Shown: piece after piece, positions 1-64,000 of the stretch
Position numbering within the stretch: the first letter of the stretch is position 1
Layout of the letters: each line of letters starts with the position of its first letter
Assembly (NCBI GenBank): GCA_024276075.1
Contig: JAJRXX010000051.1
Coordinates: forward strand, 1 to 64,000
Direction: 5' to 3'
Length of the DNA stretch: 64,000 bases
Source of the DNA: Planctomycetota bacterium
GTDB taxonomy: Bacteria; Planctomycetota; Phycisphaerae; Phycisphaerales; Phycisphaeraceae
Made by a program: the position numbers and the translations under genes
The notes under the pieces: generated by a model
Seen by the model: the letters and a program-made list of their open reading frames with translations, nothing else
Told to the model about the DNA's origin: nothing
Database searches by the model: none

Positions 1-1
1 A

Positions 2-1393
2 CACCCCACAGCCGTCATCCTCGTGGTCGGGCTAAATCGCTCTTTAATCGGGGAGCACAGCCCACGTCTGGCGGCGTTTGCACGCACCGGGATCGTGCGT
101 CGCCTCCAGCCTGTACTGCCGGCTGTCACGTGCAGCGTCCAGTCGAGCATGCTCACAGGGCGCCCGGCCGGCGGGGAGCAGGGACACGGGATCGTGGGCA
201 ACGGCTACTACGACCGCCAGTTGACTGAGGTACGTTTCTGGAAGCAAAGCAACCACCTCGTGCGTGGCCCCAAAGTCTGGGAAACCGCCAAACAGCGCGA
301 CCCATCCGTGACGTGCGCGAACCTGTTCTGGTGGTTTAACATGTATTCAAGCGTCGATTACTCGGTCACCCCCCGGCCGATGTACCAAGCCGACGGACGC
401 AAGCTCCCCGATATCTACACCGAGCCCGCAGACCTGCGCGACCAACTCCAACGACAGCTAGGCACGTTCCCGCTGTTTAATTTTTGGGGCCCCGCCTCGT
501 CGATCCGGTCGAGCCAATGGATCGCCGACGCAGCGGTCCATGTCCATCAGAGCCACCGCCCTACGCTCACGCTCGTTTACCTGCCGCACCTGGACTACGC
601 CCTGCAGAAGTTCGGGCCGACACACCCCGACGCCGCCGTGGCGGTCCGTGAAATCGACACCGTCGTTGGCCAATTAATCGACTATTTCACGGATCAGGGC
701 GTGCGCGTCGTGATCGCCAGCGAGTACAGCATCGAACCGGTCAACCAAGCTGTGGCGATTAACCGCGTGCTGCGTCGGGCCGGTGCCGTGCGCGTGCGAG
801 AGGAACAGGGGCTCGAGCTTCTGGACGCCGGTGCGAGTGAAGCGTTTGCCGTAGTCGATCATCAAATAGCCCACGTCTACGTCAAGCACCCGGATCAGAT
901 CGCACGGTTCGCCGACCTGTGCCGCCAAACCCCGGGCGTCGAACAGGTGCTAGACCGGGCCGGTCAAGCGCAAGCGGGCCTCGACCACGCCAGGGCCGGC
1001 GATTTGGTACTGGTCGCGCAGCAGGGCCATTGGTTCTGCTACCCCTATTGGTTAGACGACAGCCGAGCACCGGACTTTGCACGCACGGTCGACATCCACC
1101 GCAAGCCGGGGTACGACCCACTGGAACTGTTGATCGATCCTAAAATCAGATTCCCAAAGGCGAAAATCGCGCAGAAGCTGCTACGTCGAAAGCTCGGGTT
1201 TCGCACACTTCTGGACGTCATCCCCCTGGACAGCTCACTGATACGAGGCTCGCACGGCCGAGTCGATCAACCGGCGCAGACCGCCCCCGTGCTGATTACC
1301 CAAACCGATTACACAGACCGCCCCGACACCCTCGGCTGCGAAGAGATGTACAGCGTCATTCTCGAACAACTTTTCAGCCATCCGTCGTCGTGA
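2..1393 (+). CDS. Type I phosphodiesterase / alkaline-phosphatase-superfamily protein, 5' end outside window
   Basis: The reading frame is open from base 2 and the coding signal begins before the first in-window start (GTG at 23), so the true start lies upstream. The opening residues AVILVVGLN resemble the first metal-binding strand of nucleotide pyrophosphatase/phosphodiesterases. PAVTCSVQSSMLTG supplies the expected nucleophilic Thr, and LPHLDYALQKFGP and GSHGR look like the later Asp/His metal-ligand motifs; SEYS stands where related proteins have SDHG or SEYG. About 463 residues are visible, close to family length. Family knowledge says two Zn ions and phosphodiester or phosphomonoester hydrolysis. 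The substrate cannot be read from the sequence. A 95-bp gap separates it from the DUF502 gene. Confidence 0.8.
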   Translation, partial: HPTAVILVVGLNRSLIGEHSPRLAAFARTGIVRRLQPVLPAVTCSVQSSMLTGRPAGGEQGHGIVGNGYYDRQLTEVRFWKQSNHLVRGPKVWETAKQRDPSVTCANLFWWFNMYSSVDYSVTPRPMYQADGRKLPDIYTEPADLRDQLQRQLGTFPLFNFWGPASSIRSSQWIADAAVHVHQSHRPTLTLVYLPHLDYALQKFGPTHPDAAVAVREIDTVVGQLIDYFTDQGVRVVIASEYSIEPVNQAVAINRVLRRAGAVRVREEQGLELLDAGASEAFAVVDHQIAHVYVKHPDQIARFADLCRQTPGVEQVLDRAGQAQAGLDHARAGDLVLVAQQGHWFCYPYWLDDSRAPDFARTVDIHRKPGYDPLELLIDPKIRFPKAKIAQKLLRRKLGFRTLLDVIPLDSSLIRGSHGRVDQPAQTAPVLITQTDYTDRPDTLGCEEMYSVILEQLFSHPSS

Positions 1394-1488
1394 TTAGCGG
1401 CAGCCCACCGAGTCTTATTCAACTTCAAATAATCACGGCCTCGCGTCTCTAGCCGCAGGCGACTCGATCGCGGCGTGGTTATGCTATT

Positions 1489-2337
1489 ATGCTGCCTGTG
1501 AAACTAAACTTCCGACGATTCTTCTTCCGCGGGCTAACCATCCTGCTGCCGTCAGTGCTCACGGTCTGGATCCTGATCGCCGCGTATGGGTTCGTCCAGG
1601 AAAAGATCGCCAACCCGATCAGTGCCGGCGTGCGTGAGATGGTGCTGAATTTCTCCGACTGGCCGGTGGCTGTGGAGGAAAAAGTCGTCACCTACGAACG
1701 TACGGTGGAGGCGGACCCGGTCCTGTACGCCCAGTGGCAGACCTCCGGCGGCTCACGCGAGTGGCTACGCCTGGGCGCCAGGCGTGAGATGCTCGTCCAG
1801 TGGTGGATCAGGTATCCGTTCCCGCTGGACCTGATCGGCCTGGTCGTCGCGGTGGTACTGATCTACGTCGCCGGTGCCGTGTTGGGTAGCTACATCGGCA
1901 CCCGCATGTATAAGCGCGGCGAAGACATCCTCATGCGCATCCCTCTGATCCGCCAGGTCTACCCTTCGGTCAAGCAGGTGACGGATTTCGTCGTCGGCGG
2001 AGATGAAAAGGAAAAAATCAGGTTCAATCAGGTGGTAGCTGTGGAGTACCCACGCAGGGGGCTCTGGTCCGTAGGCCTAGTCACAGGCGACACCATGCAG
2101 ATGATTAATGAACAGTCAAAAGAACAGTGCCTGACTGTGTTTATACCCAGTTCGCCTACCCCATTTACTGGATATGTAATAACCGTGCCCAAAAACGATA
2201 CGGTTGTCCTGCCGATATCGATCGACGAAGCACTGCGGTTTACCATCAGTGGCGGGGTAATCCTCCCAGCCTCACAACGCCCCCCCAGCAGCCAATCACC
2301 GGTCATGCAAACCGCCCCGACAACAAACAAGCCCTAG
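1489..2337 (+). CDS. DUF502 family integral membrane protein
   Basis: A 282-residue protein with two clear hydrophobic segments (about residues 12-34 and 108-135) separated by a long polar, presumably extracytoplasmic loop. After the second segment come the cytoplasmic-side signatures of DUF502 proteins: RIPLIRQVYPSVKQVTDF, then VAVEYPRRGLWSVGLVTG and VFIPSSPTPFTGYV. The function of the family is unknown. The loop between the membrane segments is longer than in typical members of about 200-220 residues. The C-terminus is rich in Pro, Gln and Ser and probably disordered. It sits 57 bp before hpf on the same strand. Confidence 0.85.
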   Translation: MLPVKLNFRRFFFRGLTILLPSVLTVWILIAAYGFVQEKIANPISAGVREMVLNFSDWPVAVEEKVVTYERTVEADPVLYAQWQTSGGSREWLRLGARREMLVQWWIRYPFPLDLIGLVVAVVLIYVAGAVLGSYIGTRMYKRGEDILMRIPLIRQVYPSVKQVTDFVVGGDEKEKIRFNQVVAVEYPRRGLWSVGLVTGDTMQMINEQSKEQCLTVFIPSSPTPFTGYVITVPKNDTVVLPISIDEALRFTISGGVILPASQRPPSSQSPVMQTAPTTNKP

Positions 2338-2394
2338 AATAACTTAAGCCCGATTAATGAATCCCGTCCCAACACCCCTGATCGAGAGAACCCT

Positions 2395-2700
2395 ATGGAG
2401 ATAATTGTCACCGGCAGACACTTGGATATCACCCCAGCGATCAAACAGTACGCTACGGACAAGGTCTCGAAGCTCCCCCGCTACTTCGACCGCATCCAAC
2501 TCATCGAGGTCATTGTCCACAACACCGACCGCCACCTCGAGTTGGAAATCATCGTACACGTAGATAAATCTGATCCCTTCGTCTGCAAGACCACAGGCGA
2601 AGACCTCTACGCCTGCATCGATGAGTCAGTCGATAAACTCGAACGGCGTCTGAGCGACCACAAAGCCAAGCTGCGTAACCGGAAACACAACGTACAATAA
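2395..2700 (+). CDS. hpf: Ribosome hibernation promoting factor (short HPF/RaiA type)
   Basis: The 101-residue protein has the single-domain HPF/YfiA fold pattern: MEIIVTGRHLDITPAIKQYA at the start, alternating strands, and a basic C-terminal helix ending KLRNRKHNVQ. The length matches short HPF rather than the long form with a dimerisation tail. Family role: it binds the 30S decoding region in stationary phase and promotes inactive 100S ribosomes or protects 70S. It is followed by ptsN and ptsH, as in proteobacterial rpoN-hpf-ptsN clusters, but rpoN is not adjacent here. The spacing to ptsN (119 bp) leaves room for a separate promoter. Confidence 0.93.
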   Translation: MEIIVTGRHLDITPAIKQYATDKVSKLPRYFDRIQLIEVIVHNTDRHLELEIIVHVDKSDPFVCKTTGEDLYACIDESVDKLERRLSDHKAKLRNRKHNVQ

Positions 2701-2819
2701 AAAAAGCCGCGGCCCGGCATTATGCCCAAGAGACATAGGACAAACGGTCGCGTATTTTGATAGCATGCCCTCCGTGGAGTCTGTGTAATCGAGAAAATCA
2801 ATCCGAAGAAATTCAACCT

Positions 2820-3296
2820 ATGAAACTAAGTGATTTTGTTGTATCGAAAGCCATTGTTCCTCAGCTACAGGGTAGCGAGCGTGACGACGTGATGCGTGAA
2901 TTGGTCGACGCACTGGTTACAGCTGGCGCCGCTACGAAGACGCTACGCGATGAATTGGTCGGATTGATCCTCGAGCGGGAAAAACGGGGGTCCACAGGTT
3001 TTGGCAAAGGCATCGCTGTGCCACACGTCAAGCATAAGAAGCTCAAAAAAATGGCAGCCGCGATCGGCATCCGTCAACAGGGCATCGACTTCAACGCCCT
3101 CGACAAGCAACCGGTACACTGCGTCGTCCTGCTGCTGAGCCCCGAAGACAAACCCGACGAACACCTCCAAGCCATGGAAAACATCTTCTCAAACCTTCAA
3201 GACGACACGTTTAGGCGTTTCTTGAGACAGGCCACCACAGTCGAGGCCGTCCAGGACTTGCTACACGAGGCGGATACCCAACAGCTACACGGATAA
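2820..3296 (+). CDS. ptsN: PTS EIIA-Ntr-like (fructose/mannitol IIA domain) phosphocarrier
   Basis: A 158-residue single IIA domain. The motif GKGIAVPHVKHKKL contains the expected phospho-accepting His (His69 from this start). The ATG at 2820 is preferred over an in-frame start at 2757 because MKLSDFVVSKAIV is the usual N-terminus of the family. PtsN takes phosphate from HPr/NPr and acts as a regulator of nitrogen, potassium and stress responses rather than in sugar uptake. No IIB or IIC components are nearby, which supports a regulatory role. The partner ptsH lies 172 bp downstream. Confidence 0.9.
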   Translation: MKLSDFVVSKAIVPQLQGSERDDVMRELVDALVTAGAATKTLRDELVGLILEREKRGSTGFGKGIAVPHVKHKKLKKMAAAIGIRQQGIDFNALDKQPVHCVVLLLSPEDKPDEHLQAMENIFSNLQDDTFRRFLRQATTVEAVQDLLHEADTQQLHG

Positions 3297-3468
3297 GCCA
3301 GTAAGTTGATATTCGAAATCTCGACCCACCACCCGGCAAACCTGTCTCTCAAGAGCCGGCTAGCGTTTTCTGATAAAATCTTGGCGGTGCTGTTGTTTTA
3401 ATCACGCGTGGCATAACCAGAAAGCCTACGCAACCAAGTCGGGCACATACAACGAGAAGGCGCACCGC

Positions 3469-3828
3469 GTGACCACCGTCTGTTTTGAACCAGCCCAACC
3501 CATCATGGAAAAGCCTACTCACCAAGACTCTTGCAAGCCGACCGGCGACCGTCAGAACCAATGGGTTCAGGTACGGGTCACGATTAAAAACCGCCTAGGC
3601 CTACACGCACGCCCCGCCATGTCGTTTGTGGACGTGGCCAATGGCTTTGTCAGTGATGTGCGCGTCTGCAAGGATCAGCAGGAAGTCGACGGCAAGAGCA
3701 TTATGCAGATGATGGTACTCGCTGCGGGCCAGGGCACCGAACTCACAATCCACGCACAGGGCGACGACGCTCAAGCCGCCCTCAAAGCCCTGGGTGACTT
3801 GGTCGACGCGGGCTTTGACGAAGAATAA
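3469..3828 (+). CDS. ptsH: HPr-family phosphocarrier protein with N-terminal extension
   Basis: Core HPr fold: VTIKNRLGLHARPAMSFVDVA with the active-site His (His46 here) and GKSIMQMMVLAAGQG with the regulatory Ser (Ser77 here). Both are shifted by exactly 31 residues relative to canonical His15 and Ser46, so the protein carries a 31-residue N-terminal extension if the GTG at 3469 is used. That GTG has a good upstream GAGAAGG. An in-frame ATG at 3505 would shorten the extension. Presence of the Ser suggests possible HPr-kinase control, but neither HprK nor enzyme I is in the window. It is convergent with pssA across repeat element A1. Confidence 0.9.
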   Translation: MTTVCFEPAQPIMEKPTHQDSCKPTGDRQNQWVQVRVTIKNRLGLHARPAMSFVDVANGFVSDVRVCKDQQEVDGKSIMQMMVLAAGQGTELTIHAQGDDAQAALKALGDLVDAGFDEE

Positions 3829-3840
3829 AAAGCTAACCTC

Positions 3841-3973
3841 TAGAAGCTGCTTCAAAACACCTCTCCCCTTGAGGGGAGAGGTTGGGTGAGGGGTGAAAGC
3901 CCCGTAAATCATGGACACACGACCCTCCCCTACCCCCTCCCTGACAGGGAGGGGAGTTATGAAACCGCCTCTA
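3841..3973. repeat. Family A TA-bounded palindromic repeat, copy A1 (133 bp)
   Basis: The ends are TAGAAGCTGCTTCAAAAC and, on the other strand, TAGAGGCGGTTTCATAAC, an imperfect terminal inverted repeat. Inside are two strong palindromes (CCTCTCCCC...GGGGAGAGG near 3861 and CCCTCCCTG...CAGGGAGGG near 3940). It is nearly identical, in opposite orientation, to 33488-33621. It fills the gap between convergent ptsH and pssA, and its last TA is part of the pssA stop codon TAG (3971-3973). The hairpins may serve as a bidirectional terminator (inference). Confidence 0.85.
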
Positions 3974-4891
3974 CTCATTTTTAGCGCGTTGCACCCCAAA
4001 CCGCTGCCACAACCATTGCCCCGGCCCCGACAGTGCGTACAGAGCAAAACCCGCCGCCATAGCCTCTTGCAACCAGACCAGCATCAAAAGCGCCAACATA
4101 ACCAGTTTTGTGACCGTGCCGAACCTAGCCCCCCCGCCCAGGTAACGGTTCGCGACGTGTACATACCGCAGCCTGCTGACCATGCCGAACGCCGCCAACA
4201 ACATGATCAAAACCATACCGATCGCCGCTAGATGACTCGGCCAATCCGTCGGAGATCCGTCAGCAAGAAAATGCTGGTGCAGCAACACCAAACTCGCCAC
4301 GGTGCCCGCCGCAGCCGGTGATGGCAAGCCGACAAAGCTCGTGTGCTTTGACTTCTGTTCCCGTGCTCGCTCGATGTTAAACCGCGCCAGACGCAGCGCC
4401 GCACACGCCACGTAAATACACGCGACCACCACCGCAAAACGGTCGAACAATTGATCTTCGACCACGATCGGCATAAAAGGCGCTTCCACACCAGCGAGTT
4501 GCACCGCCAAAAACGCTGGCGCCACCCCGAATGTCACCATGTCAGCCATGGAATCAAGCTGCTCACCGAGGTCGCTGATATTGCCTGTCAGCCGTGCGAT
4601 TCGGCCGTCGAGCCCGTCGAGTATCATCCCCACAAAGATCAGCATCGCTGAGAACGTCAACGGCGATAGGGGCGTAAACCGCAACGGCTCTGGGGACTGC
4701 ATGGCACGGCTGGCAAAAAATACCGACCCAAACCCGCACAACAGATTCCCCAGCGTCAGCATCGTCGGCAATACCGCTATGGGACGCATCACCACGCGAC
4801 GACGCGACGATTCCTCGTGTACCTCCTCCTGAGGCCCTTGGGCTGTGCCCCCGTTTGGACGATCGTGTGGCAACCGATAGGTCATACACAC
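3971..4891 (-). CDS. pssA: CDP-diacylglycerol--serine O-phosphatidyltransferase-like CDP-alcohol phosphotransferase
   Basis: The CDP-alcohol phosphotransferase signature D..DG..AR.(8)G...D...D is complete (starts DGLDGRIARLTG and ends EQLDSMAD), with about six to eight membrane segments on either side. The N-terminal LPTMLTLGNLLCGFGSVFFA is typical of PssA, which makes phosphatidylserine from CDP-diacylglycerol and serine for phosphatidylethanolamine synthesis. The start is uncertain: GTG at 4891 and ATG at 4885 are in frame, and an internal ATG near 4789 also precedes the conserved region, so the acidic/basic N-terminal 35 residues may not be translated. The stop TAG is formed by the end of repeat A1. 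Divergent from the DUF2752 gene, 52 bp away. Confidence 0.88.
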   Translation of the reverse strand: MCMTYRLPHDRPNGGTAQGPQEEVHEESSRRRVVMRPIAVLPTMLTLGNLLCGFGSVFFASRAMQSPEPLRFTPLSPLTFSAMLIFVGMILDGLDGRIARLTGNISDLGEQLDSMADMVTFGVAPAFLAVQLAGVEAPFMPIVVEDQLFDRFAVVVACIYVACAALRLARFNIERAREQKSKHTSFVGLPSPAAAGTVASLVLLHQHFLADGSPTDWPSHLAAIGMVLIMLLAAFGMVSRLRYVHVANRYLGGGARFGTVTKLVMLALLMLVWLQEAMAAGFALYALSGPGQWLWQRFGVQRAKNE

Positions 4892-4943
4892 CCATGATAT
4901 CCCGTTTTGCTTTGGCCGACCGAGAACCGTAACCTAGCCCCAC

Positions 4944-5408
4944 GTGCAGACGACTCACTCGGATCAACCCATGGCCCCAACGCAATCGCAATACCGATGG
5001 AAGCAGCGCGTGCTACCCACAGTCGTGCTAGCCATGACAGCCGTGATACTGGGCGCCGCCCTTCGGCTCGAGGCCTCACCCACGGGGATCGGCACGCACC
5101 AACAACTCGGCTTGCCACCCTGCGGCGTCCTAATCGGAACGGGCCTGCCCTGTGCCACCTGCGGGATGACCACCGCATTTACCCATGCGGTACACGGTCG
5201 GCTGTGGGCTGCGTTCGTAACTCAGCCAGCGGGGATGATCTTGGCTATCTCCACGGCAGTAGTATCGATCGTAGCGACGTGGGCGTTAATCTTCGCGGTC
5301 CCGCTTACACCGATAGCCAGATGTCTTTGGCAGCCGACCACGATCTGGGTATTGATGGGTCTGGTCATTGTGTCGTGGCTCTACAAGTGTCTGGTGCTCT
5401 ATTTTTAA
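4944..5408 (+). CDS. DUF2752 family membrane protein
   Basis: A 154-residue protein with three hydrophobic stretches and the DUF2752 core: a CG pair followed by GTGLPCATCGMTTAF, where Cys residues cluster just before the second membrane segment. The family is widespread in planctomycetes and Bacteroidetes and has no established function. The start may be the GTG at 4944 or the ATG at 4971; neither has a strong ribosome site. It ends one base before the ATG of the next gene, so the two are almost certainly cotranscribed. Confidence 0.8.
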   Translation: MQTTHSDQPMAPTQSQYRWKQRVLPTVVLAMTAVILGAALRLEASPTGIGTHQQLGLPPCGVLIGTGLPCATCGMTTAFTHAVHGRLWAAFVTQPAGMILAISTAVVSIVATWALIFAVPLTPIARCLWQPTTIWVLMGLVIVSWLYKCLVLYF

Positions 5409-5409
5409 G

Positions 5410-6120
5410 ATGATTATTGATCGTTCTAATCACCGATGCCGTTGGCCACACAAGCATTTTGTGGGCGAGCGATCATTGTTTGTGGTAGGCACACGATTAT
5501 TGCTTGTCGCAACATTGACGGCGCTTGGCGGGTGTGAGTTAATCGGATTCGCGGCCCACGTCGTAGCGGGTGGAGAAGACGGGAATAAGGTTATTGTGGA
5601 TGCGGAGTATCGGGGATTGGCGCAAAAATCGGTCGCTGTAATGGTATCCGCCGACGAGTACACCCTATTTGAATACCCTACTGCTCCGGCGGATGTCCGC
5701 CGTCAGGTCTGCTCGACGCTGACAACCCGCCTGCCAGACGTCAAGGTCGTAGACCCTCAACAGATCGAGGATTTCCAGACCCAAAACCCATTCTGGACAG
5801 CCCGGGGATATGGCGATCTGCTCGAACGGCTCGGGGTCGATCGGTTGCTACACATCGGTCTGGTTCGCTACGCCCTTCATGAGCGGGGTAATACTTATCA
5901 GTGGCGAGGCGTCATCACAGCCAATATCGGTGTCGCCGAAGCCGACGGCACCGAGCCTAACGACTTTGCGTATGCGACGACCCTTCAGGCCGAGTTCCCG
6001 CCGGGCGGATCGATCGGCCTGCTCGACGCGGACCATCGGACTACGCAATTCGGCCTGCTACGGCTATTTGCGCATCAACTTGCCAACCGATTCCAAGACC
6101 ACGAGGTGGTGAAAAAGTGA
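5410..6120 (+). CDS. Predicted lipoprotein, first of a related pair
   Basis: The 236-residue product has a hydrophobic signal (about residues 22-41) ending in LTALGGC, a lipobox with Cys42, so it is probably a lipid-anchored envelope protein. After the Cys it reads ELIGFAAHVVAGG, then a small soluble domain with KSVAVMVSADEYTLFEYP, a 'determine the age of day' pattern typical of planctomycete hypothetical lipoproteins whose role is unknown. I do not recognise a named family. The ATG at 5410 is chosen because it follows the preceding stop by one base. It overlaps the next gene by four bases (GTGA), and that gene encodes a protein of the same architecture, so the pair likely works together. Confidence 0.75.
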   Translation: MIIDRSNHRCRWPHKHFVGERSLFVVGTRLLLVATLTALGGCELIGFAAHVVAGGEDGNKVIVDAEYRGLAQKSVAVMVSADEYTLFEYPTAPADVRRQVCSTLTTRLPDVKVVDPQQIEDFQTQNPFWTARGYGDLLERLGVDRLLHIGLVRYALHERGNTYQWRGVITANIGVAEADGTEPNDFAYATTLQAEFPPGGSIGLLDADHRTTQFGLLRLFAHQLANRFQDHEVVKK

Positions 6121-6902
6121 CCGTCTCATCGTTCTGGTCGGGCTGTGGTTGCGTTTGGGTGACGCCGGTCGCTCGCCCGTCGTGGCTCAAGGCACCACGC
6201 TGCTTCTTATCCCGATGCGCCGACCGCAACACCACGCTTACGATTTGGCTGATTGCGGGCGTTTTGCTGACGACGTTACCCGGCTGCAACGTTGTCGGTT
6301 TCTTCATACAGGCCCTTTTCCCACAGAAAATCAACGCCAAATACCGTTTAGCCGACCGCCCGACACTGATCCTTGTCGATGACCCAGCCGATCTGCTTGG
6401 CAACCATACATTGGTCAATGAAATCGCCAACCATGCCGCATTTCACCTCACAGAAAACAAGGTTTTAACCGATCAGCACGTGATCGACCCGCGGAGCCTG
6501 TACGATCTAGCGGCGCGTTTGGGCAGCCGGTACGCTCGGACGCCGATCGACCAAATCGGACGCGAACTAGGTGCCGATCAGGTTATCCATATATACGTCG
6601 CTTTGGTGAAACTGATCGATCAGCCGGGGTTGCTACGGCCCACAGCGACGGTGCACGTCAAAGTCATTGACACCGAGCAAGGCAAACGCTTGTACCCGTC
6701 AGCCCAGCATATTGAGGTCAACCCGACTGCAATGAATCATCAGCCAGTAAACGTGGCGTTGCGCCCTTACACCTTTCAGGGCGACGGACGTGACAAGATT
6801 TCCTCGCTATCTCGCAAACTGGCAAAGCGCATCGGCCGGGACACCGCCAGACTTTTTTATGACCACCTGCCCCGTCAACCCGGCGACCCGCTTGAAGATT
6901 AA
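6117..6902 (+). CDS. Predicted lipoprotein, second of a related pair
   Basis: A 261-residue protein starting at a GTG that overlaps the previous stop. A hydrophobic stretch (about 41-56) ends LTTLPGC with candidate lipidated Cys57, followed by NVVGFFIQALFPQKINAKYRL, closely parallel to ELIGFAAHVVAGG...VDAEYRG in the upstream protein. Both also share a later 'LGADQVIHIYVAL' / 'LGVDRLLHIGLVR' segment, which supports paralogy. The first 40 residues are Cys-rich and atypical for a signal n-region, so translation may start later. Function unknown; envelope location inferred. The downstream glycosyltransferase starts 26 bp later. Confidence 0.72.
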   Translation: MTVSSFWSGCGCVWVTPVARPSWLKAPRCFLSRCADRNTTLTIWLIAGVLLTTLPGCNVVGFFIQALFPQKINAKYRLADRPTLILVDDPADLLGNHTLVNEIANHAAFHLTENKVLTDQHVIDPRSLYDLAARLGSRYARTPIDQIGRELGADQVIHIYVALVKLIDQPGLLRPTATVHVKVIDTEQGKRLYPSAQHIEVNPTAMNHQPVNVALRPYTFQGDGRDKISSLSRKLAKRIGRDTARLFYDHLPRQPGDPLED

Positions 6903-6928
6903 TCAAACGAAACACCCGTCCTTTTCTT

Positions 6929-8095
6929 ATGCGTGTCCTGCACCTGATTGATGCGTCGAGTCCTCAGGCCACCGCCACCACGCTGGCGCTGATGGCCCAG
7001 TCTCTCGGGAGACTCGGCGATACCGACCAACACGTTTTCCTGTTGGGCGGTCGTGGTCTCAAAGACGCCGCGGATGCTGCGGGTCTACACCCCGCCAGTG
7101 TTCTGGGTACGCCATTCGGTAAGGCGGTACTCGGTTGGCCAAAGGTCAATCGGTCTATCAAAAATTTGGGACGGATTGATCTGGTGCACTGCTGGTCAAT
7201 CGGAGCATTATCGCTAACAGCGATCAAACTCCGAACGATCCCCCGGGTATTGACGCTGACCACTGTGCCGACGCCGCGGTCCGTACGATGGCTACGCATG
7301 GTCCTGCGTGAGACACAGGGCCAAACTGTGCTGTTATCGATCAGTTCGACGATCCGACGAGGGTTGCTTGGCGGTGGTCTACCCGAATCGACGGTCCACG
7401 TCTTGCGTCCCGCGATCGACATGGGAATGGTCGACCACGACAGCCGATCAACCCTACGCCGACAATGGGGTGTGCGAGGTGATAAGACCAAAATCATCGC
7501 GCTACTCGGCGACACAGCACACGACGCGGACGCTCTGGCCGCAAGCAAGGCATTGAACATGGTAGCGGACAGTAGTGCTATGGATGGGCTGGACCCGCGA
7601 TTACTTGTCCGCCACGACCAGATAAATCGTCAGCGTATTGAAACCGTCATGCGCCACCTGCACAAACAGTACCGCATCATTCAAGAACCGCGGATGGCAT
7701 GCCCTTGGTCTGTGCTGCCGGGCTGCGATTTGGCTGTGGCGCTGAGTGCCAACGGTGGTGGGCTGAGCCTGCTGTGGGCCATGGCCGCCAACGTGCCGAT
7801 TATCGCCGAAGCTACCTATGCCGCCAGCGAGATCGTTGAGGACCGTCACTCCGCCCTGATGGTGCAGCCCGGTTCGCCCAAGAGCATTGCCCAGCGCATT
7901 GTGACGTTGGTGCGTGACCCGCAACTGACGTGGCAGCTACGCGACACCGCGCGACACGAGGCGTTTAGCTACTTCTCCAGGCAGAACTATTGCCAATCAT
8001 TGCAAACGGTATACGATCAGATCGTCGGTGGCCACGATGTGGAAATACCCCTCATGGAATCGACAGGCGGGCTGCGCTTCTCGGGCCGAGGGTAG
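6929..8095 (+). CDS. GT-B fold glycosyltransferase (group 1 / GT4-like)
   Basis: The 388-residue protein has an N-terminal Rossmann start MRVLHLIDASSPQ, a mid-protein IDLVHCWSIGAL acceptor-side motif, and a C-terminal nucleotide-sugar region: GCDLAVALSANGGGLSLLWAMAANVPIIAE followed by VEDRHSALMVQPGSPKSIAQRI, the usual E-x7-E-like layout of GT4 enzymes, although the canonical first Glu is not obvious. No membrane segments, so it acts at the cytoplasmic face. Sugar and acceptor are unknown. It ends the run DUF2752-lipoprotein-lipoprotein-glycosyltransferase, suggesting an envelope or exopolysaccharide task. Confidence 0.82.
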   Translation: MRVLHLIDASSPQATATTLALMAQSLGRLGDTDQHVFLLGGRGLKDAADAAGLHPASVLGTPFGKAVLGWPKVNRSIKNLGRIDLVHCWSIGALSLTAIKLRTIPRVLTLTTVPTPRSVRWLRMVLRETQGQTVLLSISSTIRRGLLGGGLPESTVHVLRPAIDMGMVDHDSRSTLRRQWGVRGDKTKIIALLGDTAHDADALAASKALNMVADSSAMDGLDPRLLVRHDQINRQRIETVMRHLHKQYRIIQEPRMACPWSVLPGCDLAVALSANGGGLSLLWAMAANVPIIAEATYAASEIVEDRHSALMVQPGSPKSIAQRIVTLVRDPQLTWQLRDTARHEAFSYFSRQNYCQSLQTVYDQIVGGHDVEIPLMESTGGLRFSGRG

Positions 8096-8154
8096 CTTAT
8101 CTGCCAACCCCAGCAATCCCAACAAGAACGGGCTGCCCGTGACGTCGTGATCGC

Positions 8155-8195
8155 TAGAGCCGGTTTCATAACTCCCCTCCCTGTCAAGCAGGGAG
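8155..8195. repeat. Family A repeat, truncated copy A3
   Basis: TAGAGCCGGTTTCATAACTC followed by the CCCTCCCTGTCA hairpin is the left end of the family seen in full at 33488-33621. The rest of the element is missing and family B copy B1 starts four bases later. The same A-then-B order occurs at 33488-33724. Confidence 0.75.
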
Positions 8196-8198
8196 TAA

Positions 8199-8300
8199 TA
8201 CCAATTCAGATTAATACTTGCGCGGTGTCAGCGAACGCGAAGGCAAAACAAACAATAACTTACATCCTTAACAACGCGCTAGAACTATACACAACGCGTA
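8199..8300. repeat. Family B/C TA-bounded repeat, copy B1 (102 bp)
   Basis: Begins (A)TACCAATTCAGATTAATACT and ends with an imperfect palindrome ATACACAACGCGTAT. It is clearly the same sequence as 33623-33724 and 50846-50947. On the minus strand its first TA directly follows the TGA stop of sthA (8301-8303). Confidence 0.88.
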
Positions 8301-9704
8301 TCAGACGTGCTGGAGCTTGTTGACGCCGTTGAGAGCCGCGACCTTGTACGCCTCAGCCAGTGTGGGAAAGTTGAAGACGTTGTGGATGAAGAAATCGACG
8401 GTGCCGTTGAACGCCATGACCGCTTGGCCGATGTGGATTAGCTCCGTCGCCCCGCTGCCGATGCAGTGCACACCTAGGATACGATGGTCTTCCTGGTGAA
8501 TCAATATCTTGAGCATGCCGATGGTGTCACCCAGTAGCTGACCACGGGCCAACTCGTCGTACCGGGCGATACCCGCTTCGTAGGGGATAGCGGCATCGGT
8601 CAACTGCTTCTCGGTCTTGCCGACCATTGATATCTCAGGCACAGCGTAGATGCCGAAAGGGAACAGCTCCGGCATGGAATGTATCTCGACGCCAAACGCG
8701 TGACATGCCGCCATGCGCCCCTGCTCCATGGCAGTACTGGCCAGTGCGGGGAACCCGATCACATCACCGACGGCGTAGACGTGTTCAGCATTAGTCTGAT
8801 AGTTCTCATTAACCGTCAGCCGCTCGCGGTCGTCGTACTCGATGCCCACGTTTTCCAGTCCCAGGTCCGCACAGACGCCTTGTCGCCCCACCGAGTAGAG
8901 CAGCGTCTCAGCTTTGAGGTGCTTACCCGATTCGAGCGTGGCCTGGACGCGGGCACCGCTGCCGTTATTGTTCTCGATCTTCTTGATACTATCGACCTTC
9001 TCACCCAGGCGCAGCGTGATGCCCATACGCCTCATGTGGTATTGAAACGCCTCAGCAATCTCGTAATCGAGAAAACCCAGCACCTGGTTGCGACCCTCGA
9101 CGAGCGTAACACGCACGCCCAGCGTCGCCATGATGCCCGCGTACTCGCACCCGATCACCCCACCACCGACGACGATCATGCTCTTGGGCAAGCGATCGAG
9201 CTTCAGCACACTGTCGGAGCAGAAAATGGTCTGGTCATTAAACGGGATATGATCGGGCTTGGCGGGCTTCGTTCCCACTCCGACAACAAATTTGTCCGCT
9301 GTCAAAAGCTCCGATTCATGGTGCCGCTGCACTTGCAGCAGTTGAGGACCTTCAAAATGAGCCCACCCCCAGATCAGATCAATGTTGTTCCGGTCAAAAG
9401 CGTCGCGGATCACGTTCAGTTCATTGTTGATCACCTGCTGACTGACGGAAATCAGGTCCGCAATCGTGACCTGACGCTTGACGCGGTGACGCCCACCGAA
9501 CAGGTCTCGCTTGCCCATGCCGGTCAAGTGCAGTGCCGCTTCGCGTAGGGCCTTGGACGGGATGGTCCCGGTATTGATCGCGGCACCGCCGACGACGTTG
9601 TTTTTTTCGATGATCGCAACACGTTTACCAAGCTTGGCAGCCTGAATGGCCGCCTTCTGACCCGCAGGGCCGGTCCCGATAACAACCAAGTCATAGTGCA
9701 TCAT
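8301..9704 (-). CDS. sthA: Soluble pyridine nucleotide transhydrogenase (Si-specific NAD(P)+ transhydrogenase)
   Basis: A 467-residue flavoprotein of the disulfide-reductase fold: FAD motif VVIGTGPAGQKAA at the N-terminus, NAD(P)-binding IVVGGGVIGCEYAG in the middle, and YAVGDVIGFPALASTAMEQGR near the C-terminal FAD site. Where dihydrolipoamide dehydrogenase and glutathione reductase have the redox CxxxxC, this protein has GGAAINTGTIPSKALREA, the pattern of SthA, which transfers hydride between NADPH and NAD+ without a disulfide. Cytosolic. ATG at 9704 is well placed. Its stop codon abuts repeat B1, and it is convergent with the glycosyltransferase gene. Confidence 0.9.
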   Translation of the reverse strand: MMHYDLVVIGTGPAGQKAAIQAAKLGKRVAIIEKNNVVGGAAINTGTIPSKALREAALHLTGMGKRDLFGGRHRVKRQVTIADLISVSQQVINNELNVIRDAFDRNNIDLIWGWAHFEGPQLLQVQRHHESELLTADKFVVGVGTKPAKPDHIPFNDQTIFCSDSVLKLDRLPKSMIVVGGGVIGCEYAGIMATLGVRVTLVEGRNQVLGFLDYEIAEAFQYHMRRMGITLRLGEKVDSIKKIENNNGSGARVQATLESGKHLKAETLLYSVGRQGVCADLGLENVGIEYDDRERLTVNENYQTNAEHVYAVGDVIGFPALASTAMEQGRMAACHAFGVEIHSMPELFPFGIYAVPEISMVGKTEKQLTDAAIPYEAGIARYDELARGQLLGDTIGMLKILIHQEDHRILGVHCIGSGATELIHIGQAVMAFNGTVDFFIHNVFNFPTLAEAYKVAALNGVNKLQHV

Positions 9705-10047
9705 GACTGTCTACGCCTCACGTTTCGCCCCCCGTGGCCAATGACACGAGCTTATGCCGTGTACATCGGTTAAACAGGAGGAGCGGGTTAACGGCGTAGG
9801 GGAACTCGACCGTACCGAGGAGGGTGTGTCAATGGAACACCACCCGGTACTGGTGAGCTTGGTGTACCAATTATTGCTTGAATGTGTAAAGCTGGAGGCT
9901 AGGCATTTTGTGAGATTTAACCAAGCCGATATGCCCCATTGAGCACCGCGACGAACCGCAACCGTCAGCGGGCTTCTTCACCACAAATACGCCACAACTC
10001 CGCTCGAACCCCACTTAGCCACGGGTTATTTATCCTACCGTTTAGCT
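9705..10047. other. Intergenic region between sthA and sod, with one module-E copy
   Basis: No convincing gene: the only open frame (62 codons from 9754) has no ribosome site or family resemblance. Bases 9946-9973 match the 28-bp module E (ACGA[A/G]CCGC[A/G]ACCGTCAG core) found in six other places in the window. The rest shows no structure I can name. Confidence 0.6.
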
Positions 10048-10683
10048 TCACTTCTTCGCTGCTGCGTAGTTCTCGCCGACTTTGGCCCAATTGACCACGT
10101 TCCACCAACTGGCGATATAGTCGGGACGCTTGTTCTGGTACTTGAGGTAGTAGGCATGCTCCCAGACGTCCAAGCCCAGGATCGGCGTACCGGGACATTC
10201 CGCGACGCCAGCCATCAAAGGGTTGTCCTGGTTCGGCGTCGAGCAGACGCAGACCTTGCCGCCCTCTTTCACGCACAACCATGCCCAGCCCGAGCCGAAC
10301 CGGGTGGCAGCGGCATTTGAGAATGCTTCTTTGAATGCTGCGAATCCGCCCAGGTCATTCTTAACCGCGTCTGCGAGCGGACCTGTAGGCTCACCCCCGC
10401 CGCCCTTACCCGCCGGGGCCATCACGGACCAGAATAGGCTGTGGTTGAAGTGACCGCCGCCGTTGTTGCGCACCGCACCGCGGATTTTTTCGGGGACGGC
10501 TGACAGGTTAGAAACCAGTTCCTCAATGCTCTTGGACTCCAAACCTGAGCCTTCGAGGGCGGCGTTGAGCTTGGCGACGTAGCCGGCGTGGTGCTTGCCG
10601 TGATGAATCTGCATGGTCTGGGCGTCGATCGAGGGCTCCAGTGCGTCGTGCGGATAGGACAAATCGGGCAGTGAGAAAGGCAT
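10048..10683 (-). CDS. Superoxide dismutase, Fe/Mn family
   Basis: The 211-residue protein carries all four metal ligands: His in [11 protein letters not shown], His in [10 protein letters not shown], and Asp and His in [12 protein letters not shown]. The stretch [13 protein letters not shown] and QDNPLMAG favour a manganese or cambialistic enzyme, though metal choice cannot be proved by eye. It converts superoxide to hydrogen peroxide and oxygen in the cytosol (no signal peptide). A good TAGGAG ribosome site precedes the ATG. Monocistronic. Confidence 0.93.
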
Positions 10684-11282
10684 ACTATTTAACTCCTAGT
10701 CAATGCTTTAAGTACTTCTGAGGAATAGCGGTTGCGCCCCACGGCCAGCTTACCCGCAGCATACGAGGCATACGTATATTTATCGTTCACGGGCAGACCA
10801 GACCGATATAAACGGTACGAGCCTAGGTGTAACCCCACAAATTTTGTATCCATTAAGATGGTAAAAGCTAGCCTCATGCTGGTCAAGGTAAGCCAATGCG
10901 CTACGGCTTGCAATCTGTTGAATCCGCCCTGCGAGCGATGGGTTTTTCGCGCAAATACTTAATTTGACTATGTTTAGGATTGCACGACTTGTTTTTATAA
11001 TGGTCGGTGTATTTCGTCGGCTCGGCACGCAACGATTTTAACAAATTTTAATTGGAATGATTCCAAAAATGATTGAACAAAATGGGTATTTTGGTGGTAT
11101 ATTATGGGGACAGGAAAGAGCGAGAAAGCACCGCCCAGAACAACTCAATACGTACTGACGTAACAGCAGATTGGATGCGTCGGAAAATAGGAACCTCCGA
11201 CGCAAAGGTGCACACAGATGCCGGGAAAGGCAGCGGGCAGACCCAAGGGGCAGGGAAGACCGCTGAAAGGTAGGTAAAAGGG
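10684..11282. other. Long intergenic region / probable leader of the sigma factor gene
   Basis: About 600 bp between divergent sod and the sigma factor gene. The middle is AT-rich (10960-11105), consistent with promoters, including TTGAAC at 11073 with TATATT at 11098 (19-bp spacer, weak). A 66-codon frame at 11073-11273 lacks a plausible product and is treated as untranslated leader. A perfect hairpin in this leader is listed separately. Confidence 0.5.
11176..11204 (+). promoter_or_regulatory. Perfect 9-bp hairpin in the leader of the sigma factor gene
   Basis: TGCGTCGGA and TCCGACGCA form a perfect stem around an 11-base loop (AAATAGGAACC), 79 bases before the sigma factor ATG. There is no U-tract, so it is not a simple terminator. 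A role in mRNA stability or translation control is only inference. Confidence 0.5.
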
Positions 11283-12287
11283 ATGATATCAGCACTGAAC
11301 AAAAAACACTTCTCCCCCATGGAGCAAGCGAGGCGACACCACCGGGTGGCGGTCGTTGAATCGACGCATCAGTTCAGCCCGCAAGACGAGGCGACGCTGA
11401 AGCGGATTCTCAACGGCAAATGCGACTACGTCGACAATGAAATCTTCAGCAAGCCCGATGCTCAACAGCGTCTGCTCGCTGAGGTATCGCAAATCGCACA
11501 GCCAGACACGAGCTGGTACCACCCGCTGATGGACAAGATCACCGATCTCAGCAGGGTAGGCGGCAAAAAAATGGGCACGGTCCTGCTCACGGCTGCGCAG
11601 GAACGATCGCTGTTCATGCAGTTCAACTACTGCCGATACCGCGTTTCGGGGCTGCGTAAGCAGATCGGTGAGGACCCGGTCGATCCCCGCCTGGGCAGAG
11701 AAATCCTCGGGTGGTTTAGACAGGCTGAGGCGTACCGAGACCAAATCGCCCAGACAAACCTGGCGCTGGTCCTGGCGATGGCTAAGCGGACTCGCATGAA
11801 CGACGTGGACTTCGCGGACCTGGTGAGTGAAGGCAATATGGCCCTGCTGCGTGCGGCGGATAAATTCGACGTGGCGCGGGGGTTTAAGTTCTCCACGTAC
11901 GCCTGCCGAGCGATCCTCAAATCGTTCAGCAGAATGGGCGTGACGCACAGCCGATACCGCCAGTTGTTCCCGACGGACTTCGACCCGAAGTACGAGAAGT
12001 CAGATTACACGACGCGTAAGCGTGCCGAGCACGAGGAAGACTGCGTCGACGAGGTGCGTCAGATCGTCAATCAGAATCGGGCCGACCTGACCGACATCGA
12101 GCAATCGGTGATCGTACACCGTTTCGCATTGGGTAAGGCTCAGAAGAAGAACCAGCCCGAACCCAAGCCCCTGACGCTTGAACAGGTAGGGCGTGTGATC
12201 GGCGTGACGAAAGAGCGTGTGCGTCAAATTCAGAATAAGGCGCTCGACAAGATCCGTCAGTCGCTCGAAGACGACTTCTTGGGCTGA
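11283..12287 (+). CDS. Sigma-70 family RNA polymerase sigma factor, divergent planctomycete type
   Basis: The 334-residue protein has region 2 at about residues 155-220 (LALVLAMAKRTRMNDVDFADLVSEGNMALLRAADKFD, then GFKFSTYACRAILKSFSR) and region 4 at the C-terminus (LTLEQVGRVIGVTKERVRQIQNKALDKI, a helix-turn-helix). The segment where housekeeping factors have region 2.4/3.0 (WWIRQAI..RTIRIP) is replaced by CRAILKSFSRMGVTHSRYRQ, so promoter preference is probably not that of RpoD. The N-terminal 130 residues include a region 1.2-like part but are otherwise unlike standard factors. Start ATG 11283 has AAAAGGG upstream. A strong terminator follows at 12323. Confidence 0.88.
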   Translation: MISALNKKHFSPMEQARRHHRVAVVESTHQFSPQDEATLKRILNGKCDYVDNEIFSKPDAQQRLLAEVSQIAQPDTSWYHPLMDKITDLSRVGGKKMGTVLLTAAQERSLFMQFNYCRYRVSGLRKQIGEDPVDPRLGREILGWFRQAEAYRDQIAQTNLALVLAMAKRTRMNDVDFADLVSEGNMALLRAADKFDVARGFKFSTYACRAILKSFSRMGVTHSRYRQLFPTDFDPKYEKSDYTTRKRAEHEEDCVDEVRQIVNQNRADLTDIEQSVIVHRFALGKAQKKNQPEPKPLTLEQVGRVIGVTKERVRQIQNKALDKIRQSLEDDFLG

Positions 12288-12322
12288 TATTTCGTCGCGG
12301 GTCTTAATTTAAACTACAACCA

Positions 12323-12356
12323 AGCTGTGGCTGCGAGTGCGGCCACAGCTTTTTTT
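12323..12356 (+). terminator. Rho-independent terminator after the sigma factor gene
   Basis: AGCTGTGGC and GCCACAGCT form a perfect 9-bp stem with a 10-base loop, followed by seven T residues. It lies 36 bp after the sigma factor stop and just before dtd. Confidence 0.92.
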
Positions 12357-12368
12357 ACGGAGGCTATG

Positions 12369-12818
12369 ATGCGTGTGCTGCTCCAACGGGTGACGTCGGC
12401 TGCGGTAAGGGTAGCCGATGAAACGGTCGGACAGATCGGCGAGGGGCTGGTCCTGCTAGTCGGCGTGGGGCATGACGACGGTGAGCCTGAAGCCGACAAG
12501 CTGGCTGGAAAAATCGCAGGCTTGCGTATTTTTAACGACGAGTCGGGGCGGTTTGATCGTTCGCTGCTGGACGTTGGGGGTGGTGTGCTGGTGGTGTCGC
12601 AGTTCACGCTATACGCCGATAGCCGCAAGGGGCGTCGTCCCAGCTTTACGGATGCTGCTCAGCCAGAACAGGCGCGAGAGTTATTCGATTACTTCGTGGC
12701 GAAGCTGCGCGGACTGGGAATCAATCCGGTCGAGACAGGCAAATTCGGCGAGCACATGTCCGTGGACATCCACAACGACGGGCCGGTGACGATCTGGCTC
12801 GATAGCGATGAATGGTGA
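12369..12818 (+). CDS. dtd: D-aminoacyl-tRNA deacylase
   Basis: The 149-residue protein starts [15 protein letters not shown] and has both Dtd active-site motifs: [17 protein letters not shown] (the SQFTLY motif) and [11 protein letters not shown] (the NxGPVT-type motif, here Asn-Asp-Gly-Pro). Dtd hydrolyses D-amino acids wrongly attached to tRNA, and also Gly-tRNA(Ala), in the cytosol. Two ATGs in a row occur at 12366 and 12369; the second is chosen since GGAGG ends five bases before it. Confidence 0.94.
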
Positions 12819-12826
12819 TGGGGTAG

Positions 12827-12855
12827 TTAGCCCCACGTGATTCACGCGGGGCTAA
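12827..12855 (+). terminator. Hairpin after dtd, possible terminator
   Basis: TTAGCCCC-a-CGTG-att-CACG-c-GGGGCTAA folds into a long near-perfect stem nine bases after the dtd stop. No T-run follows, so it may be a terminator without U-tract or a 3'-end stabiliser. Confidence 0.5.
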
Positions 12856-12895
12856 GTGAGGTCGAACCCGAGGTGGGGTTAATGGGTAGAATCCC

Positions 12896-13438
12896 ATGAT
12901 GCTCCCTGGCAGTGAGGTCCAATCCGAGGTCGTGTTCGAGGGTGTGCGTTTTGACGTGCACCGCGTGGCTCTTCCGGGGCGGACGGGCGAGGCCGTGACG
13001 CGTGACGCGGTCGTGACGCCAGGGGCTGTGGTAATTTTGCCCGTACTCGACGACCAGACGGTGGTGCTGATCCGCAACGAGCGCTTTGCGGTGGGCCAAA
13101 CGCTCTGGGAGCTTCCCGCGGGTACGATCGAGGCAGGCGAGGAGCCTTCGCTTTGTGCACGCCGTGAGCTTGAAGAGGAAGCGGGCTACCGAGCGCGTGA
13201 GATCGAGCCGATGATTGAATTTTACCCCAGCCCGGGTATCTGCACGGAGCATATGCACGCGTATCTGGCGAGGGGGCTCGAACACGTGGGACAGAAGCTC
13301 GACCAGAACGAGCGGATTACTGTTGAAGCTGTAGCACTGGAGCGGTCGATCCAGATGGTGCGGGACCACACGATCCGCGATGGAAAGACGATTGCGGTGC
13401 TGCTTTATTACCGTTTTTTGATGACGGAGCGAGGCTGA
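12896..13438 (+). CDS. NUDIX hydrolase, ADP-ribose pyrophosphatase-like
   Basis: The Nudix box G-x5-E-x7-REUxEExGU is complete (GTIEAGEEPSLCARRELEEEAGY). Upstream VVILPVLDDQTVVLIRNERFAVGQTLWELPAGTIE and downstream FYPSPGICTEHMHAYLARGL are the layout of ADP-ribose pyrophosphatases (NudF-like), which split ADP-ribose to AMP and ribose-5-phosphate with Mg. 180 residues, a normal size. Start is ATG 12896 or the next codon at 12899. Its stop overlaps the ATG of the rhomboid gene by one base, so the two are translated from one mRNA. Confidence 0.9.
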   Translation: MMLPGSEVQSEVVFEGVRFDVHRVALPGRTGEAVTRDAVVTPGAVVILPVLDDQTVVLIRNERFAVGQTLWELPAGTIEAGEEPSLCARRELEEEAGYRAREIEPMIEFYPSPGICTEHMHAYLARGLEHVGQKLDQNERITVEAVALERSIQMVRDHTIRDGKTIAVLLYYRFLMTERG

Positions 13439-14292
13439 TGGGCTGGCAAGACAGACAATATAATCAGAGCGGGGGCGGATTCGGCGAACGGTTGTCGAGC
13501 GCGTCGGTGGTAACGTGGCTGCTGGGGATCAACGGCGTGGTGTTCCTGCTCGACTCGATGCTGGGCGGCAGCACACGGGGCAGCGCGTTGGCGCCGTCAG
13601 GCTGGGGGCACTTCAGCGTCGATAAGGCGATCACCGGTCTACAGATTTGGCGCGGGGTGACGTACCAGTTCCTGCATGCCAATTTTTTTCACTTGTTTTT
13701 CAATATGCTCGCGCTGTATTACTTCGGCCCGCTGATGGAGCGTTGGTGGGGTAGCAGGCGATTTTTGGCGTTTTATCTGCTGTGCGGGTTGGGGGCTGCG
13801 GCGTTGTTTACGCTGATGGTGTTCACGGGTGTGCTCGACGTGGCTTCGTGGCGGCCTCTGGTGGGAGCATCGGGTTGTATCTTCGGCATCCTAGTGGGCT
13901 GCGCGATGCTGTACCCGGACCAGCGTGTGATGCTGCTGTTTCCGCCGATCCCGATGACGCTGCGGACACTGGCGTTGGTGTTCCTGGGGCTAGCGGTGTT
14001 ATCGATTGTGTTCGGTTCTCAAAATGCCGGGGGCGAAGCGGCGCATCTGGGCGGCGCGGCGCTGGGTTGGCTTCTGATAAAAAACCCACGGTGGTTGGAC
14101 TTTGCCGATCGGGTGTCTGTGTCCAAATTTCGCCAACAGATCAAACAGGCGCAACGCCAATCGGCGGTCAAGGAAGACGCCCAGGTCGACAAAATCCTCG
14201 ACAAGGTCCGCGAGCACGGCCTGGCAAGCCTGACGGATCGAGAGAAGAAGATTTTGCAGCGAGCGACGGACCGTCAGAAAGACGCGGGATAG
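13438..14292 (+). CDS. Rhomboid family intramembrane serine protease
   Basis: The 284-residue protein has six predicted membrane segments between about residues 22 and 215. The catalytic dyad is visible: Ser in GASGCIFG (about residue 143) and His in EAAHLGGAALGW (about residue 201). HANFFHLFFNM is the conserved loop/TM2 region. It should cleave membrane proteins within the bilayer; substrates are unknown. A soluble C-terminal tail (about 215-284) rich in Lys, Gln and Asp ends in LASLTDREKKILQRAT, seen in planctomycete and Bacteroidetes rhomboids. Cotranscribed with the NUDIX gene. Confidence 0.93.
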   Translation: MGWQDRQYNQSGGGFGERLSSASVVTWLLGINGVVFLLDSMLGGSTRGSALAPSGWGHFSVDKAITGLQIWRGVTYQFLHANFFHLFFNMLALYYFGPLMERWWGSRRFLAFYLLCGLGAAALFTLMVFTGVLDVASWRPLVGASGCIFGILVGCAMLYPDQRVMLLFPPIPMTLRTLALVFLGLAVLSIVFGSQNAGGEAAHLGGAALGWLLIKNPRWLDFADRVSVSKFRQQIKQAQRQSAVKEDAQVDKILDKVREHGLASLTDREKKILQRATDRQKDAG

Positions 14293-14315
14293 TTTGTTCG
14301 TTATTTATGGTTAAG

Positions 14316-14344
14316 CAAAAAACCCCTTCCTGAAGGTCGGGGTT
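14316..14344 (-). terminator. Rho-independent terminator on the minus strand
   Basis: Read on the minus strand, AACCCC...GGGGTT closes a hairpin followed by a run of T. It would terminate the PEP-CTERM gene ending at 14512, but repeat D1 (14389-14514) now lies between the stop codon and this hairpin. Confidence 0.7.
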
Positions 14345-14388
14345 CGTTACGGTTGCGCACGAATTTAATCCAGGTCCGTACGAAAACC

Positions 14389-14514
14389 TAGAGCAACTGG
14401 CGTCAACATTCTCCATCTTGATTGGATCGCAGGTGTAATAAACATCTGTATTTCACGGCTTGCAAGCAAGCCGTGCCACCCGATCAATGGATATTAATTA
14501 CGCCAAGTGCTCTA
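14389..14514. repeat. Family D TA-bounded inverted-repeat element, copy D1 (126 bp)
   Basis: Starts TAGAGCAACTGGCGTC and ends, on the other strand, TAGAGCACTTGGCGTA. The centre holds the perfect palindrome ACGGCTTGCAAGCAAGCCGT-type core. Exactly the same length as D2 and D3. Its terminal CTA (14512-14514) is the TAG stop codon of the minus-strand PEP-CTERM gene. Confidence 0.92.
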
Positions 14515-16656
14515 AAGACGTGTATCCCTGTTTAATTGTCGGCGGCGGGTTACGATCAGGCCTAAGAAGGTTACGAGCATCGCGGTGGTCGGCTCGGGCA
14601 CAACGGAGATAGACCCGGTGGTCAGCAAAGACGACGTGTCGAATGACAGCCCGCCGGCGAGTGAGGGGAGATTAATCGCGTCGAATGTCCCGGTCAGTGA
14701 GCCGAAGTCGAGCAGGTCAAAGGTATCGCCAAAGGTAGGAGCAAAGTTGTTTAGCAATTGGATGTCGAGTGTACCGTCGGCTGCGAGGTTGCCGGTGATG
14801 TTGAGATGGTCGTATTCGGTGCCGAGTGTTGTGCCGGCGAGTTCGAGGATGAGTGTTGCGGCTGTCCCGAGCGATACGTCGCCAGTGATCTGAACATCGG
14901 AGGGGCTATCGCCTGGGCTGTAGGTGCCGTTGAAGGTGATCAGGTTGCTGGTGCCGCTAAAGTTGGCGCCGCCGGAGACGAGCCCGTTGTTAAAGGTGAC
15001 GGTGCCTGCGACGTTGATGGTGGACCCGGCGGGCGAATGCACGTCGCCGTTCACAGTCGCGTTGATCAGGTTGAGTGTGCCGAGGTTGGTCAGTCCGTCG
15101 GCGTTGTTTCCGCCACCGGAGGTGGGTATCCCGTCGCCTGCGAAGGTGGCTGTGGCATTGACTAGCGTTAATTCGCCAGAGGTGTTGTTTGTCATGGCGT
15201 CGGTGTAGGTTAGGGAGCCGTTTATGACACTGATCTGCCCGTTGTTTGTGCCACCCGCGGCAGAGAAGCTCGCTGTCGAGCCGTTGATCAGCAGTTGCCC
15301 GCCGGCGTCGACGTTTCCGGTGGCGTTGGTCACGTTTACAGCCATGCCCGGTTGGAGGACCAGCGTTGATCCAAGCAGTCCCGCAGCCCCAATGGTCAGG
15401 CTGGAATTGGTGAGGTTTAGCGTTCCCTGGTCGAAGTCGAAGGTGCCAAGAATGTTGAGCGACCCGGTCGAGAGCGTTCCGCCGTTGAGTGCGAGTCGTT
15501 CGCCGGCGATGATCGTGGAGGTTCCGGTGACCTCGAGGGTGTGTACGGAGGTGATTTCGGGTGTGGCCCCGAACATGGCGATGGTCGTAGCGTCTAAAGT
15601 AAGGCTGCTGTTGAACTGGAGTGTGCCGGCGTTGAAATTAAAAGTACCTCCCGTTGTGTTCAGTAATTGGGCATTCGTGAATGTGCCGGTGTTTAGATTA
15701 AGTATTCCTCCCGCTGAGAGGTCTATCAAGTCTGCGGTAGGGTGTGTGCCGCCGTTGAGATTGACGGTGCCGGGGCTCCAGATTTTGAGTGTATTGACGA
15801 CTGAGACGTTCGCGCCGGTGTTGATATTGAGGATGCCGGAGTTAGCGAAGGTTGCTTGAGCTGTATCACTACCCCCGACGTAGAGGCTGTCTGTGTTAGT
15901 CCAGGTTGAGTTGGTGACGGTGACGGTACTGGGGTTAGTGAGGTCGGTCTGGCCGATCTGGCCGATCTGGCCGATGGCACTGTTGACGGTCCTACCGTTT
16001 TCGATGTTCAGCGTGCCTGAGCCGTCGGAGCCGACGACAAGCTGATTGGCGGTGGTCAATTTTGAATTGGTCCCGGTGACGGTGACGATGCCAGTGGAGC
16101 CGCGGCTAACTCCGAGGATCGTATCGCTGTTGCTGGTGACGGCGCCGCCGTTTTCGATGTTGAGCGTGGCTGATCCTGCGGAGCCGACGAAAAGCTGATT
16201 GGCGCTGGTCAATTTCGAATTGGTCCCGGTGACGGTGACGATGCTGATGGAGGGTAGGCTATGTCCGAGGTTGATACCGCCGTTGCTGTTGACGGCCCCG
16301 CCGTTTTCAATGTCCAGCGAGCTGGTGTTGGGTACGCCAAATAGTAGGACTAGGCCAACATTCAATGAGGAAAGACTGGTCGAGAGGGTATCCCAGGTGG
16401 CGCCAGCGCCCTTGACGGTGACAGAAGATTGATCGAAGAGGGTACCATTAAGACTGGTGACGCTCGTTAGGCCGTTGCCGTCTGTTGTGTTATCAATCAG
16501 CAGCTCGCCGGTGGCGGCAAGGCCTATGGACAGGGTTTGGGTGGGGAGGATGGTGGTCGGGTCGGGGGAGACGTTGCCGATCGTGATGACATCGGCGTGG
16601 GCGAGGGGCGTCGATAGCGCGGCTATAACGGCGAGAGGTCGTGCGAATCGTGGCAT
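14512..16656 (-). CDS. PEP-CTERM sorted surface protein with beta-strand repeats
   Basis: A 714-residue secreted protein. The signal peptide is MPRFARPLAVIAALSTPLAHA, which fixes the start at 16656 rather than a longer in-frame option at 16701. The body consists of repeats such as VTVTGTNSKLTTANQLVVGS followed by GTLNIENGG, resembling the T5SS/PEP-CTERM-associated repeat, expected to form a beta-helix. The C-terminus VVPEPTTAMLVTFLGLIVTRRR is a PEP-CTERM tail (PEP motif, membrane segment, basic cluster) recognised by an exosortase, which is not in the window. Eight residues follow the Arg cluster and end at a TAG provided by repeat D1. Low-complexity Gly/Thr/Asn composition. Likely envelope or matrix protein. 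Confidence 0.9.
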   Translation of the reverse strand: MPRFARPLAVIAALSTPLAHADVITIGNVSPDPTTILPTQTLSIGLAATGELLIDNTTDGNGLTSVTSLNGTLFDQSSVTVKGAGATWDTLSTSLSSLNVGLVLLFGVPNTSSLDIENGGAVNSNGGINLGHSLPSISIVTVTGTNSKLTSANQLFVGSAGSATLNIENGGAVTSNSDTILGVSRGSTGIVTVTGTNSKLTTANQLVVGSDGSGTLNIENGRTVNSAIGQIGQIGQTDLTNPSTVTVTNSTWTNTDSLYVGGSDTAQATFANSGILNINTGANVSVVNTLKIWSPGTVNLNGGTHPTADLIDLSAGGILNLNTGTFTNAQLLNTTGGTFNFNAGTLQFNSSLTLDATTIAMFGATPEITSVHTLEVTGTSTIIAGERLALNGGTLSTGSLNILGTFDFDQGTLNLTNSSLTIGAAGLLGSTLVLQPGMAVNVTNATGNVDAGGQLLINGSTASFSAAGGTNNGQISVINGSLTYTDAMTNNTSGELTLVNATATFAGDGIPTSGGGNNADGLTNLGTLNLINATVNGDVHSPAGSTINVAGTVTFNNGLVSGGANFSGTSNLITFNGTYSPGDSPSDVQITGDVSLGTAATLILELAGTTLGTEYDHLNITGNLAADGTLDIQLLNNFAPTFGDTFDLLDFGSLTGTFDAINLPSLAGGLSFDTSSLLTTGSISVVPEPTTAMLVTFLGLIVTRRRQLNRDTRL

Positions 16657-17019
16657 GGTGGGCTTACTCCGTTCCTGGTGTGCTGAACTTTTAGGCTGCA
16701 CGATCGGGAGGTTTGATAAAAGGAAAATGCGGCAGGTCGGTGGCGTGCCCCACGCACTTTGCGGCCCAAATCCTTCTCCTTGAGCATGGCGCCTTAATAT
16801 GGTGCCTTATTGTAGAGCCGGAGAGCCCGAAAGCCAAGGATTAATTACAGGAAACGCCGCTGTTATCGACGGAAAGATCGCGGTTCGTGGTTGGTGGCTG
16901 ATAGGGGTTTGGGTACGAAAAACAACCTCGACTCTAAGCCAAGGTTATTCGCACATTACAGTTATTCGCACGCCACCAAAGCGGGTAGTGGTTACGAACC
17001 CGAATCTAGCTGTGCCTGT
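16657..17019. other. Intergenic region upstream of the first PEP-CTERM gene
   Basis: About 360 bp that must hold the promoter of the minus-strand PEP-CTERM gene. The GGAG about ten bases before its ATG is the ribosome site. No gene, repeat family or clear -35/-10 pair could be assigned. Confidence 0.5.
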
Positions 17020-17349
17020 TTAGCTGACGGGTCTGTTGGGCGGCCACATGAGGCATCGCTTGAATTTGGTCTTGAACGCGACGCTGTAGCTTTCGCCCGG
17101 TTGGACCTGCGTCACCTCGCACAGGCACTCGATGCTGAACGTGTAGGAGAACAACAGCGCCAGCCAAATCTCATCACCCACAGTCAAGGGGTCCGTCGGG
17201 CCGGCAATGGTGGCATGCGAATCTTCAAAATCCAATAGCTCGCCGGTCAACACCTGATTGTCAGACAAAGCCACACGCGTCTTTACGACGGCTTCGAGAA
17301 GCTCCGACGGTGACTCGGTCTGCCTCGATTGCATCATGCATGTGCTCAT
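17020..17349 (-). CDS. Small hypothetical protein, possibly PilZ-like
   Basis: A 109-residue protein without signal or membrane segments. The order of short beta strands, TRVALSDNQVLTGELLDFEDSHATIAG, then GDEIWLALLFSYTFSIECLCEVTQVQPGESYSVAFK, resembles the six-stranded barrel of PilZ proteins, but the c-di-GMP motifs RxxxR and DxSxxG are not present in canonical form (LLDFEDSHATIAG is the nearest). So it is either a degenerate PilZ domain or an unrelated small barrel. Start could be any of three Met codons (17349, 17337, 17334). Repeat D2 lies 45 bp upstream, in the probable promoter region. Confidence 0.5.
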   Translation of the reverse strand: MSTCMMQSRQTESPSELLEAVVKTRVALSDNQVLTGELLDFEDSHATIAGPTDPLTVGDEIWLALLFSYTFSIECLCEVTQVQPGESYSVAFKTKFKRCLMWPPNRPVS

Positions 17350-17394
17350 GGCCTACCCCTGTGCAATGATGACCCCGTGCCTACGCAACACTTC

Positions 17395-17520
17395 TAGAGC
17401 ACTTGGCGTAATTAATTTCCATTGACTGGGTGGCACGGCTTGCTTGCAAGCCGTGAAATACAGATATTTCTTACACCTGCGATTCAATGAAGATGGAGAA
17501 TATTGACGCCAGTTGCTCTA
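17395..17520. repeat. Family D element, copy D2 (126 bp)
   Basis: Same element as D1 in the opposite orientation: starts TAGAGCACTTGGCGTAAT, carries the 20-bp palindrome ACGGCTTGCTTGCAAGCCGT and ends ACGCCAGTTGCTCTA. It stands upstream of the minus-strand gene at 17020-17349. Confidence 0.92.
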
Positions 17521-17770
17521 ATAAATTAATCGTCGTATTCATCGCCCGCCAAGTCAACGCCCTAGCCACGCCCTTGGGATCGGAAGGCGTATTTGTGCCG
17601 CGTTGGCAAGCTGGAGAAGCACGCTAGAGGACATACCGTGCCTAAAAGGTGGTCCGAGCACATCCCCTGGCTATGGCGGCAGATACCGTGACCTGTTTAC
17701 CCAGCTTAACCAACCCGTACCGCCCGCACCCGATCCGTGTCCAACGAATCGGCAAGGTGCTAGCAGGGCT
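17521..17770. other. Intergenic stretch between repeats D2 and C3
   Basis: No gene supported. On the minus strand, short frames broken by stops (for example a segment ending AGDEYDD at about 17526) have a protein-like look and could be the remains of a decayed gene, but nothing recognisable is left. Confidence 0.4.
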
Positions 17771-17979
17771 TATGCGTATCCGCGTATATTTTGGCCGCGT
17801 TGTGATACGTAATTTTTTGCGATATCTATTCCCACGTACAAGAACGGTAATAACAACTCAAGATTAATACTTGCGCGGCATCTGCGAACGCGGGAACAGA
17901 ACAGACAATCACTTACATCACCTACGACGCGCTAGAAATATACGCAATGCGTATAAGGCAATACTTGTGGTGATTGGTA
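17771..17979. repeat. Family B/C element, copy C3, interrupted by nested copy B3
   Basis: Left part TATGCGTATCCGCGTATATT to ACGTACAAGAAC matches the first two thirds of C1 (27888-27989); right part CAATACTTGTGGTGATTGGT matches its end. The 103 bases between them (17851-17953) are a family B copy. The outer element ends immediately before ATG 17981 of tgt. Confidence 0.82.
17851..17953. repeat. Family B element B3 nested inside C3
   Basis: Starts TAACAACTCAAGATTAATAC, continues TTGCGCGGCATCTGCGAACG and ends TACGCAATGCGTA, as in B2. Its position within a recognisable C element shows it inserted after C3 was in place. Confidence 0.85.
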
Positions 17980-17980
17980 T

Positions 17981-19252
17981 ATGATTCAGCCCATGGGCGT
18001 ATTGCAGTTTGAAATCCACAGCCAAAGCCAGGGGTGCAGCGCCCGTGCGGGGCGGGTAACGACGGCTCATGGTAGTTTTGACACGCCGGCTTTTATGCCC
18101 GTGGGTACACAGGGCTCAGTCAAGGGCCTGCAGCCGGATCAGGTCGCACAACTCGGTAGCCAAATCGTCCTGGCGAATACATACCACCTGATGCTTCGGC
18201 CAGGGTCGGCGCTGATCGCTGAAATGGGTGGCCTACACCGCTGGATGCGTTGGGGCCGGCCGATCCTCACGGACTCAGGTGGGTTTCAGGTATTTAGCCT
18301 GTCCGATAGAAATCAGATCGACGACGACGGCGTCACCTTTAATAGCCACATCGACGGGGCCACCATCCACCTCACCCCGGAACGGTCGATGCAAGTGCAA
18401 AACGAACTGGGTGCTGACATCATCATGGCATTCGATGATTGCCCGCCGGGTATCAACGCACAGCAATACGAAACGTCAGCCGACGACGTAGCCGACACCC
18501 AATCGCATCGCGATTTCGACGACGCTGATCGGGCCCACGTTAACCAGGGTGACGCAACCCTATCTCAGAGAGCCACACACGAATACACGAAGCGTAACGA
18601 AGCCGCCTGCCACAGGAGTATGCTGTGGTTGGAGCGGTGCGTCGAAGCACACCGGCGTCCCGAGGAACAAGCGCTGTTCGGCATTGTGCAAGGCGGACTG
18701 GACCTGGAACTGCGGGCGTGGTGTGCGCAACGCGTGGCGGAATACGACCTGCCGGGCTACGCAATCGGTGGGGTGGCGGTGGGCGAGGGGTACGAAGGGC
18801 TCAAACGCGTGGTCAAGCATACAGCCCCATTGATGCCTGTTGATCGGCCCCGATACCTGATGGGCGTGGGGTACGAGCGGGATATCCTCACAGCTGTTCG
18901 AGCGGGTGTGGATATGTTCGACTGTGTGCTACCCACACGCAACGGGCGAAACAGCAACGCATTTACCTCGACCGGCCAAATACGGCTCAAGAACGCACGG
19001 TTTACACGCGATCTGGGGGTGATCGAGACCGGCTGCGATTGCCCAGCGTGCGGCGGAGGGTTTAGCAGAGGGTATTTGCGACACCTGTTTCAGAGCGGTG
19101 AGATGCTCGGGCCGATCCTCGTGAGCATGCACAACATCCGTCACTTCCAGCGGTTCATGCTGGACATCCGAGAGGCAATCATTCAAAATGACTGGCCTTT
19201 GATTGACCGGCGATGGCCCGTGGCGGCTACAGAGGATGATCGCCCCCAGTAA
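17981..19252 (+). CDS. tgt: Queuine/preQ1 tRNA-ribosyltransferase
   Basis: The 423-residue protein has the Tgt core: PAFMPVGTQGSVKGLQPDQV, ILTDSGGFQVFSLS with the catalytic-pocket Asp, and GVDMFDCVLPTRNGRN with the nucleophilic Asp. The zinc site CDCPAC plus downstream Cys/His (ETGCDCPACG...RHLF...MHNIRHF) is present. It exchanges guanine 34 of GUN-anticodon tRNAs for a queuine precursor. Compared with the E. coli enzyme there are about 40 extra residues after FDDCPP (from GINAQQYET to about TKRNEAACHRS). Start is ATG 17981, which sits directly at the end of repeat C3, or ATG 17993. Followed by yajC and secDF. Confidence 0.94.
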   Translation: MIQPMGVLQFEIHSQSQGCSARAGRVTTAHGSFDTPAFMPVGTQGSVKGLQPDQVAQLGSQIVLANTYHLMLRPGSALIAEMGGLHRWMRWGRPILTDSGGFQVFSLSDRNQIDDDGVTFNSHIDGATIHLTPERSMQVQNELGADIIMAFDDCPPGINAQQYETSADDVADTQSHRDFDDADRAHVNQGDATLSQRATHEYTKRNEAACHRSMLWLERCVEAHRRPEEQALFGIVQGGLDLELRAWCAQRVAEYDLPGYAIGGVAVGEGYEGLKRVVKHTAPLMPVDRPRYLMGVGYERDILTAVRAGVDMFDCVLPTRNGRNSNAFTSTGQIRLKNARFTRDLGVIETGCDCPACGGGFSRGYLRHLFQSGEMLGPILVSMHNIRHFQRFMLDIREAIIQNDWPLIDRRWPVAATEDDRPQ

Positions 19253-19330
19253 TTGAGGCTTTGGTCGGCTCTGAATAAAAATGACTCACGCAACCGTACA
19301 CCCCCCACCTCAACGTATCGAATCATCATT

Positions 19331-19753
19331 ATGAGCACACCATTTATCTATCCCATCCTGACGCTGGCCCAAGAAGATGCACCGCCACGCCCACCCGCTG
19401 CTACTCCGACAGCGGATCAAGCCGCGACGACGGGTCAGCCCGCCGGTGATCCCGGGACACCCCAGGCGAAGCCGCCACAGGGCATGCCGCCGTTTTTCTT
19501 TATCATCTTCGCAGCTTTGATCTTTATGATCATCTTCTCCATGAGTGGTCAGCGGAAGGAGAAGAAAAAACGCGAAGCGCTCCTGACGAGCTTGAAGAAA
19601 GGCGACCGCATCCAGACAATCGGAGGCATCCTCGGCACGGTCGTGGAGGTGCGCGACGAGCACGTAGTGGTCAAGATCGACGAAAACACGAATACCCGAG
19701 TTAAGCTCAGCCGCACCGCGGTGCAGTCGGTCCTACAGGAAAAAAACGAGTAG
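19331..19753 (+). CDS. yajC: Preprotein translocase subunit YajC
   Basis: A 140-residue protein with a Pro/Ala-rich N-terminal segment (about 13-50), one membrane helix (MPPFFFIIFAALIFMIIFSM), then the conserved cytosolic part RKEKKKREALLTSLKKGDRIQTIGG. That order is typical of YajC, the small partner of SecDF in the Sec holotranslocon. ATG 19331 is chosen because the upstream in-frame extension is not conserved-looking. Lies between tgt and secDF, as in many bacteria. Confidence 0.92.
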   Translation: MSTPFIYPILTLAQEDAPPRPPAATPTADQAATTGQPAGDPGTPQAKPPQGMPPFFFIIFAALIFMIIFSMSGQRKEKKKREALLTSLKKGDRIQTIGGILGTVVEVRDEHVVVKIDENTNTRVKLSRTAVQSVLQEKNE

Positions 19754-19898
19754 ACCCAATGCAGGCCCAAGAAATGCCTCTGCGGGGTTTGGCGGGATAC
19801 TTTCGCCATGCATCCACAAGCCGGGGGTGACCGCTGTATGCCACTGACTCGACGTTGCTATTAACAGCTTGATTGCCCTGAGCCCGACGGGAAAGATT

Positions 19899-22800
19899 AT
19901 GAAGAACATACCGATCTGGAAACCACTGCTAATCCTGGCTGTCTTGGCGATGTGCGGGCTGTCCCTTTACCCACCTAGCCAACGGCTCAAACCCGGACTC
20001 GACTTGGCGGGCGGTACGACGCTGGTGTACCAGGTCGAAGTGCCTTCGGGTCAAAACGCCAAGACGGTAATCGACCAAGTCATCGAAACGCTCAAAAAAC
20101 GGGTCGACCCGAACGGCGTGAGGAACCTGGTCTGGCGGCACCAAGCGGGCAACCGCATCGAGATACAGATGCCGCTGCCACCCGCGCAGACGAACGAGCG
20201 TCGCACAACATACCTACGGCTCCAAGACGAGCTGCTCAAAGACAACATCCAAGAACGCCAGCTCGACGCGGCACTGCGGCTCGATCCCACACAACACGCC
20301 CCGACGCTCGATCGTCTCGCGCGTGGCAACCAGCAGCGGCGCGAGTTGCTCGACGCATTGGTTCGTGCCAACAAAGCACTGACCGCCGCCCAAGGCCCCT
20401 ACCAAACGGCGCAGCAACAACTCAACGACCTCGAATCGGCGATCCAACAGCTACCCGACACCGCGACCAGCAAGCGCGAACAACTTCAATCACAGTTAAA
20501 ACAGGCACAAAGCAAATTGGTGCCCAAGACCCGTGCGTTTCTCGATGCGCGCAGCGAGTACAACCAGACCAGGCAAGCGGTCTTGGGCACAAACGTCGAT
20601 CCGTACGAGATCGATCAGGCTCTAACCCTACCCGCTAAAGCGGACGTTTCAACAACAAAATCGGTTGAAACGCGCGAAGCGGCAATCCAAAAACTGATTG
20701 ACAAGCACCCTGGTCGAACGGACCAGATCAAGGCGTTGGTCAAAGCCAAGACCCTGTACAACGAGGTGCGTGGGCCGTTCGACGACCCTAATGATCTGAT
20801 CTCGCTGCTGCGTGGATCGGGTGTGCTCGAATTTCGCATTACAGCTTCGCTGAATCTCCCCGACGCGTCGCGGTACCGAAAACAACTCACCGAGCGTGGC
20901 CCCAAAGCAGCAACGGGGCAGGCGTACCGATGGTTTGTCATCGACGACGTCACTGGTTTTGCCGAAAACACGCGTCAGCGCGAAGCCTTGGAAACGGACC
21001 CTCAGACCTACCTCGCATCAAGGGGCCTGATCGGGCAGCGACACGGGATTGATTATTACGTGCTGTTGGCTAACACACCCGACAAGAGCCTGACACGGGC
21101 ACAGAAAGACTGGAAACTCACCGAGGCATACTCACTGCCCGACGACAGCGGGTTCCCAGCGGTCGGGTTCCAGCTAAACCGCGTGGGTGGTCAGCTCATG
21201 GGCAGCCTCACGGGCAACAACCGGGGCGAGCAGATGGCTATCGTCCTCGACGGACGGGTCATCTCCGCGCCGCGGATCAACGACCGCATCCAGGATAGCG
21301 GCATTATCACCGGCGGGCGTGGTGGGTTCGGCCAAGATGAACAGAGCTATCTCATCCGCACGCTCAACGCGGGGAGCCTGCAGGGACGCCTCAGTGAAGA
21401 CCCAATCTACATCAAGAAATTCGGACCCCAACTAGGCCAGGATAACCTGCGCCACGGGCTCTACGCAGCAGTCTGGGCACTGGTCGTCGTCGCGGTGTAC
21501 ATGACGGCTTATTACTTCCTAGCGGGGATGGTCGCCAACTTCGCGCTGGCGGCGAATATGATCATCATCCTTGGTGTGATGGTGATCTTCGATGCGACAT
21601 TTACTCTTCCGGGGATCGCGGGGATCGTGCTGACGATCGGCATGGCGGTCGACGCAAACGTATTGATCTTCGAGCGCATCCGTGAAGAACTGACCCAGAA
21701 ATCCGACATTAGAACAGCGGTTCGGATCGGCTACGATAAGGCACTCAGCTCCATCGTCGACGCAAACGTCACAACGCTCATCACGTGCGTCATCCTCAAC
21801 TACACCGCCACAGCAGAGATCAAGGGATTCGCCATCACCCTGATGGTCGGCATCCTCGCGTCGATGTTCACAGCCCTTTTCTGCACAAGGGTGGTGATCG
21901 ACGCGTACCTCTATTTCGCCAAGCCCAAGACGATCACCATGGCACCAATGGTCATCAACCCGCTACGACGGCTGCTCGAACCCGCTGTGAACTGGGTGGG
22001 GATGCGTCATGTATTCTTTTCGGTCAGCGCCCTGCTCGTAGCCGGCAGCCTCTGGGTCGTCACGGCGCGGGGCCAGGAATTACTCGACATCGAGTTCCGA
22101 AGCGGGACACAGGTAAGCTTCGAACTGTCGAAAGGCACAACGCTCGACCTCAATGACGTACGCAGTCGACTCACCCAAGCAGCGCAGACATTTGAGTTGC
22201 CTAATCTCGCCGGCGACCGTGCCAACGTGGTAACCGTGGGCGAGACCGAAGGGCTCAGGGCCAGTGAGTTCAGCGTGGCGACGCTCGAAACGAATGCCAC
22301 CGCGGTCAGCGAAGCGATCAAGTCGGTATTCGCCGATGTGCTCGACACACAACGGCCAATCGCGTTTAAGGGTATGGGCACGGTTCACGAGGCGCCTTTG
22401 CTGTCCCAGGCACCGGTGTACATCGTCCGTCACGCTACCCTCGGTGAGAATATCAACCGCCGAGACGCGCGCGAAGACGTCAGCGACTACGTAGGCGGGG
22501 TGGCGGTGGTGCTCGACGGGCTTGAGCCGACAGCCACGATCGGCGAGCTGACCGACCGGATCAGCCGGATGCGGCTACAGCCGTCGTATGAAGCGGTCGC
22601 GTACCGGCCATCTACGGTCATCGGGCTGGACCTGGATGCCGAATCATCAGCCGAGGGTGCGCCGAAATATCGGTCGGCGGTGGTCATCGTCAGCGAAGCA
22701 GGGACCGACTACACCGACAATCCCCAGGCACTGAACGATGAAATAGGCTTGGCGGGCACGGAATGGCGGCTGGTGCGCGACGCGATGCGACGTGACACGA

Positions 22801-23402
22801 GCCTGGGTAGCGTGGCGAATTTCTCTAGCCAAATCTCAAATACCATGAAGCAGCAGGCCGTCGTCGCCATGACGCTTAGTCTCTTGGCGGTGGTGGCGTA
22901 CATCTGGATTCGGTTCGGCAGCTTCCGCTACGGCTTGGCGGCGATCATCGCGCTGGTGCACGACGTGGTGATTGCGCTGGGCTTGCTGGCGGTAGGTGGA
23001 TGGGTGTACGAGTCGGCGTTTGGCCAGGCGCTCCTGTTGACCGATTTTAAAATCAACCTCGCGATCGTCGCATCCATGCTCACGATCGTAGGCTACTCGC
23101 TCAACGACTCGATCATCGTGTTCGACCGCATCCGCGAAAACCGCGGCAGGCTCGACTACGCCACGCCGAGTATTGTCAACGACTCGATCAACCAGACGTT
23201 TAGCCGAACGATCAACACGTCGCTGACCACGCTCATGGCCCTGATCACGCTCTACGTCTTCGGGGGCGACGGCGTGCACGGGTTCGCGTTTGCGATGCTC
23301 GTGGGTGTGATCGTCGGCACATACAGCTCTGTAGCCATCGCGGCGCCCATTGTGCTGATGATGGGCGGGGGCATCCCGGCACAACCCGCCAAGAAAAGCT
23401 AG
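19899..23402 (+). CDS. secDF: Fused protein translocase subunit SecDF
   Basis: A 1167-residue fusion of SecD (about residues 1-690) and SecF (about 690-1160). SecD features: first membrane helix, then LKPGLDLAGGTTLVYQVE, and the membrane block with GMAVDANVLIFERIREEL. The SecF half repeats this with DIEFRSGTQVSFEL and GYSLNDSIIVFDRIRENR. These use the proton gradient to pull proteins out of SecYEG. Between the first SecD strand block and the P1-like region lies a long Gln/Leu/Arg-rich, probably coiled-coil segment (about 90-260), much longer than in E. coli SecD. ATG 19899 has ACGGGAAAG upstream and is preferred over a TTG at 19869. Confidence 0.95.
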   Translation: MKNIPIWKPLLILAVLAMCGLSLYPPSQRLKPGLDLAGGTTLVYQVEVPSGQNAKTVIDQVIETLKKRVDPNGVRNLVWRHQAGNRIEIQMPLPPAQTNERRTTYLRLQDELLKDNIQERQLDAALRLDPTQHAPTLDRLARGNQQRRELLDALVRANKALTAAQGPYQTAQQQLNDLESAIQQLPDTATSKREQLQSQLKQAQSKLVPKTRAFLDARSEYNQTRQAVLGTNVDPYEIDQALTLPAKADVSTTKSVETREAAIQKLIDKHPGRTDQIKALVKAKTLYNEVRGPFDDPNDLISLLRGSGVLEFRITASLNLPDASRYRKQLTERGPKAATGQAYRWFVIDDVTGFAENTRQREALETDPQTYLASRGLIGQRHGIDYYVLLANTPDKSLTRAQKDWKLTEAYSLPDDSGFPAVGFQLNRVGGQLMGSLTGNNRGEQMAIVLDGRVISAPRINDRIQDSGIITGGRGGFGQDEQSYLIRTLNAGSLQGRLSEDPIYIKKFGPQLGQDNLRHGLYAAVWALVVVAVYMTAYYFLAGMVANFALAANMIIILGVMVIFDATFTLPGIAGIVLTIGMAVDANVLIFERIREELTQKSDIRTAVRIGYDKALSSIVDANVTTLITCVILNYTATAEIKGFAITLMVGILASMFTALFCTRVVIDAYLYFAKPKTITMAPMVINPLRRLLEPAVNWVGMRHVFFSVSALLVAGSLWVVTARGQELLDIEFRSGTQVSFELSKGTTLDLNDVRSRLTQAAQTFELPNLAGDRANVVTVGETEGLRASEFSVATLETNATAVSEAIKSVFADVLDTQRPIAFKGMGTVHEAPLLSQAPVYIVRHATLGENINRRDAREDVSDYVGGVAVVLDGLEPTATIGELTDRISRMRLQPSYEAVAYRPSTVIGLDLDAESSAEGAPKYRSAVVIVSEAGTDYTDNPQALNDEIGLAGTEWRLVRDAMRRDTSLGSVANFSSQISNTMKQQAVVAMTLSLLAVVAYIWIRFGSFRYGLAAIIALVHDVVIALGLLAVGGWVYESAFGQALLLTDFKINLAIVASMLTIVGYSLNDSIIVFDRIRENRGRLDYATPSIVNDSINQTFSRTINTSLTTLMALITLYVFGGDGVHGFAFAMLVGVIVGTYSSVAIAAPIVLMMGGGIPAQPAKKS

Positions 23403-23445
23403 CCACGGGACGCGTGAGCAAATTTAACAATCTCTACCTTGCTGT

Positions 23446-24288
23446 TTACCCGCCCGAATCGGCGCGGTGAGTCGAGGTTGTGTAGACGTCGTACCGCACG
23501 CTCTTGCCGACGTGGGACGACGCGGGTGTGCTCGCCAGAGGGAACGCGTGCTTGGGGCGTTTAACAACAACACGGCTACCAGCGACGGCTAAACTCACCT
23601 TGAATAAACTCTTTGCGTCGGCGTCACTACCTACGATCTGGCGCAAGACGCGCACCGAGCGGCGTTCCAAAGCGCTTTTCCGCTTGGGCGGGAACATCGG
23701 GTCGAGGTAGACCACGTCCGGCTGGTGTTCTATCGCAGGCAATACCTCACGCGCATCCGCGGTGACGAGCGTGATCCGATCGGCGACCTCCGGCTCGACC
23801 AAAATCGCCCGCCGCAGCCCATCTCGGAGCAAAACCGCGACGATAGGCGACCGCTCGACCGCCGTGACACAGCAGCCCAACGACGCCAACAGCCAACTGT
23901 CCTGGCCAAAACCGGCTGTCGCATCCACCACGTGACAGACCGTATCCGCTTTTCGCTTGTAAAGACCTACCGCCCGCGCGATTGGCTGACGCTTGCTGGC
24001 ACCACCTGTAGCCAATCGTGTATCACGCCGAAGCAGGTCCACCCAGACGGGCCTGCATCCTTTGGCAAACGGCTGATGCAACTCGATCCGATCAGTGCAA
24101 ACCGTAAGCAAAAATTCGTGATCGCCAAGCACTCGCTCGACACACGGCAGACCTAACTCGTCGGCCAGACGCTGCGCCCGCCCAGTCAGGAAACCGTCTT
24201 CGCCGGTGCTCGCAGCCGTGACAGCAACGGACGGGGACCTCGCTGTGGTGGAATGTGAGGCAAGGACTGAGGCCTGCGGGTCATGCAT
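23446..24288 (-). CDS. rsmJ: 16S rRNA (guanine1516-N2)-methyltransferase
   Basis: A 280-residue SAM-dependent methyltransferase. Motif I region VVDATAGFGQDSWLLASLG, VTAVERSPIVAVLLRDGL, and VVYLDPMFPPKRKSALERR are hallmarks of RsmJ (YhiQ), which makes N2-methyl-G1516 of 16S rRNA. The end RPKHAFPLA and SHVGKSVRYDVY is also typical. The first 30 residues look like an unconserved extension. Convergent with secDF (43 bp apart) and probably cotranscribed with the RNase Z-like gene whose stop is five bases upstream of its ATG. Confidence 0.9.
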   Translation of the reverse strand: MHDPQASVLASHSTTARSPSVAVTAASTGEDGFLTGRAQRLADELGLPCVERVLGDHEFLLTVCTDRIELHQPFAKGCRPVWVDLLRRDTRLATGGASKRQPIARAVGLYKRKADTVCHVVDATAGFGQDSWLLASLGCCVTAVERSPIVAVLLRDGLRRAILVEPEVADRITLVTADAREVLPAIEHQPDVVYLDPMFPPKRKSALERRSVRVLRQIVGSDADAKSLFKVSLAVAGSRVVVKRPKHAFPLASTPASSHVGKSVRYDVYTTSTHRADSGG

Positions 24289-24293
24289 AGCCT

Positions 24294-25223
24294 TTAAGTG
24301 CTCTTGACCGAGTCGAGCGTCTGCAACTGCTGGGCGTAACGGGCGCGGTTTGCGCGGCTGTCCATCAACAGGTGCACGCGGCTACGGTGCTCGGGAGGTA
24401 TCTTCGCGTCGATAAATCGACGGGTCTCGGACATGTTCGTCCGACGCGAGGTGTGCGTGAGGATGACCGCTTCAGCTTTGGAGCGGTCGAGCAAATCGAT
24501 AATGTTGTCCAGGTGCAGGTGCCTGCCCACAGCTGCGCGGTCGCGGTGCTCCGGCTCGACAAAGGTGCACTCCGTGATCAGTATTTTGGCACCCAACAGA
24601 TCGGGGCGATCGAAGTGCGAGCCCCACATCGTGTCGCCCGTGAAGCAAACCAGCGGAATGTCGATGGTGCGGGTAATGGCTTGGCCAGCCTTCTTGAGCT
24701 CCATCAGCTTCTCCTGCGGCTGACCGATCAGGTCTGCCCGGAGCTTGCTACGCCGTTCGATGATCACGTACCCCTGCGAAGAGGCGGTGTGTATCGTCTC
24801 AATAGCGCGCAGAAAGATATTGTTCTTGATCTCCAGCTCACCGTCGGGCGCGAGGGGAACCACTTTGTACGGCGTCTGCTGACCTTCAAGATTGACCCAG
24901 GCACGCATGATGTTGTGGATCGGCTCTTCGAGGCCGGGGTGGCAGATGAGAGTACCCACACCCATACCCTGGAACTGCCGCTGTGAGAAGTAGTACGCCA
25001 GACCCGCTGAGTGGTCCATGTGTCCGTGCGACAACGCAACGTACGGGCTGGCCAGCGCCATGCGAGGGCACTTGCCGATGTCAAAACACACGTCCAACTC
25101 GGGAACCTGGACCACGGTCGCCTCGCCGGCAATCGACATCCCCTGCACCCGGAACGGCGGGTAGTACACAAAACCGATCTGCGGTTGTCTAGGTGGTTCA
25201 CGCGGGATCATCGATACGTCCAC
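24294..25223 (-). CDS. MBL-fold metallohydrolase, RNase Z-like
   Basis: The 309-residue protein has the metallo-beta-lactamase Zn motif SHGHMDHSAGL (HxHxDH), a second ligand Asp in CFTGDTMWG and a final His in ILTHTSRRT; ILITECTFVEPEHR is a typical RNase Z-family strand. RNase Z trims 3' ends of tRNA precursors. A tRNA gene lies just upstream, but other enzymes of this branch act on small molecules, so the substrate is unproved. 5 bp separate it from rsmJ, and the two form an operon. Confidence 0.82.
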   Translation of the reverse strand: MDVSMIPREPPRQPQIGFVYYPPFRVQGMSIAGEATVVQVPELDVCFDIGKCPRMALASPYVALSHGHMDHSAGLAYYFSQRQFQGMGVGTLICHPGLEEPIHNIMRAWVNLEGQQTPYKVVPLAPDGELEIKNNIFLRAIETIHTASSQGYVIIERRSKLRADLIGQPQEKLMELKKAGQAITRTIDIPLVCFTGDTMWGSHFDRPDLLGAKILITECTFVEPEHRDRAAVGRHLHLDNIIDLLDRSKAEAVILTHTSRRTNMSETRRFIDAKIPPEHRSRVHLLMDSRANRARYAQQLQTLDSVKST

Positions 25224-25375
25224 TCCTATGGAATTTGCGTTACACCTCGGTCTGGCCGTGGTGAAAACTCGCCAAGTAATCGTCCCCTACGAGCCTGCAG
25301 CGAAGAAAGGGTCCGCGGCTGACCACGCCACGTCGAACACACGTAATATGTTACATCAAAACAACATACCGTAAA

Positions 25376-25458
25376 AGGCCGCGGTGGGATTCGAACCCAC
25401 GATGGCTTACGCCAACGGATTTGCAATCCGTCCCCTTTGTCCACTCGGGCACACGGCC
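25376..25458 (-). tRNA. tRNA-Cys (GCA) with long variable arm
   Basis: On the minus strand: acceptor GGCCGTG/CGCGGCC, D arm CCC-GAGTGGACAAA-GGG, anticodon arm ACGGA-TTGCAAA-TCCGT (anticodon GCA), variable arm TGGC-GTAA-GCCA-TC, T arm GTGGG-TTCGAAT-CCCAC and discriminator U. CCA is not encoded. GCA plus U73 are Cys identity elements. The 14-base variable arm and the CCCGAGTGG D arm give a class II shape like bacterial tRNA-Tyr. Confidence 0.93.
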
Positions 25459-25649
25459 GACTGATTTATTCTCCTGAGACGGTCTAATTGAGTCAATATT
25501 GGAATACGCTAGGGGATAGTGCATCGCCTATCCATAATATGTGACAACCAACATTGACTGTGCATCATGTTCTGACGGTCGCGGCAACGTTATCGCCATC
25601 AAAATTGATTGTGCCAAACCCAAACGGTACAAGGCGTATGGCAATAGGT

Positions 25650-27641
25650 TCACGCGCTGGCGACCTGGGCTTTGAACTTCTCGACACGCCCCTCCAGGGC
25701 TTTGATCTGCTCTTCGATCTGCTTCACGAACTTGTTGGTCTCGTACGTGCCACGCACCGCCTCGAAGTCTACAGCCACGTCATCGGGTTGGCCGTCGTGG
25801 CCAAAACCGGTCTGCGTCATTTCGCCGAACTCCTTAGACGCGTCGCCCAGGATGACCCTCAGGAACTTGCCATTGACTGCCAACAGGTCTTCAGCGACCT
25901 TGCCGACGTCTTCCTGGCTCATCGTGTCGACGTCCTGATCAAACACCTGCTTGTAAGCCCGCTTGACCCAAACCCATTCGTCGTCGGCGTAAGCGGCGTG
26001 GACCTTATCCAGCGCGGCGTTCAGGGCGTTTAGATCGGCGATCTTCCCGCTCTCCACGTCGGCGCAGAGGTCATCGAGGCGCTTACGAGGCATCATCTGC
26101 CCACCGATGTCGAGCCAATCTTCGCTGTACACCGCGTCGGGCGACGAGGCCAGTGCCTTGCTCAATGCATTACCCTGTGCCTGCTCGATGCGCGAGAGCA
26201 CCTTTTCAAGCAGATACATGTGGATGCCCGAGCGGTAAAACTTCTGCCCGGTACGCAGCAAGACACGCTTGATGTCGGCGCCGTTGAAATTGATCGAGTC
26301 GACGGTTTTTTCGGTTTTTTCGTGGATCTCGGCGAGCTTGGCCGAACCGCGGATCATGCGACCCACCGTCAGCGGGCTGAACACGTCAAACGAGATGCGG
26401 TCGCGCTTGACAACACCCTTTCGCCGATCGCGTGTGGGCCACTTGGCACCGTCTCGAACGGTGCCGACGGTTGAGAGGTTTAGCCCCGGGATCAGCGAAC
26501 ACTTGCCCGTGGGGGTGGCGTCCAAAAAGCTAAACGGCAAGTCGGACGTGTCGAACGTGCCCTTGTGCTTGCCCAGCACCACCGAAAACGGCCCCACCCG
26601 ACACGGCCACATCATGTACGCAAACGAGCCGGTCTTCGACCCGCGTTCGAGCTTGCCCTCATGCAGCGGGCCGAGCTTGTACATGTGGTTGGACTGGTTC
26701 GTGCCGCTGCCTGCGTTGTAAAAACTAAACAAACCCGCGATCAGGAGCGTCGATTTGTGGTGCGTAACGGTGTAAGGCCCAGCAAAGATGCTGCACGCCT
26801 CGCCGTGGAAGCCTTCGCAATTGGCGAAAAACGCGGAGTTCTCAGCTGAGAATTGCTTGCCGATCTGGCAGCCCTGGCCCACGAAGGTCTTGCTGACAAT
26901 GGCGCCGCCGGTAACCTGCGACCCCTCGCCGATGATGAATTTCTCAGCTTGGACGTCGGCGCCAACAGTCGTCGGTGCGTCTTCGGCACTCAGGACGGTG
27001 CCGTTGACCAGCGACGCAGCGGAGTCGATCACAGCGTGGTCGCCGATGTTGACATCGACGATCCGCTTGACGGAACTGATGCGTACGTCGGTGCCGACGC
27101 TGCCGCGATTGCCCTTGACCGCCGACGCTGCGGAGCGGGCGATGGCGGTAAGTTTTTCGATAAACTTTGGCCGGTAACGGTGCACGCACATCAGGTATGC
27201 GATCTGCGAAGACAGCTCGTTAAACAGAATCACCTCACGCCCGCCGCCCTCGTTGAGGACTTCGATTTCGACGCCGTTGCCGAACGCCGCCCCGGGCTGG
27301 GTCTGCATGGTGCCGACGTCTTCGATGCAGGTGTTGTCGCCGATATCGTAGCTCGCCAGGTGCGAGCCGATGTTGGCGATGCGTACATTGTCGCCGATGG
27401 TGCAATCGGCGACATAGGCGTTGTAAATGCCCGCTGGTTTGGCTAAACCCGTGGTACTCGCGGCACTGCCGCCGACCGCGCCGATACGGACGTCGCCGGA
27501 AAACTGTGTGTTACGCAGGCGGGCTGTGTCGAACGGCTCGGCGACCTGAACGCGACTCCAATCGTCACTGGTACAGCCCTGCCCCGTAAGGGCTTGAACT
27601 TCATTATTTTTTAAGGATCGGTATTGGGTCGTCTGTGCCAC
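25650..27641 (-). CDS. DUF4954 family left-handed beta-helix protein
   Basis: A 663-residue protein. Residues about 45-330 hold hexapeptide-type repeats (for example TIGDNVRIANIGSHLASYDIG, IGDHAVIDSAA, VGQGCQIGKQF) predicting a left-handed parallel beta-helix as in acyl- and nucleotidyltransferases. The following part, SIFAGPYTVTHHKSTLLIAG and NQSNHMYKLGPLHEGKLERG, is characteristic of DUF4954 proteins, common in Bacteroidetes and planctomycetes and sometimes annotated as UDP-N-acetylglucosamine pyrophosphorylase-related. The C-terminal third is helical and ends in a coiled coil (KQIEEQIKALEGRVEKFK). Start GTG 27641 with AAGGAG. Biochemical role unknown. Confidence 0.82.
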   Translation of the reverse strand: MAQTTQYRSLKNNEVQALTGQGCTSDDWSRVQVAEPFDTARLRNTQFSGDVRIGAVGGSAASTTGLAKPAGIYNAYVADCTIGDNVRIANIGSHLASYDIGDNTCIEDVGTMQTQPGAAFGNGVEIEVLNEGGGREVILFNELSSQIAYLMCVHRYRPKFIEKLTAIARSAASAVKGNRGSVGTDVRISSVKRIVDVNIGDHAVIDSAASLVNGTVLSAEDAPTTVGADVQAEKFIIGEGSQVTGGAIVSKTFVGQGCQIGKQFSAENSAFFANCEGFHGEACSIFAGPYTVTHHKSTLLIAGLFSFYNAGSGTNQSNHMYKLGPLHEGKLERGSKTGSFAYMMWPCRVGPFSVVLGKHKGTFDTSDLPFSFLDATPTGKCSLIPGLNLSTVGTVRDGAKWPTRDRRKGVVKRDRISFDVFSPLTVGRMIRGSAKLAEIHEKTEKTVDSINFNGADIKRVLLRTGQKFYRSGIHMYLLEKVLSRIEQAQGNALSKALASSPDAVYSEDWLDIGGQMMPRKRLDDLCADVESGKIADLNALNAALDKVHAAYADDEWVWVKRAYKQVFDQDVDTMSQEDVGKVAEDLLAVNGKFLRVILGDASKEFGEMTQTGFGHDGQPDDVAVDFEAVRGTYETNKFVKQIEEQIKALEGRVEKFKAQVASA

Positions 27642-27819
27642 GGTGGTGTCTCCTTGCCGTGATAATACGCTTGAAGTAACTGTCGAGAGGCGGTCAGGCT
27701 ATGGCGTCGTTTCCCCTAACCCACGAGCGTGTCGTCGATCGGGATAATGAAGCGGCGTGCTGCCTCATACCTCTCGTTGGATTACTCTAATTCCAGCATT
27801 TTCGTATCGAGAGGAAGCG

Positions 27820-27857
27820 GAAAAACAACCCCCTCGCCCGTCACAGACGAAGGGGCT
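27820..27857 (-). terminator. Probable minus-strand terminator for the synthase gene at 27990
   Basis: On the minus strand GCCCCTTCG...CGAGGGGG folds into a GC hairpin followed by TTGTTTTT. It is about 130 bases beyond the stop codon of the gene ending at 27990, with repeat C1 in between. Confidence 0.6.
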
Positions 27858-27887
27858 CGTAAATTCTTTAGTCAAAACGCAGCCTTA

Positions 27888-27989
27888 TACGCATCCGCGT
27901 ATATTTTGACCGCGTCGTATATCCATAAGTATTTGCGACATCTGATCCCACGTACAAGAACAATCGGACAATACTTAGGGTGATTGGTA
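27888..27989. repeat. Family B/C element, copy C1 (102 bp)
   Basis: Begins TACGCATCCGCGTATATTTT and ends GGGTGATTGGTA. Its ends are those of family B read on the other strand (TACCAATC and GCGTA palindrome) with a diverged centre. On the minus strand it starts right after the TAA stop of the synthase gene (27990-27992). Confidence 0.87.
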
Positions 27990-29405
27990 TTAAACACCCA
28001 CACCGACTTTACCCTTATACTTTTCCCAGATCGTGGGCATCAGTTCGCGGGTCTTGGTTTCGAGTTCCTGGTCGCTAATCGCTGTGAGGCGTTTCTCGAC
28101 TTCGTACTGGTCCATAACCCAACGAGCGAGCTTGTGGACCTTGATCTTGCTGATCCTATCATCGCCCTTGAGCCCGAAGAAATCATTGACCCACAGCGCC
28201 ACGCCATCGGCACCGGTCTTGTCGGTGATAGCCACGCGTGGGGGCCTCTGCAACAGCTTTTCGGTATCAAAAATGTTGTAGATGCGTTCGTCCTGGCGCA
28301 GCCCACCAGCGTGGATGCCCGCACGGGTGGTGTTGAAGTGTTTGCCAACAAACGGGTAGTTCTCCGGGATCGGCAGGCCAATCGATTTCATGTATTCGGC
28401 TAGCTCGGTGATCACCGGGGTGTCGATCCCGCACAGGTCGCCCTTGAGCGCGATGTATTCCATGATGGCGCCTTCGAGCGGCGGGTTGCCGGTGCGCTCA
28501 CCGAAGCCAAACAGTGTGCCGTTGACCGCGTTGCAGCCGTATAGCCATGCCGTGGAGGAGTTGGCGTGTACCCTGTGGAAGTCGTTGTGGCCGTGCCACT
28601 CGAGACGGTCACTGGGTACGCCTATCTCTTGGTTTAATTTGTAGATCAGCTTGGGGATGCTGCGTGGCAGGCGAGCGTTGGGGTAGTGAAGGCCGAATCC
28701 CATCGTGTCACATAAACGGATTTTCACAGCCAATTCCGGGGGTACATCTCTACTCATCTCCATGAGTCGCTCGACAAAAGGCAGGACAAAGCCATCGATG
28801 TCCGCCCGGGTCAGGTCCTCAAGGTGACAGCGGGGTCGAACACCGGCTTCAAACGCAGCGGCGACGACCTCGCAGTAGCTATCCATACATTCCTGACGGC
28901 TCTTGAACTTGAGCTTCTGGAAGATGTGGTAATCCGAGCTGCTCGTGAGCATGCCGGTCTCTTTGAGACCCGCTTCCTTAACAAGGCGGAAGTCGGACTT
29001 GACCGCCCGAATCCAGCCCGTGCACTCGGGGTACTTGTGACCAAGCGCCCGGCAGCGGTCGAGGGTTTCACGATCATTCTTGGTGTAGAGGAAAAATTCC
29101 GTCTGTCGAATCACACCGTTGGGCCCGCCCAGCCGCGCGAGCATGTCGTAGATCTTGACCATCTGGTCAATCTCGTACGGCGGTCGTGCCTGCTGCCCGT
29201 CGCGGAACGTCGTGTCGGTGATGACGATATCGCGTTTTTTGACGTCGCTGAAGTTAAACTCGATGGGCTTGCCGTCGATATACTCGACCGTCGGGTGATC
29301 TTCGAAGTGGATCAACGGGGGCAGATTGTAATCGAATGTGTCTTCGATGAGGTTGGGTTCGGTGGTATTGACCAGGGGATGCGATTTCGTTTGCGTCGTC
29401 GTCAT
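27990..29405 (-). CDS. DRE-TIM acyltransferase: citrate (Re)/homocitrate/isopropylmalate synthase-like
   Basis: A 471-residue protein with the DRE-TIM signature ITDTTFRDGQQARPPY (catalytic Arg-Asp), the metal-binding EWHGHNDFH, and NGTLFGFGERTGNPPLEG. Such enzymes condense acetyl-CoA with a 2-oxo acid. The N-terminal and middle segments (LGGPNGVIRQTEFFLYTKNDRE..., TGMLTSSSDYHIF, RCHLEDLTRADI) look more like the Re-citrate synthase group than LeuA, and it lacks the LeuA C-terminal regulatory domain. Which 2-oxo acid is used is inference. GGAGGAATC precedes the ATG. acpP lies 35 bp upstream in the same direction, an unusual partner. Confidence 0.85.
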   Translation of the reverse strand: MTTTQTKSHPLVNTTEPNLIEDTFDYNLPPLIHFEDHPTVEYIDGKPIEFNFSDVKKRDIVITDTTFRDGQQARPPYEIDQMVKIYDMLARLGGPNGVIRQTEFFLYTKNDRETLDRCRALGHKYPECTGWIRAVKSDFRLVKEAGLKETGMLTSSSDYHIFQKLKFKSRQECMDSYCEVVAAAFEAGVRPRCHLEDLTRADIDGFVLPFVERLMEMSRDVPPELAVKIRLCDTMGFGLHYPNARLPRSIPKLIYKLNQEIGVPSDRLEWHGHNDFHRVHANSSTAWLYGCNAVNGTLFGFGERTGNPPLEGAIMEYIALKGDLCGIDTPVITELAEYMKSIGLPIPENYPFVGKHFNTTRAGIHAGGLRQDERIYNIFDTEKLLQRPPRVAITDKTGADGVALWVNDFFGLKGDDRISKIKVHKLARWVMDQYEVEKRLTAISDQELETKTRELMPTIWEKYKGKVGVGV

Positions 29406-29440
29406 GATTCCTCCATATGAAAGGATGGCGTAGCGGTTTG

Positions 29441-29695
29441 TCAGACCTGGACACCCTGCTCTTGGCAGACCTTGGAAATGTAATCGATGGCGCTGCCGAC
29501 CGTATCAACAGAAAGCGCCTCGTCCTCGTTCATCTCGATGCCGAACTCTTCTTCAAACATCGCCACGAGTTCGACTGACTGCACGCTCTCAGCACCCAGA
29601 TCGGCGCCGAATTGATCCCCGCGACCGATCTTGCTCGTATCGACCTTGAGCACGCGTGCGGTGACTTCTTTTACACGTTCTTCTACCGATGCCAT
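29441..29695 (-). CDS. acpP: Acyl carrier protein
   Basis: An acidic 84-residue protein with the four-helix ACP pattern: VEERVKEVTARVLKVDTSKI, DQFGADLGAESVQSVELVAMFEEEFGIEMNEDEA. The phosphopantetheine Ser is in GAESVQS, where the usual motif is (G)DSL; here Glu replaces the conserved Asp. It carries acyl chains as thioesters in fatty acid or related synthesis. No fab genes are adjacent; instead it is followed by a citrate/isopropylmalate-synthase-like gene. A good promoter is seen at 29896-29924 and GTAGGAGA is the ribosome site. Confidence 0.9.
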   Translation of the reverse strand: MASVEERVKEVTARVLKVDTSKIGRGDQFGADLGAESVQSVELVAMFEEEFGIEMNEDEALSVDTVGSAIDYISKVCQEQGVQV

Positions 29696-29895
29696 GGTGT
29701 TGTCTCCTACGACTTCTGGTTAGATTTATTCCTAAGCAAATGGACGAGGAATAGCCGACCTCCCTCCTCCTGACGCCCGGGGATCGAAAATCGACCGCAC
29801 CGTTCATCGTAAGCTAAGTAGCCTGCTTCCCACCGGATTCATCGGGCGACCCGACTGGGCACGACCCGACGAAATACCGCTCCTCCGAGCACTAT

Positions 29896-29924
29896 TTTAT
29901 AGAGACTCTAAGGATCGCGGTCAA
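29896..29924 (-). promoter_or_regulatory. Sigma-70-type promoter for acpP
   Basis: On the minus strand TTGACC (29924-29919) and TATAAA (29901-29896) are 17 bp apart. Transcription would start near 29889, giving a leader of about 195 bases. The bases between this promoter and 30092 hold the terminator at 30044-30066 and nothing else recognised. Confidence 0.7.
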
Positions 29925-30043
29925 GCCTTGCCTACCCCCCTGACTTGCCACCGGTGCGTATCACAAGCGTGGCTAGCCCCATCACACGACACAGATATAC
30001 CGCACACCGCCTTTCGGTATCCGATGAGCAGTCGCACTGGGCG

Positions 30044-30066
30044 GAAAAAAACCTCCGCACCGAGGG
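30044..30066 (-). terminator. Probable terminator after nagB
   Basis: On the minus strand CCTC-GGTGCG-GAGG is followed by seven T residues, 27 bases past the nagB stop. The stem is short, so confidence is moderate. Confidence 0.55.
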
Positions 30067-30092
30067 CGTATTAGGCTCGGATTCGCGATTAT

Positions 30093-30875
30093 TTACAGCT
30101 TTGGTGCACCGGGCTTCTTAGCCTGGATCCATTCGTAATAATCACGCATCTTAAGATTACCCGCTGATTCGGTATCGAGAAATACATGAGCCGAGGGGTG
30201 CAGTTGCAAGGCACTGGCGGTAATCATGCTCGTGACCGGTCCCTCGACCATCTGCGCAACGGCATCGGCTTTGCCCTTGCCGTTGGCGACCAAAAGCAAC
30301 TCCCTGGACTCGAGGATAGTACCCACACCCATCGTGATCGCGTAAATCGGCACGTCCTCTCGCTTCTCAAAAAATCGCGAGTTGTCGTCGATGGTAGGCT
30401 TAGCTAGTGTCTTGAGACGGGTGCGCGAACTGAGCGAACTGGTGGGCTCATTAAATGCGATGTGCCCGTCTGAGCCGATGCCCAGGATCTGTATATCGAC
30501 CCCGCCGCACTCCTTGATACGGTTCTCGTACCAGGCACAGAAGGCTTTGAAGTTTTTGGTCGTACCAGAGGGGATGTAGATGTTCTGATGGGGAACGTTT
30601 ACATGCTTGAAGAAATTTTCGTGCATAAAATAGTGGTAGCTCTGATCGTGATCAACCGGCAAGCCGACGTATTCGTCGAGGTTGAAGGTTGTGACCTGAG
30701 AAAAGTCGAGCCCCTCGTTCTTGTGCATTTTCACAAGTTCTTTATATAGACCCAGCGGCGTAGACCCGGTGGCCATACCAATGACGGCGTTCGGCTTGGC
30801 GTTAAGCAGGTCAGCGACCTTGACGGCGGCGGCCTTGCTCATCTCCTCATAAGACGACTTAATAGTGAGTTCCAC
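30093..30875 (-). CDS. nagB: Glucosamine-6-phosphate deaminase
   Basis: 260 residues. Motifs: IGMATGSTPLGLYKELV (phosphate loop), TTFNLDEYVGLP with the catalytic Asp, and ILGIGSDGHIAFNEP with Asp/His of the ring-opening site. Converts glucosamine-6-phosphate to fructose-6-phosphate and ammonia. The GTG at 30875 is chosen over an ATG at 31013 because AAGGAG lies just upstream, the product then has normal length, and a promoter at 30955-30983 would exclude the longer form. No nagA nearby. Confidence 0.92.
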   Translation of the reverse strand: MELTIKSSYEEMSKAAAVKVADLLNAKPNAVIGMATGSTPLGLYKELVKMHKNEGLDFSQVTTFNLDEYVGLPVDHDQSYHYFMHENFFKHVNVPHQNIYIPSGTTKNFKAFCAWYENRIKECGGVDIQILGIGSDGHIAFNEPTSSLSSRTRLKTLAKPTIDDNSRFFEKREDVPIYAITMGVGTILESRELLLVANGKGKADAVAQMVEGPVTSMITASALQLHPSAHVFLDTESAGNLKMRDYYEWIQAKKPGAPKL

Positions 30876-30954
30876 GGATTTTCGCTCCTTCCGACTGATC
30901 CAATTTGGGGTTAAGTGAATAGCAGACTTGTTGTCTCTAAGCTGCGAGTCCTTT

Positions 30955-30983
30955 ATTAGAACGGGCTTTGACCGGTACGTCAA
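30955..30983 (-). promoter_or_regulatory. Sigma-70-type promoter for nagB
   Basis: On the minus strand TTGACG (30983-30978), 17-bp spacer, TCTAAT (30960-30955). Expected start near 30948, about 73 bases before the GTG start codon. Confidence 0.65.
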
Positions 30984-31190
30984 CACCCATATCACAGCCG
31001 CCGATTGAGCCAACGGCTACGCAGCGTCACCTCTCCCACTCCGTATACAGGCGACTCCCGCCGCCATCCAACGTCCGAATACTCGGCACACATTCCGATA
31101 AGTGTTACGGGTATCCACTTGTTACGGTCTGAGCCGATAAGCATTCCGCACAACCGCAGATTTGATGCTCCAAGAGGAAGATGGCAGCTT

Positions 31191-33482
31191 ATGACGACGT
31201 TCCAAACCGATAGGGTCGAGACAGCAATCGAACAGCACCAGGCGGGGAACCTCGACCAAGCGGAGCGGATATATCTACAGATATTGGCCAAGTCGCCCAA
31301 CGACACGAACATTCTGCACCTACTCGGGTGCGTCCATCTCCAACGGGGTGAACACCGCAAAGCACAGAACTTGATCGATCAGGCGATCAAGATCAACCCG
31401 TCCATCGCGTCGTTTCACAACAACATCGGCACCACCTTGCTCGCGCAGGGTAAGCTAAAAGCAGCAGTCACCCATTACAGACAAGCTGTACAACTTAAGC
31501 CGGATTACGCCCAGGCGTATTACAACCTTGGCTGTGCCCTTATCGAGTTGCGCCGGTGGCGCCAGGCAGAAGCGATCTGCCGCCAGGGACTTAAAATACA
31601 ACCCCACCATTTTGCTCTCTGGAACAACCTCGGCCGAGCGCTTCAAGAGCAGGGCCGCCATACCGACGCCCAGCAGAGCTACCGCCAGGCGATACGGTTT
31701 AAACCCGATCTAGCACAAGCCCACGCCAACTTGGGCAACGTGCTGCGCGATCAAGACCAGCATGAAGAAGCAATCCAGGCGTACCAAAAAGCACTGGAAC
31801 TCGATAGCACGATTACCGGTATACACGCCGAAATGGGGCATTGCTTCCAATCGATGGGGCGAGCCGAAGAGGCGATCGCGTGCTACCGCAAACAGATACG
31901 GCTGACCCCTGATGACCCGCAATCACACAGCCACCTTGCTGCGGCTCTGCGGATAAACGGCCATCTAAACGACGCAATCCTTAGCTATCGCGAAGTCATA
32001 CGGCTGGCGCCGAATCACGCTCAGGGACACTTGGCGTTGGGTGATGCGCTGCGTGCGGACCACGAACCCGCCAAAGCTGAGCTAGCCTACCGACAATCGC
32101 TACGGATCAACCCCAATCACGCCGAAACACTGAACAACCTGGGCTTCTCGCTCATGACACAGGGTCGGGTCGAAGAAGCCCTGGACTGTTACCGCCAGGC
32201 GCTTCGGATCAAGCCGGGATTATCCATCGCACAAAGCAACCTGGCGTTGTTCATGAATTATTCGCCCGACTCAGACGCCGCATCGGTGGCACGGGAGTAT
32301 CGCCGCTGGGCAAAGAAGCACGGCCGCTCACCCGTAAAGCCACCCGTATTCACAAATAGCCGTAACCCGGACCGCAGGCTGCGCGTGGGGTATCTCTCAC
32401 CGGCGTTTCGCGAGCACCCCGTGGGGTTCTTTATTGATAGCTTTCTGGGACGACATGACCAGTCCGCGGTCGAGTCTTATTGCTACGCTCACATCGGCAA
32501 ACCCGACGGCGTCACGGAACGGCTACGCTCATACGCCCATCACTGGCGGTGGACGCGCGGATGTAGCGACAATGAAATTCAACAGATGATCCAACAGGAT
32601 CAGATCGATATCCTCGTCGTGGCAGCGAACCATACAGCCGGTCATCAAATGGCCATGGTCTCACAAAAACCGGCACCGATACAGGTCTCGTGGCTGGAGG
32701 GACCACCCGTTACCACCGGCCTGACGGCTATGGATTACGTGATCACCGACCGGTTCCAGTCGCCGCCCGGTCAAGATGATCAGCTCTTTACGGAATCGGT
32801 CTACCGCATGCCCGACGGATACGTCTGCTATCAGCCACCCGCCGACGCGCCCGAGGTAGCCCCCCTGCCGGCTTTGAAAAACAGGCACATCACATTCGGC
32901 TGCTTCAACGCACTAAGTAAAATAAACGCAACTGTCATACAGCTATGGGCGCAGGTGCTGCACCGCGTACCCGGATCACGGCTGCTGATGAAGACATGGC
33001 CGTTCAAGGACGAATTGGTACGCGACCGCTATTTATTTCTCTTTGCCGAGCACGGCATTGAGCGATCGAGGATAGATCTTGAGCAAGCGGTCCCCCGAAC
33101 AAAATTGCTAGCGGCCTACACCGACAGGGTGGACATTTCGCTGGACCCGTTCCCCTACAGCGGCGGCGTGACCACGCTCGAAGCTCTGTGGATGGGGGTG
33201 CCGGTCGTCACGCTCAACCCAGCACACCACGCGGTACGCCACTCGGTGAGCCACCTGTCGAACATGGGCCTGCAGGAGCTGATCGCCGACACGGAGGCAG
33301 ACTACGTCGAACGGGTTGTGGAGTTGTGCGCGGATATCGATCGGCTCACGTCGCTGCGAGCGTCGCTGCGCTCGCGCATGTCGGCATCACCGGTGTGTGA
33401 CGCCGACAAATTCGTGCGGAATCTTGAGCACGCCTACCGACAGATGTGGCACCACTGGTGCGAAAACCGAGTCGCAGCTTGA
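31191..33482 (+). CDS. TPR protein with O-GlcNAc-transferase-like (GT41/SPINDLY) domain
   Basis: A 763-residue protein. About ten tetratricopeptide repeats occupy residues 5-360 (for example ALWNNLGRALQEQGRHTDAQ, AQAHANLGNVLRDQDQHEEA). The C-terminal half (from about 395) is a GT41-type domain: RLRVGYLSPAFREHPVGFF with the His of the NHP-type motif, PAPIQVSWLEGPPVTTGLTA, and SLDPFPYSGGVTTLEALWMG for UDP-sugar binding. The usual LAGHTAGN is AANHTAGH here. It may glycosylate proteins on Ser/Thr in the cytosol. ATG 31191 starts just before the first TPR; the 62 codons upstream have no support. Confidence 0.88.
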   Translation: MTTFQTDRVETAIEQHQAGNLDQAERIYLQILAKSPNDTNILHLLGCVHLQRGEHRKAQNLIDQAIKINPSIASFHNNIGTTLLAQGKLKAAVTHYRQAVQLKPDYAQAYYNLGCALIELRRWRQAEAICRQGLKIQPHHFALWNNLGRALQEQGRHTDAQQSYRQAIRFKPDLAQAHANLGNVLRDQDQHEEAIQAYQKALELDSTITGIHAEMGHCFQSMGRAEEAIACYRKQIRLTPDDPQSHSHLAAALRINGHLNDAILSYREVIRLAPNHAQGHLALGDALRADHEPAKAELAYRQSLRINPNHAETLNNLGFSLMTQGRVEEALDCYRQALRIKPGLSIAQSNLALFMNYSPDSDAASVAREYRRWAKKHGRSPVKPPVFTNSRNPDRRLRVGYLSPAFREHPVGFFIDSFLGRHDQSAVESYCYAHIGKPDGVTERLRSYAHHWRWTRGCSDNEIQQMIQQDQIDILVVAANHTAGHQMAMVSQKPAPIQVSWLEGPPVTTGLTAMDYVITDRFQSPPGQDDQLFTESVYRMPDGYVCYQPPADAPEVAPLPALKNRHITFGCFNALSKINATVIQLWAQVLHRVPGSRLLMKTWPFKDELVRDRYLFLFAEHGIERSRIDLEQAVPRTKLLAAYTDRVDISLDPFPYSGGVTTLEALWMGVPVVTLNPAHHAVRHSVSHLSNMGLQELIADTEADYVERVVELCADIDRLTSLRASLRSRMSASPVCDADKFVRNLEHAYRQMWHHWCENRVAA

Positions 33483-33487
33483 TTCAC

Positions 33488-33621
33488 TAGAACTGGTTTC
33501 ATAACTCCCCTCCCTGTCAGGGAGGGGGTAGGAGGAGGGTCGTGTGCCCATGATTTACGGAGCTTTCACCCCTCACCCAACCTCTCCCCTCAAGGGGAGA
33601 GGGGGTTTGAAACAGGTTCTA
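33488..33621. repeat. Family A element, copy A2 (134 bp)
   Basis: Ends TAGAACTGGTTTCATAAC and, on the other strand, TAGAACCTGTTTCAAACC. Contains the CCCTCCCTG/CAGGGAGGG and CCTCTCCCC/GGGGAGAGG palindromes. Starts five bases after the stop of the TPR gene and is directly followed by B2. Confidence 0.9.
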
Positions 33622-33622
33622 A

Positions 33623-33724
33623 TACCAATCAAGATTAATACTTGCGCGGCATCTGCGAACGCGAAAACAGGGCAGACAATAAATTACATCACTTACGACG
33701 CGCTAGAACTATACGCAATGCGTA
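33623..33724. repeat. Family B element, copy B2 (102 bp)
   Basis: TACCAATCAAGATTAATACT at the left, palindrome TATACGCAATGCGTATA at the right. Best-preserved copy; same length as B1 and C1. Confidence 0.9.
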
Positions 33725-33759
33725 TAACCAGATAGCCGCGACGAACACCGGCTCTCTCT

Positions 33760-36700
33760 TTACCTACAGCGACGACGGCGTGCCAACATCAGCATGCCAC
33801 ATAATGCGAGCACCGCGCCGCTGGCGGGCTCGGGGATGGTGGAAGCATTTGTTGATAAGCCGGTGCTGCTGAAAAGGCTTCTCACATCTCCCCCGAAGTT
33901 TGTCAGCAGCAAGCTCAGGTCAGCGTCGTCGACGATGCCATCCCCGGTAAAATCGCCCGCGGTCCATGCGGCGCCAGCATTACCAAAATTAGTCAGCAGC
34001 AGACTCAGGTCAGCGTCTTCGACCCGGAGATCAAGGTTCGCGTCGCCGGGTAGCGTGGTAAACAGCGTGAGCGTGTCGGGCGCCGCGGCGAAGGGCGTGG
34101 CGGCAAAGAGCGAATCGCTGTTACCCGGGAAGTCATACACTGGCGCCAACGCGAGGTCGGTCTGTAGAGCGAGAATGGAGTTGTTGAGGGTGGTCTGATT
34201 GTACGTGCCGGTGCGTGAGGCGTATGTAAGGATCGTAAAGGCGTTGCCGTAGGCGGGTGTGAAGGCGGTGGGATCGACAACCTGGATGTCGAGTGTCCCG
34301 CCCAGCGAAACGCTTTGGGTAGCAACGACCTTGTCGTATCCGGTGCCCGCGGTGGTGCCTTCGATTTCGATGATCGTGGTTGAGAGCGGACCGAAGCTGA
34401 CAGGGCCGCCAAAGGTTGACGTGCCTGGACTCGAGCCGGGCGCGAGGTCGCCGTGGATGAAGACGGTGCCGTTGCCGGGGTTTCCACCGTTGTACGAACC
34501 GAAAAATACCGCCTTCGATCCGATATCGACTTGGAGCGTGACACCGGCACCGGGGCCGTTCGTGACGTCGTCGGAGAAAAGTACGTTTGAATTTCCGCTG
34601 ATGAAAATGGAGCCGTTGTTTGCGATATCACCCGCGGCGAACGTGGCGTTTGAGAACGCGACGCCGATCGAGCCGTTGTTGATAATGGGACCCGAAAGCG
34701 TGGCGTCGGCGAATCCGACGTTGACCAAGCCGTTGTTGGTAAGCCCACCGTTGAATTGCAATGATGCGCTGCCGCGTGCGTCGATGCGCGCGGTGGAGTC
34801 GTTGGTGAGCCCCTGCTGAAACTCGATTGTAGCCAGCGCGTTTTGACCGTTCACGTCGATGCGTCCAGCATTCGTATTGGCGGCGGCTGTGAATAACAGG
34901 CGGTCATTTGCGCGGACATTGATTTTTCCGGTGAGCTGGTTTGCGAGCGGCGCATCAATTTGCCCTGTGCCTTCGAGTGTCCCGGTGTTTGTGAACGAGG
35001 TGCCGGTAATACGGCCCAAAGGATTGCTCATGGTAATTCGGCCGGCGTTTGTGAGTGTGGCGCCAGCGTTAATTGTGGCCGAGCCGATGGTGGCGCGTGC
35101 GGTAGAGCCGACGGTGATGCCGTTGGCTGCGGATACGAGGCCCGAGGACGCTTGTAGCAGGGCATTTGAGCCGGAGATGTCGATGGTGTTGGCGACAATG
35201 TCGCCGCCGTCGAGGGAGAGCGAGGAGAAGAGGAAAAGTGTGGCGTTGGCGTCGAGCCTTCTGCCGGTAAGGAGTTGGCGAAATTGGCCTAACACCGCGT
35301 CAAGCAATAGATCAGTGGCGACCATATTGTTTTCGAATGTGAGTTGTCCAGCATTGAAGTTGAATGTTCCGCCAAAGGTAATAAGCGAGTCGAGTAAGAG
35401 TGTTCCACCGTCGAGGTTGACGGTAGCACCTGCGCCTATCTGTAGCGAGTTGTTGGAGGTAACGGTGCCGCCGGTTTTGATGTTGAGCGTGGCGTTGCCG
35501 CCTGTGGTACCGAGGAAGATTTGTCCGCCAGCAGTGAGGCTAGAGGCGGTGCCCGCAACGGTGACGGTGCCTTCGGAGCTGTCCAAGTTGCCTACGATGA
35601 CGTTGGAGACAGAAAGTGATGACCCGCCTGTGATATCGAGGGCTGCGCGTTTGGTGTTGGCGACGGTAAGTGTGGTTGCGGCAAACCCCGTGCCGGTGGC
35701 ACCCGCGGCCATATGTAGCGTGGGCAGATCGGTGTCGTCGGCGCCGTCGATGGTGAGGTTGGCGAAGGAGTTGTTGAAAGTTCCACCATTGATTTTCAGG
35801 GTGCCGTCGGTCCAGTTGAGGTTGCCCGTGCGTGTGAAGGATTGAGCGGTGATGGTCCCGCCGTCGAAGTTAAGCGTGCCGACCTGTGCGCCGTTGGGAT
35901 CGTTGATACTCAGTGAGCCGTTAATGGAGACGTCCGCACCGTCGGAGACGTTGAGGGTGCCTGTGCCGCCGCCAACGACGCCAGCGACGATGGCGCTGCC
36001 GTTGTTCGACCACTGTGTGCCTTGCCCGCGTACGGTGAGGGTGCCGACGGCGGTGGCTTGGTTACCGATCCTCGCGGTGCTCACGGTAGATAGTTGCGCA
36101 CCGTTTTCGACGGTGAGCGTGCCTGTGCCGGAGGCCCCGACGGTGAGTGAGCCGGTTGCTGCGACGCTCGAGCCGGGGTCGGAAATGGTGGCGGCGCCTT
36201 GGCTGTTGGTGAAATTGGCGATGGTGAAATTACCACTGGTAACCGTAGCACCACCGCGGACGGAGAGCGTGCCGTGGCCCGATCGCCCGACGAAGAGTGT
36301 GAAACTGTTGTCCCATCTGGAATCGGTGCCGCTGACAGAGACGCTCCCGACGCTGTCCACGGAATTAGAGGCGATGTTTCCACTACTGCTAGTAACCACC
36401 CCGCCACTGGAGATGGTCAGAGACCCGTTGCCGAAGCCGCCGACATTCAGGTTGCTGTTGAGAGACCATGTGGAGTCCGTGCCGGAGACTTGGACTTTGC
36501 TCGTGCTGGATGCAACGTTGGCGATCGTGGCGAAACTCGTGGTGGACACCGATCCACCACCAAAGATATTGAGTGTGCCGTTGCCACTGTTGCCGATCGT
36601 CATGGTGCTGGTGAGAGACCATATGGAACCGATGCCTGTGACGGTGGCAGTGCCTGTGGAGCCTGAGCTTGAGCCGATGACGGTGAATCTGGTATTGGCG

Positions 36701-37368
36701 TCGCCGCCGTTTTTGATGGTAAAAAAGCCGCTACCGCTGCTGCCGATGAATATGTCGCCGAAACCGGGGCTGCCCAGTGTGCCTCCGGTGGAGACCGTAA
36801 GGTATCCGATGGCGGTTGGGGTGGTGCCAAGTCTGATGTCGTCAAGGGCAGAGTCCGTGGTCAGCGTGCCGTCGGTGATGGTGAGCCGACCGGTCTGGTT
36901 GGTTGTATCGCCTATGTCCATGCCGAGTGTGCTGGTTGTGGTGTAGGTGTTTCCGTTGAGGTCGAAGGTGACCTTGCCGTTTGAGATGTCCAGGGCGAAA
37001 TTTGTAGTCGTGCCCACAAAGACGGTGTAGGTGTCGGGTAGCGTGAAGTTGGCAACGTCTGTTGCCACGGGTATGGACGCGCCGGCACCACCGCCGTCGA
37101 AGAGGGACCAGTTGCTGGTGGAGGTGAACGAGCCGCCGTTGGGATCGATCCAGAAGCGGTCTGCGGCGAGTGCGGGTGAGGCGAGCGCGGTGAGCAGCGC
37201 GGCAGCGATGGTGACGGTGACCCAGGGGTTGGGGCATACGCACTGGCAGGCAAGCTGCCAGTGGCACCCGAGCGTGGGCTTCGGGGTGATGATGGGGCCC
37301 CGCGCATTGCGATGCGTGGGCTTCAATGTGGTAATGGGGGTGGCTGCGAGGTGGGCGTGGGTGGTCAT
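33760..37368 (-). CDS. PEP-CTERM surface protein with beta-repeats and dockerin-like pair
   Basis: A 1202-residue secreted protein. The signal has an unusually long n-region (about 50 residues) before the hydrophobic core TVTIAAALLTALASPALA. The body has many T5SS/PEP-CTERM-type repeats (for example VTVAGTASSLTAGGQIFLGT followed by GNATLNIKTGG). Near the end (about 1106-1160) are two dockerin-like calcium loops, GDANLDLRVEDADLSLLLTN and GDFTGDGIVDDADLSLLLTN. The tail IPEPASGAVLALCGMLMLARRRR is a PEP-CTERM sorting signal. ATG 37368 with GGAGAGAG upstream is preferred to an in-frame start at 37458. Part of the n-region is encoded by a repeat-like palindrome (37241-37271). Probably an outer surface or matrix protein. 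Confidence 0.9.
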   Translation of the reverse strand: MTTHAHLAATPITTLKPTHRNARGPIITPKPTLGCHWQLACQCVCPNPWVTVTIAAALLTALASPALAADRFWIDPNGGSFTSTSNWSLFDGGGAGASIPVATDVANFTLPDTYTVFVGTTTNFALDISNGKVTFDLNGNTYTTTSTLGMDIGDTTNQTGRLTITDGTLTTDSALDDIRLGTTPTAIGYLTVSTGGTLGSPGFGDIFIGSSGSGFFTIKNGGDANTRFTVIGSSSGSTGTATVTGIGSIWSLTSTMTIGNSGNGTLNIFGGGSVSTTSFATIANVASSTSKVQVSGTDSTWSLNSNLNVGGFGNGSLTISSGGVVTSSSGNIASNSVDSVGSVSVSGTDSRWDNSFTLFVGRSGHGTLSVRGGATVTSGNFTIANFTNSQGAATISDPGSSVAATGSLTVGASGTGTLTVENGAQLSTVSTARIGNQATAVGTLTVRGQGTQWSNNGSAIVAGVVGGGTGTLNVSDGADVSINGSLSINDPNGAQVGTLNFDGGTITAQSFTRTGNLNWTDGTLKINGGTFNNSFANLTIDGADDTDLPTLHMAAGATGTGFAATTLTVANTKRAALDITGGSSLSVSNVIVGNLDSSEGTVTVAGTASSLTAGGQIFLGTTGGNATLNIKTGGTVTSNNSLQIGAGATVNLDGGTLLLDSLITFGGTFNFNAGQLTFENNMVATDLLLDAVLGQFRQLLTGRRLDANATLFLFSSLSLDGGDIVANTIDISGSNALLQASSGLVSAANGITVGSTARATIGSATINAGATLTNAGRITMSNPLGRITGTSFTNTGTLEGTGQIDAPLANQLTGKINVRANDRLLFTAAANTNAGRIDVNGQNALATIEFQQGLTNDSTARIDARGSASLQFNGGLTNNGLVNVGFADATLSGPIINNGSIGVAFSNATFAAGDIANNGSIFISGNSNVLFSDDVTNGPGAGVTLQVDIGSKAVFFGSYNGGNPGNGTVFIHGDLAPGSSPGTSTFGGPVSFGPLSTTIIEIEGTTAGTGYDKVVATQSVSLGGTLDIQVVDPTAFTPAYGNAFTILTYASRTGTYNQTTLNNSILALQTDLALAPVYDFPGNSDSLFAATPFAAAPDTLTLFTTLPGDANLDLRVEDADLSLLLTNFGNAGAAWTAGDFTGDGIVDDADLSLLLTNFGGDVRSLFSSTGLSTNASTIPEPASGAVLALCGMLMLARRRRCR
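37241..37271. repeat. Family F-like palindrome within the PEP-CTERM coding region
   Basis: CACTGGCAG-GCAAG-CTGCCAGTG followed by GCACCCGA matches, base for base except five positions, the centre of repeat F (49264-49294, other strand). On the minus strand it is read in frame as GCHWQLACQC of the signal n-region. Confidence 0.7.
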
Positions 37369-37472
37369 AGCTCTCTCTCCGGCCCGGTTGCGGCGGGCGG
37401 TTACGTGGCTGGATAATAGACGTTCATCACGAGTGGTGCCGACGGGGAGTGGGCACAAACTCCACTGCTGTC

Positions 37473-37501
37473 ATTATAGTCGTGTTGAGGCTGGATTGGA
37501 A
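37473..37501 (-). promoter_or_regulatory. Candidate promoter of the second PEP-CTERM gene
   Basis: On the minus strand a consensus -10 TATAAT (37478-37473) with 17 bp to a weak -35 TTCCAA (37501-37496). It would give a leader of about 100 bases. Confidence 0.45.
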
Positions 37502-37559
37502 GGAAAAAAATCCGGCGGCACGGTGGGTGGATCGTAGGTCAATTTATATTCGAGCGTCC

Positions 37560-37588
37560 CCGCCACGAGCCACGACCGTCAGGGAGTG
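37560..37588. repeat. Module E copy outside any larger element
   Basis: CGCCACGAGCCACGACCGTC followed by AGGGAGTG matches the 28-bp module. It lies in the 605-bp gap between cysK and the PEP-CTERM gene. Apart from this, the candidate promoter and the terminator at 37687, that gap shows nothing I can name. Confidence 0.65.
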
Positions 37589-37686
37589 AGCCTCTTCTTC
37601 ATCTTCCGCTTTGAAAGCCCTTGCTATCGGCATCTCGAAGGCAAACCTTGTCAAACCACGACCCGACAGCACGCCCGATCAGATCA

Positions 37687-37721
37687 AACAAAAACCCCCA
37701 AGCGTGTGAGCTAGGGGGTTT
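37687..37721 (-). terminator. Terminator downstream of cysK
   Basis: AAACCCCC and GGGGGTTT form an 8-bp stem; on the minus strand it continues as GGGGGTTTTTGTTTG. It is about 250 bases past the cysK stop. It could also work weakly on the plus strand. Confidence 0.7.
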
Positions 37722-37973
37722 CATTAAAGCGTTGTGCGGGTCGGGCAGACCCGTAATAAAAGTGTGCGTGCCCTATGTGCGAGCGGGCACGGCTCATTGT
37801 TTCTTGTCAGGCGGACTGTCCTGCATGAGCAATCCTCTCAAGGTTACGTTTCTATTTTATGCACGCTAGTCAAAGCGATCCACACTTTTTTCACAATTTA
37901 TCGAACTGCTTTTAAACAAATCGGCTGTTGGTTATCGGTCTAACTAATCGTTGGTACACGCTGCCACGATGCT

Positions 37974-38942
37974 CTAGTCCGTAAGCCCCTCGAACAACGG
38001 CGTGGACAGGTACCGCTCGCCGAAGCTCGGCATGATCGCCACGATGGTCTTGGAGCTATTCTCCGGCTTGGCGGCGAGTCGTGCCGCGGCGCAGAGAGCG
38101 GCGCCGGAACTGATCCCGCAGAGGATGCCCTCCTCCTTGGCTAAGCGACGGCTCCAGGCGAAGGCGTCATCATTCGACACGGCTTCGGTGCCATCGACGA
38201 TGGCGATGTCGAGGTTCTTGGGAATGAAGCCGGCTCCGATGCCCTGAATTTTGTGAGGGCCTGGTTTTCCACCTGCGATCACGGGCGAGGCTTCGGGCTC
38301 GACGGCGATGGCTTTAAAATCGGACTTCTTCGACTTGATGTACCGCGCGATGCCGGTGATGGTGCCCCCGGTACCGACGCCGGAGATCAGGATGTCGACG
38401 CTGCCGTTTGTGTCCGCCCATATTTCCGGGCCTGTGGTCTTTTCGTGGATGTCGGGGTTAGCAGGGTTCTCAAATTGCTGAGGCATCCAAGCGTTTTGCG
38501 TGGTGGCGACAAGTTCGGCGGCCTTGCCGATCGCGCCCTTCATACCCTCAGCAGCAGGTGTAAGCACGAGGTTCGCGCCCAGTGCTCGTAACAGCGCACG
38601 CCGCTCGATACTCATCGACTCGGGCATGGTGAGCGTGAGCTTGTAGCCCCTGGCTGCACAGACAAACGCCAGCGCGATGCCGGTGTTGCCGCTGGTCGGC
38701 TCGACGATGTGCGTATCAGGCGTAACGGTGCCGTCGGCTTCGGCGGCTTCGATCATCGCGCGGCCGATGCGGTCCTTCACGCTCGCTAACGGGTTAAAAA
38801 ACTCACACTTAGCATAAACCGTCGCGTGGTCGGACGGGATGACGCGGTTGAGTTTAACCAGAGGCGTGTTAAACGTGGTTTCCGCGATGCTGTTATAGGT
38901 TCGATTATGCAACAAGTTAAATGCAGAGGTCACTGTGGTCAT
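37974..38942 (-). CDS. cysK: Cysteine synthase A (O-acetylserine sulfhydrylase)
   Basis: 322 residues, the normal length. The PLP lysine is in [11 protein letters not shown], the substrate loop is [13 protein letters not shown], and the phosphate-binding loop is [21 protein letters not shown] near the end binds the cofactor nitrogen. Makes cysteine from O-acetylserine and sulfide in the cytosol. The ATG is preceded by AGGAGT. Monocistronic, convergent to nothing nearby; divergent from tpx across 341 bp. Two overlapping AT-rich promoter candidates lie upstream (near 38975-39010), too ambiguous to place. Confidence 0.94.
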
Positions 38943-39171
38943 GACTAAGGACTCCTGTTATCGTCTAGGGGATAATAGTAAATGCTAGTATAAGCTAAAC
39001 GGATTCTATCTGAATAAAACAACAGCGCCAAGGGAAAATAACACCACCGATCACTGTAAACAACTGCTGCTAAGCGTATTGAGATTTTCCAGACTACCCT
39101 CTTTACGCATCTAACGATTTACAGCCGAGTAATAGATCGACCTTCGGCGGCAAAGACGACGAATCGGTCGT

Positions 39172-39199
39172 TTGTCATCGTCGCCGCCACCACTACAAT
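39172..39199 (+). promoter_or_regulatory. Candidate promoter of tpx
   Basis: TTGTCA and TACAAT with a 16-bp spacer, about 85 bases before the tpx ATG. The rest of the 38943-39283 gap shows nothing else notable. Confidence 0.5.
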
Positions 39200-39283
39200 C
39201 CCTCCTCCGATAGCCGTGCTGGGCGAATCGTGATTAAATGCCAGCAGGCCTATCAACCTTCAACCCAACCAAGGAACAAAACC

Positions 39284-39799
39284 ATGTCCGAGCGCAGCGG
39301 AGCGATCACGTTTAAAGGCAACCCCATGACACTTGTAGGCGACGAAGTGAACGTCGGCGTCACCGCGCCGGACTTTACCGCTGTGGGCAACGACATGAAA
39401 CCGGTGAGCCTGAGCGACTATAAGGGCAAGGTGGTCGTCCTCGTCTCGGTGCCGTCACTGGACACGCCTGTGTGCGACATCGAGACCAAGCGCTTTAACG
39501 AAGAAGCCGGGAAGCTGGGCGACAAGGTGGCGTTGCTGACGGTGAGCCTGGACCTACCCTTCGCGCAGAAGCGTTGGTGCGGGGCTGCCGACGCGAAAAA
39601 CGTCGTCACGGTCTCGGACTACAAGGACCGTCAGTTCGGCCAAAGCTGGGGCCTGTACATCAAGGAACTGGGTTTGCTAGCGCGTGCGGTGTACGTAATC
39701 GACACCCAAGGCGTGATCAAATACGCCGAACTGGTATCGGAAGTCACTACGGAGCCAAACTACGACGCGGCGATCAGCGCAGCAAAGGTGCTGGTGTAG
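39284..39799 (+). CDS. tpx: Thiol peroxidase (Tpx-type peroxiredoxin)
   Basis: 171 residues. Peroxidatic Cys in PSLDTPVCDIETKRFN and resolving Cys in FAQKRWCGA are both at the positions expected for atypical 2-Cys Tpx. N-terminal ITFKGNPMTLVGDEVNVG and C-terminal YVIDTQGVIKYAEL are typical. Reduces hydrogen peroxide and alkyl hydroperoxides using thioredoxin. ATG 39284, with AAGGA upstream, is preferred to an in-frame start at 39230. Confidence 0.95.
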   Translation: MSERSGAITFKGNPMTLVGDEVNVGVTAPDFTAVGNDMKPVSLSDYKGKVVVLVSVPSLDTPVCDIETKRFNEEAGKLGDKVALLTVSLDLPFAQKRWCGAADAKNVVTVSDYKDRQFGQSWGLYIKELGLLARAVYVIDTQGVIKYAELVSEVTTEPNYDAAISAAKVLV

Positions 39800-39853
39800 A
39801 TTCGATATAGCTTTCAGTTTAATGGAGGCTAATGCCTCACCGCCACGAGTTCG

Positions 39854-40240
39854 TCACAGTTCCAAGCCGCTCAGGTCGCCCTTCATCTCTTTGAGCTTGT
39901 CGAAGTAGACCTTGAACCGCTCGGTCAGTGCCTTGACAGACTTCGAGATGGCGTCGACCTCAGACTTGAGGTTCTTGGCCTCCTCGCCGAGCATCTCCTG
40001 GAGCGGGATATCTTTGAGCTTGGCCTGGACCGCTTCGATCGCGCCCTTCTTGGACACGATGGCCTCCTTGTAAGACATCGCCATATCGCGCAGGGCTGAG
40101 ACGTCCATCTTCGCGGCTTCGGCCTTCACTTCGGGCAACGGCTTGGTCTCGTCGGCGGAATGCGACCCCCCGCAGCCGACCAGCGTCAACAAAGCACAAA
40201 CCACGGGAACAAAAATACGACTGACTCTCGGTGTTCTCAT
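39854..40240 (-). CDS. Small predicted lipoprotein with coiled coil
   Basis: 128 residues: signal RIFVPVVCALLTLVGC with lipobox LVGC (Cys23), a short linker, then a highly charged helical region with heptad-like pattern (KEAIVSKKGAIEAVQAKLKD ... NLKSEVDAISKSVKALTERF). Probably anchored to a membrane and oligomeric through the coiled coil, reminiscent in size of Lpp-like proteins but without sequence identity that I can see. It follows the amt-PII genes 88 bp downstream on the same strand, possibly by chance. Not recognised as a named family. Confidence 0.75.
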   Translation of the reverse strand: MRTPRVSRIFVPVVCALLTLVGCGGSHSADETKPLPEVKAEAAKMDVSALRDMAMSYKEAIVSKKGAIEAVQAKLKDIPLQEMLGEEAKNLKSEVDAISKSVKALTERFKVYFDKLKEMKGDLSGLEL

Positions 40241-40328
40241 ATCACTGCATCTCCTCTAATTATGTTCGCCTTCGTACACCCCCACCACACGTCGCGTGGG
40301 CGGCATTTTATTATACCCATTAAAACGC

Positions 40329-40670
40329 TCAGATCGCTGTCTCGCCTCGCTCGCCGGTGCGGATGCGGATGCACTGTTCTAGCTGCGTGATGAATATCTT
40401 GCCATCACCGATCGTACCGGAGTCGTGCTTGGCATACTGCAGGATCGCGTTGACAGCGGGCTCTACAAATTCCTCATTACAGGCGATGTCGATCCGCACT
40501 TTCGGGATGAGGTTGGGCGTGTGCTTCTGACCCCGGTAGAGGTCCTGCTGCTCGGCTTGGCCGTGACCCGTGCACCGACTAACCGTAATACGAAGTATCT
40601 CGACTCTGATCAACGCCTCGTGAACTTCCTCGATTTTATCAGGCTGGATGATCGCGGTAATGAGCTTCAT
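40329..40670 (-). CDS. Nitrogen regulatory PII protein, T-loop variant
   Basis: 113 residues with the PII fold: MKLITAIIQPDKIEEVHEAL, IGDGKIFITQLEQCIRIRTGE (the C-terminal signature). The T-loop reads GQAEQQDLYRGQKHTPNLIPK. The uridylylated Tyr51 of GlnB/GlnK is replaced by His, and the Gln39 region is also changed, so control by uridylylation is unlikely. Next to amt (35 bp downstream), so it presumably plugs the ammonium channel in response to ATP/ADP and 2-oxoglutarate, as GlnK does. Confidence 0.9.
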   Translation of the reverse strand: MKLITAIIQPDKIEEVHEALIRVEILRITVSRCTGHGQAEQQDLYRGQKHTPNLIPKVRIDIACNEEFVEPAVNAILQYAKHDSGTIGDGKIFITQLEQCIRIRTGERGETAI

Positions 40671-40705
40671 CGCTTTGTCCTTGAAATTAGATACTGCTGG
40701 GCTAA

Positions 40706-42031
40706 CTAGTTCAGGTTTAGCAAACCGTACCCGTGCTCGCCGTGGAGGCTGTGGTCCAGGCCGGCCATCTCGTCGTTCTCGTCGATGCGCAGGCCTATGG
40801 TCTTGTTGACCAGGACCAGGATGACGATGCTGACCACGCCCGCGTAGATGAGTGTCGCGACCACGCCCAAGAGTTGAACGCCAAACTGGGTGATGGCGGT
40901 ACGATCGGCTGGCATCTCACCGTCACGGATGAAAAATGCCAACAACAGTGCGCCGCCCATACCAGCAACACCGTGGATCCCGAAGACGTCGAGCGTGTCG
41001 TCGTAGCCGAGCTTGTTCTTCATCATGATCGCGAGGTAGCACAGGCCAGACGCGGCGACACCCAGCACAATCGCCCCACCGGGCTGGACCACGCCTGCCG
41101 CCGGCGTGATGACCACGAGCCCCGCGAGGATGCCGCTGGCCATACCCAGACTTGTTGCCTTGCGCAAGTGCAGCCCTTCGATGGTGATCCACGCCAGCGC
41201 CCCCGCCGCCGCGGCGATCTGCGTGACGGTCAGTGCCTGTGCGGTCTTGAGCCCACTCGTTAGCGAACTGCCTGCATTAAATCCAAACCAGCCCACCCAC
41301 AACAGGCCCACGCCCATCATGGTCATGACCATATTATTCGAGTGCATGGAGGTCTGAGGGTAGCCCCGCCTTGCGCCGAGATAGATCGCCGCGATCAAGC
41401 CGGTGATCCCCGCCGAGATGTGTACGACCGTGCCCCCGGCAAAGTCGATGGCGTTGAGATTAAACAGCCAGCCATCGTCGGCCCAGACCCAGTGGCACAA
41501 CGGGTTGTACACGAGCAACCCCCACAACGCGATGAAGACGCAATACCCGCTGAATCGGACACGCTCAGCAAATGCACCGGCAATCAGCGCGGGTGTGATG
41601 ATCGCAAATTTGCCCTGGAACATCGCAAAGACCAGCGGCGGAATCCGAATCTCAGGGCTCATGATCGCTTGCCCGTCGATGCTCGATAACAACACCAGGC
41701 CCGGGTCCCACCCGCACCATTGGCCAAAAAAACCATCGCCGATATTGGGTCCGAATGCCATGGCGTACCCACACACCGCCCACAACACACCCATCACCGC
41801 CATCGCGGCGAAGCAGTGCATCATGGTCCCCAACACGTTCTTTGTGCGCACCAAGCCGCCGTAGAACATCGCCAAGCCCGGCACCATCAGCAGGACCAGC
41901 GACGTCGACACGAGCATCCACGCCGTGGCACCGGTATCGATACCCGTTGACTGGTCAAACGCCCAAGCGGTGCTCGGGATCAGCATCACGGCAATGATTA
42001 ACAAAAACAGTTTTTCTGATCGAACCGGCAT
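40706..42031 (-). CDS. amt: Ammonium transporter
   Basis: 441 residues with a cleavable-looking signal (LFLLIIAVMLIPSTAWA) followed by 11 membrane segments. Hallmarks: GLAMFYGGLVRTKNVLGTMM, the two pore histidines in CHWVWADDGW and VFGIHGVAGMGGALLL, and DFAGGTVVHISAGI. Transports ammonium into the cell. ATG 42031 is used because AAGGAG sits seven bases before it; the GTG five codons earlier overlaps that site. Operon with PII. No sigma-54 promoter was found upstream. Confidence 0.95.
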   Translation of the reverse strand: MPVRSEKLFLLIIAVMLIPSTAWAFDQSTGIDTGATAWMLVSTSLVLLMVPGLAMFYGGLVRTKNVLGTMMHCFAAMAVMGVLWAVCGYAMAFGPNIGDGFFGQWCGWDPGLVLLSSIDGQAIMSPEIRIPPLVFAMFQGKFAIITPALIAGAFAERVRFSGYCVFIALWGLLVYNPLCHWVWADDGWLFNLNAIDFAGGTVVHISAGITGLIAAIYLGARRGYPQTSMHSNNMVMTMMGVGLLWVGWFGFNAGSSLTSGLKTAQALTVTQIAAAAGALAWITIEGLHLRKATSLGMASGILAGLVVITPAAGVVQPGGAIVLGVAASGLCYLAIMMKNKLGYDDTLDVFGIHGVAGMGGALLLAFFIRDGEMPADRTAITQFGVQLLGVVATLIYAGVVSIVILVLVNKTIGLRIDENDEMAGLDHSLHGEHGYGLLNLN

Positions 42032-42456
42032 GGTTATCTCCTTCACGTGTACCGCAAAGTCTCTAAGACCCCGTCAATACGCGGCAAGTTATTTCCGTAT
42101 GAATAAGGCACAATGCGGGCTGCGCTCCAGTGGGATTCGATTAAACGCCCCGCCTCTCTTCACCGCCCCACGCCGTCCTTCAAACGCGGGTGGCCACGCC
42201 GAACCCTAAAAACGGGCATCGCATGAGTACTCAATAGATATTACTTTTCAAATCCCGTAGCAACCCCGCTTCAGAGCGTATGGCGTCATCGCAAAACGCT
42301 CGTTTAGAGTGCTTCCAAATCACAGGCTGTCGTGATCCCCCCGCCTCTCCTATTCACAGCGAAAAACGCCTAGAATAAGTTATACAAATGATGGTCGGCT
42401 TTAGAAAATATTTTTACGAAAGTGTCCCGGTCAGATGAACAAATAACCCTCGACAC
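42032..42456. other. Intergenic region upstream of amt
   Basis: About 425 bp with no gene. AT-rich parts near 42220-42260 and 42365-42420 could hold the amt promoter, but no -35/-10 pair, sigma-54 site or NtrC palindrome stands out. Confidence 0.4.
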
Positions 42457-42544
42457 CTCTGAAAAACCTTGATCTGCCGCGACCCATCAACTTTGACGCT
42501 GCCAAGAATGTGGTTTGTTATTTGCCTGCCAGGGCTTTTCAGAG
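42457..42544. repeat. Short inverted-repeat-bounded element K (88 bp)
   Basis: Ends CTCTGAAAAACCT and AGGGCTTTTCAGAG are inverted repeats with one or two mismatches. Only one copy is in the window, so its mobility is a guess. It does not have TA-TAGARC ends like the other families. Confidence 0.45.
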
Positions 42545-42569
42545 ACCCCCCTACATCATAATGACACGT

Positions 42570-42695
42570 TAGAGCAACTGGCGTCATTAATCTTCATTGA
42601 CCGGGTGGCACGGCTTGCTTGCAAGCCGTGAAATACAGATGTTTGTTACACCTACTATTCAATCAAGATGGAAAATATTGACGCCAGTTGCTCTA
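42570..42695. repeat. Family D element, copy D3 (126 bp)
   Basis: TAGAGCAACTGGCGTCATTA at the left and TAGAGCAACTGGCGTCAATA on the other strand at the right: 18 of 20 bases match. Contains the palindrome ACGGCTTGCTTGCAAGCCGT. Its terminal CTA (42693-42695) is the stop codon TAG of the amidohydrolase gene. Confidence 0.93.
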
Positions 42696-43706
42696 GGGTT
42701 CGTCGTGCAGCCGAGCCACAGCACCGTGGTACACCGTCGCCAGCGTGGCGGGGTCCAGGCGGACACCCCGCAGTGTCGGCGCCGCTCCGGCTGATAGTGA
42801 CGGGTCGACCAGACGCAAATCGGGGTCCTCAATCGGGCTGGGGCCGTCGTAATCCGTCTCCAACAGCGTGCGCAACGCCCAATACCGGCTCGCTAACAAG
42901 TCAAAGCTAATGTTGTCGCTGTCGGCGACGATGTCGCTCCCAAAGATGATCCGCCCCGGATTACGTTGGCAAAATGCGCGAAAGCAGTCGGGATGCTTAC
43001 TAAGCTCGCGCACCATCCACTTCGTCGCGGCGGTGTCCATATAAAGGTTGGGGTGCCTATCGAGCAGGTCTTGGAGGCGGTCGAGGTGCTCGGGGTCGCC
43101 AGCAAGATGCGCAGCGATCCAGGTCACATCGTGGTGTTCGTCGAGCAGCCTTTCGAATGTTTTGTGGTGCTCGGCCTTACGCCCGTAGCGACGATGATCG
43201 CGGTAGTGGGTGGCAAACCAGGTGTCCGGGTCGGCAATATGGATCATGAACTTCATGCCCAGCGACTTGGCCAAGTGCATGGCCTCTAGACGCGTCGGTG
43301 AGTCAAGCCGCAGGCTCGGGTGAATGTCGCGACCACGCGGCGCGGCCCAGAACTTACACACACGGACACCCTTGGCAGCAAAACCCTCGATCCGCTTGAG
43401 CCAATCGGTGGTAAAGGTACCGGGCTGGCTGTGAGCCTTGTAATTTGGCACAGCAATGAAACGGACACGGTCGCCGAACTGGTCTTTGATCTCGTCGACA
43501 TGTTGGAGCGGGCTCATCGACCAGACGCGCTCGATGCCGAAGAGGTCCGCTACCTCGAAGAACAGCCGCGCTGCTTCCACGTCGTGCAGATGGACGTGCG
43601 CGTCCCAAATGCGTCCGGTCCAGGGTAGTCTAGCCGCCTCTTGACGGTAGGCGATACCCAGACGATTCTCCGGGCTGACGGAGGTGACACCAGTTCTGAT
43701 CTGCAT
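42693..43706 (-). CDS. Amidohydrolase-superfamily (amidohydrolase_2-type) metal-dependent hydrolase
   Basis: A 337-residue TIM-barrel hydrolase. IWDAHVHLHD gives the HxH metal motif, KFMIHIADPDTW a later His, WIAAHLAGDPEHLDRLQDLL another His, and IIFGSDIVAD the terminal Asp. That is the ACMS decarboxylase/amidohydrolase_2 layout. Substrate unknown. ATG 43706 is chosen; an in-frame start at 43769 adds 21 poorly conserved residues. The C-terminus ...RLHDEP stops at a TAG contributed by repeat D3. Confidence 0.82.
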   Translation of the reverse strand: MQIRTGVTSVSPENRLGIAYRQEAARLPWTGRIWDAHVHLHDVEAARLFFEVADLFGIERVWSMSPLQHVDEIKDQFGDRVRFIAVPNYKAHSQPGTFTTDWLKRIEGFAAKGVRVCKFWAAPRGRDIHPSLRLDSPTRLEAMHLAKSLGMKFMIHIADPDTWFATHYRDHRRYGRKAEHHKTFERLLDEHHDVTWIAAHLAGDPEHLDRLQDLLDRHPNLYMDTAATKWMVRELSKHPDCFRAFCQRNPGRIIFGSDIVADSDNISFDLLASRYWALRTLLETDYDGPSPIEDPDLRLVDPSLSAGAAPTLRGVRLDPATLATVYHGAVARLHDEP

Positions 43707-43776
43707 GGCTGTTTTACCGATCCTTATAAGTATTGTTATAGGGTCCGTGTACGCGAGAACACATGCCACAAATACT

Positions 43777-43954
43777 TAGAGCGCCTAACAAAATGAACTC
43801 CAACCAACCCGATATTTCCATTGAACCGCCGCAACGAGCCGCGACCGCCACGAAGCGGGCATTTGTTGTATCCCCTCTCCCTCACAGGGAGAGGGCTGGG
43901 GTGAGGGTCGAGTCAACGACAATCATCCCGCATCCATTTTGTTAGACGCTCTTA
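43777..43954. repeat. Element G (178 bp): terminal inverted repeats, palindrome and module E
   Basis: Ends TAGAGCGCCTAACAAAATG and, on the other strand, TAAGAGCGTCTAACAAAATG: 18 or more matching bases with one indel. Inside are module E (43829-43859) and the palindrome CCCTCTCCCT...AGGGAGAGGG. Located between the divergent amidohydrolase and HAD genes. Confidence 0.87.
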
Positions 43955-43960
43955 GCCACC

Positions 43961-43992
43961 TTCGACGCGATCAAAACATACGCGGATGCGTA
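43961..43992. repeat. Family B/C fragment C4
   Basis: CGACGCGATCAAAACATACG followed by CGGATGCGTA is one end of family C (compare the reverse of 27888-27915). The remainder is missing, and element G ends seven bases before it. Confidence 0.7.
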
Positions 43993-44044
43993 TTACCTAT
44001 CGGCCATCCTAGGGTGAGTATGATGCCACGAGCAAACCGGGCTT

Positions 44045-44872
44045 ATGGTTAATCAACTGATGACAAGCAACGGCATTGCGTTGGTCGCACTCGACCTAGA
44101 CGGGACGCTGCTGCGCAGCGATGGATCGATCAGCGACGCGACAGTGCAGGCGGTTAAACAGACGATACGCCGTGGCGTGCGCGTTGTCTTAGCGTCGGCC
44201 AGACCGCCACGCGCGGTGCGGCAGATATATGAAACCCTCGGTCTCGAAGGGCCACAGATCAATTACAACGGGGCACTGATCCACGATGCCACGCAGCGCC
44301 AACACACGCACCACCAGCCAATCACGGCAGGGTTAGGGGCAGAATTAGTCGGTTTGGCGCGGCGCGTCGACCCCGATGTAGCGGTCAGTATCGAGCTGCT
44401 CGATAAGTGGTACACCGACTTCGTCGATCATTCGCTACCGATCGAGACGTCTAAATCGTTCGAGCCCGACTACCTGGGTCCTCTGGACGATGTATTACAA
44501 CAGGCCATCACGAAGCTGATGTTTTTAGCACCATCCGATCGGCTCACAGCGGTACACCAAGCGGTGGCGCAAAATTTCGCCGGCCGCATCACCATTGCGA
44601 TCAGCGACCCACACCTGATCCAGGTCCTCGACCACGGCGTAGACAAATCCAACGCCCTACAAATGATCGCCTCAGCACAAGGAATCGCCCCGCAGCAGGT
44701 AATGGCGATCGGCGACGCGCCCAACGACGTGGGCATGCTCCGCTGGGCGGGCGTAGGTGTGGCAGTCGCAAACGCCTGGCCCCAGACCCGCGACGCCGCG
44801 GATGTGATCGTCGCTTCCAACGACGACGACGGCGTGGCGCAAGCACTACAACAATACATCCTGGACAACTAA
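44045..44872 (+). CDS. HAD-superfamily hydrolase, Cof/IIB type
   Basis: 275 residues. Motif I ALDLDGTLLRSDG, motif II LASARPP, Lys of motif III in DKSNALQMI and motif IV AIGDAPNDVGML are all present, with a Cof-type cap (about 85-190). Such enzymes dephosphorylate sugar phosphates or flavin mononucleotide-type substrates; the substrate is not evident. ATG 44045 or 44060. Its TAA stop is followed at once by repeat C2. Confidence 0.9.
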   Translation: MVNQLMTSNGIALVALDLDGTLLRSDGSISDATVQAVKQTIRRGVRVVLASARPPRAVRQIYETLGLEGPQINYNGALIHDATQRQHTHHQPITAGLGAELVGLARRVDPDVAVSIELLDKWYTDFVDHSLPIETSKSFEPDYLGPLDDVLQQAITKLMFLAPSDRLTAVHQAVAQNFAGRITIAISDPHLIQVLDHGVDKSNALQMIASAQGIAPQQVMAIGDAPNDVGMLRWAGVGVAVANAWPQTRDAADVIVASNDDDGVAQALQQYILDN

Positions 44873-44973
44873 TACGCATCCGCGTATGTTTTGACCGCGT
44901 CGTATATGTACAAGTATTTGCAACTTTTTTTCCACGTACAAAGACAATAGGACAATGTTTTTTACGATTGGTA
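44873..44973. repeat. Family B/C element, copy C2 (101 bp)
   Basis: Starts TACGCATCCGCGTATGTTTT and ends ACGATTGGTA. The same orientation as C1. It begins directly after the TAA stop of the HAD gene (44870-44872). Confidence 0.87.
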
Positions 44974-44986
44974 TAACACACGCTTT

Positions 44987-45084
44987 ACCCCTCGAGGAGA
45001 GAGAGGATTCTCGTAATTCACATGCACACGCCCCTCCCCTGCCCCTTCTTTAAGGAGGGAAAAAGCTATTGAAAACCGGCTTTA
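44987..45084. repeat. Degenerate family A relic
   Basis: ACCCCTCGAGGAGAGAGAGG, ACACGCCCCTCCCCTGCCCC and GAAAACCGGCTTTAA follow the order of A1 but are heavily changed and the palindromes are eroded. Lies 14 bp after C2, upstream of argC. Confidence 0.6.
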
Positions 45085-45152
45085 ATTGTTAAAAATTATT
45101 CTTCTTCGCTGCCACTTTTGATTCTGTCACCACCAGCGACAACAATACCCTC

Positions 45153-46193
45153 ATGAGCATTCGCGTAGCCATCGTGGGACCGACCGGTTATACCGGCATG
45201 CACCTGATCGAGTTGTTGCTGCACCACCCCGGTGCCCAGTTGACCTACCTCGCCAGCCACCGTGACGAATTGCCTAATATCGCCGAAGAGTTCCCGCAGT
45301 TGCTTGGGCGCGTGCCGGACCCCGTGGCGATGTGTCGGCCAATCGACGTCGAGGCGATCGCCAGTGAAGCCGACTTGGTCTTCCTGGCGCTACCGCACCG
45401 CGCCGCCATGCGCTACGTCCCGCAGTTTCTAGATGAAGGCATGCGAGTAATTGATCTCTCCGCTGACTACCGGCTCACGGACCAAGCGGTATACGAATCA
45501 ACCTATGGCCACTCCCATACCGACCCTGGCCATCTCGGCGAAGCGGTATATGGGCTGCCGGAGTTGTTCAGGGATGAACTCCCACAAGCAACGCTGGTGG
45601 CGAACCCCGGGTGCTACCCGACAGCATGCGCAATCTCACTGGCACCACTGCTTGCTAGCGGTTTAGTGCTAGACGACCCGATCGTGATCAACGCGGCATC
45701 AGGCGTATCCGGTGCCGGTCGCAGCCCAGCGCCGAACCTGCATTTCGTTGAGCAGAGCAGCGCTTTTGGTCCATACGGACAGATCGGGTCACACCGCCAC
45801 CAACCGGAGATTGAGCAGACGCTTTCAACGGTTGTGGACCGGGATATACGCACCCTGTTTGTCCCACATCTACTACCAATCGAACGGGGCATCCTTGAAA
45901 CGATCTACCTCGAGCCGTCCGACTCAACCGTGACCGAAGAGGACCTTTTCGCAGCACTGGAGGAGGCTTACGACACCGAGCCGTTTGTCCGGGTGCGTAA
46001 TGACCTGCCGAACGTCAAATACGTTGCCGGGACTAATTTCTGCGACGTGTCCGTTCGGCTAATCGATTCGCAACACCAGCGGCGCGTCGTGGTCTTCAGC
46101 GCTCTGGACAACATGATCAAGGGCGCCAGCGGCCAAGCGATCCAGAACATGAATATCCTTTACGAACTCGACGAAACCACAGGGCTCCCGTAA
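45153..46193 (+). CDS. argC: N-acetyl-gamma-glutamyl-phosphate reductase
   Basis: 346 residues. N-terminal IVGPTGYTGMHLIELLLHHP binds NADPH; the catalytic Cys is in VANPGCYPTACAISLAPL; HRHQPEIEQTL supplies the active-site His region. Converts N-acetylglutamyl phosphate to N-acetylglutamate semialdehyde in arginine synthesis. Type 1 length. No other arg genes are next to it. Confidence 0.95.
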   Translation: MSIRVAIVGPTGYTGMHLIELLLHHPGAQLTYLASHRDELPNIAEEFPQLLGRVPDPVAMCRPIDVEAIASEADLVFLALPHRAAMRYVPQFLDEGMRVIDLSADYRLTDQAVYESTYGHSHTDPGHLGEAVYGLPELFRDELPQATLVANPGCYPTACAISLAPLLASGLVLDDPIVINAASGVSGAGRSPAPNLHFVEQSSAFGPYGQIGSHRHQPEIEQTLSTVVDRDIRTLFVPHLLPIERGILETIYLEPSDSTVTEEDLFAALEEAYDTEPFVRVRNDLPNVKYVAGTNFCDVSVRLIDSQHQRRVVVFSALDNMIKGASGQAIQNMNILYELDETTGLP

Positions 46194-46253
46194 TTGGCGA
46201 GTACCGCCTACAGACCCAAAAGCTATTTTTGTGAATAAAAACACAGCGTACAA

Positions 46254-46847
46254 ATGAAAAAACTCACCGCATTCCGTCTAACACAATCGGTATACTGGCT
46301 TAGCCTCGGCACCTGGTTCGGTGCGATCGTCATGCTCATCGTCTGTGCTGTGGCGACGTTTGGGACGGTCCGTGAGTACCAGCCCACGCTCGGCGTCCAG
46401 CCATACAACAACCCAGCGATGTCGGACCGGGCGCCGGCCATCCTCGCGGGCGCGATCGTCGGCAACGCACTGAACGGGCTGACGAAAGTCCAACTGATCT
46501 GTGGCGTGGCGGCGGTGATCTGCGTCGTGCTCCAATGCACGCTGTTCGCCGATCGTTTGGCAGGCGGCATAACGGGGTGGGTCAACCTATTACGAATTGT
46601 CCTGATTATCAGCCCACTGGTGTTATTAGCGGTCGATACACTCGGCATCAGGCCCGCACTTCTACATCAGCGCCAAACCATGTACGACCCACAACAACCC
46701 GAACACACCCTGCAGGAAGCCAAAGCAAAATTTGACCAGCTACACCGGCGAGACGAACAACTCGTCGCCGCCACGGCATTGGTATTACTCGCGGCTGTGA
46801 CGGTGTCGTCTTTTGTGCTCCACAGCGACACAAAGCAACCGACATAG
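46254..46847 (+). CDS. Membrane protein, DUF4149-like
   Basis: 197 residues with four hydrophobic segments (about 18-38, 64-75 into 80-95, 108-125 and 170-188) and a polar loop carrying MYDPQQPEHTLQEAKAKFDQLHRRDEQL before the last helix. That arrangement fits DUF4149/TMEM205-like proteins, of unknown function. AT-rich start region; ATG 46254 is the only good start. It sits between argC (60 bp) and nth (65 bp) on the same strand. Confidence 0.6.
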   Translation: MKKLTAFRLTQSVYWLSLGTWFGAIVMLIVCAVATFGTVREYQPTLGVQPYNNPAMSDRAPAILAGAIVGNALNGLTKVQLICGVAAVICVVLQCTLFADRLAGGITGWVNLLRIVLIISPLVLLAVDTLGIRPALLHQRQTMYDPQQPEHTLQEAKAKFDQLHRRDEQLVAATALVLLAAVTVSSFVLHSDTKQPT

Positions 46848-46912
46848 AAATCACTGCCAACCGTTGACCGTCATCCAAGCTGTCTCCCCACCGCAACAGG
46901 CACGGATCGCCC

Positions 46913-47599
46913 ATGAAAGCGACGAGCAAACGCAAGACCGCCGCCTCGCCAAAGCCAAACACGGATACCCGTAAACGCGCCGCGTGGCTCTACCGGCAGC
47001 TCCGCAAGCTCTACCCCGACGCCCACTGCGCACTGGACCACCGCGACGCGTACCAATTGCTGATCGCGACCATCCTCTCAGCTCAGTGCACGGACGTGCG
47101 GGTCAACATGGTGACACCGAGCCTATTTAAAAAATACCCAACACCCACAAAAATGGCGCAAGCACCTCGGGACAAAATTGAGAAAGAAATCCACTCCACC
47201 GGCTTCTACCGCAACAAGGCCAAGTCAATCCAGGGCGCCAGTGCACGGATCGTACAGCAGCACAAAGGCAAGGTCCCCCACACCATGCAGGACCTGCTTG
47301 AACTGCCCGGTGTAGCACGCAAGACCGCCAACGTCGTGCTGGGTAACGCCTTTGGCAAGAACGAAGGCGTCGTGGTGGACACCCACATCAGCCGACTCAG
47401 TCAACGCTTGGGCCTAACCGAGCATACCGATCCGAAAAAGATCGAGCAGGACCTGATGACCTTGTTCCCGCAACGGAACTGGACCCTGTTAGCCCACTTG
47501 CTGATCCATCACGGGCGTGCGGTCTGTGCTGCGCGCCGGCCCCGGTGCGAAGACTGCACGCTCGCGAAGCGGTGCCCAAAGGTCGGGGTGACGGATTAG
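46913..47599 (+). CDS. nth: Endonuclease III
   Basis: 228 residues. Helix-hairpin-helix LLELPGVARKTANVVLGNAF with catalytic Lys, VDTHISRLSQRLGL with catalytic Asp, and a C-terminal [4Fe-4S] cluster of the C-x6-C-x2-C-x5-C type (CAARRPRCEDCTLAKRC). Removes oxidised pyrimidines and nicks abasic sites in base excision repair. A basic N-terminal tail of about 20 residues precedes the conserved fold. Confidence 0.95.
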   Translation: MKATSKRKTAASPKPNTDTRKRAAWLYRQLRKLYPDAHCALDHRDAYQLLIATILSAQCTDVRVNMVTPSLFKKYPTPTKMAQAPRDKIEKEIHSTGFYRNKAKSIQGASARIVQQHKGKVPHTMQDLLELPGVARKTANVVLGNAFGKNEGVVVDTHISRLSQRLGLTEHTDPKKIEQDLMTLFPQRNWTLLAHLLIHHGRAVCAARRPRCEDCTLAKRCPKVGVTD

Positions 47600-47697
47600 C
47601 GGCTGTCAGTTTTGGGGGCAGGTTCGGGAATAACCGATACTACTTTTCATATTAATTGAAATAGACCCCAGATCAACAAGTAAGGAATAGCCCCGCC

Positions 47698-49014
47698 ATG
47701 GCATCCATAAAACAGCCACAACCCCCCGATAGTATTTTTGCCGACGCCATTAAACGCCTCGATAATGCCGCAAAGCACGTCGATCTCGACCACGAAGTCG
47801 TTGAACGGCTCAAGCACCCCAAGGCGGTGATCCAGGTATCCATACCCGTACGCATGGACGACGGGTCACTGAAGGTCTTCTCGGGCTACCGCGTCCGGCA
47901 CGACAACTCACGAGGCCCGACCAAGGGCGGCATCCGATACCACCCAGACGTCTCGCTCGACGAGGTCAAAGCCCTGGCACTATGGATGACCTGCAAGTGT
48001 GCGGTGGTGGGCGTGCCGTTTGGCGGTGCCAAGGGCGGGATCGTCGTCAATCCCAAGGAACTCTCCCCCATGGAGCTCGAGCGCCTCAGCCGAGGGTTTA
48101 TTGGTCTTATCGCCGACTTCATCGGGCCCGACAAGGACATCCCCGCGCCCGATGTTTACACGAACGCCATGATCATGGGCTGGATGATGAACGAGTACTC
48201 GAAGATCCGCCGCGAACACTGCCCAGCGGTGATCACGGGCAAGCCCCTGTCGCTCGGCGGCAGTCTTGGCCGCGAAGGCGCCACCGGCCGCGGGGCGTAT
48301 TACTGCATCAAAGAGCTGGAGAAGCGCCGTGACTGGAAGCCCGAACAGGTGCGCGTGGCTGTGCAGGGGTTCGGTAATGCCGGCCAGAGTATCGCCGCTT
48401 TGCTGCACCGCGACGGATACCGGATCGTCGCGATCAGCGACTCGCGGGGCGGGGTGTACCGATCCGACGGGTTTGACGTGCCCAGTCTGATTAAGATTAA
48501 AAACGAAACACGCTATCTCAAGGCCGTCTACTGCGAATGCTCCGTATGTGAGGCAGTCAAAGCGGAAATTATCACCAACGAACAATTGCTGGAGTTGGAC
48601 GTCGATCTGCTGATACCAGCCGCACTGGAGAACCAGATCACCGCCCAGAACGTTTCTCAAATCAAGGCCCGGGTCATCGTCGAAGTCGCCAACGGCCCCG
48701 TAACGAGCGAAGCCGACGCCATCTTATCCCAGCAGGAGACGCTCGTGGTACCCGACATCCTCGCCAACGCGGGCGGCGTCACCGTCAGCTACTTTGAGTG
48801 GGTTCAGAACCGCCAGGGTTACTACTGGTCGGTCGAAAAGGTTCATGAGCGTCTACACAAGATCATGTCGCGCGAATTCAACACCATCTTCAAGATTATG
48901 CAGCAGAAACAAATCGACATGCGCACCGCGGCATATGCCCACGCGATGACCCGGCTCGGCAGCGCCGTCGCGGCGCACGGCACCCAGAGCTTCTTCTCCA
49001 ATCACAACAGGTAA
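47698..49014 (+). CDS. gdhA: Glutamate dehydrogenase (Glu/Leu/Phe/Val family)
   Basis: 438 residues. GPTKGGIRYHPDVSLDEVKALALWMTCK with the substrate-binding Lys, VPFGGAKGGIVVNP with the catalytic Lys region, PAPDVYTNAMIMGWM, and VAVQGFGNAG as the dinucleotide motif (GxGxxG). Interconverts glutamate and 2-oxoglutarate plus ammonia; coenzyme choice not certain. TAAGGAATAG precedes the ATG. With amt and PII it shows ammonium metabolism in this region, though 6 kb apart. Confidence 0.94.
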   Translation: MASIKQPQPPDSIFADAIKRLDNAAKHVDLDHEVVERLKHPKAVIQVSIPVRMDDGSLKVFSGYRVRHDNSRGPTKGGIRYHPDVSLDEVKALALWMTCKCAVVGVPFGGAKGGIVVNPKELSPMELERLSRGFIGLIADFIGPDKDIPAPDVYTNAMIMGWMMNEYSKIRREHCPAVITGKPLSLGGSLGREGATGRGAYYCIKELEKRRDWKPEQVRVAVQGFGNAGQSIAALLHRDGYRIVAISDSRGGVYRSDGFDVPSLIKIKNETRYLKAVYCECSVCEAVKAEIITNEQLLELDVDLLIPAALENQITAQNVSQIKARVIVEVANGPVTSEADAILSQQETLVVPDILANAGGVTVSYFEWVQNRQGYYWSVEKVHERLHKIMSREFNTIFKIMQQKQIDMRTAAYAHAMTRLGSAVAAHGTQSFFSNHNR

Positions 49015-49034
49015 CACAGCCTGCCCGACACCTT

Positions 49035-49202
49035 TAGCGTTGCTGCAAACCTTCATCCACAGATACACGGATGAACCCATGGTGTTCTGAAAGGAACCCA
49101 ACAAGGCAGATGCCCGCTCCTTCACAGTCGCGGCTCGTGGCGACAACTCTCGATTTTAAACCAGGACGCGACCCGCTTCACGATAAATATGCAAACGCTC
49201 TA
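49035..49202. repeat. Possible degenerate TA-bounded element J, containing module E
   Basis: The right end reads, on the other strand, TAGAGCGTTTGC; the left end TAGCGTTGCTGCAAACC is only an approximate partner. Module E is inside, reversed (49113-49143). First of three elements filling the 681-bp gap after gdhA. Confidence 0.45.
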
Positions 49203-49228
49203 TCTGCCACAAATCACAGTGCTATACT

Positions 49229-49366
49229 TAGAACTCATCCCAAAACCCCCGATGGGGGTTGAATCGGGTGCCACTGGCTGCTTGTCAGCCAGTGTAAATG
49301 ACGAAGATTTATACCGGTGGATCAGTTGTCGGTGGTCTTTTTGTTTGGGTTTTGGGATAGGTTCTA
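49229..49366. repeat. Element F (138 bp) with 20-bp terminal inverted repeats
   Basis: Ends TAGAACTCATCCCAAAACCC and, on the other strand, TAGAACCTATCCCAAAACCC (18 of 20 identical). Inside: AACCCCC-GAT-GGGGGTT and CACTGGCTG-CTTGT-CAGCCAGTG palindromes. The second resembles the centre of family D and the palindrome at 37241. Confidence 0.9.
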
Positions 49367-49534
49367 ATAATCAGTTTCTATCGCAATACCCCGATTAGTC
49401 GCCTCTAGGGCGTCCCCTGGATAACATGGTTTTATTCCTTTTACACGAGAAAAGGATGCACAGCCTTTGGTCAGAATGGATTACCTCAAAAACATTTTCG
49501 TGGCTGTGACCATCGCCGTGGCGTTCAACCACTT

Positions 49535-49681
49535 TAGAGCGTTTTTTGATTTCGCATGCGGGATTCTCAGCGAGCCGTGCGCGTCAGCAAGCGGTTTTTG
49601 GGCTCTAAGGGGGCCGCTCACTAACGGTCACGGCTCGTAGCGAAGTCCTGTCAACCGTACACTCATTCAGAGAACGCTCTA
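49535..49681. repeat. Element H (147 bp) with two inverted copies of module E
   Basis: Ends TAGAGCGTTTTTTGA and, on the other strand, TAGAGCGTTCTCTGA. Two module E copies (49569-49594 and reversed 49614-49642) face each other and would form a long hairpin. The element ends 14 bp before the ATG of the acyltransferase gene. Confidence 0.82.
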
Positions 49682-49695
49682 GGCCACACCCATAA

Positions 49696-50838
49696 ATGAA
49701 CACACGCACCAACCAACCCGAAGCCCTGCCGCTGTTAACACCGATGCGTGGCGTAGCGGCGGTAATGGTCGTGGCTAGCCATTTATTCATACTGCTGCCC
49801 CATCTGACAAACGGAAATAATTGGGCTAGTAATTTGATCGCACACGGCTGGCTGTGGGTGGATTTCTTTTTCATGCTCAGCGGGTTCGTGCTGACTCATG
49901 TCTATCGAGATATGGCGGTAACGCGGACTAATTATTTCTCGTTTATCGGGAAACGCTTCGCTCGGATATACCCGTTACATGTGTTCACGCTTTCTTGGTT
50001 CGTGGGGCTTGAACTAATAAAGCTCATGTTCTTCTCATATAAGGTGGAGCCGTTTGGCACCACGGGCCGCGACCTCGCCAGCCTCGTCTCCAACCTACTG
50101 CTCGTCCAATCAATGAACGTCCACTATTACTACTCGTGGAACGGCCCGTCGTGGTCGATCAGCACGGAGTGGCACGCGTATTTATTGTTTCCCTTCCTGG
50201 CTTGGATCATCTTCAAGCTGCATCGGAGCTTGCTAGTTTTATGGATCGTAGCCTGCGCAGGTGTGCTCTCATGGCTGTCCCTGCGGTATGAGACTCTCGA
50301 CGCGGTTACGTTCAACTTGGGCTTTATTCGCTGCCTGACGGAATTCAGCAGTGGCATCGTGCTCTACAGGCTGTATATGTGGCTTCACGCACGCAAATGG
50401 ATAGCGGGTGATAGCCTGCTAACCGTGTTGTTTCTTGTAATTCTCGCCTTGCTATCCATCACACGTCCGCCAATAAGTGAAAACGCGGTCGAAATCGCAA
50501 CCGTGTTGGTAATAGGCTTATTTATACCTACATTGGCGACAGCCCGATCGGGGGTTTGGCATCGTGTTCTAAGCTCAAAAGTGTTTCAATGGCTGGGTAC
50601 TATTTCATACTCGATCTACATGGTGCATTGGATTGCTGTGGACATCGCCATAACGGATAGCAAACAGTTGTTGGGCAGAAAAATCATCTTCTGGGAACTG
50701 GATATTGTTACTTCGTGGCTGGTGATGCTGGTGGGCCTCGTAGCGATCTGTTCTGTAGCAACGCTAACGTATCTATTTGTAGAGCGCCCCTGCCGCAACG
50801 GGATACGACGAATCCTCAAAAACATGATGCCATCCTAG
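49696..50838 (+). CDS. Acyltransferase 3 family membrane protein
   Basis: 380 residues with about ten membrane segments. Family motifs: LTPMRGVAAVMVVASHLFIL with the catalytic His, WVDFFFMLSGFVLTHVY, and KRFARIYPLHVFTL. Such proteins move acetyl or succinyl groups onto extracytoplasmic sugars, peptidoglycan or polysaccharide. The target is unknown. No clear ribosome site: only 14 bp separate the ATG from repeat H. More AT-rich than its neighbours, a possible sign of transfer. Confidence 0.9.
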   Translation: MNTRTNQPEALPLLTPMRGVAAVMVVASHLFILLPHLTNGNNWASNLIAHGWLWVDFFFMLSGFVLTHVYRDMAVTRTNYFSFIGKRFARIYPLHVFTLSWFVGLELIKLMFFSYKVEPFGTTGRDLASLVSNLLLVQSMNVHYYYSWNGPSWSISTEWHAYLLFPFLAWIIFKLHRSLLVLWIVACAGVLSWLSLRYETLDAVTFNLGFIRCLTEFSSGIVLYRLYMWLHARKWIAGDSLLTVLFLVILALLSITRPPISENAVEIATVLVIGLFIPTLATARSGVWHRVLSSKVFQWLGTISYSIYMVHWIAVDIAITDSKQLLGRKIIFWELDIVTSWLVMLVGLVAICSVATLTYLFVERPCRNGIRRILKNMMPS

Positions 50839-50845
50839 ATGGTTA

Positions 50846-50947
50846 CACCAATCAAGATTAATATTTGCACGACATCTACGAACGCGAAGGCAAAACAGAC
50901 AATAACTTACATCCGTGACAACGCGCTAAAACTATACGCAATGCGTA
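50846..50947. repeat. Family B element, copy B4 (102 bp)
   Basis: CACCAATCAAGATTAATATT at the left, TATACGCAATGCGTA at the right; same orientation as B2. It starts seven bases after the acyltransferase stop. Confidence 0.87.
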
Positions 50948-50961
50948 TTATCACAATCTTC

Positions 50962-51065
50962 TAGAGCATTTTCGTTTTTGACCGCAACAGATTCCCACGA
51001 CGAGCCGCGACCGTCAGAGAGCGGTCTCTTAATGCAGGGTTGCAATCAAATATAAAAACGCCCTA
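50962..51065. repeat. Element I (104 bp) with module E
   Basis: Ends TAGAGCATTTTCGTTTTTGA and, on the other strand, TAGGGCGTTTTTATATTTGA. Module E occupies 50997-51024. Follows B4 by 14 bp and ends 15 bp before the stop codon of the response regulator gene. Confidence 0.75.
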
Positions 51066-51080
51066 GGGCAGCCCCTAAAA

Positions 51081-52118
51081 TTACGCAGCATCGGGCCGTT
51101 GGTGGGTATTTGTACCGGCGGCATGAGCGTACCGCTGACAAATGTCGATGAATGCCTGCTCGTTCTTGATGAACGCCTCGACAACGTCCGGGTCGAAGTG
51201 TTTGCCCGATTCGCTGACGATAATACCGTGCGCGATATCATGGCTAAAAGCGTTTTTGTAGACCCGCTTGGATGTGATGGCGTCATACACATCCGCGAGC
51301 GCGATGATCCGCCCACACAACGGGATGTCCTCTCCGCACAAGCCGTTGGGGTAGCCGGTCCCGTCAAAACGTTCGTGGTGCGACGCGGCGATATTGCGTG
51401 CCATAAGCAAAAAGTCAGCGTGTGGGTATTGGCGCAGGGCGGCGTCGAGCGTCTGGGCCCCACGCGTCGTGTGGGTTCGCATGATCTTCTGCTCACGCTC
51501 GTTGAGGTGATCGGGTTTGAGCAAAACACAATCGGGGATAGCAATCTTGCCGATGTCGTGGAGCGGGCTGGTCTGGTAGAGCAGTTGTACGTACTTCGAG
51601 TCGATCTGGTCTTGGTACTTTGGCAGTGTCCTGAGGTACTGCGCCAGGACGAACGAATAGCTCCGAACGCGCTCGAGGTGGGCACCCGTTTCCGGGTCGC
51701 GTGACTCGGCGAGCTTCGCCATGGCGAAGATGGTGACGTCCCGCGTCTCGAGGCTCAGGATCCGCTCGCCGACACGGATCCGCATCTCGAGTTCAGCGGT
51801 CTCGAACGGCTTCGTCACGTAGTCGTCTGCACCGGCACGCAGGCCCGCGACAACGTCTTGCGATCGGCCGTGAACGGTCAACAGGATGACATACACATAC
51901 CCATCAAAATCCTCGGAGCGGATCGCTTTGCACAACTCCAACCCGCTCATACGTGGCATCTCCCAATCGGAGATGACCAAGCGGAACCCACCTTGCCGGA
52001 TGACTTCGAGCGCCTCGTGCCCGTCACAGGCGGTCTCAACCTCATACCCAGCCGCGTCCAACGCGTGACTGAGCATCTCACGGGCTATGGCGTCATCATC
52101 GACAACGAGGATTTTCAT
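51081..52118 (-). CDS. Response regulator with HD-GYP domain
   Basis: 345 residues. Receiver domain (1-120): acidic pocket VVDDDA, phospho-Asp in VISDWEMPRMSG, Lys in VTKPFE. HD-GYP domain (about 145-335): HLERVRSYS, SPLHDIGKIAIPD with the HD pair, and FDGTGYPNGLCGEDIP with GYP. HD-GYP domains hydrolyse cyclic di-GMP to pGpG/GMP, so this is a likely c-di-GMP-lowering output. It follows the hybrid kinase gene by 37 bp, and that kinase with its Hpt domain is the obvious phosphodonor. Confidence 0.94.
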   Translation of the reverse strand: MKILVVDDDAIAREMLSHALDAAGYEVETACDGHEALEVIRQGGFRLVISDWEMPRMSGLELCKAIRSEDFDGYVYVILLTVHGRSQDVVAGLRAGADDYVTKPFETAELEMRIRVGERILSLETRDVTIFAMAKLAESRDPETGAHLERVRSYSFVLAQYLRTLPKYQDQIDSKYVQLLYQTSPLHDIGKIAIPDCVLLKPDHLNEREQKIMRTHTTRGAQTLDAALRQYPHADFLLMARNIAASHHERFDGTGYPNGLCGEDIPLCGRIIALADVYDAITSKRVYKNAFSHDIAHGIIVSESGKHFDPDVVEAFIKNEQAFIDICQRYAHAAGTNTHQRPDAA

Positions 52119-52155
52119 GTTCCGTTCTCACCGCAATCGTGTAGATACACAACAA

Positions 52156-55005
52156 TCATTTATCGGCCATCTGCCGGCGTAGCTTGGGGGCAAATTCCAA
52201 ACACCGGTCCACTTCGCCACGCAGCTTATCAATGTGTTTTCGGACGCTACCCATCTCGTTTGCGCGTGCCGACGTTTCGATCGCATCCGCCACAGCCCGG
52301 AGGTCCTCAGCAGACAGCAGCGCCGCTGTGCCCTTGAGCGAATGCGCCGCGATGGCGGTCTTTTCGACATCCTCCTGGGCCAGGCTCTGCTCGATCTGCT
52401 GGAGGTAACTGGACAATTCCGTTTGACACTTGTCGAGTATTTTTAAGAGGAACTCGACGTTATTGACGCAGCGTGCCAGCAACGAATCCGCGTCGATCGG
52501 CACACGCTGCTGCGGTGTACGCTCCGCTGTCTGCGATTGCACCGCAACGCCACCCAGGTACGCATTGAGCACGTCCGTCAACTGCGCGGGCTCAACGGGT
52601 TTCGATATGTAGTCGTCCATCCCAGCTTCGATGCAACGATCCCGATCACCTTTAATGGCGTTGGCTGTCAACGCGACGATCGCCAGTCGTCCGTTTCCTT
52701 GCCCAGGCAAAGTGCCCACCTGCTCAAGACGGCGTATCTCCGCCGTCGCCTCGAAGCCGTCCATCTCCGGCATCTGACAATCCATGAGCACGAGTCCGTA
52801 GGGCTGTGCCTTGACCGCTTCAACCGCTTGCTTCCCGTTCTCGACGACGTCAAACTCGTAACCGGCCAAGCGTATGATTTCCGACGCGACCATCCGGTTC
52901 GCTTCGTTGTCTTCAGCCACGAGTACGCGCTGCGCTGCCGCGGGAGCGGATGCATTCCTGCGGGGCATCGTTACGGGCTTCTCCTGTTGTATAGCCCGCG
53001 GCTGTTCCTGCGAGTGAACCTTTGCAACCGCGTTGACGATGGCGTTGAATAATTCCGATTGGCGCGCGGGCTTTTGCAGACAGGCGGACATGCCTATTTC
53101 TTGCCGTGTCGTGTGATCGATTACCTCGTCAAACGAGGTGAGCATGAGCATCGCGATCGGCTGAAGGTCGTCGCTCCCATGGATGGCACGCGCCAGCTCA
53201 AGCCCGTCCATGCCCGGCATGGCCATGTCGAGTATCGCCAGATCAAACCGCCTATGGGCCGAAGCGGCTTGTTTTAGCAGGTGCAGCGCCTCGGCACCGC
53301 CTTCAGCGGTCTGAGCCTCAATCTCCCAGTTGACCAAATGGTTAAACAGGATCAATCGGTTCGTCGCGTTATCGTCGACGATCAGCACCCGCACCTTCGC
53401 CAAATCGGGTGGCACAACGACGGGTTGACGGCCTGGGCTGGGCTGTTCTTCGAGCTTGGCGGAGAACCAAAACGTGGTGCCCTTGCCCTGCTCACTGTCG
53501 ACGCCGATACGCCCGCCCATCATCTCGGCCAACCGTTTGCAAATCGCCAAACCCAGCCCGGTGCCTCCGTATTTGCGCGTCGTTGAGCTATCGACCTGCG
53601 AAAATGACTTAAATAACCTATCCATCCGGTCAGGCGGGATACCGATACCCGTATCCGATACCGAGAACCGCACTAAATCTTTATCGTTGCTAACCGGGTC
53701 GGAGAACGCGCGGATGACGACCTCGCCGTGATCGGTGAACTTGATCGCGTTGTTGACAAGATTGATCAGAACCTGCCGCAGCCGCTCACTGTCGCCCCGC
53801 ACGGTATCGGGCACAGCCGGGTCCACGTAACAGGCGAGTTCAAGGTTTTTGCTGTCTGCCTTCTGTGCGAGCATATCAGCGGTATCTTCGATCACCGCTC
53901 GCAGATCAAAGCTGATCGACTCGAGCTCGATTTTGCCCGCTTCGATTTTTGAAAAGTCAAGGATGTCGGTAATCAGGCTCAGCAGTGAGTCGGCACTGGA
54001 CCTGCATATCTCAGCGTACCTGTTCTGCTGCTCGTCGAGTTTGGTATTCCGCAACAGCTCGATCATCCCGACGATGCCGTTGAGCGGCGTGCGCAGCTCG
54101 TGACTCATATTGGCCAAAAATTCGCTCTTGGCGCGGTTGGCGCGTTCGGCGGTCTCCCTCGCCGCCTCGGCTGCTTCTTTCGATTGTTCCAGGTCTCGTG
54201 TTCGTTCCTTAACCTGATCCAAGAGCCCATGGTTGAGCTGCCGCAACTCGGCGTCTCGCTCCTGAACGACCTTGCGCATGTGGTCAAACGACCGAGATAG
54301 CTGCCCGATCTCGTCGTCGCGATCGTCGTTAAACGCCCCACCAAAATCACCACGGCTCATCCCACGCGCCGCTTCGACCAATTGATCCAATCGAAATGCC
54401 CATCGGCGGATGGTCACGCCGACCAGTGCGGTGCTCAAAGTCGCCGCCAGGAGTACCATCGCCAGCGTCACCAGGCTCTGGTCGCGCAATGTCTGCGACA
54501 TCGGTGCAACGGCCACACCGATGACAACGCGCCCGATCTCTTTTCCGCTGATCTGTTGCCCATTTTCACTGGCGAAAGAATAAACCGGCGTGGAGATGAC
54601 GATCGCGTTGGCGTCGCTATCGCTGCTGATACTTTGATCGGTCCCCGTAGCGCGCTCAGACCTGTGGTGATAGACCATCTGGTGCCCTTGGCTGGCATAA
54701 AACGCAACAAACGTGATGTCTTCGTTGCCTTGCAAAAAGTCCTTGCACAGGGCGTCTAGCTTGGCCGAGTCGTTCTGTGCCAGCGCCGTGCTGCCGATGC
54801 TTGCAAAGGTAGCCGCGATCGCCTGCGCTGCCTGGACCTGGTGCTTATTGATCGCGCGCTGGCTCTGGATGATGCTCGCCGCCGCCATGACAAGCAGCGC
54901 CATGGCGATCGCCGCCACAGCGACCGTAGTAGCTTTAAACCTCAAGCCACGCGACGCGGTTTGCGAATCCGATGCTTGCGAGCCTGATAGCTCTTTGCCG
55001 TCCAA
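52156..55005 (-). CDS. Hybrid sensor histidine kinase with two receivers and Hpt domain
   Basis: 949 residues. Order: TM1 (about 27-47), extracytoplasmic sensor (about 48-180), TM2 (about 183-203), HAMP (to about 255), coiled coil, HisKA with [10 protein letters not shown] (His near 301), HATPase_c ([33 protein letters not shown]), receiver 1 (about 535-660, VDDNATNRL), receiver 2 (about 690-815, [20 protein letters not shown]), Hpt with [12 protein letters not shown] (His near 887). This is the BarA-like phosphorelay plan. Receiver 1 has [13 protein letters not shown], so both receivers keep the phospho-Asp. The signal is unknown. Confidence 0.94.
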
Positions 55006-55567
55006 ATCAACCGCCCCTCCGGCGAATCCGCCTTAAACTTGCGCCCGTCCGATGACCCGGTTGGACTGCCGGGCTTCAACAAGCCCGAAATAGGCGCACG
55101 CTTACCCTCAGATCGACACAAATCGAGCAGTCATTTGGCTTGGATTATTTTAGAATTGTGTTCAAAATAATTCAGCCCGCGCAAGGGCCAATAACCACCC
55201 GGTGAGGCTGCCCTAGCCGTACCCCCTTCCCGTAGGCCCGCTGGCCCGGATTCGATCGCTACGCTGTATGTGCATATGCATATCTATCCGGATCGCCAGA
55301 CGCCGATAAGTACGGGTTGAAACGCGTGTCGATATTGGACGTTTGCAAGCAAAGACACATCAGCCGTGTCCAGCAGCCAGCTTAAAGTCCCGATTACGTC
55401 TAGACGAATTCACATATATAGATTTGTTCGCACAAATCGCTGAGTCATCGAAACTTGGCCATGGTTTGTAACCGCCCAACCAAGGCACGCCTATCAACGT
55501 GTCTGATCGCGGTATGCAACCAGGGCCTGTATCAATGTTTCGTTCGTTTTGAGGCGGGGAGCGGCGG
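55006..55567. other. Intergenic region upstream of the pilus/secretion operon
   Basis: About 560 bp between divergent kinase and pseudopilin genes. Several short hairpins are seen (for example GACAC-ATCAGCC-GTGTC at about 55349-55365 and CTTGG...CCAAG around 55455-55490), so a structured leader is possible, but none matches a riboswitch consensus I know. No gene and no repeat family member. Confidence 0.4.
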
Positions 55568-56032
55568 ATGCTGTGGCGTGGAGATATGAGACGGTCAGGG
55601 ATGATGGCATTCTCGCTGGTCGAGGTGCTGATCGTTGTGACCATCATCGCGATCCTCGCCGGCATCGTATTTCCTCATTACGTCAATGTCTCTGAATCGG
55701 CCCGTGCCAGTTCGATGCTGACGGACATTCAGGAAATACGCTCGCAGTTGCAGGTCTATCAGGCAGAGCATAACGGCCAATATCCAACACTTGCACAGAT
55801 GTGGGGGAATATCACCAACGCCACGGACGCCAACGGCAATCTCGGGGGCAACTTTGGCCCCTATCTGAGGCAAGCCCCCACGAACCCCTTCACGAACGGA
55901 TCGGTTTGTGCCGCCGACAACAGCGCGGACTGGCAATACGACGAAACACTGGGATCAATCTGGGGCGTGGTCTCGGCGGCTCAAATTGTTGATCTAGAAC
56001 TACTACCCAACGACGTGGTGGCTGCACCTTGA
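55568..56032 (+). CDS. Type II secretion/type IV pilus pseudopilin, GspG-like
   Basis: 154 residues with a type III (prepilin) signal: short basic leader, then FSLVEVLIVVTIIAILAGIVFP. With Glu at +5, cleavage falls after Ala, not the usual Gly. The rest, SMLTDIQEIRSQLQVYQAEHNGQYPT and FGPYLRQAPTNPF, is typical of planctomycete GspG-like subunits. It could form the (pseudo)pilus rod. Start ATG 55568 has GGGAG upstream; ATG 55586 is an alternative. First gene of an operon; overlaps pilM by four bases. Confidence 0.88.
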   Translation: MLWRGDMRRSGMMAFSLVEVLIVVTIIAILAGIVFPHYVNVSESARASSMLTDIQEIRSQLQVYQAEHNGQYPTLAQMWGNITNATDANGNLGGNFGPYLRQAPTNPFTNGSVCAADNSADWQYDETLGSIWGVVSAAQIVDLELLPNDVVAAP

Positions 56033-57240
56033 TAAAACTTGATGAAACAATCCGGTCTTGGAAAGCGCAGGCACATCTGCTCAATCCGCTGCGCGACAAG
56101 ACGTGTGGCCCAATCGGCGTGGACCTGGGTGGCCGATGCCTCAAGATCATGCAGATGCGACGCGACGCTCAAGACCATCTGCGCGTCGTGGCGGATATTG
56201 AAAAATTACCGCCTACGATCCGCGACGATTGGCGGTCTCACCTCGACGAACTGGCAGCCATCATCAGGAAGCTCCTTAAATCAAACGGGTTTGTCGGCAG
56301 CGAAGCCGTCGCGTGCATGCCAAACGACTTACTCGAATACCGCAATATGCGTCTTGATCCCGCAGCCGACGAGCTGCGCGACATAGAGGTACAGACGCAG
56401 ATGGCTGACCTGCTCAACACCTCTCCTGAAGACCTCGCCGTCCAATACTTTGACGCCGGCATCGTCTGGGAAAATGAGCAGAAGCGTCGCGAGATCATCG
56501 CCATGGCGGCACCATTGGCCGCCGTTAACGATTATATGACGCTGTTGAACCGTTCCGGTCTCGTGTCGGTTGCGATCGATGCGACGCCTTCGGCTTTGGC
56601 ACGCAGCGTCCACTCGACGCCCGATGACAATGCCCAACTCTTGTTGGACGTAGGCTACAGGTCCACCACCGTTTTAATCATCCGGAACAATGAAATCCGT
56701 TTCGTAAAGCGATTTGATACAGGCGTAATTGCACTGGACCACGTGGTTGCCCGAGAGCTGAAAACGTCAATCGATCAAGTCGAAGCGACGCGCGAAAACC
56801 AGCGACACCGCAACGGTGCCGGGGACAACCCCGCTGACGCGCAGGCTCCCCACGCCATAAACGACGCGTTGAGCAAAGCCGTGGCTTCACAAGCGCAAGG
56901 CCTAGCCAAAGAGATCGCCAAATGTATTCAGTACTACAACGTTTCGTTCCGCGAGGGCAAGCCTCAAACCGGTTTCATCTTAGGAGGGGGCGCCCAGGAA
57001 CAGGCACTTGTCGAACAGCTTAGCCGAAAAACCGGGGTCCAACTCCAATTAATCGAAACGCTGGCGGAAGTGGATTGGACACAGACGTTCCGCACGATGG
57101 GTGGACGATTAATTGGCCGCGCCGATTGGGTCCGATCAACCCGCGCGTTGGCTGCCAAAGCGCCGCCCAGCCTGTGGGCGACGAGCGCCGGCCTAGCGAC
57201 CTATTTTGAGTCCGATCTGGACCAGGGGGAAAACCCTTGA
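56029..57240 (+). CDS. pilM: Type IV pilus assembly protein PilM (actin-like)
   Basis: 403 residues starting at a TTG overlapping the previous stop. The actin-like ATPase layout is clear: GVDLGGRCLKIMQM (phosphate 1), QLLLDVGYRSTTVLIIRNNEIRF (phosphate 2) and FILGGGAQEQALVEQL (adenosine motif). PilM is cytosolic and binds the N-terminus of PilN to form the inner-membrane alignment complex. Gln/Asn-rich stretch about 255-275 is an unconserved insertion. Confidence 0.88.
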   Translation: MIKLDETIRSWKAQAHLLNPLRDKTCGPIGVDLGGRCLKIMQMRRDAQDHLRVVADIEKLPPTIRDDWRSHLDELAAIIRKLLKSNGFVGSEAVACMPNDLLEYRNMRLDPAADELRDIEVQTQMADLLNTSPEDLAVQYFDAGIVWENEQKRREIIAMAAPLAAVNDYMTLLNRSGLVSVAIDATPSALARSVHSTPDDNAQLLLDVGYRSTTVLIIRNNEIRFVKRFDTGVIALDHVVARELKTSIDQVEATRENQRHRNGAGDNPADAQAPHAINDALSKAVASQAQGLAKEIAKCIQYYNVSFREGKPQTGFILGGGAQEQALVEQLSRKTGVQLQLIETLAEVDWTQTFRTMGGRLIGRADWVRSTRALAAKAPPSLWATSAGLATYFESDLDQGENP

Positions 57241-57908
57241 ATCGAATCAACTTTATCCCATCCCGGGCCATATTGGCGCAGCAACGCCGCTTGATGGCGA
57301 TGCGGGTCGCAGTGGTGGCGCTCACAGCTATCGTCGCGGCGGGTGTCTGGCAAGCCTACGCCCAACTACAGATCACCGACCTTGACCAGCAAATCACCTC
57401 ACTGGCCAGCCAAATCACGTCGATCAAAGAAGCCACTCTCGACACCTCCGATCAGAGCACGCCGACACGCTCTTCACGATCACAGCAGCAGGCTCTGTAC
57501 AAAAAAGTAAAGACACCGGTCCCGCCAAGCTCAGTCATGGCTGTCGTCGCCCGATTGATGCCTCCCACGATGGGGCTGACCAAATTCTCGTTCACCGGCG
57601 AACCAGCCAAGGCAAACCCGCGCAAGGCGGTCGGACAGCGCGCGTCGAAAGGTAAATCACCCCAAGAGAAAGCCAGACCCCTGAGGCTTGTCCTCGAAGG
57701 GCTAGCACCCAACGACGTGGCGGTCGGGCAGCTTATGGCGCGGCTGGACGAAACCCCGCTATTCGACAACATCGAATTGGCGTACAGCCGACCGATCGAA
57801 AACGGCACCAAGATAATGCGCGAGTTCCAGGTCACAGCCGACATCCCAATGGACCGTCACTTTAGCCTCGTTCGCAAGCAGAAAGCTCCGCATGAAAATA
57901 AATCGTGA
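57237..57908 (+). CDS. pilN: PilN-like assembly protein
   Basis: 223 residues, TTG start overlapping the pilM stop. It begins MNRINFIPSR, the short PilM-binding motif (INFLP-type) of PilN, followed by one membrane helix (about 22-42), a coiled coil and a small ferredoxin-like periplasmic domain (LRLVLEGLAPNDVAVGQLMARLD). Its place between pilM and a pilO-like gene supports the call although sequence identity to classical PilN is probably low. Confidence 0.82.
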   Translation: MNRINFIPSRAILAQQRRLMAMRVAVVALTAIVAAGVWQAYAQLQITDLDQQITSLASQITSIKEATLDTSDQSTPTRSSRSQQQALYKKVKTPVPPSSVMAVVARLMPPTMGLTKFSFTGEPAKANPRKAVGQRASKGKSPQEKARPLRLVLEGLAPNDVAVGQLMARLDETPLFDNIELAYSRPIENGTKIMREFQVTADIPMDRHFSLVRKQKAPHENKS

Positions 57909-58431
57909 CCAACTCATCCCGGCGCTAGCTGCGATTGGCTTTGCCGCTGCCTTTGTGGCGCTGTTCTGGCTACCCCACCACGCTGCGGTGGCGGAGAAAC
58001 GCGAAAAGATCGTCCTCCAGAAACAACAACTCGACACGACGCTGGCAAAGGCCAAAACGGATCAGATAAAGAGTCAGCGCACAGATACCACGCAAGCCGA
58101 TTTTGACCTGGCGATACCCCCCAAAGCGGACCTCGGCCCGCTGCTGGTCCAGGTGAGCGGCCGGCTCGACGAAGCCTCCGTACAAGACCGCGAACTAAAG
58201 ACCAATACCGTCGTCGAAGGCAGCGACTTTAGCCGTGTGCCCATGACGCTTCATTTCAAGGGAAACCTCCTAACGCTGTTCGACCTGCTTGGGTGGATCG
58301 AGTCACACAAGCGTATCATCCGAGTAGACAAATTGACTGTCCAAAACGGGTCTGCCGATCAAGACGATCTGCTGCTGATCAACGTGGAGATGTCGACGTT
58401 CTTCCGTGACGGTCAAGGGGGTGCGTCGTGA
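57892..58431 (+). CDS. pilO: PilO/GspM-like assembly protein
   Basis: 179 residues: membrane helix at about 9-27, coiled coil (KREKIVLQKQQLDTTLAKAK), then a periplasmic domain with FSRVPMTLHFKGNLLTLFDL and ENIE-like strand order, as in PilO. It heterodimerises with PilN in the periplasm. Overlaps pilN by 17 bp and the next gene by four. Confidence 0.8.
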   Translation: MKINRDQLIPALAAIGFAAAFVALFWLPHHAAVAEKREKIVLQKQQLDTTLAKAKTDQIKSQRTDTTQADFDLAIPPKADLGPLLVQVSGRLDEASVQDRELKTNTVVEGSDFSRVPMTLHFKGNLLTLFDLLGWIESHKRIIRVDKLTVQNGSADQDDLLLINVEMSTFFRDGQGGAS

Positions 58432-58937
58432 AACGAACCCACAACGGCGCCTCGCGTCATCAAGCGGCTCAGAAGAAAAAGTTCGTCATGCTGGGCATCT
58501 TGCTGGCAGGCCTGGGCTTGATCTGGGGACGAATCGCATTACAGGGTAGCCCACGCCCTAAGCGGAACAAACAAACCTCAGCTCAAAAAATTTCTCCCAC
58601 TGCGGCTCAAGCTACGACGGGTCAAATTGGAGCTGAAAGTCAGCCCACGATCGAGGTCGACTGGCCCGCCACATTGACGCGTGACTTGTTTAGGTATGAA
58701 GGGATGGCGAGCGACAACCAAGAGCCTGAAGCTACACAGGGGATAGGCCCGCGTGCCGAGGCGGCGCTTAGGAGTCTGACGCTCCAAGGCACGATGCTCG
58801 GCGATGATTCTCGCGCGCTGATTAACGGAGAAACAGTACACGAAGGCGATTCCGTCAACGGCGTCACGATTAGAAGGATCGAGCAGCATCACGTAATCGT
58901 AGAGGTCAACGGCATCGAAGCAAAACTGCAATTATAG
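58428..58937 (+). CDS. PilP/GspC-like periplasmic protein
   Basis: 169 residues: basic N-terminus, one membrane helix (about 19-37), a flexible Gln/Ser-rich linker and a C-terminal HR-type beta domain (LRSLTLQGTMLGDDSRALIN, GDSVNGVTIRRIEQHHVIVEVNG). That domain is shared by PilP and GspC, which connect the inner-membrane platform to the outer-membrane secretin. No secretin gene is in the window. Confidence 0.72.
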   Translation: MKRTHNGASRHQAAQKKKFVMLGILLAGLGLIWGRIALQGSPRPKRNKQTSAQKISPTAAQATTGQIGAESQPTIEVDWPATLTRDLFRYEGMASDNQEPEATQGIGPRAEAALRSLTLQGTMLGDDSRALINGETVHEGDSVNGVTIRRIEQHHVIVEVNGIEAKLQL

Positions 58938-58988
58938 CTACGCACGCCGCACAGATCGGTGTCTTCCCGTCACGAGGTGAGAAAGACA

Positions 58989-60821
58989 ATGGGATTAAAC
59001 GACGAGACAAATCAAACATCGCCCGGCTCGGCCAGGGTCCATGCGTCGCGGATCGGCGATCTGTTGATCGAACGCGGCCTGGTTACCGACGAGCAAATTG
59101 AACAAGCGCTTGCTTATCAGAAAGAGCACCGCCCCAATAAATTGCTTGGCCGTGTGATTGTCGAACTGAACTTCATCACCGCTGAGGACCTGATCGAAAC
59201 GATGGCGGTGTCGGCGGGTGTCCCGTTCCTGCGTATCGACCCGCAAGAAATCGATCCCAACGCGGTCTCGCTCTTGCCCCGGCCGTTCATTGATAAAAAC
59301 AATATTTTACCCCTGTCCTGGACCGACGGCCAGCTCTCGGTAGCGGTCGAAGACTTTACGAATATATTTCTGATCGAAGACATCGAGCGGTTGATGGAAT
59401 GCGATGTTCGTATCGTGGCGGCAACGGGGACGAATATCCACGACGTAATCGAGTCGCTCGAGGACGCCAAAGAAGAAGAACTTGCGTTTAGTGATATCCT
59501 CGATGACATGCACGGTGAAGGTGAAATAACCATCATCGAGCAGCAACATGAGGATTTGGCAGACCTCCAAAACGCCGCTTCCGACTCGCCTGTCATCAAG
59601 CTGGTTAACTACATCATCCACGGCGCGGTTCGTGAGCGGGCCAGCGACATCCATATCGAACCAGACCAGCAGTTGTTCCGGGTGCGCTACCGCGTCGACG
59701 GCGATCTATACGAAAAGACCAAGCCCCCCTTCTCGATGCTCTCCGCGGTGGTCAGCCGAATCAAGATCATGGCCGGGATGGATATCGCCGAACGGCGCAT
59801 TCCTCAGGACGGCAACATCACGGTTGTATTCGACAAGCGATCGATCGACCTGCGTGTCTCCACGATGCCCACAAAGTTCGGTGAGAAGGTCGTGATCCGG
59901 GTAATCGATAACAAAAACACGAAGCTAGACCTGGGGACGTTAGGCTTCCCGCCCGTGATGCTCGAACGGATCAGACAACTGCTCGCCGAACCAAACGGGG
60001 TCATCCTGGTGACCGGCCCCACAGGTAGCGGCAAGTCGACCACGCTCTACGGGTCTCTATCCGAGATCGTCAACCCAGCGGTAAACGTAAGCACCGTCGA
60101 AGACCCGATCGAAAATAACCTGATGGGTGTCAACCAATTTCAGGTTAATACAAAAGCTGGGTTCACCTTTGCCGGTGCCCTGCGGGCTCTGCTGCGGCAG
60201 GACCCCGATGTGATCATGGTCGGTGAAATCCGTGACACCGAGACTGCCCAGATCGCCACGCAGGCCGCTCTGACAGGACATATGGTCCTATCCACACTCC
60301 ACACAAACGACGCGCCCAGTGCCGTGATACGGCTGATCAACATGGGGGTCGAGCCGTATCTCGTGGCAGCGTCACTTCAGGGCGTCATCGCCCAGAGACT
60401 GATCCGAAAAATATGCACACACTGCAAAGAACAAGCCACGCTCACAGACTCGATGCACAGGACGCTCACACAGATGTTCGGCAATACCTTGCCTATTGAA
60501 ACGTTCTACAAGGGCAAGGGGTGCAACCGGTGCCGAAACAGCGGCTACTCAGGGCGGGTGGGGATATACGAGATGTTTATCCCGGAAGACGATGTTCTCG
60601 AAGCGATCAGCGTCGGCGCCCCGACACAAGAGTTGCGGCGCTTGGCGCGTGCAAACGGCGGATACACGACGCTGCGAGAAGACGGGGTGGAAAAAGTAAA
60701 ACAGGGCATCACAAGCATCGAGGCACTGCTCGATGTGGTCGCCCGGAAAAATGAGTCGTCCCAAAACGATCAGAAAAAGGACGACCCCGACTGGCACACG
60801 TATTCCAGAGCCGATGACTGA
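58989..60821 (+). CDS. Assembly ATPase GspE/PilB
   Basis: 610 residues. MshEN N-terminal domain (about 20-160), then the ATPase: SDIHIEPDQQLFRVRYRVDG, Walker A GPTGSGKSTTLYG (about residue 344), Asp box, Walker B LRQDPDVIMVGEIRDTETA, His box STLHTNDAPSAVIRL, and a zinc site (CTHC ... CNRCRNSGYSGR). It powers addition of pilin subunits. ATG 58989 is preferred to 58959 since GAGGTGAG precedes it and MshEN follows closely. The C-terminal 25 residues are charged and unconserved. Confidence 0.94.
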   Translation: MGLNDETNQTSPGSARVHASRIGDLLIERGLVTDEQIEQALAYQKEHRPNKLLGRVIVELNFITAEDLIETMAVSAGVPFLRIDPQEIDPNAVSLLPRPFIDKNNILPLSWTDGQLSVAVEDFTNIFLIEDIERLMECDVRIVAATGTNIHDVIESLEDAKEEELAFSDILDDMHGEGEITIIEQQHEDLADLQNAASDSPVIKLVNYIIHGAVRERASDIHIEPDQQLFRVRYRVDGDLYEKTKPPFSMLSAVVSRIKIMAGMDIAERRIPQDGNITVVFDKRSIDLRVSTMPTKFGEKVVIRVIDNKNTKLDLGTLGFPPVMLERIRQLLAEPNGVILVTGPTGSGKSTTLYGSLSEIVNPAVNVSTVEDPIENNLMGVNQFQVNTKAGFTFAGALRALLRQDPDVIMVGEIRDTETAQIATQAALTGHMVLSTLHTNDAPSAVIRLINMGVEPYLVAASLQGVIAQRLIRKICTHCKEQATLTDSMHRTLTQMFGNTLPIETFYKGKGCNRCRNSGYSGRVGIYEMFIPEDDVLEAISVGAPTQELRRLARANGGYTTLREDGVEKVKQGITSIEALLDVVARKNESSQNDQKKDDPDWHTYSRADD

Positions 60822-60866
60822 TGACGCCCTGATCGACCCGGCCACGCCGATCAAAAGGATGGGTTT

Positions 60867-62087
60867 GTGAACGATTTTTTAAACAAAACTTCCAGCCACA
60901 CAGGCGAGGGCGCCAAGACCGCCACAAACGGCTTTCGGCCCAACGATCCTCGCGGCAAAAGACCAGCGGGTCTGCACGAAAAAATATCACCGACTACTGG
61001 TCGCGACGCCGCCGCCAAAGACACCGCCAAACCGGTCAACACCAGCAAGATCAAACGGGACGACATCATCCTCCTGATCAATCAGTTGGCTGTGATGCTC
61101 GACACCGGCGTCCCGATAAGCGAAGCGATCAGCGGCATTGCAGAACGCACGGAAGACCCCAAGTTCAGAGCCATCCTCGAAGACGTCACCGACCACGTTG
61201 AATCCGGGAACCCCCTATCGTCGGCACTGGCTAAATACCCACGTGCATTCCCCCCCGTGATGATCGCGCTGCTGCGCGCCAGCGAGGCGAGCGGCACCAT
61301 GAGTTCCATGCTCAACCGTATTGCCACGTACCTGACCAAGGAGTACCACACCGCCAGACAGGTGCGAGGGGCTCTGATCTATCCCGCTTTTATGATCCTG
61401 ATGTGCATCTCGGTAACGGTCTTTTTGCTGACCGTCGTCCTTCCGCGGTTCGCAGAGATATACGCAAAGCGCGGCGCCGCTTTGCCTGCTCCAACGCAAT
61501 TTCTCATGACAGCCAGCGACTTGATGATCGGATATTGGCCGGTCTGGGTTGTCGGCACAACGGTCCTGGGTATCGGCGTGTTCTACTGGCAACGAACCGC
61601 ATTCGGGCGCGGACAGATTGATTGGCTCAAATTACACTCACCGGTATTCGCCAATCTATTTAATAAGCTTTATCTCACTCGTGCCTGCCAGACAATCGGC
61701 ACGATGATCGCCACGGGCGTGTCGCTGCTCGAGACTATCGCCATTGTTCGAGACGTCACGCACAATGTCTATTATGAACAGCTATGGGATCGGGTGGACG
61801 AACAGTTACGCCAGGGCATGCCCTTGTCGGATACGCTCTACGAGTCGCCGCTCATTCCCGATCACATCGCCCAGATGGTCGAAAGTGGCGAAAAATCGGG
61901 ACGCCTAAGCCAGGTCTTCAACCGCGTCGCTGAATTCTCCGAACAGGAACTCGATCAGGCCGTCAAGACAGCTACGCAGTTCATCGAGCCGGCAATGATC
62001 CTCACGATGGGGCTGATCATCGGGTTCGTGGCGGTGGCGCTGCTGATCCCGATGTTCACGATGGGCAAGGTCGTCGCGGGGGGTTAA
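60867..62087 (+). CDS. Inner-membrane platform protein GspF/PilC
   Basis: 406 residues with two T2SSF domains (about 70-190 and 270-395), each with the family pattern: LINQLAVMLDTGVPISEAIS and ACQTIGTMIATGVSLLETI. Three membrane helices. It is the platform contacted by GspE/PilB. Starts at a GTG (60867) with AAAAGGATG before it. An N-terminal polar tail of about 60 residues comes first. It is convergent with a pseudopilin gene on the minus strand. Confidence 0.94.
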   Translation: MNDFLNKTSSHTGEGAKTATNGFRPNDPRGKRPAGLHEKISPTTGRDAAAKDTAKPVNTSKIKRDDIILLINQLAVMLDTGVPISEAISGIAERTEDPKFRAILEDVTDHVESGNPLSSALAKYPRAFPPVMIALLRASEASGTMSSMLNRIATYLTKEYHTARQVRGALIYPAFMILMCISVTVFLLTVVLPRFAEIYAKRGAALPAPTQFLMTASDLMIGYWPVWVVGTTVLGIGVFYWQRTAFGRGQIDWLKLHSPVFANLFNKLYLTRACQTIGTMIATGVSLLETIAIVRDVTHNVYYEQLWDRVDEQLRQGMPLSDTLYESPLIPDHIAQMVESGEKSGRLSQVFNRVAEFSEQELDQAVKTATQFIEPAMILTMGLIIGFVAVALLIPMFTMGKVVAGG

Positions 62088-62112
62088 TCAACGTTTGGGC
62101 CCCGTGACCGCT

Positions 62113-62676
62113 CTACGAAATCGGCCCGACCGAGACTTCACCCGTCAGGGGATCGAGTGTGATGGTGATCGTGCTGCCCGCGGCACCGAGTGTGATCGTC
62201 GCCGGGGTGGCTTGGTCGAGTTGACCGTATTCGCCAAAGCCGAGCTGATTGTCGCCGCCCAGTGAGGTTCCTGTGATGGTGACCCCCCCCAGATAAAACG
62301 CACGGCTGACCCCGAATTGGACCACGTAATCACGTTTGTCAATCGGATTGATAATCGGGGTGGCGGGACTCGACGCGGTGCCGAGGTGGTAGGCGTCGCC
62401 GGCGGCGGCGAAGACCAGGACACGGCCGTCCTCACTGTGGGCTATCGACTGCATCTGAGCGAGTTCAAGGTCTGCCACGAGCATCTGCGCCGCGCCGCGT
62501 AGCCTGGCTTCGTCGGTTGAGCCAATCATCGGCACCAGCGACGCCAGGATGGCCAGGATCGCCACGACAATCATGATTTCCAAAAGGGTAAACGCCCCGG
62601 CCCGTTGATACGGCGGGTTCTGGCTCAAAGTAGTACGGGCTGGGAATATGCGGCTCACCATAACCATATTCGACAT
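62113..62676 (-). CDS. Pseudopilin, GspH/FimT-like
   Basis: 187 residues with a prepilin signal: leader ending RAGA, then FTLLEIMIVVAILAILASLVP. Glu is at +5 if cleavage follows Ala. The body is GspH-like (DEARLRGAAQMLVADLELAQMQSIAHSEDGRVLV, then beta strands). It lies on the opposite strand from the rest of the cluster, convergent with the GspF gene, 25 bp apart. Start ATG 62676, 62664 or 62658. Confidence 0.85.
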   Translation of the reverse strand: MSNMVMVSRIFPARTTLSQNPPYQRAGAFTLLEIMIVVAILAILASLVPMIGSTDEARLRGAAQMLVADLELAQMQSIAHSEDGRVLVFAAAGDAYHLGTASSPATPIINPIDKRDYVVQFGVSRAFYLGGVTITGTSLGGDNQLGFGEYGQLDQATPATITLGAAGSTITITLDPLTGEVSVGPIS

Positions 62677-62896
62677 TGTTTGTGCCGCTGGTTAGCCGCC
62701 TTACCGAGACATCGACGGCTGTGGGCGATCGGTGATCGATGCCGTACTTATCCGAACGTCTGTTTGGTCTGTAACGGCAACCGTTTTACGGATATTAATC
62801 GACAACCGTTGCGTCCCCACAAGGTTATATCGTTCATTTGTCTCTAGGAGCGGTGACGTGCATACGATCCCGCCCGCTCGATCCAGGAGGCAAACC

Positions 62897-63412
62897 ATGA
62901 AAATCAACCCCACCGGTCTGCGTGGCAGCAAAACCCTCGGGCTGACGCTCATCGAATCGATGTTGGCTATGGGCATCCTGTCGCTTGCGGTCCTCTCGGT
63001 GACGTATGCCGTCGTGGCAGGACAGTCGCACGCCCATGCAGGTGACAACGCGATACGGGCCACGGCCCTGGCACAGGACTTGCTCGAAGAGATTCTGACG
63101 CTGCCTTATCACGACCCGGATGGTGCTTCGGCCCCGGGCCCTGAGACCGGGGAGACCAGCAGGCTGGCGTTTGACAACGTCGATGATTTCCATGGTTACA
63201 TAGAGGCACCCGGTGGCATCACCGATTTCACCGGCAACCTGTACGCCACCGATGCGCAGGTATTTAGCCGATCGGTCTCTGTCTCGTCAACGCCCCAGGC
63301 CATCACGGCATTCGCAGCCACCATCAATGGCATCACGGTCACGGTCACGGTCGCCGACCCGGCGGGCCAAGCATGGTCAGTGATCCGTTTTGTCCCGGAG
63401 AACTCGCCGTGA
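62897..63412 (+). CDS. Pseudopilin, GspI/PilV-like
   Basis: 171 residues. KTLGLTLIESMLAMGILSLAVLSVTY is a canonical prepilin signal with Gly at -1 and Glu at +5. The rest is beta-rich and weakly conserved. ATG 62897 is set by a perfect AGGAGG six bases upstream; the in-frame region from 62732 is not needed. Overlaps the next gene by four bases (GTGA). Confidence 0.85.
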   Translation: MKINPTGLRGSKTLGLTLIESMLAMGILSLAVLSVTYAVVAGQSHAHAGDNAIRATALAQDLLEEILTLPYHDPDGASAPGPETGETSRLAFDNVDDFHGYIEAPGGITDFTGNLYATDAQVFSRSVSVSSTPQAITAFAATINGITVTVTVADPAGQAWSVIRFVPENSP

Positions 63413-64000
63413 AAATATCGCGCAGAAGAACCACACACACAGCGTTCTACCGCCGGTCTGGCTTAACGCTCGTCGAGATGATGCTCGCCATGTCCATCAC
63501 AGCCATGGTGGGGCTGGCGCTGACGACCATGCTCTCATCGGTCGCTTACAGCACGACCAGCCAAGCCCAGCTACGCCGGTCGAACGTGAGGGGTAAGGTC
63601 CTCTCCACACGGATTGATACAGCCATTCGCTCATCCAAGATGGTTCTGGCTCAAGGCAACGACTTCTTGGTGCTGTGGATGGGTGATTCGCGTCGGAACG
63701 GCGTCCCGAACCTATCGGAGCTGCGCAGGATACAACGCGATGACGCCACCGGAACCCTCACGTCGTACAAAGCCCCTAGCGGCTTGTCGGAGGTCAACGA
63801 CACGCCCTACAGCCCGGCGGATGATTTTGGCACGATCACCGCGGGCCTGATGGGAACGGCTAACTTTCCCAGCGAGCTTTGGGCGACCGGTGTCACGGCT
63901 TGGACACAGTCACTAAACCAAACCAATCCGCAGGTGGTATCGTTGCTGAGCTACGCGTTGACCCTCGAGATCGACAGCACTTCGAGCACATTTACCAACA
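63409..64000 (+). CDS. Pseudopilin, GspJ/PilW-like, cut by window end
   Basis: An open frame runs from the GTG at 63409 without a stop to the last base, giving 197 residues. YRRSGLTLVEMMLAMSITAM is a prepilin signal (Gly at -1, Glu at +5). The following SQAQLRRSNVRGKVLSTRIDTAIRSS is GspJ-like. The real C-terminus is beyond the window. With the preceding GspI-like gene it probably forms the tip complex of the pseudopilus. Confidence 0.85.
   Translation, partial: MKISRRRTTHTAFYRRSGLTLVEMMLAMSITAMVGLALTTMLSSVAYSTTSQAQLRRSNVRGKVLSTRIDTAIRSSKMVLAQGNDFLVLWMGDSRRNGVPNLSELRRIQRDDATGTLTSYKAPSGLSEVNDTPYSPADDFGTITAGLMGTANFPSELWATGVTAWTQSLNQTNPQVVSLLSYALTLEIDSTSSTFTN

Follow-up and report, generated by a model that had tools for sequence, protein, structure and literature searches.

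GTAG-tagged REPs of planctomycetes have been described, as have class 3 Y1 transposases whose feet are CnGA (PMC3733652, PMC6006769). In Rickettsia, proteins with an N-terminal RPE-1 repeat are reported to be expressed in vivo, and N-terminal intragenic REPs are mostly thought to be non-coding, both according to PMC3733652. Here we describe a repeat of this type that lies in frame within the leader of a PEP-CTERM protein gene, in a 64,000-nucleotide window (the whole stretch that was analysed, G000:C44:1-64000) of a planctomycete genome of 2.88 Mb in 77 contigs.

The gene occupies 33760-37368 on the minus strand and encodes 1202 amino acids from its most likely start codon, an ATG at 37366-37368 (-). 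A GGAG Shine-Dalgarno-like site (37377-37380, -) is found 8 bases 5' of this ATG; such sites of at least 4 bases precede 10.7% of the ATGs of the window by chance. The protein carries T5SS/PEP-CTERM repeats (TIGR04393) and a C-terminal sorting signal, where TIGR02595 was over its cut-off at 33769-33837 in a profile search, and both hallmarks of PEP-CTERM proteins are present, namely an N-terminal signal peptide and, at the C-terminus, a tail with PEP, hydrophobic and Arg-rich parts. The signal peptide has a hydrophobic core that starts with WVTVTIAAALL, residues 49-59 (37192-37224, -, by hydropathy), and its predicted cleavage site is ALAA/D. Counted from ATG 37368 with an 11-residue hydropathy rule, the n-region measures 48 residues, close to the "about 50" that an earlier note on this DNA had given. 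An alternative in-frame start, a TTG without a Shine-Dalgarno site at 37324-37326 (-), lies at the edge of the second repeat described below and 34 residues from the core, as against 48 for the ATG with GGAG. A start downstream of the palindrome was also sought: no in-frame ATG, GTG or TTG was found between the repeats and the core, but an ATG was detected out of frame at 37235-37237 (-), directly 3' of the REP. The window holds another PEP-CTERM gene of the TIGR04393 kind at 14536-16806 (-), with an ordinary short signal peptide (MPRFARPLAVIAAL).

The palindrome, CACTGGCAGGCAAGCTGCCAGTGGCACCCGA when read at 37241-37271 on the plus strand, does encode the peptide GCHWQLACQC in frame, as had been proposed from the sequence: the peptide corresponds to codons 34-43 of the ORF from ATG 37368 (37240-37269, minus strand), that is, to the repeat plus the next base. 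At 37241-37270 (-) it is a REP-type element, CGGGTGC-CACTGGCAG-CTTGC-CTGCCAGTG, recognised by its repeat family, a covarying stem and a predicted stem of 9 bp. A chance match is ruled out by the copy counts, since a 17-mer of the REP gave 3 matches in the window at up to 3 mismatches vs 0.31 expected, a 14-mer gave 42 matches in the genome vs 2 for the reversed control, and the 28-base consensus GGTGCCACTGGCNGCTTGNCNGCCAGTG was found in 40 genome copies at up to 2 mismatches vs none for the reversed control. These 40 copies, together with the linkage to RAYT genes reported below, support the suspicion that the palindrome is of a mobile type. REP was present in 13 of 61 genomes (our own and 60 relatives), and the matches in other genomes were in Planctomycetota, mostly Phycisphaerae. 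The ends of the element are sharp in 176 copies from other planctomycete contigs, where conservation begins with GGGTG and stops at GCCAGTG, the conserved foot being GGGTGC; an unpaired GTAG or CGTC tag at the REP end is absent from these copies, which have GGGTG instead. Stem pair 12-20 covaries (GC in 126 copies, AT in 26, TA in 17) and is paired in 172 of the 176. In the relatives, copies are often paired in inverted orientation with some 20 bases between them. Folded as RNA, the window copy by itself was unexceptional against shuffles (z -1.32).

The segment at 37241-37271 is identical to that at 49264-49294 in 28 of 31 positions, and of the three mismatches, two concern a single stem pair, with A-T in one segment and T-A in the other. 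The second segment is the centre of element F, a 136-bp inverted-repeat element, AGAACTCATCCCAAAACC ... GGGTTTTGGGATAGGTTCT (49230-49365, +), with its REP at 49265-49294. The match to the centre of F that the earlier note had pointed out is therefore real, but the shared and mobile unit is the RAYT-linked REP of about 30 bp and not F. In fact, element F is a separate inverted-repeat element carrying the REP inside. Both of its ends are found at 12 of the 40 distinct REP copies (copies with identical 12-base flanks were merged to reach 40, with at least L009 and L013 dropped), and in the 12 complete copies of F the inner inverted-repeat motifs enclose about 121 bp. F was rejected as the insert in the window gene, because its ends and tail are absent at 37241-37270 and only the REP core is common to both.

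Four Y1_Tnp matches were found in the own genome. The gene at C65:38368-38946, whose product is probably a REP-associated tyrosine transposase (RAYT), is flanked by a REP (+) at 39 bp on its lower side and by an inverted REP (-) at 23 bp on its upper side; Pfam Y1_Tnp is over its cut-off, and the best NCBIfam match is NF047646 (E 5.3e-20, 71.8 bits, under the cut-off of 80). Among 30 RAYT loci fetched from the own genome and the 60 relatives, REPs lay within 400 bp of all six RAYTs at 47-100% identity, on both sides in five, and of none of the 24 more distant ones (28-42% identity); a shorter 14-mer with 1 mismatch matched near one distant RAYT (L268). The REPs flanking the RAYT of one relative (G004) differ on both stem sides. 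All five genomes with a RAYT at 47% identity or more are REP-positive, as are 8 of the remaining 56, and five out of five would be expected by chance about 2 times in 10,000 if the genomes were independent, which they are not. The C65 RAYT may have mobilized the REP, although a close RAYT is absent from 8 of the 13 REP-carrying genomes.

A Y1_Tnp (IS200-like transposase) domain was also observed in frame in a valyl-tRNA synthetase of the same genome (G000:C71:16087-16554; L036, L299). The domains tRNA-synt_1, Y1_Tnp and Anticodon_1 lie in one frame in the own genome and in the five relatives scanned with Pfam (L300, L301, L304, L305, L306), and a sixth relative (G048), outside that scan, has the Y1_Tnp domain in a 1373-aa frame. 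The domain looks old and kept, and nothing on a valyl-tRNA synthetase with Y1_Tnp was found in our literature search.

REP is accompanied in the leader by a second repeat. Hairpin A, GAAGCCCACGCAT-CGCA-ATGCGCGGGGC (37297-37324, -), is a dispersed palindrome that encodes most of KPTHRNARG, and a half copy of it, GAAGCCCACGC (37272-37282, -), abuts the REP. The arm GAAGCCCACGCAT matched 65 genome sites with no more than 1 mismatch vs 4 in the reversed control, mostly as the left arm of a hairpin, and hairpin A abuts the REP in L010, L017 and L018 as well. The extension of the n-region is made of two repeat families, REP and hairpin A, and about 22 of its 48 residues are repeat-derived. At other sites, such as L187-L215, a second hairpin, TTAGCCACGGGTGAT..CACCCGTGGCATC, often comes some 30 bases or less after hairpin A, and a CGTCAGGGAGCGGGCC-like stretch often lies 5' of hairpin A, forming a modular repeat array.

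The promoter region and GGAG-GCTATGACCACCCAC are common to the window, C26:447 and C64:2108. The leader with its REP is thus not confined to the window gene: it is also found in a paralogue on contig C26 and, as an orphan, on contig C64. A family-wide PEP-CTERM leader is unsupported, GGAG-ATGACCACCCAC being found at three loci in the own genome and in none of the 60 relatives. The C26 gene has the promoter, GGAG, ATG, hairpin A and REP of the window gene. Its PEP-CTERM protein matches the window protein at 38% over 345 residues of the C-terminal part, and its N-terminal domain differs (DUF7453 / NxxGxxAF). The C26 frame (L237, G000:C26:112-2924; 339-910) runs through three REPs, three copies of hairpin A and the right half of F. 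The terminal inverted repeat of F, GTTTGGGTTTTGGGATGGGT, encodes VWVLGW in this frame, and part of the C26 hydrophobic core thus appears to come from the F end, so that repeats would have built the n-region of this protein and some of its h-region.

Hairpin A lies 45 bases from the ATG in the window gene, 45 in C26 and 39 in C64; these distances are divisible by 3, as are the spacings of 156 and 114 bases between the three C26 REPs. Apart from one indel region, C26 and C64 differ in their first codons by three substitutions, which are synonymous third-position changes (CAC/CAT, ACT/ACC, ACG/ACA). Between the leaders of the two paralogues, the only conserved residues are MTTH and KPTH; since C26 and the window gene read the REP in different frames, the REP-encoded peptide is not conserved. 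The leader frame of C26 is open in 10% of shuffles, whereas that of the window stretch is open in 64% of shuffles of the same length and composition, and for this reason the open frame in the window was rejected as a proof of translation. If translated from the leader ATG, the C26 n-region would count about 168 residues, a great length for a signal that is cleaved off. On C64 (L016, minus strand near C64:2108) the leader reads MTTHTHRTK... and reaches a TAA directly 3' of the REP, after which a broken element F comes; no PEP-CTERM gene was found in the 182 codons read on after this leader (nearest C64 match, 24,824).

Long n-regions are exceptional among comparable genes. From 42 other PEP-CTERM loci over the cut-off, 40 were fetched and both a start and a core were found in 35, where the nearest start lies at most 23 residues before the core; C26 is among the five unmeasured loci, since the scan covered 170 residues and its core lies further on. 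In the 60 relatives, no match to the window protein begins before query residue 45, leaving its first 44 residues unmatched there. The two best homologues, moreover, have no such extension, their short n-regions being MRHFILTLF and MHKVKLAAC, each with its own Shine-Dalgarno site (AGGAGG and AAGGAGGT). The proposal that a mobile palindrome had become coding sequence and had lengthened the n-region is thus partly supported, by the mobile type of the repeat, its in-frame position, the short n-regions of the two best homologues and the lack of an ATG, GTG or TTG between palindrome and core, but has to be widened to include a second repeat family. The REP probably gives the window protein an unusually long leader peptide.

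REPs were found in frame in a few other genes. Within the own genome, the window copy and the three in C26 are the only ones of the 40 distinct copies to lie in PEP-CTERM-ending ORFs; those of L010 and L018 lie in N-terminal extensions, the genes concerned having plausible starts further on, and six further copies lie in ORFs of 133-177 aa that were judged by eye not to be genuine. That intragenic REPs are common in this genome is therefore unsupported. In other planctomycetes, 71 of 177 REPs lie under an ORF of at least 200 aa, and most such frames look spurious. A Pfam scan of five picked REP-bearing ORFs recovered domains in L073, L141 and L144 and none in L061 and L101. L073 (3-3098, -) has its in-frame REP at residue 618 of an SMC protein, inside the Pfam hinge (535-673), and L144 (310-3822, +) at residue 898 of a hybrid histidine kinase, within its ATPase region, with HATPase_c at 911-986, kinase profiles on both sides and REP-like pieces in which ATGATGSL is repeated. 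The REPs of these two genes, both from other planctomycetes, are not misplaced starts, and cells therefore tolerate REP in proteins. The case of L141 is ambiguous: this cytochrome has two REPs, as a pair, separating its n-region from its core, but its start could be a GTG that the REP itself contains.

Our explanation of the locus, in which we have moderate confidence as a whole, is that REP and hairpin A were inserted in an ancestor, are translated in frame and are tolerated as an n-region of 48 residues. A RAYT would be expected to spread the REP in single-stranded form, and the two repeats would have landed downstream of the start codon and upstream of the signal core in a gene ancestral to two or more PEP-CTERM genes of the own genome. 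Translation would begin at ATG 37368, which has GGAG before it and is kept in the paralogue, and would read both repeats in frame, a step that, taken by itself, seems to us reasonably likely; the product would be a signal peptide with a 48-residue n-region, and the residues before ALAA/D should be removed by signal peptidase. The insertion may have been tolerated, and may be nearly neutral, because the frame in use meets no stop codon within the repeats and the part before the cleavage site would be discarded. The chief weaknesses of this explanation are the 64% of shuffles with an open frame and the ATG at 37237; the different REP frames of the window gene and C26, the length of the C26 n-region, the stop on C64 and the published view of many N-terminal REPs as non-coding (PMC3733652) also speak against it. 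A different account places the true start after the palindrome, at ATG 37237, with a one-base error in the assembly or a recent frameshift, and takes the REP as ordinary 5' untranslated DNA. This ATG adjoins the REP, and the removal of one C from the C-run at 37231-37234 puts it in frame and opens MPNPWVTVTIAAALLTALASPALAA, a perfect-looking short signal peptide. Moreover, short n-regions are the rule in the PEP-CTERM genes of the own genome, L249 and L257 starting with MPRF and the core, and according to PMC3733652 the majority of N-terminal REPs are non-coding in several species. We nonetheless regard this account as unlikely, as it requires an extra event, error or frameshift, and ATG 37237 has no Shine-Dalgarno-like purine run before it, the REP occupying that space, whereas ATG 37368 has GGAG and a leader common to two other loci.

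The leader could also be a regulatory 5' region, in which a short upstream ORF (MTTH...) and the hairpins modulate transcription or translation and the gene starts at a non-standard codon. The sharing of promoter region, GGAG, ATG and hairpins by three loci would suit such a role, as would the C64 ORF ending directly 3' of the REP and the hairpins folding as predicted. A promoter scan of the leader gave one weak promoter-like site. However, no terminator-like site was found in a scan of the leader, the 141-base leader folds no better than shuffles (z -0.81), and in two of the three loci the frame continues into the signal peptide with no canonical start after it, which makes a regulatory leader quite improbable. 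Perhaps least credible, and in our opinion very improbable, is a functional extension comparable to type V autotransporter signal peptides, with repeat residues selected to slow or target secretion: the T5SS-associated repeats of the protein and the long leader common to two paralogues speak for it, but no Pfam family matched the window protein, which thus has no known extended-signal domain, the paralogues conserve no leader residues beyond the two short motifs and differ in REP frame, and homologues elsewhere do without it. Ancestral insertion followed by in-frame translation therefore remains the explanation that we prefer. Going beyond it, secretion signals in this lineage may be built in part from mobile hairpins, with C26 having obtained its n-region and part of its h-region in this manner and the window gene representing an earlier or simpler stage; this is offered tentatively, as a doubtful generalization.

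Several aspects of the locus matter beyond the gene itself. A RAYT-linked REP family with an unusual tag exists in Planctomycetota, and the window gene offers a clear case for testing signal peptides, which are cleaved off, as safe landing places for mobile repeats. C26 would go further, the end of a repeat being read there as hydrophobic core. If translated, both genes show a low-cost entry of non-coding mobile DNA into proteins. In the literature covered, most subscription journals lying outside it, no publication was found that deals with a REP tagged GGGTG or with PEP-CTERM signal peptides containing REPs, and a search for PEP-CTERM together with palindromic repeats returned only unrelated titles.

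Compared with the described systems, the element resembles most the REPs and REPtrons associated with RAYT, or TnpA-REP (PMC3733652, PMC8266576, PMC6006769). As in these, the palindrome spans about 30 bp and has a 5' tag left unpaired, it occurs in tens of copies per genome and in inverted pairs about 20 bp apart in relatives, and inverted copies lie on either side of a RAYT gene. Its tag is GGGTG plus C, whereas those of known REPs are given there as GTAG, GT[AG]G or CGTC; our REP, found in Planctomycetota and mainly in Phycisphaerae, is outside the GTAG and CGTC superfamilies. Element F is similar to miniature inverted-repeat elements (MITEs) in its 12 complete copies with inner inverted-repeat motifs, but differs from them in its central REP. 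Like the Rickettsia palindromic elements (RPE) and intragenic REPs, as portrayed in PMC3733652, our REP lies in frame inside protein genes, N-termini included. A repeat in frame in a genuine gene, as in the RPE type, was found in the window gene, C26, L073 and L144, absence of the repeat from homologues being established for the window gene only. Unlike the RPE, it belongs to another repeat family, lies in the n-region of a secreted PEP-CTERM protein, adjoins a second repeat family and is common to paralogues. The window case is thus a new example of a process known in other bacteria, in which the repeat family is new and the site unusual.
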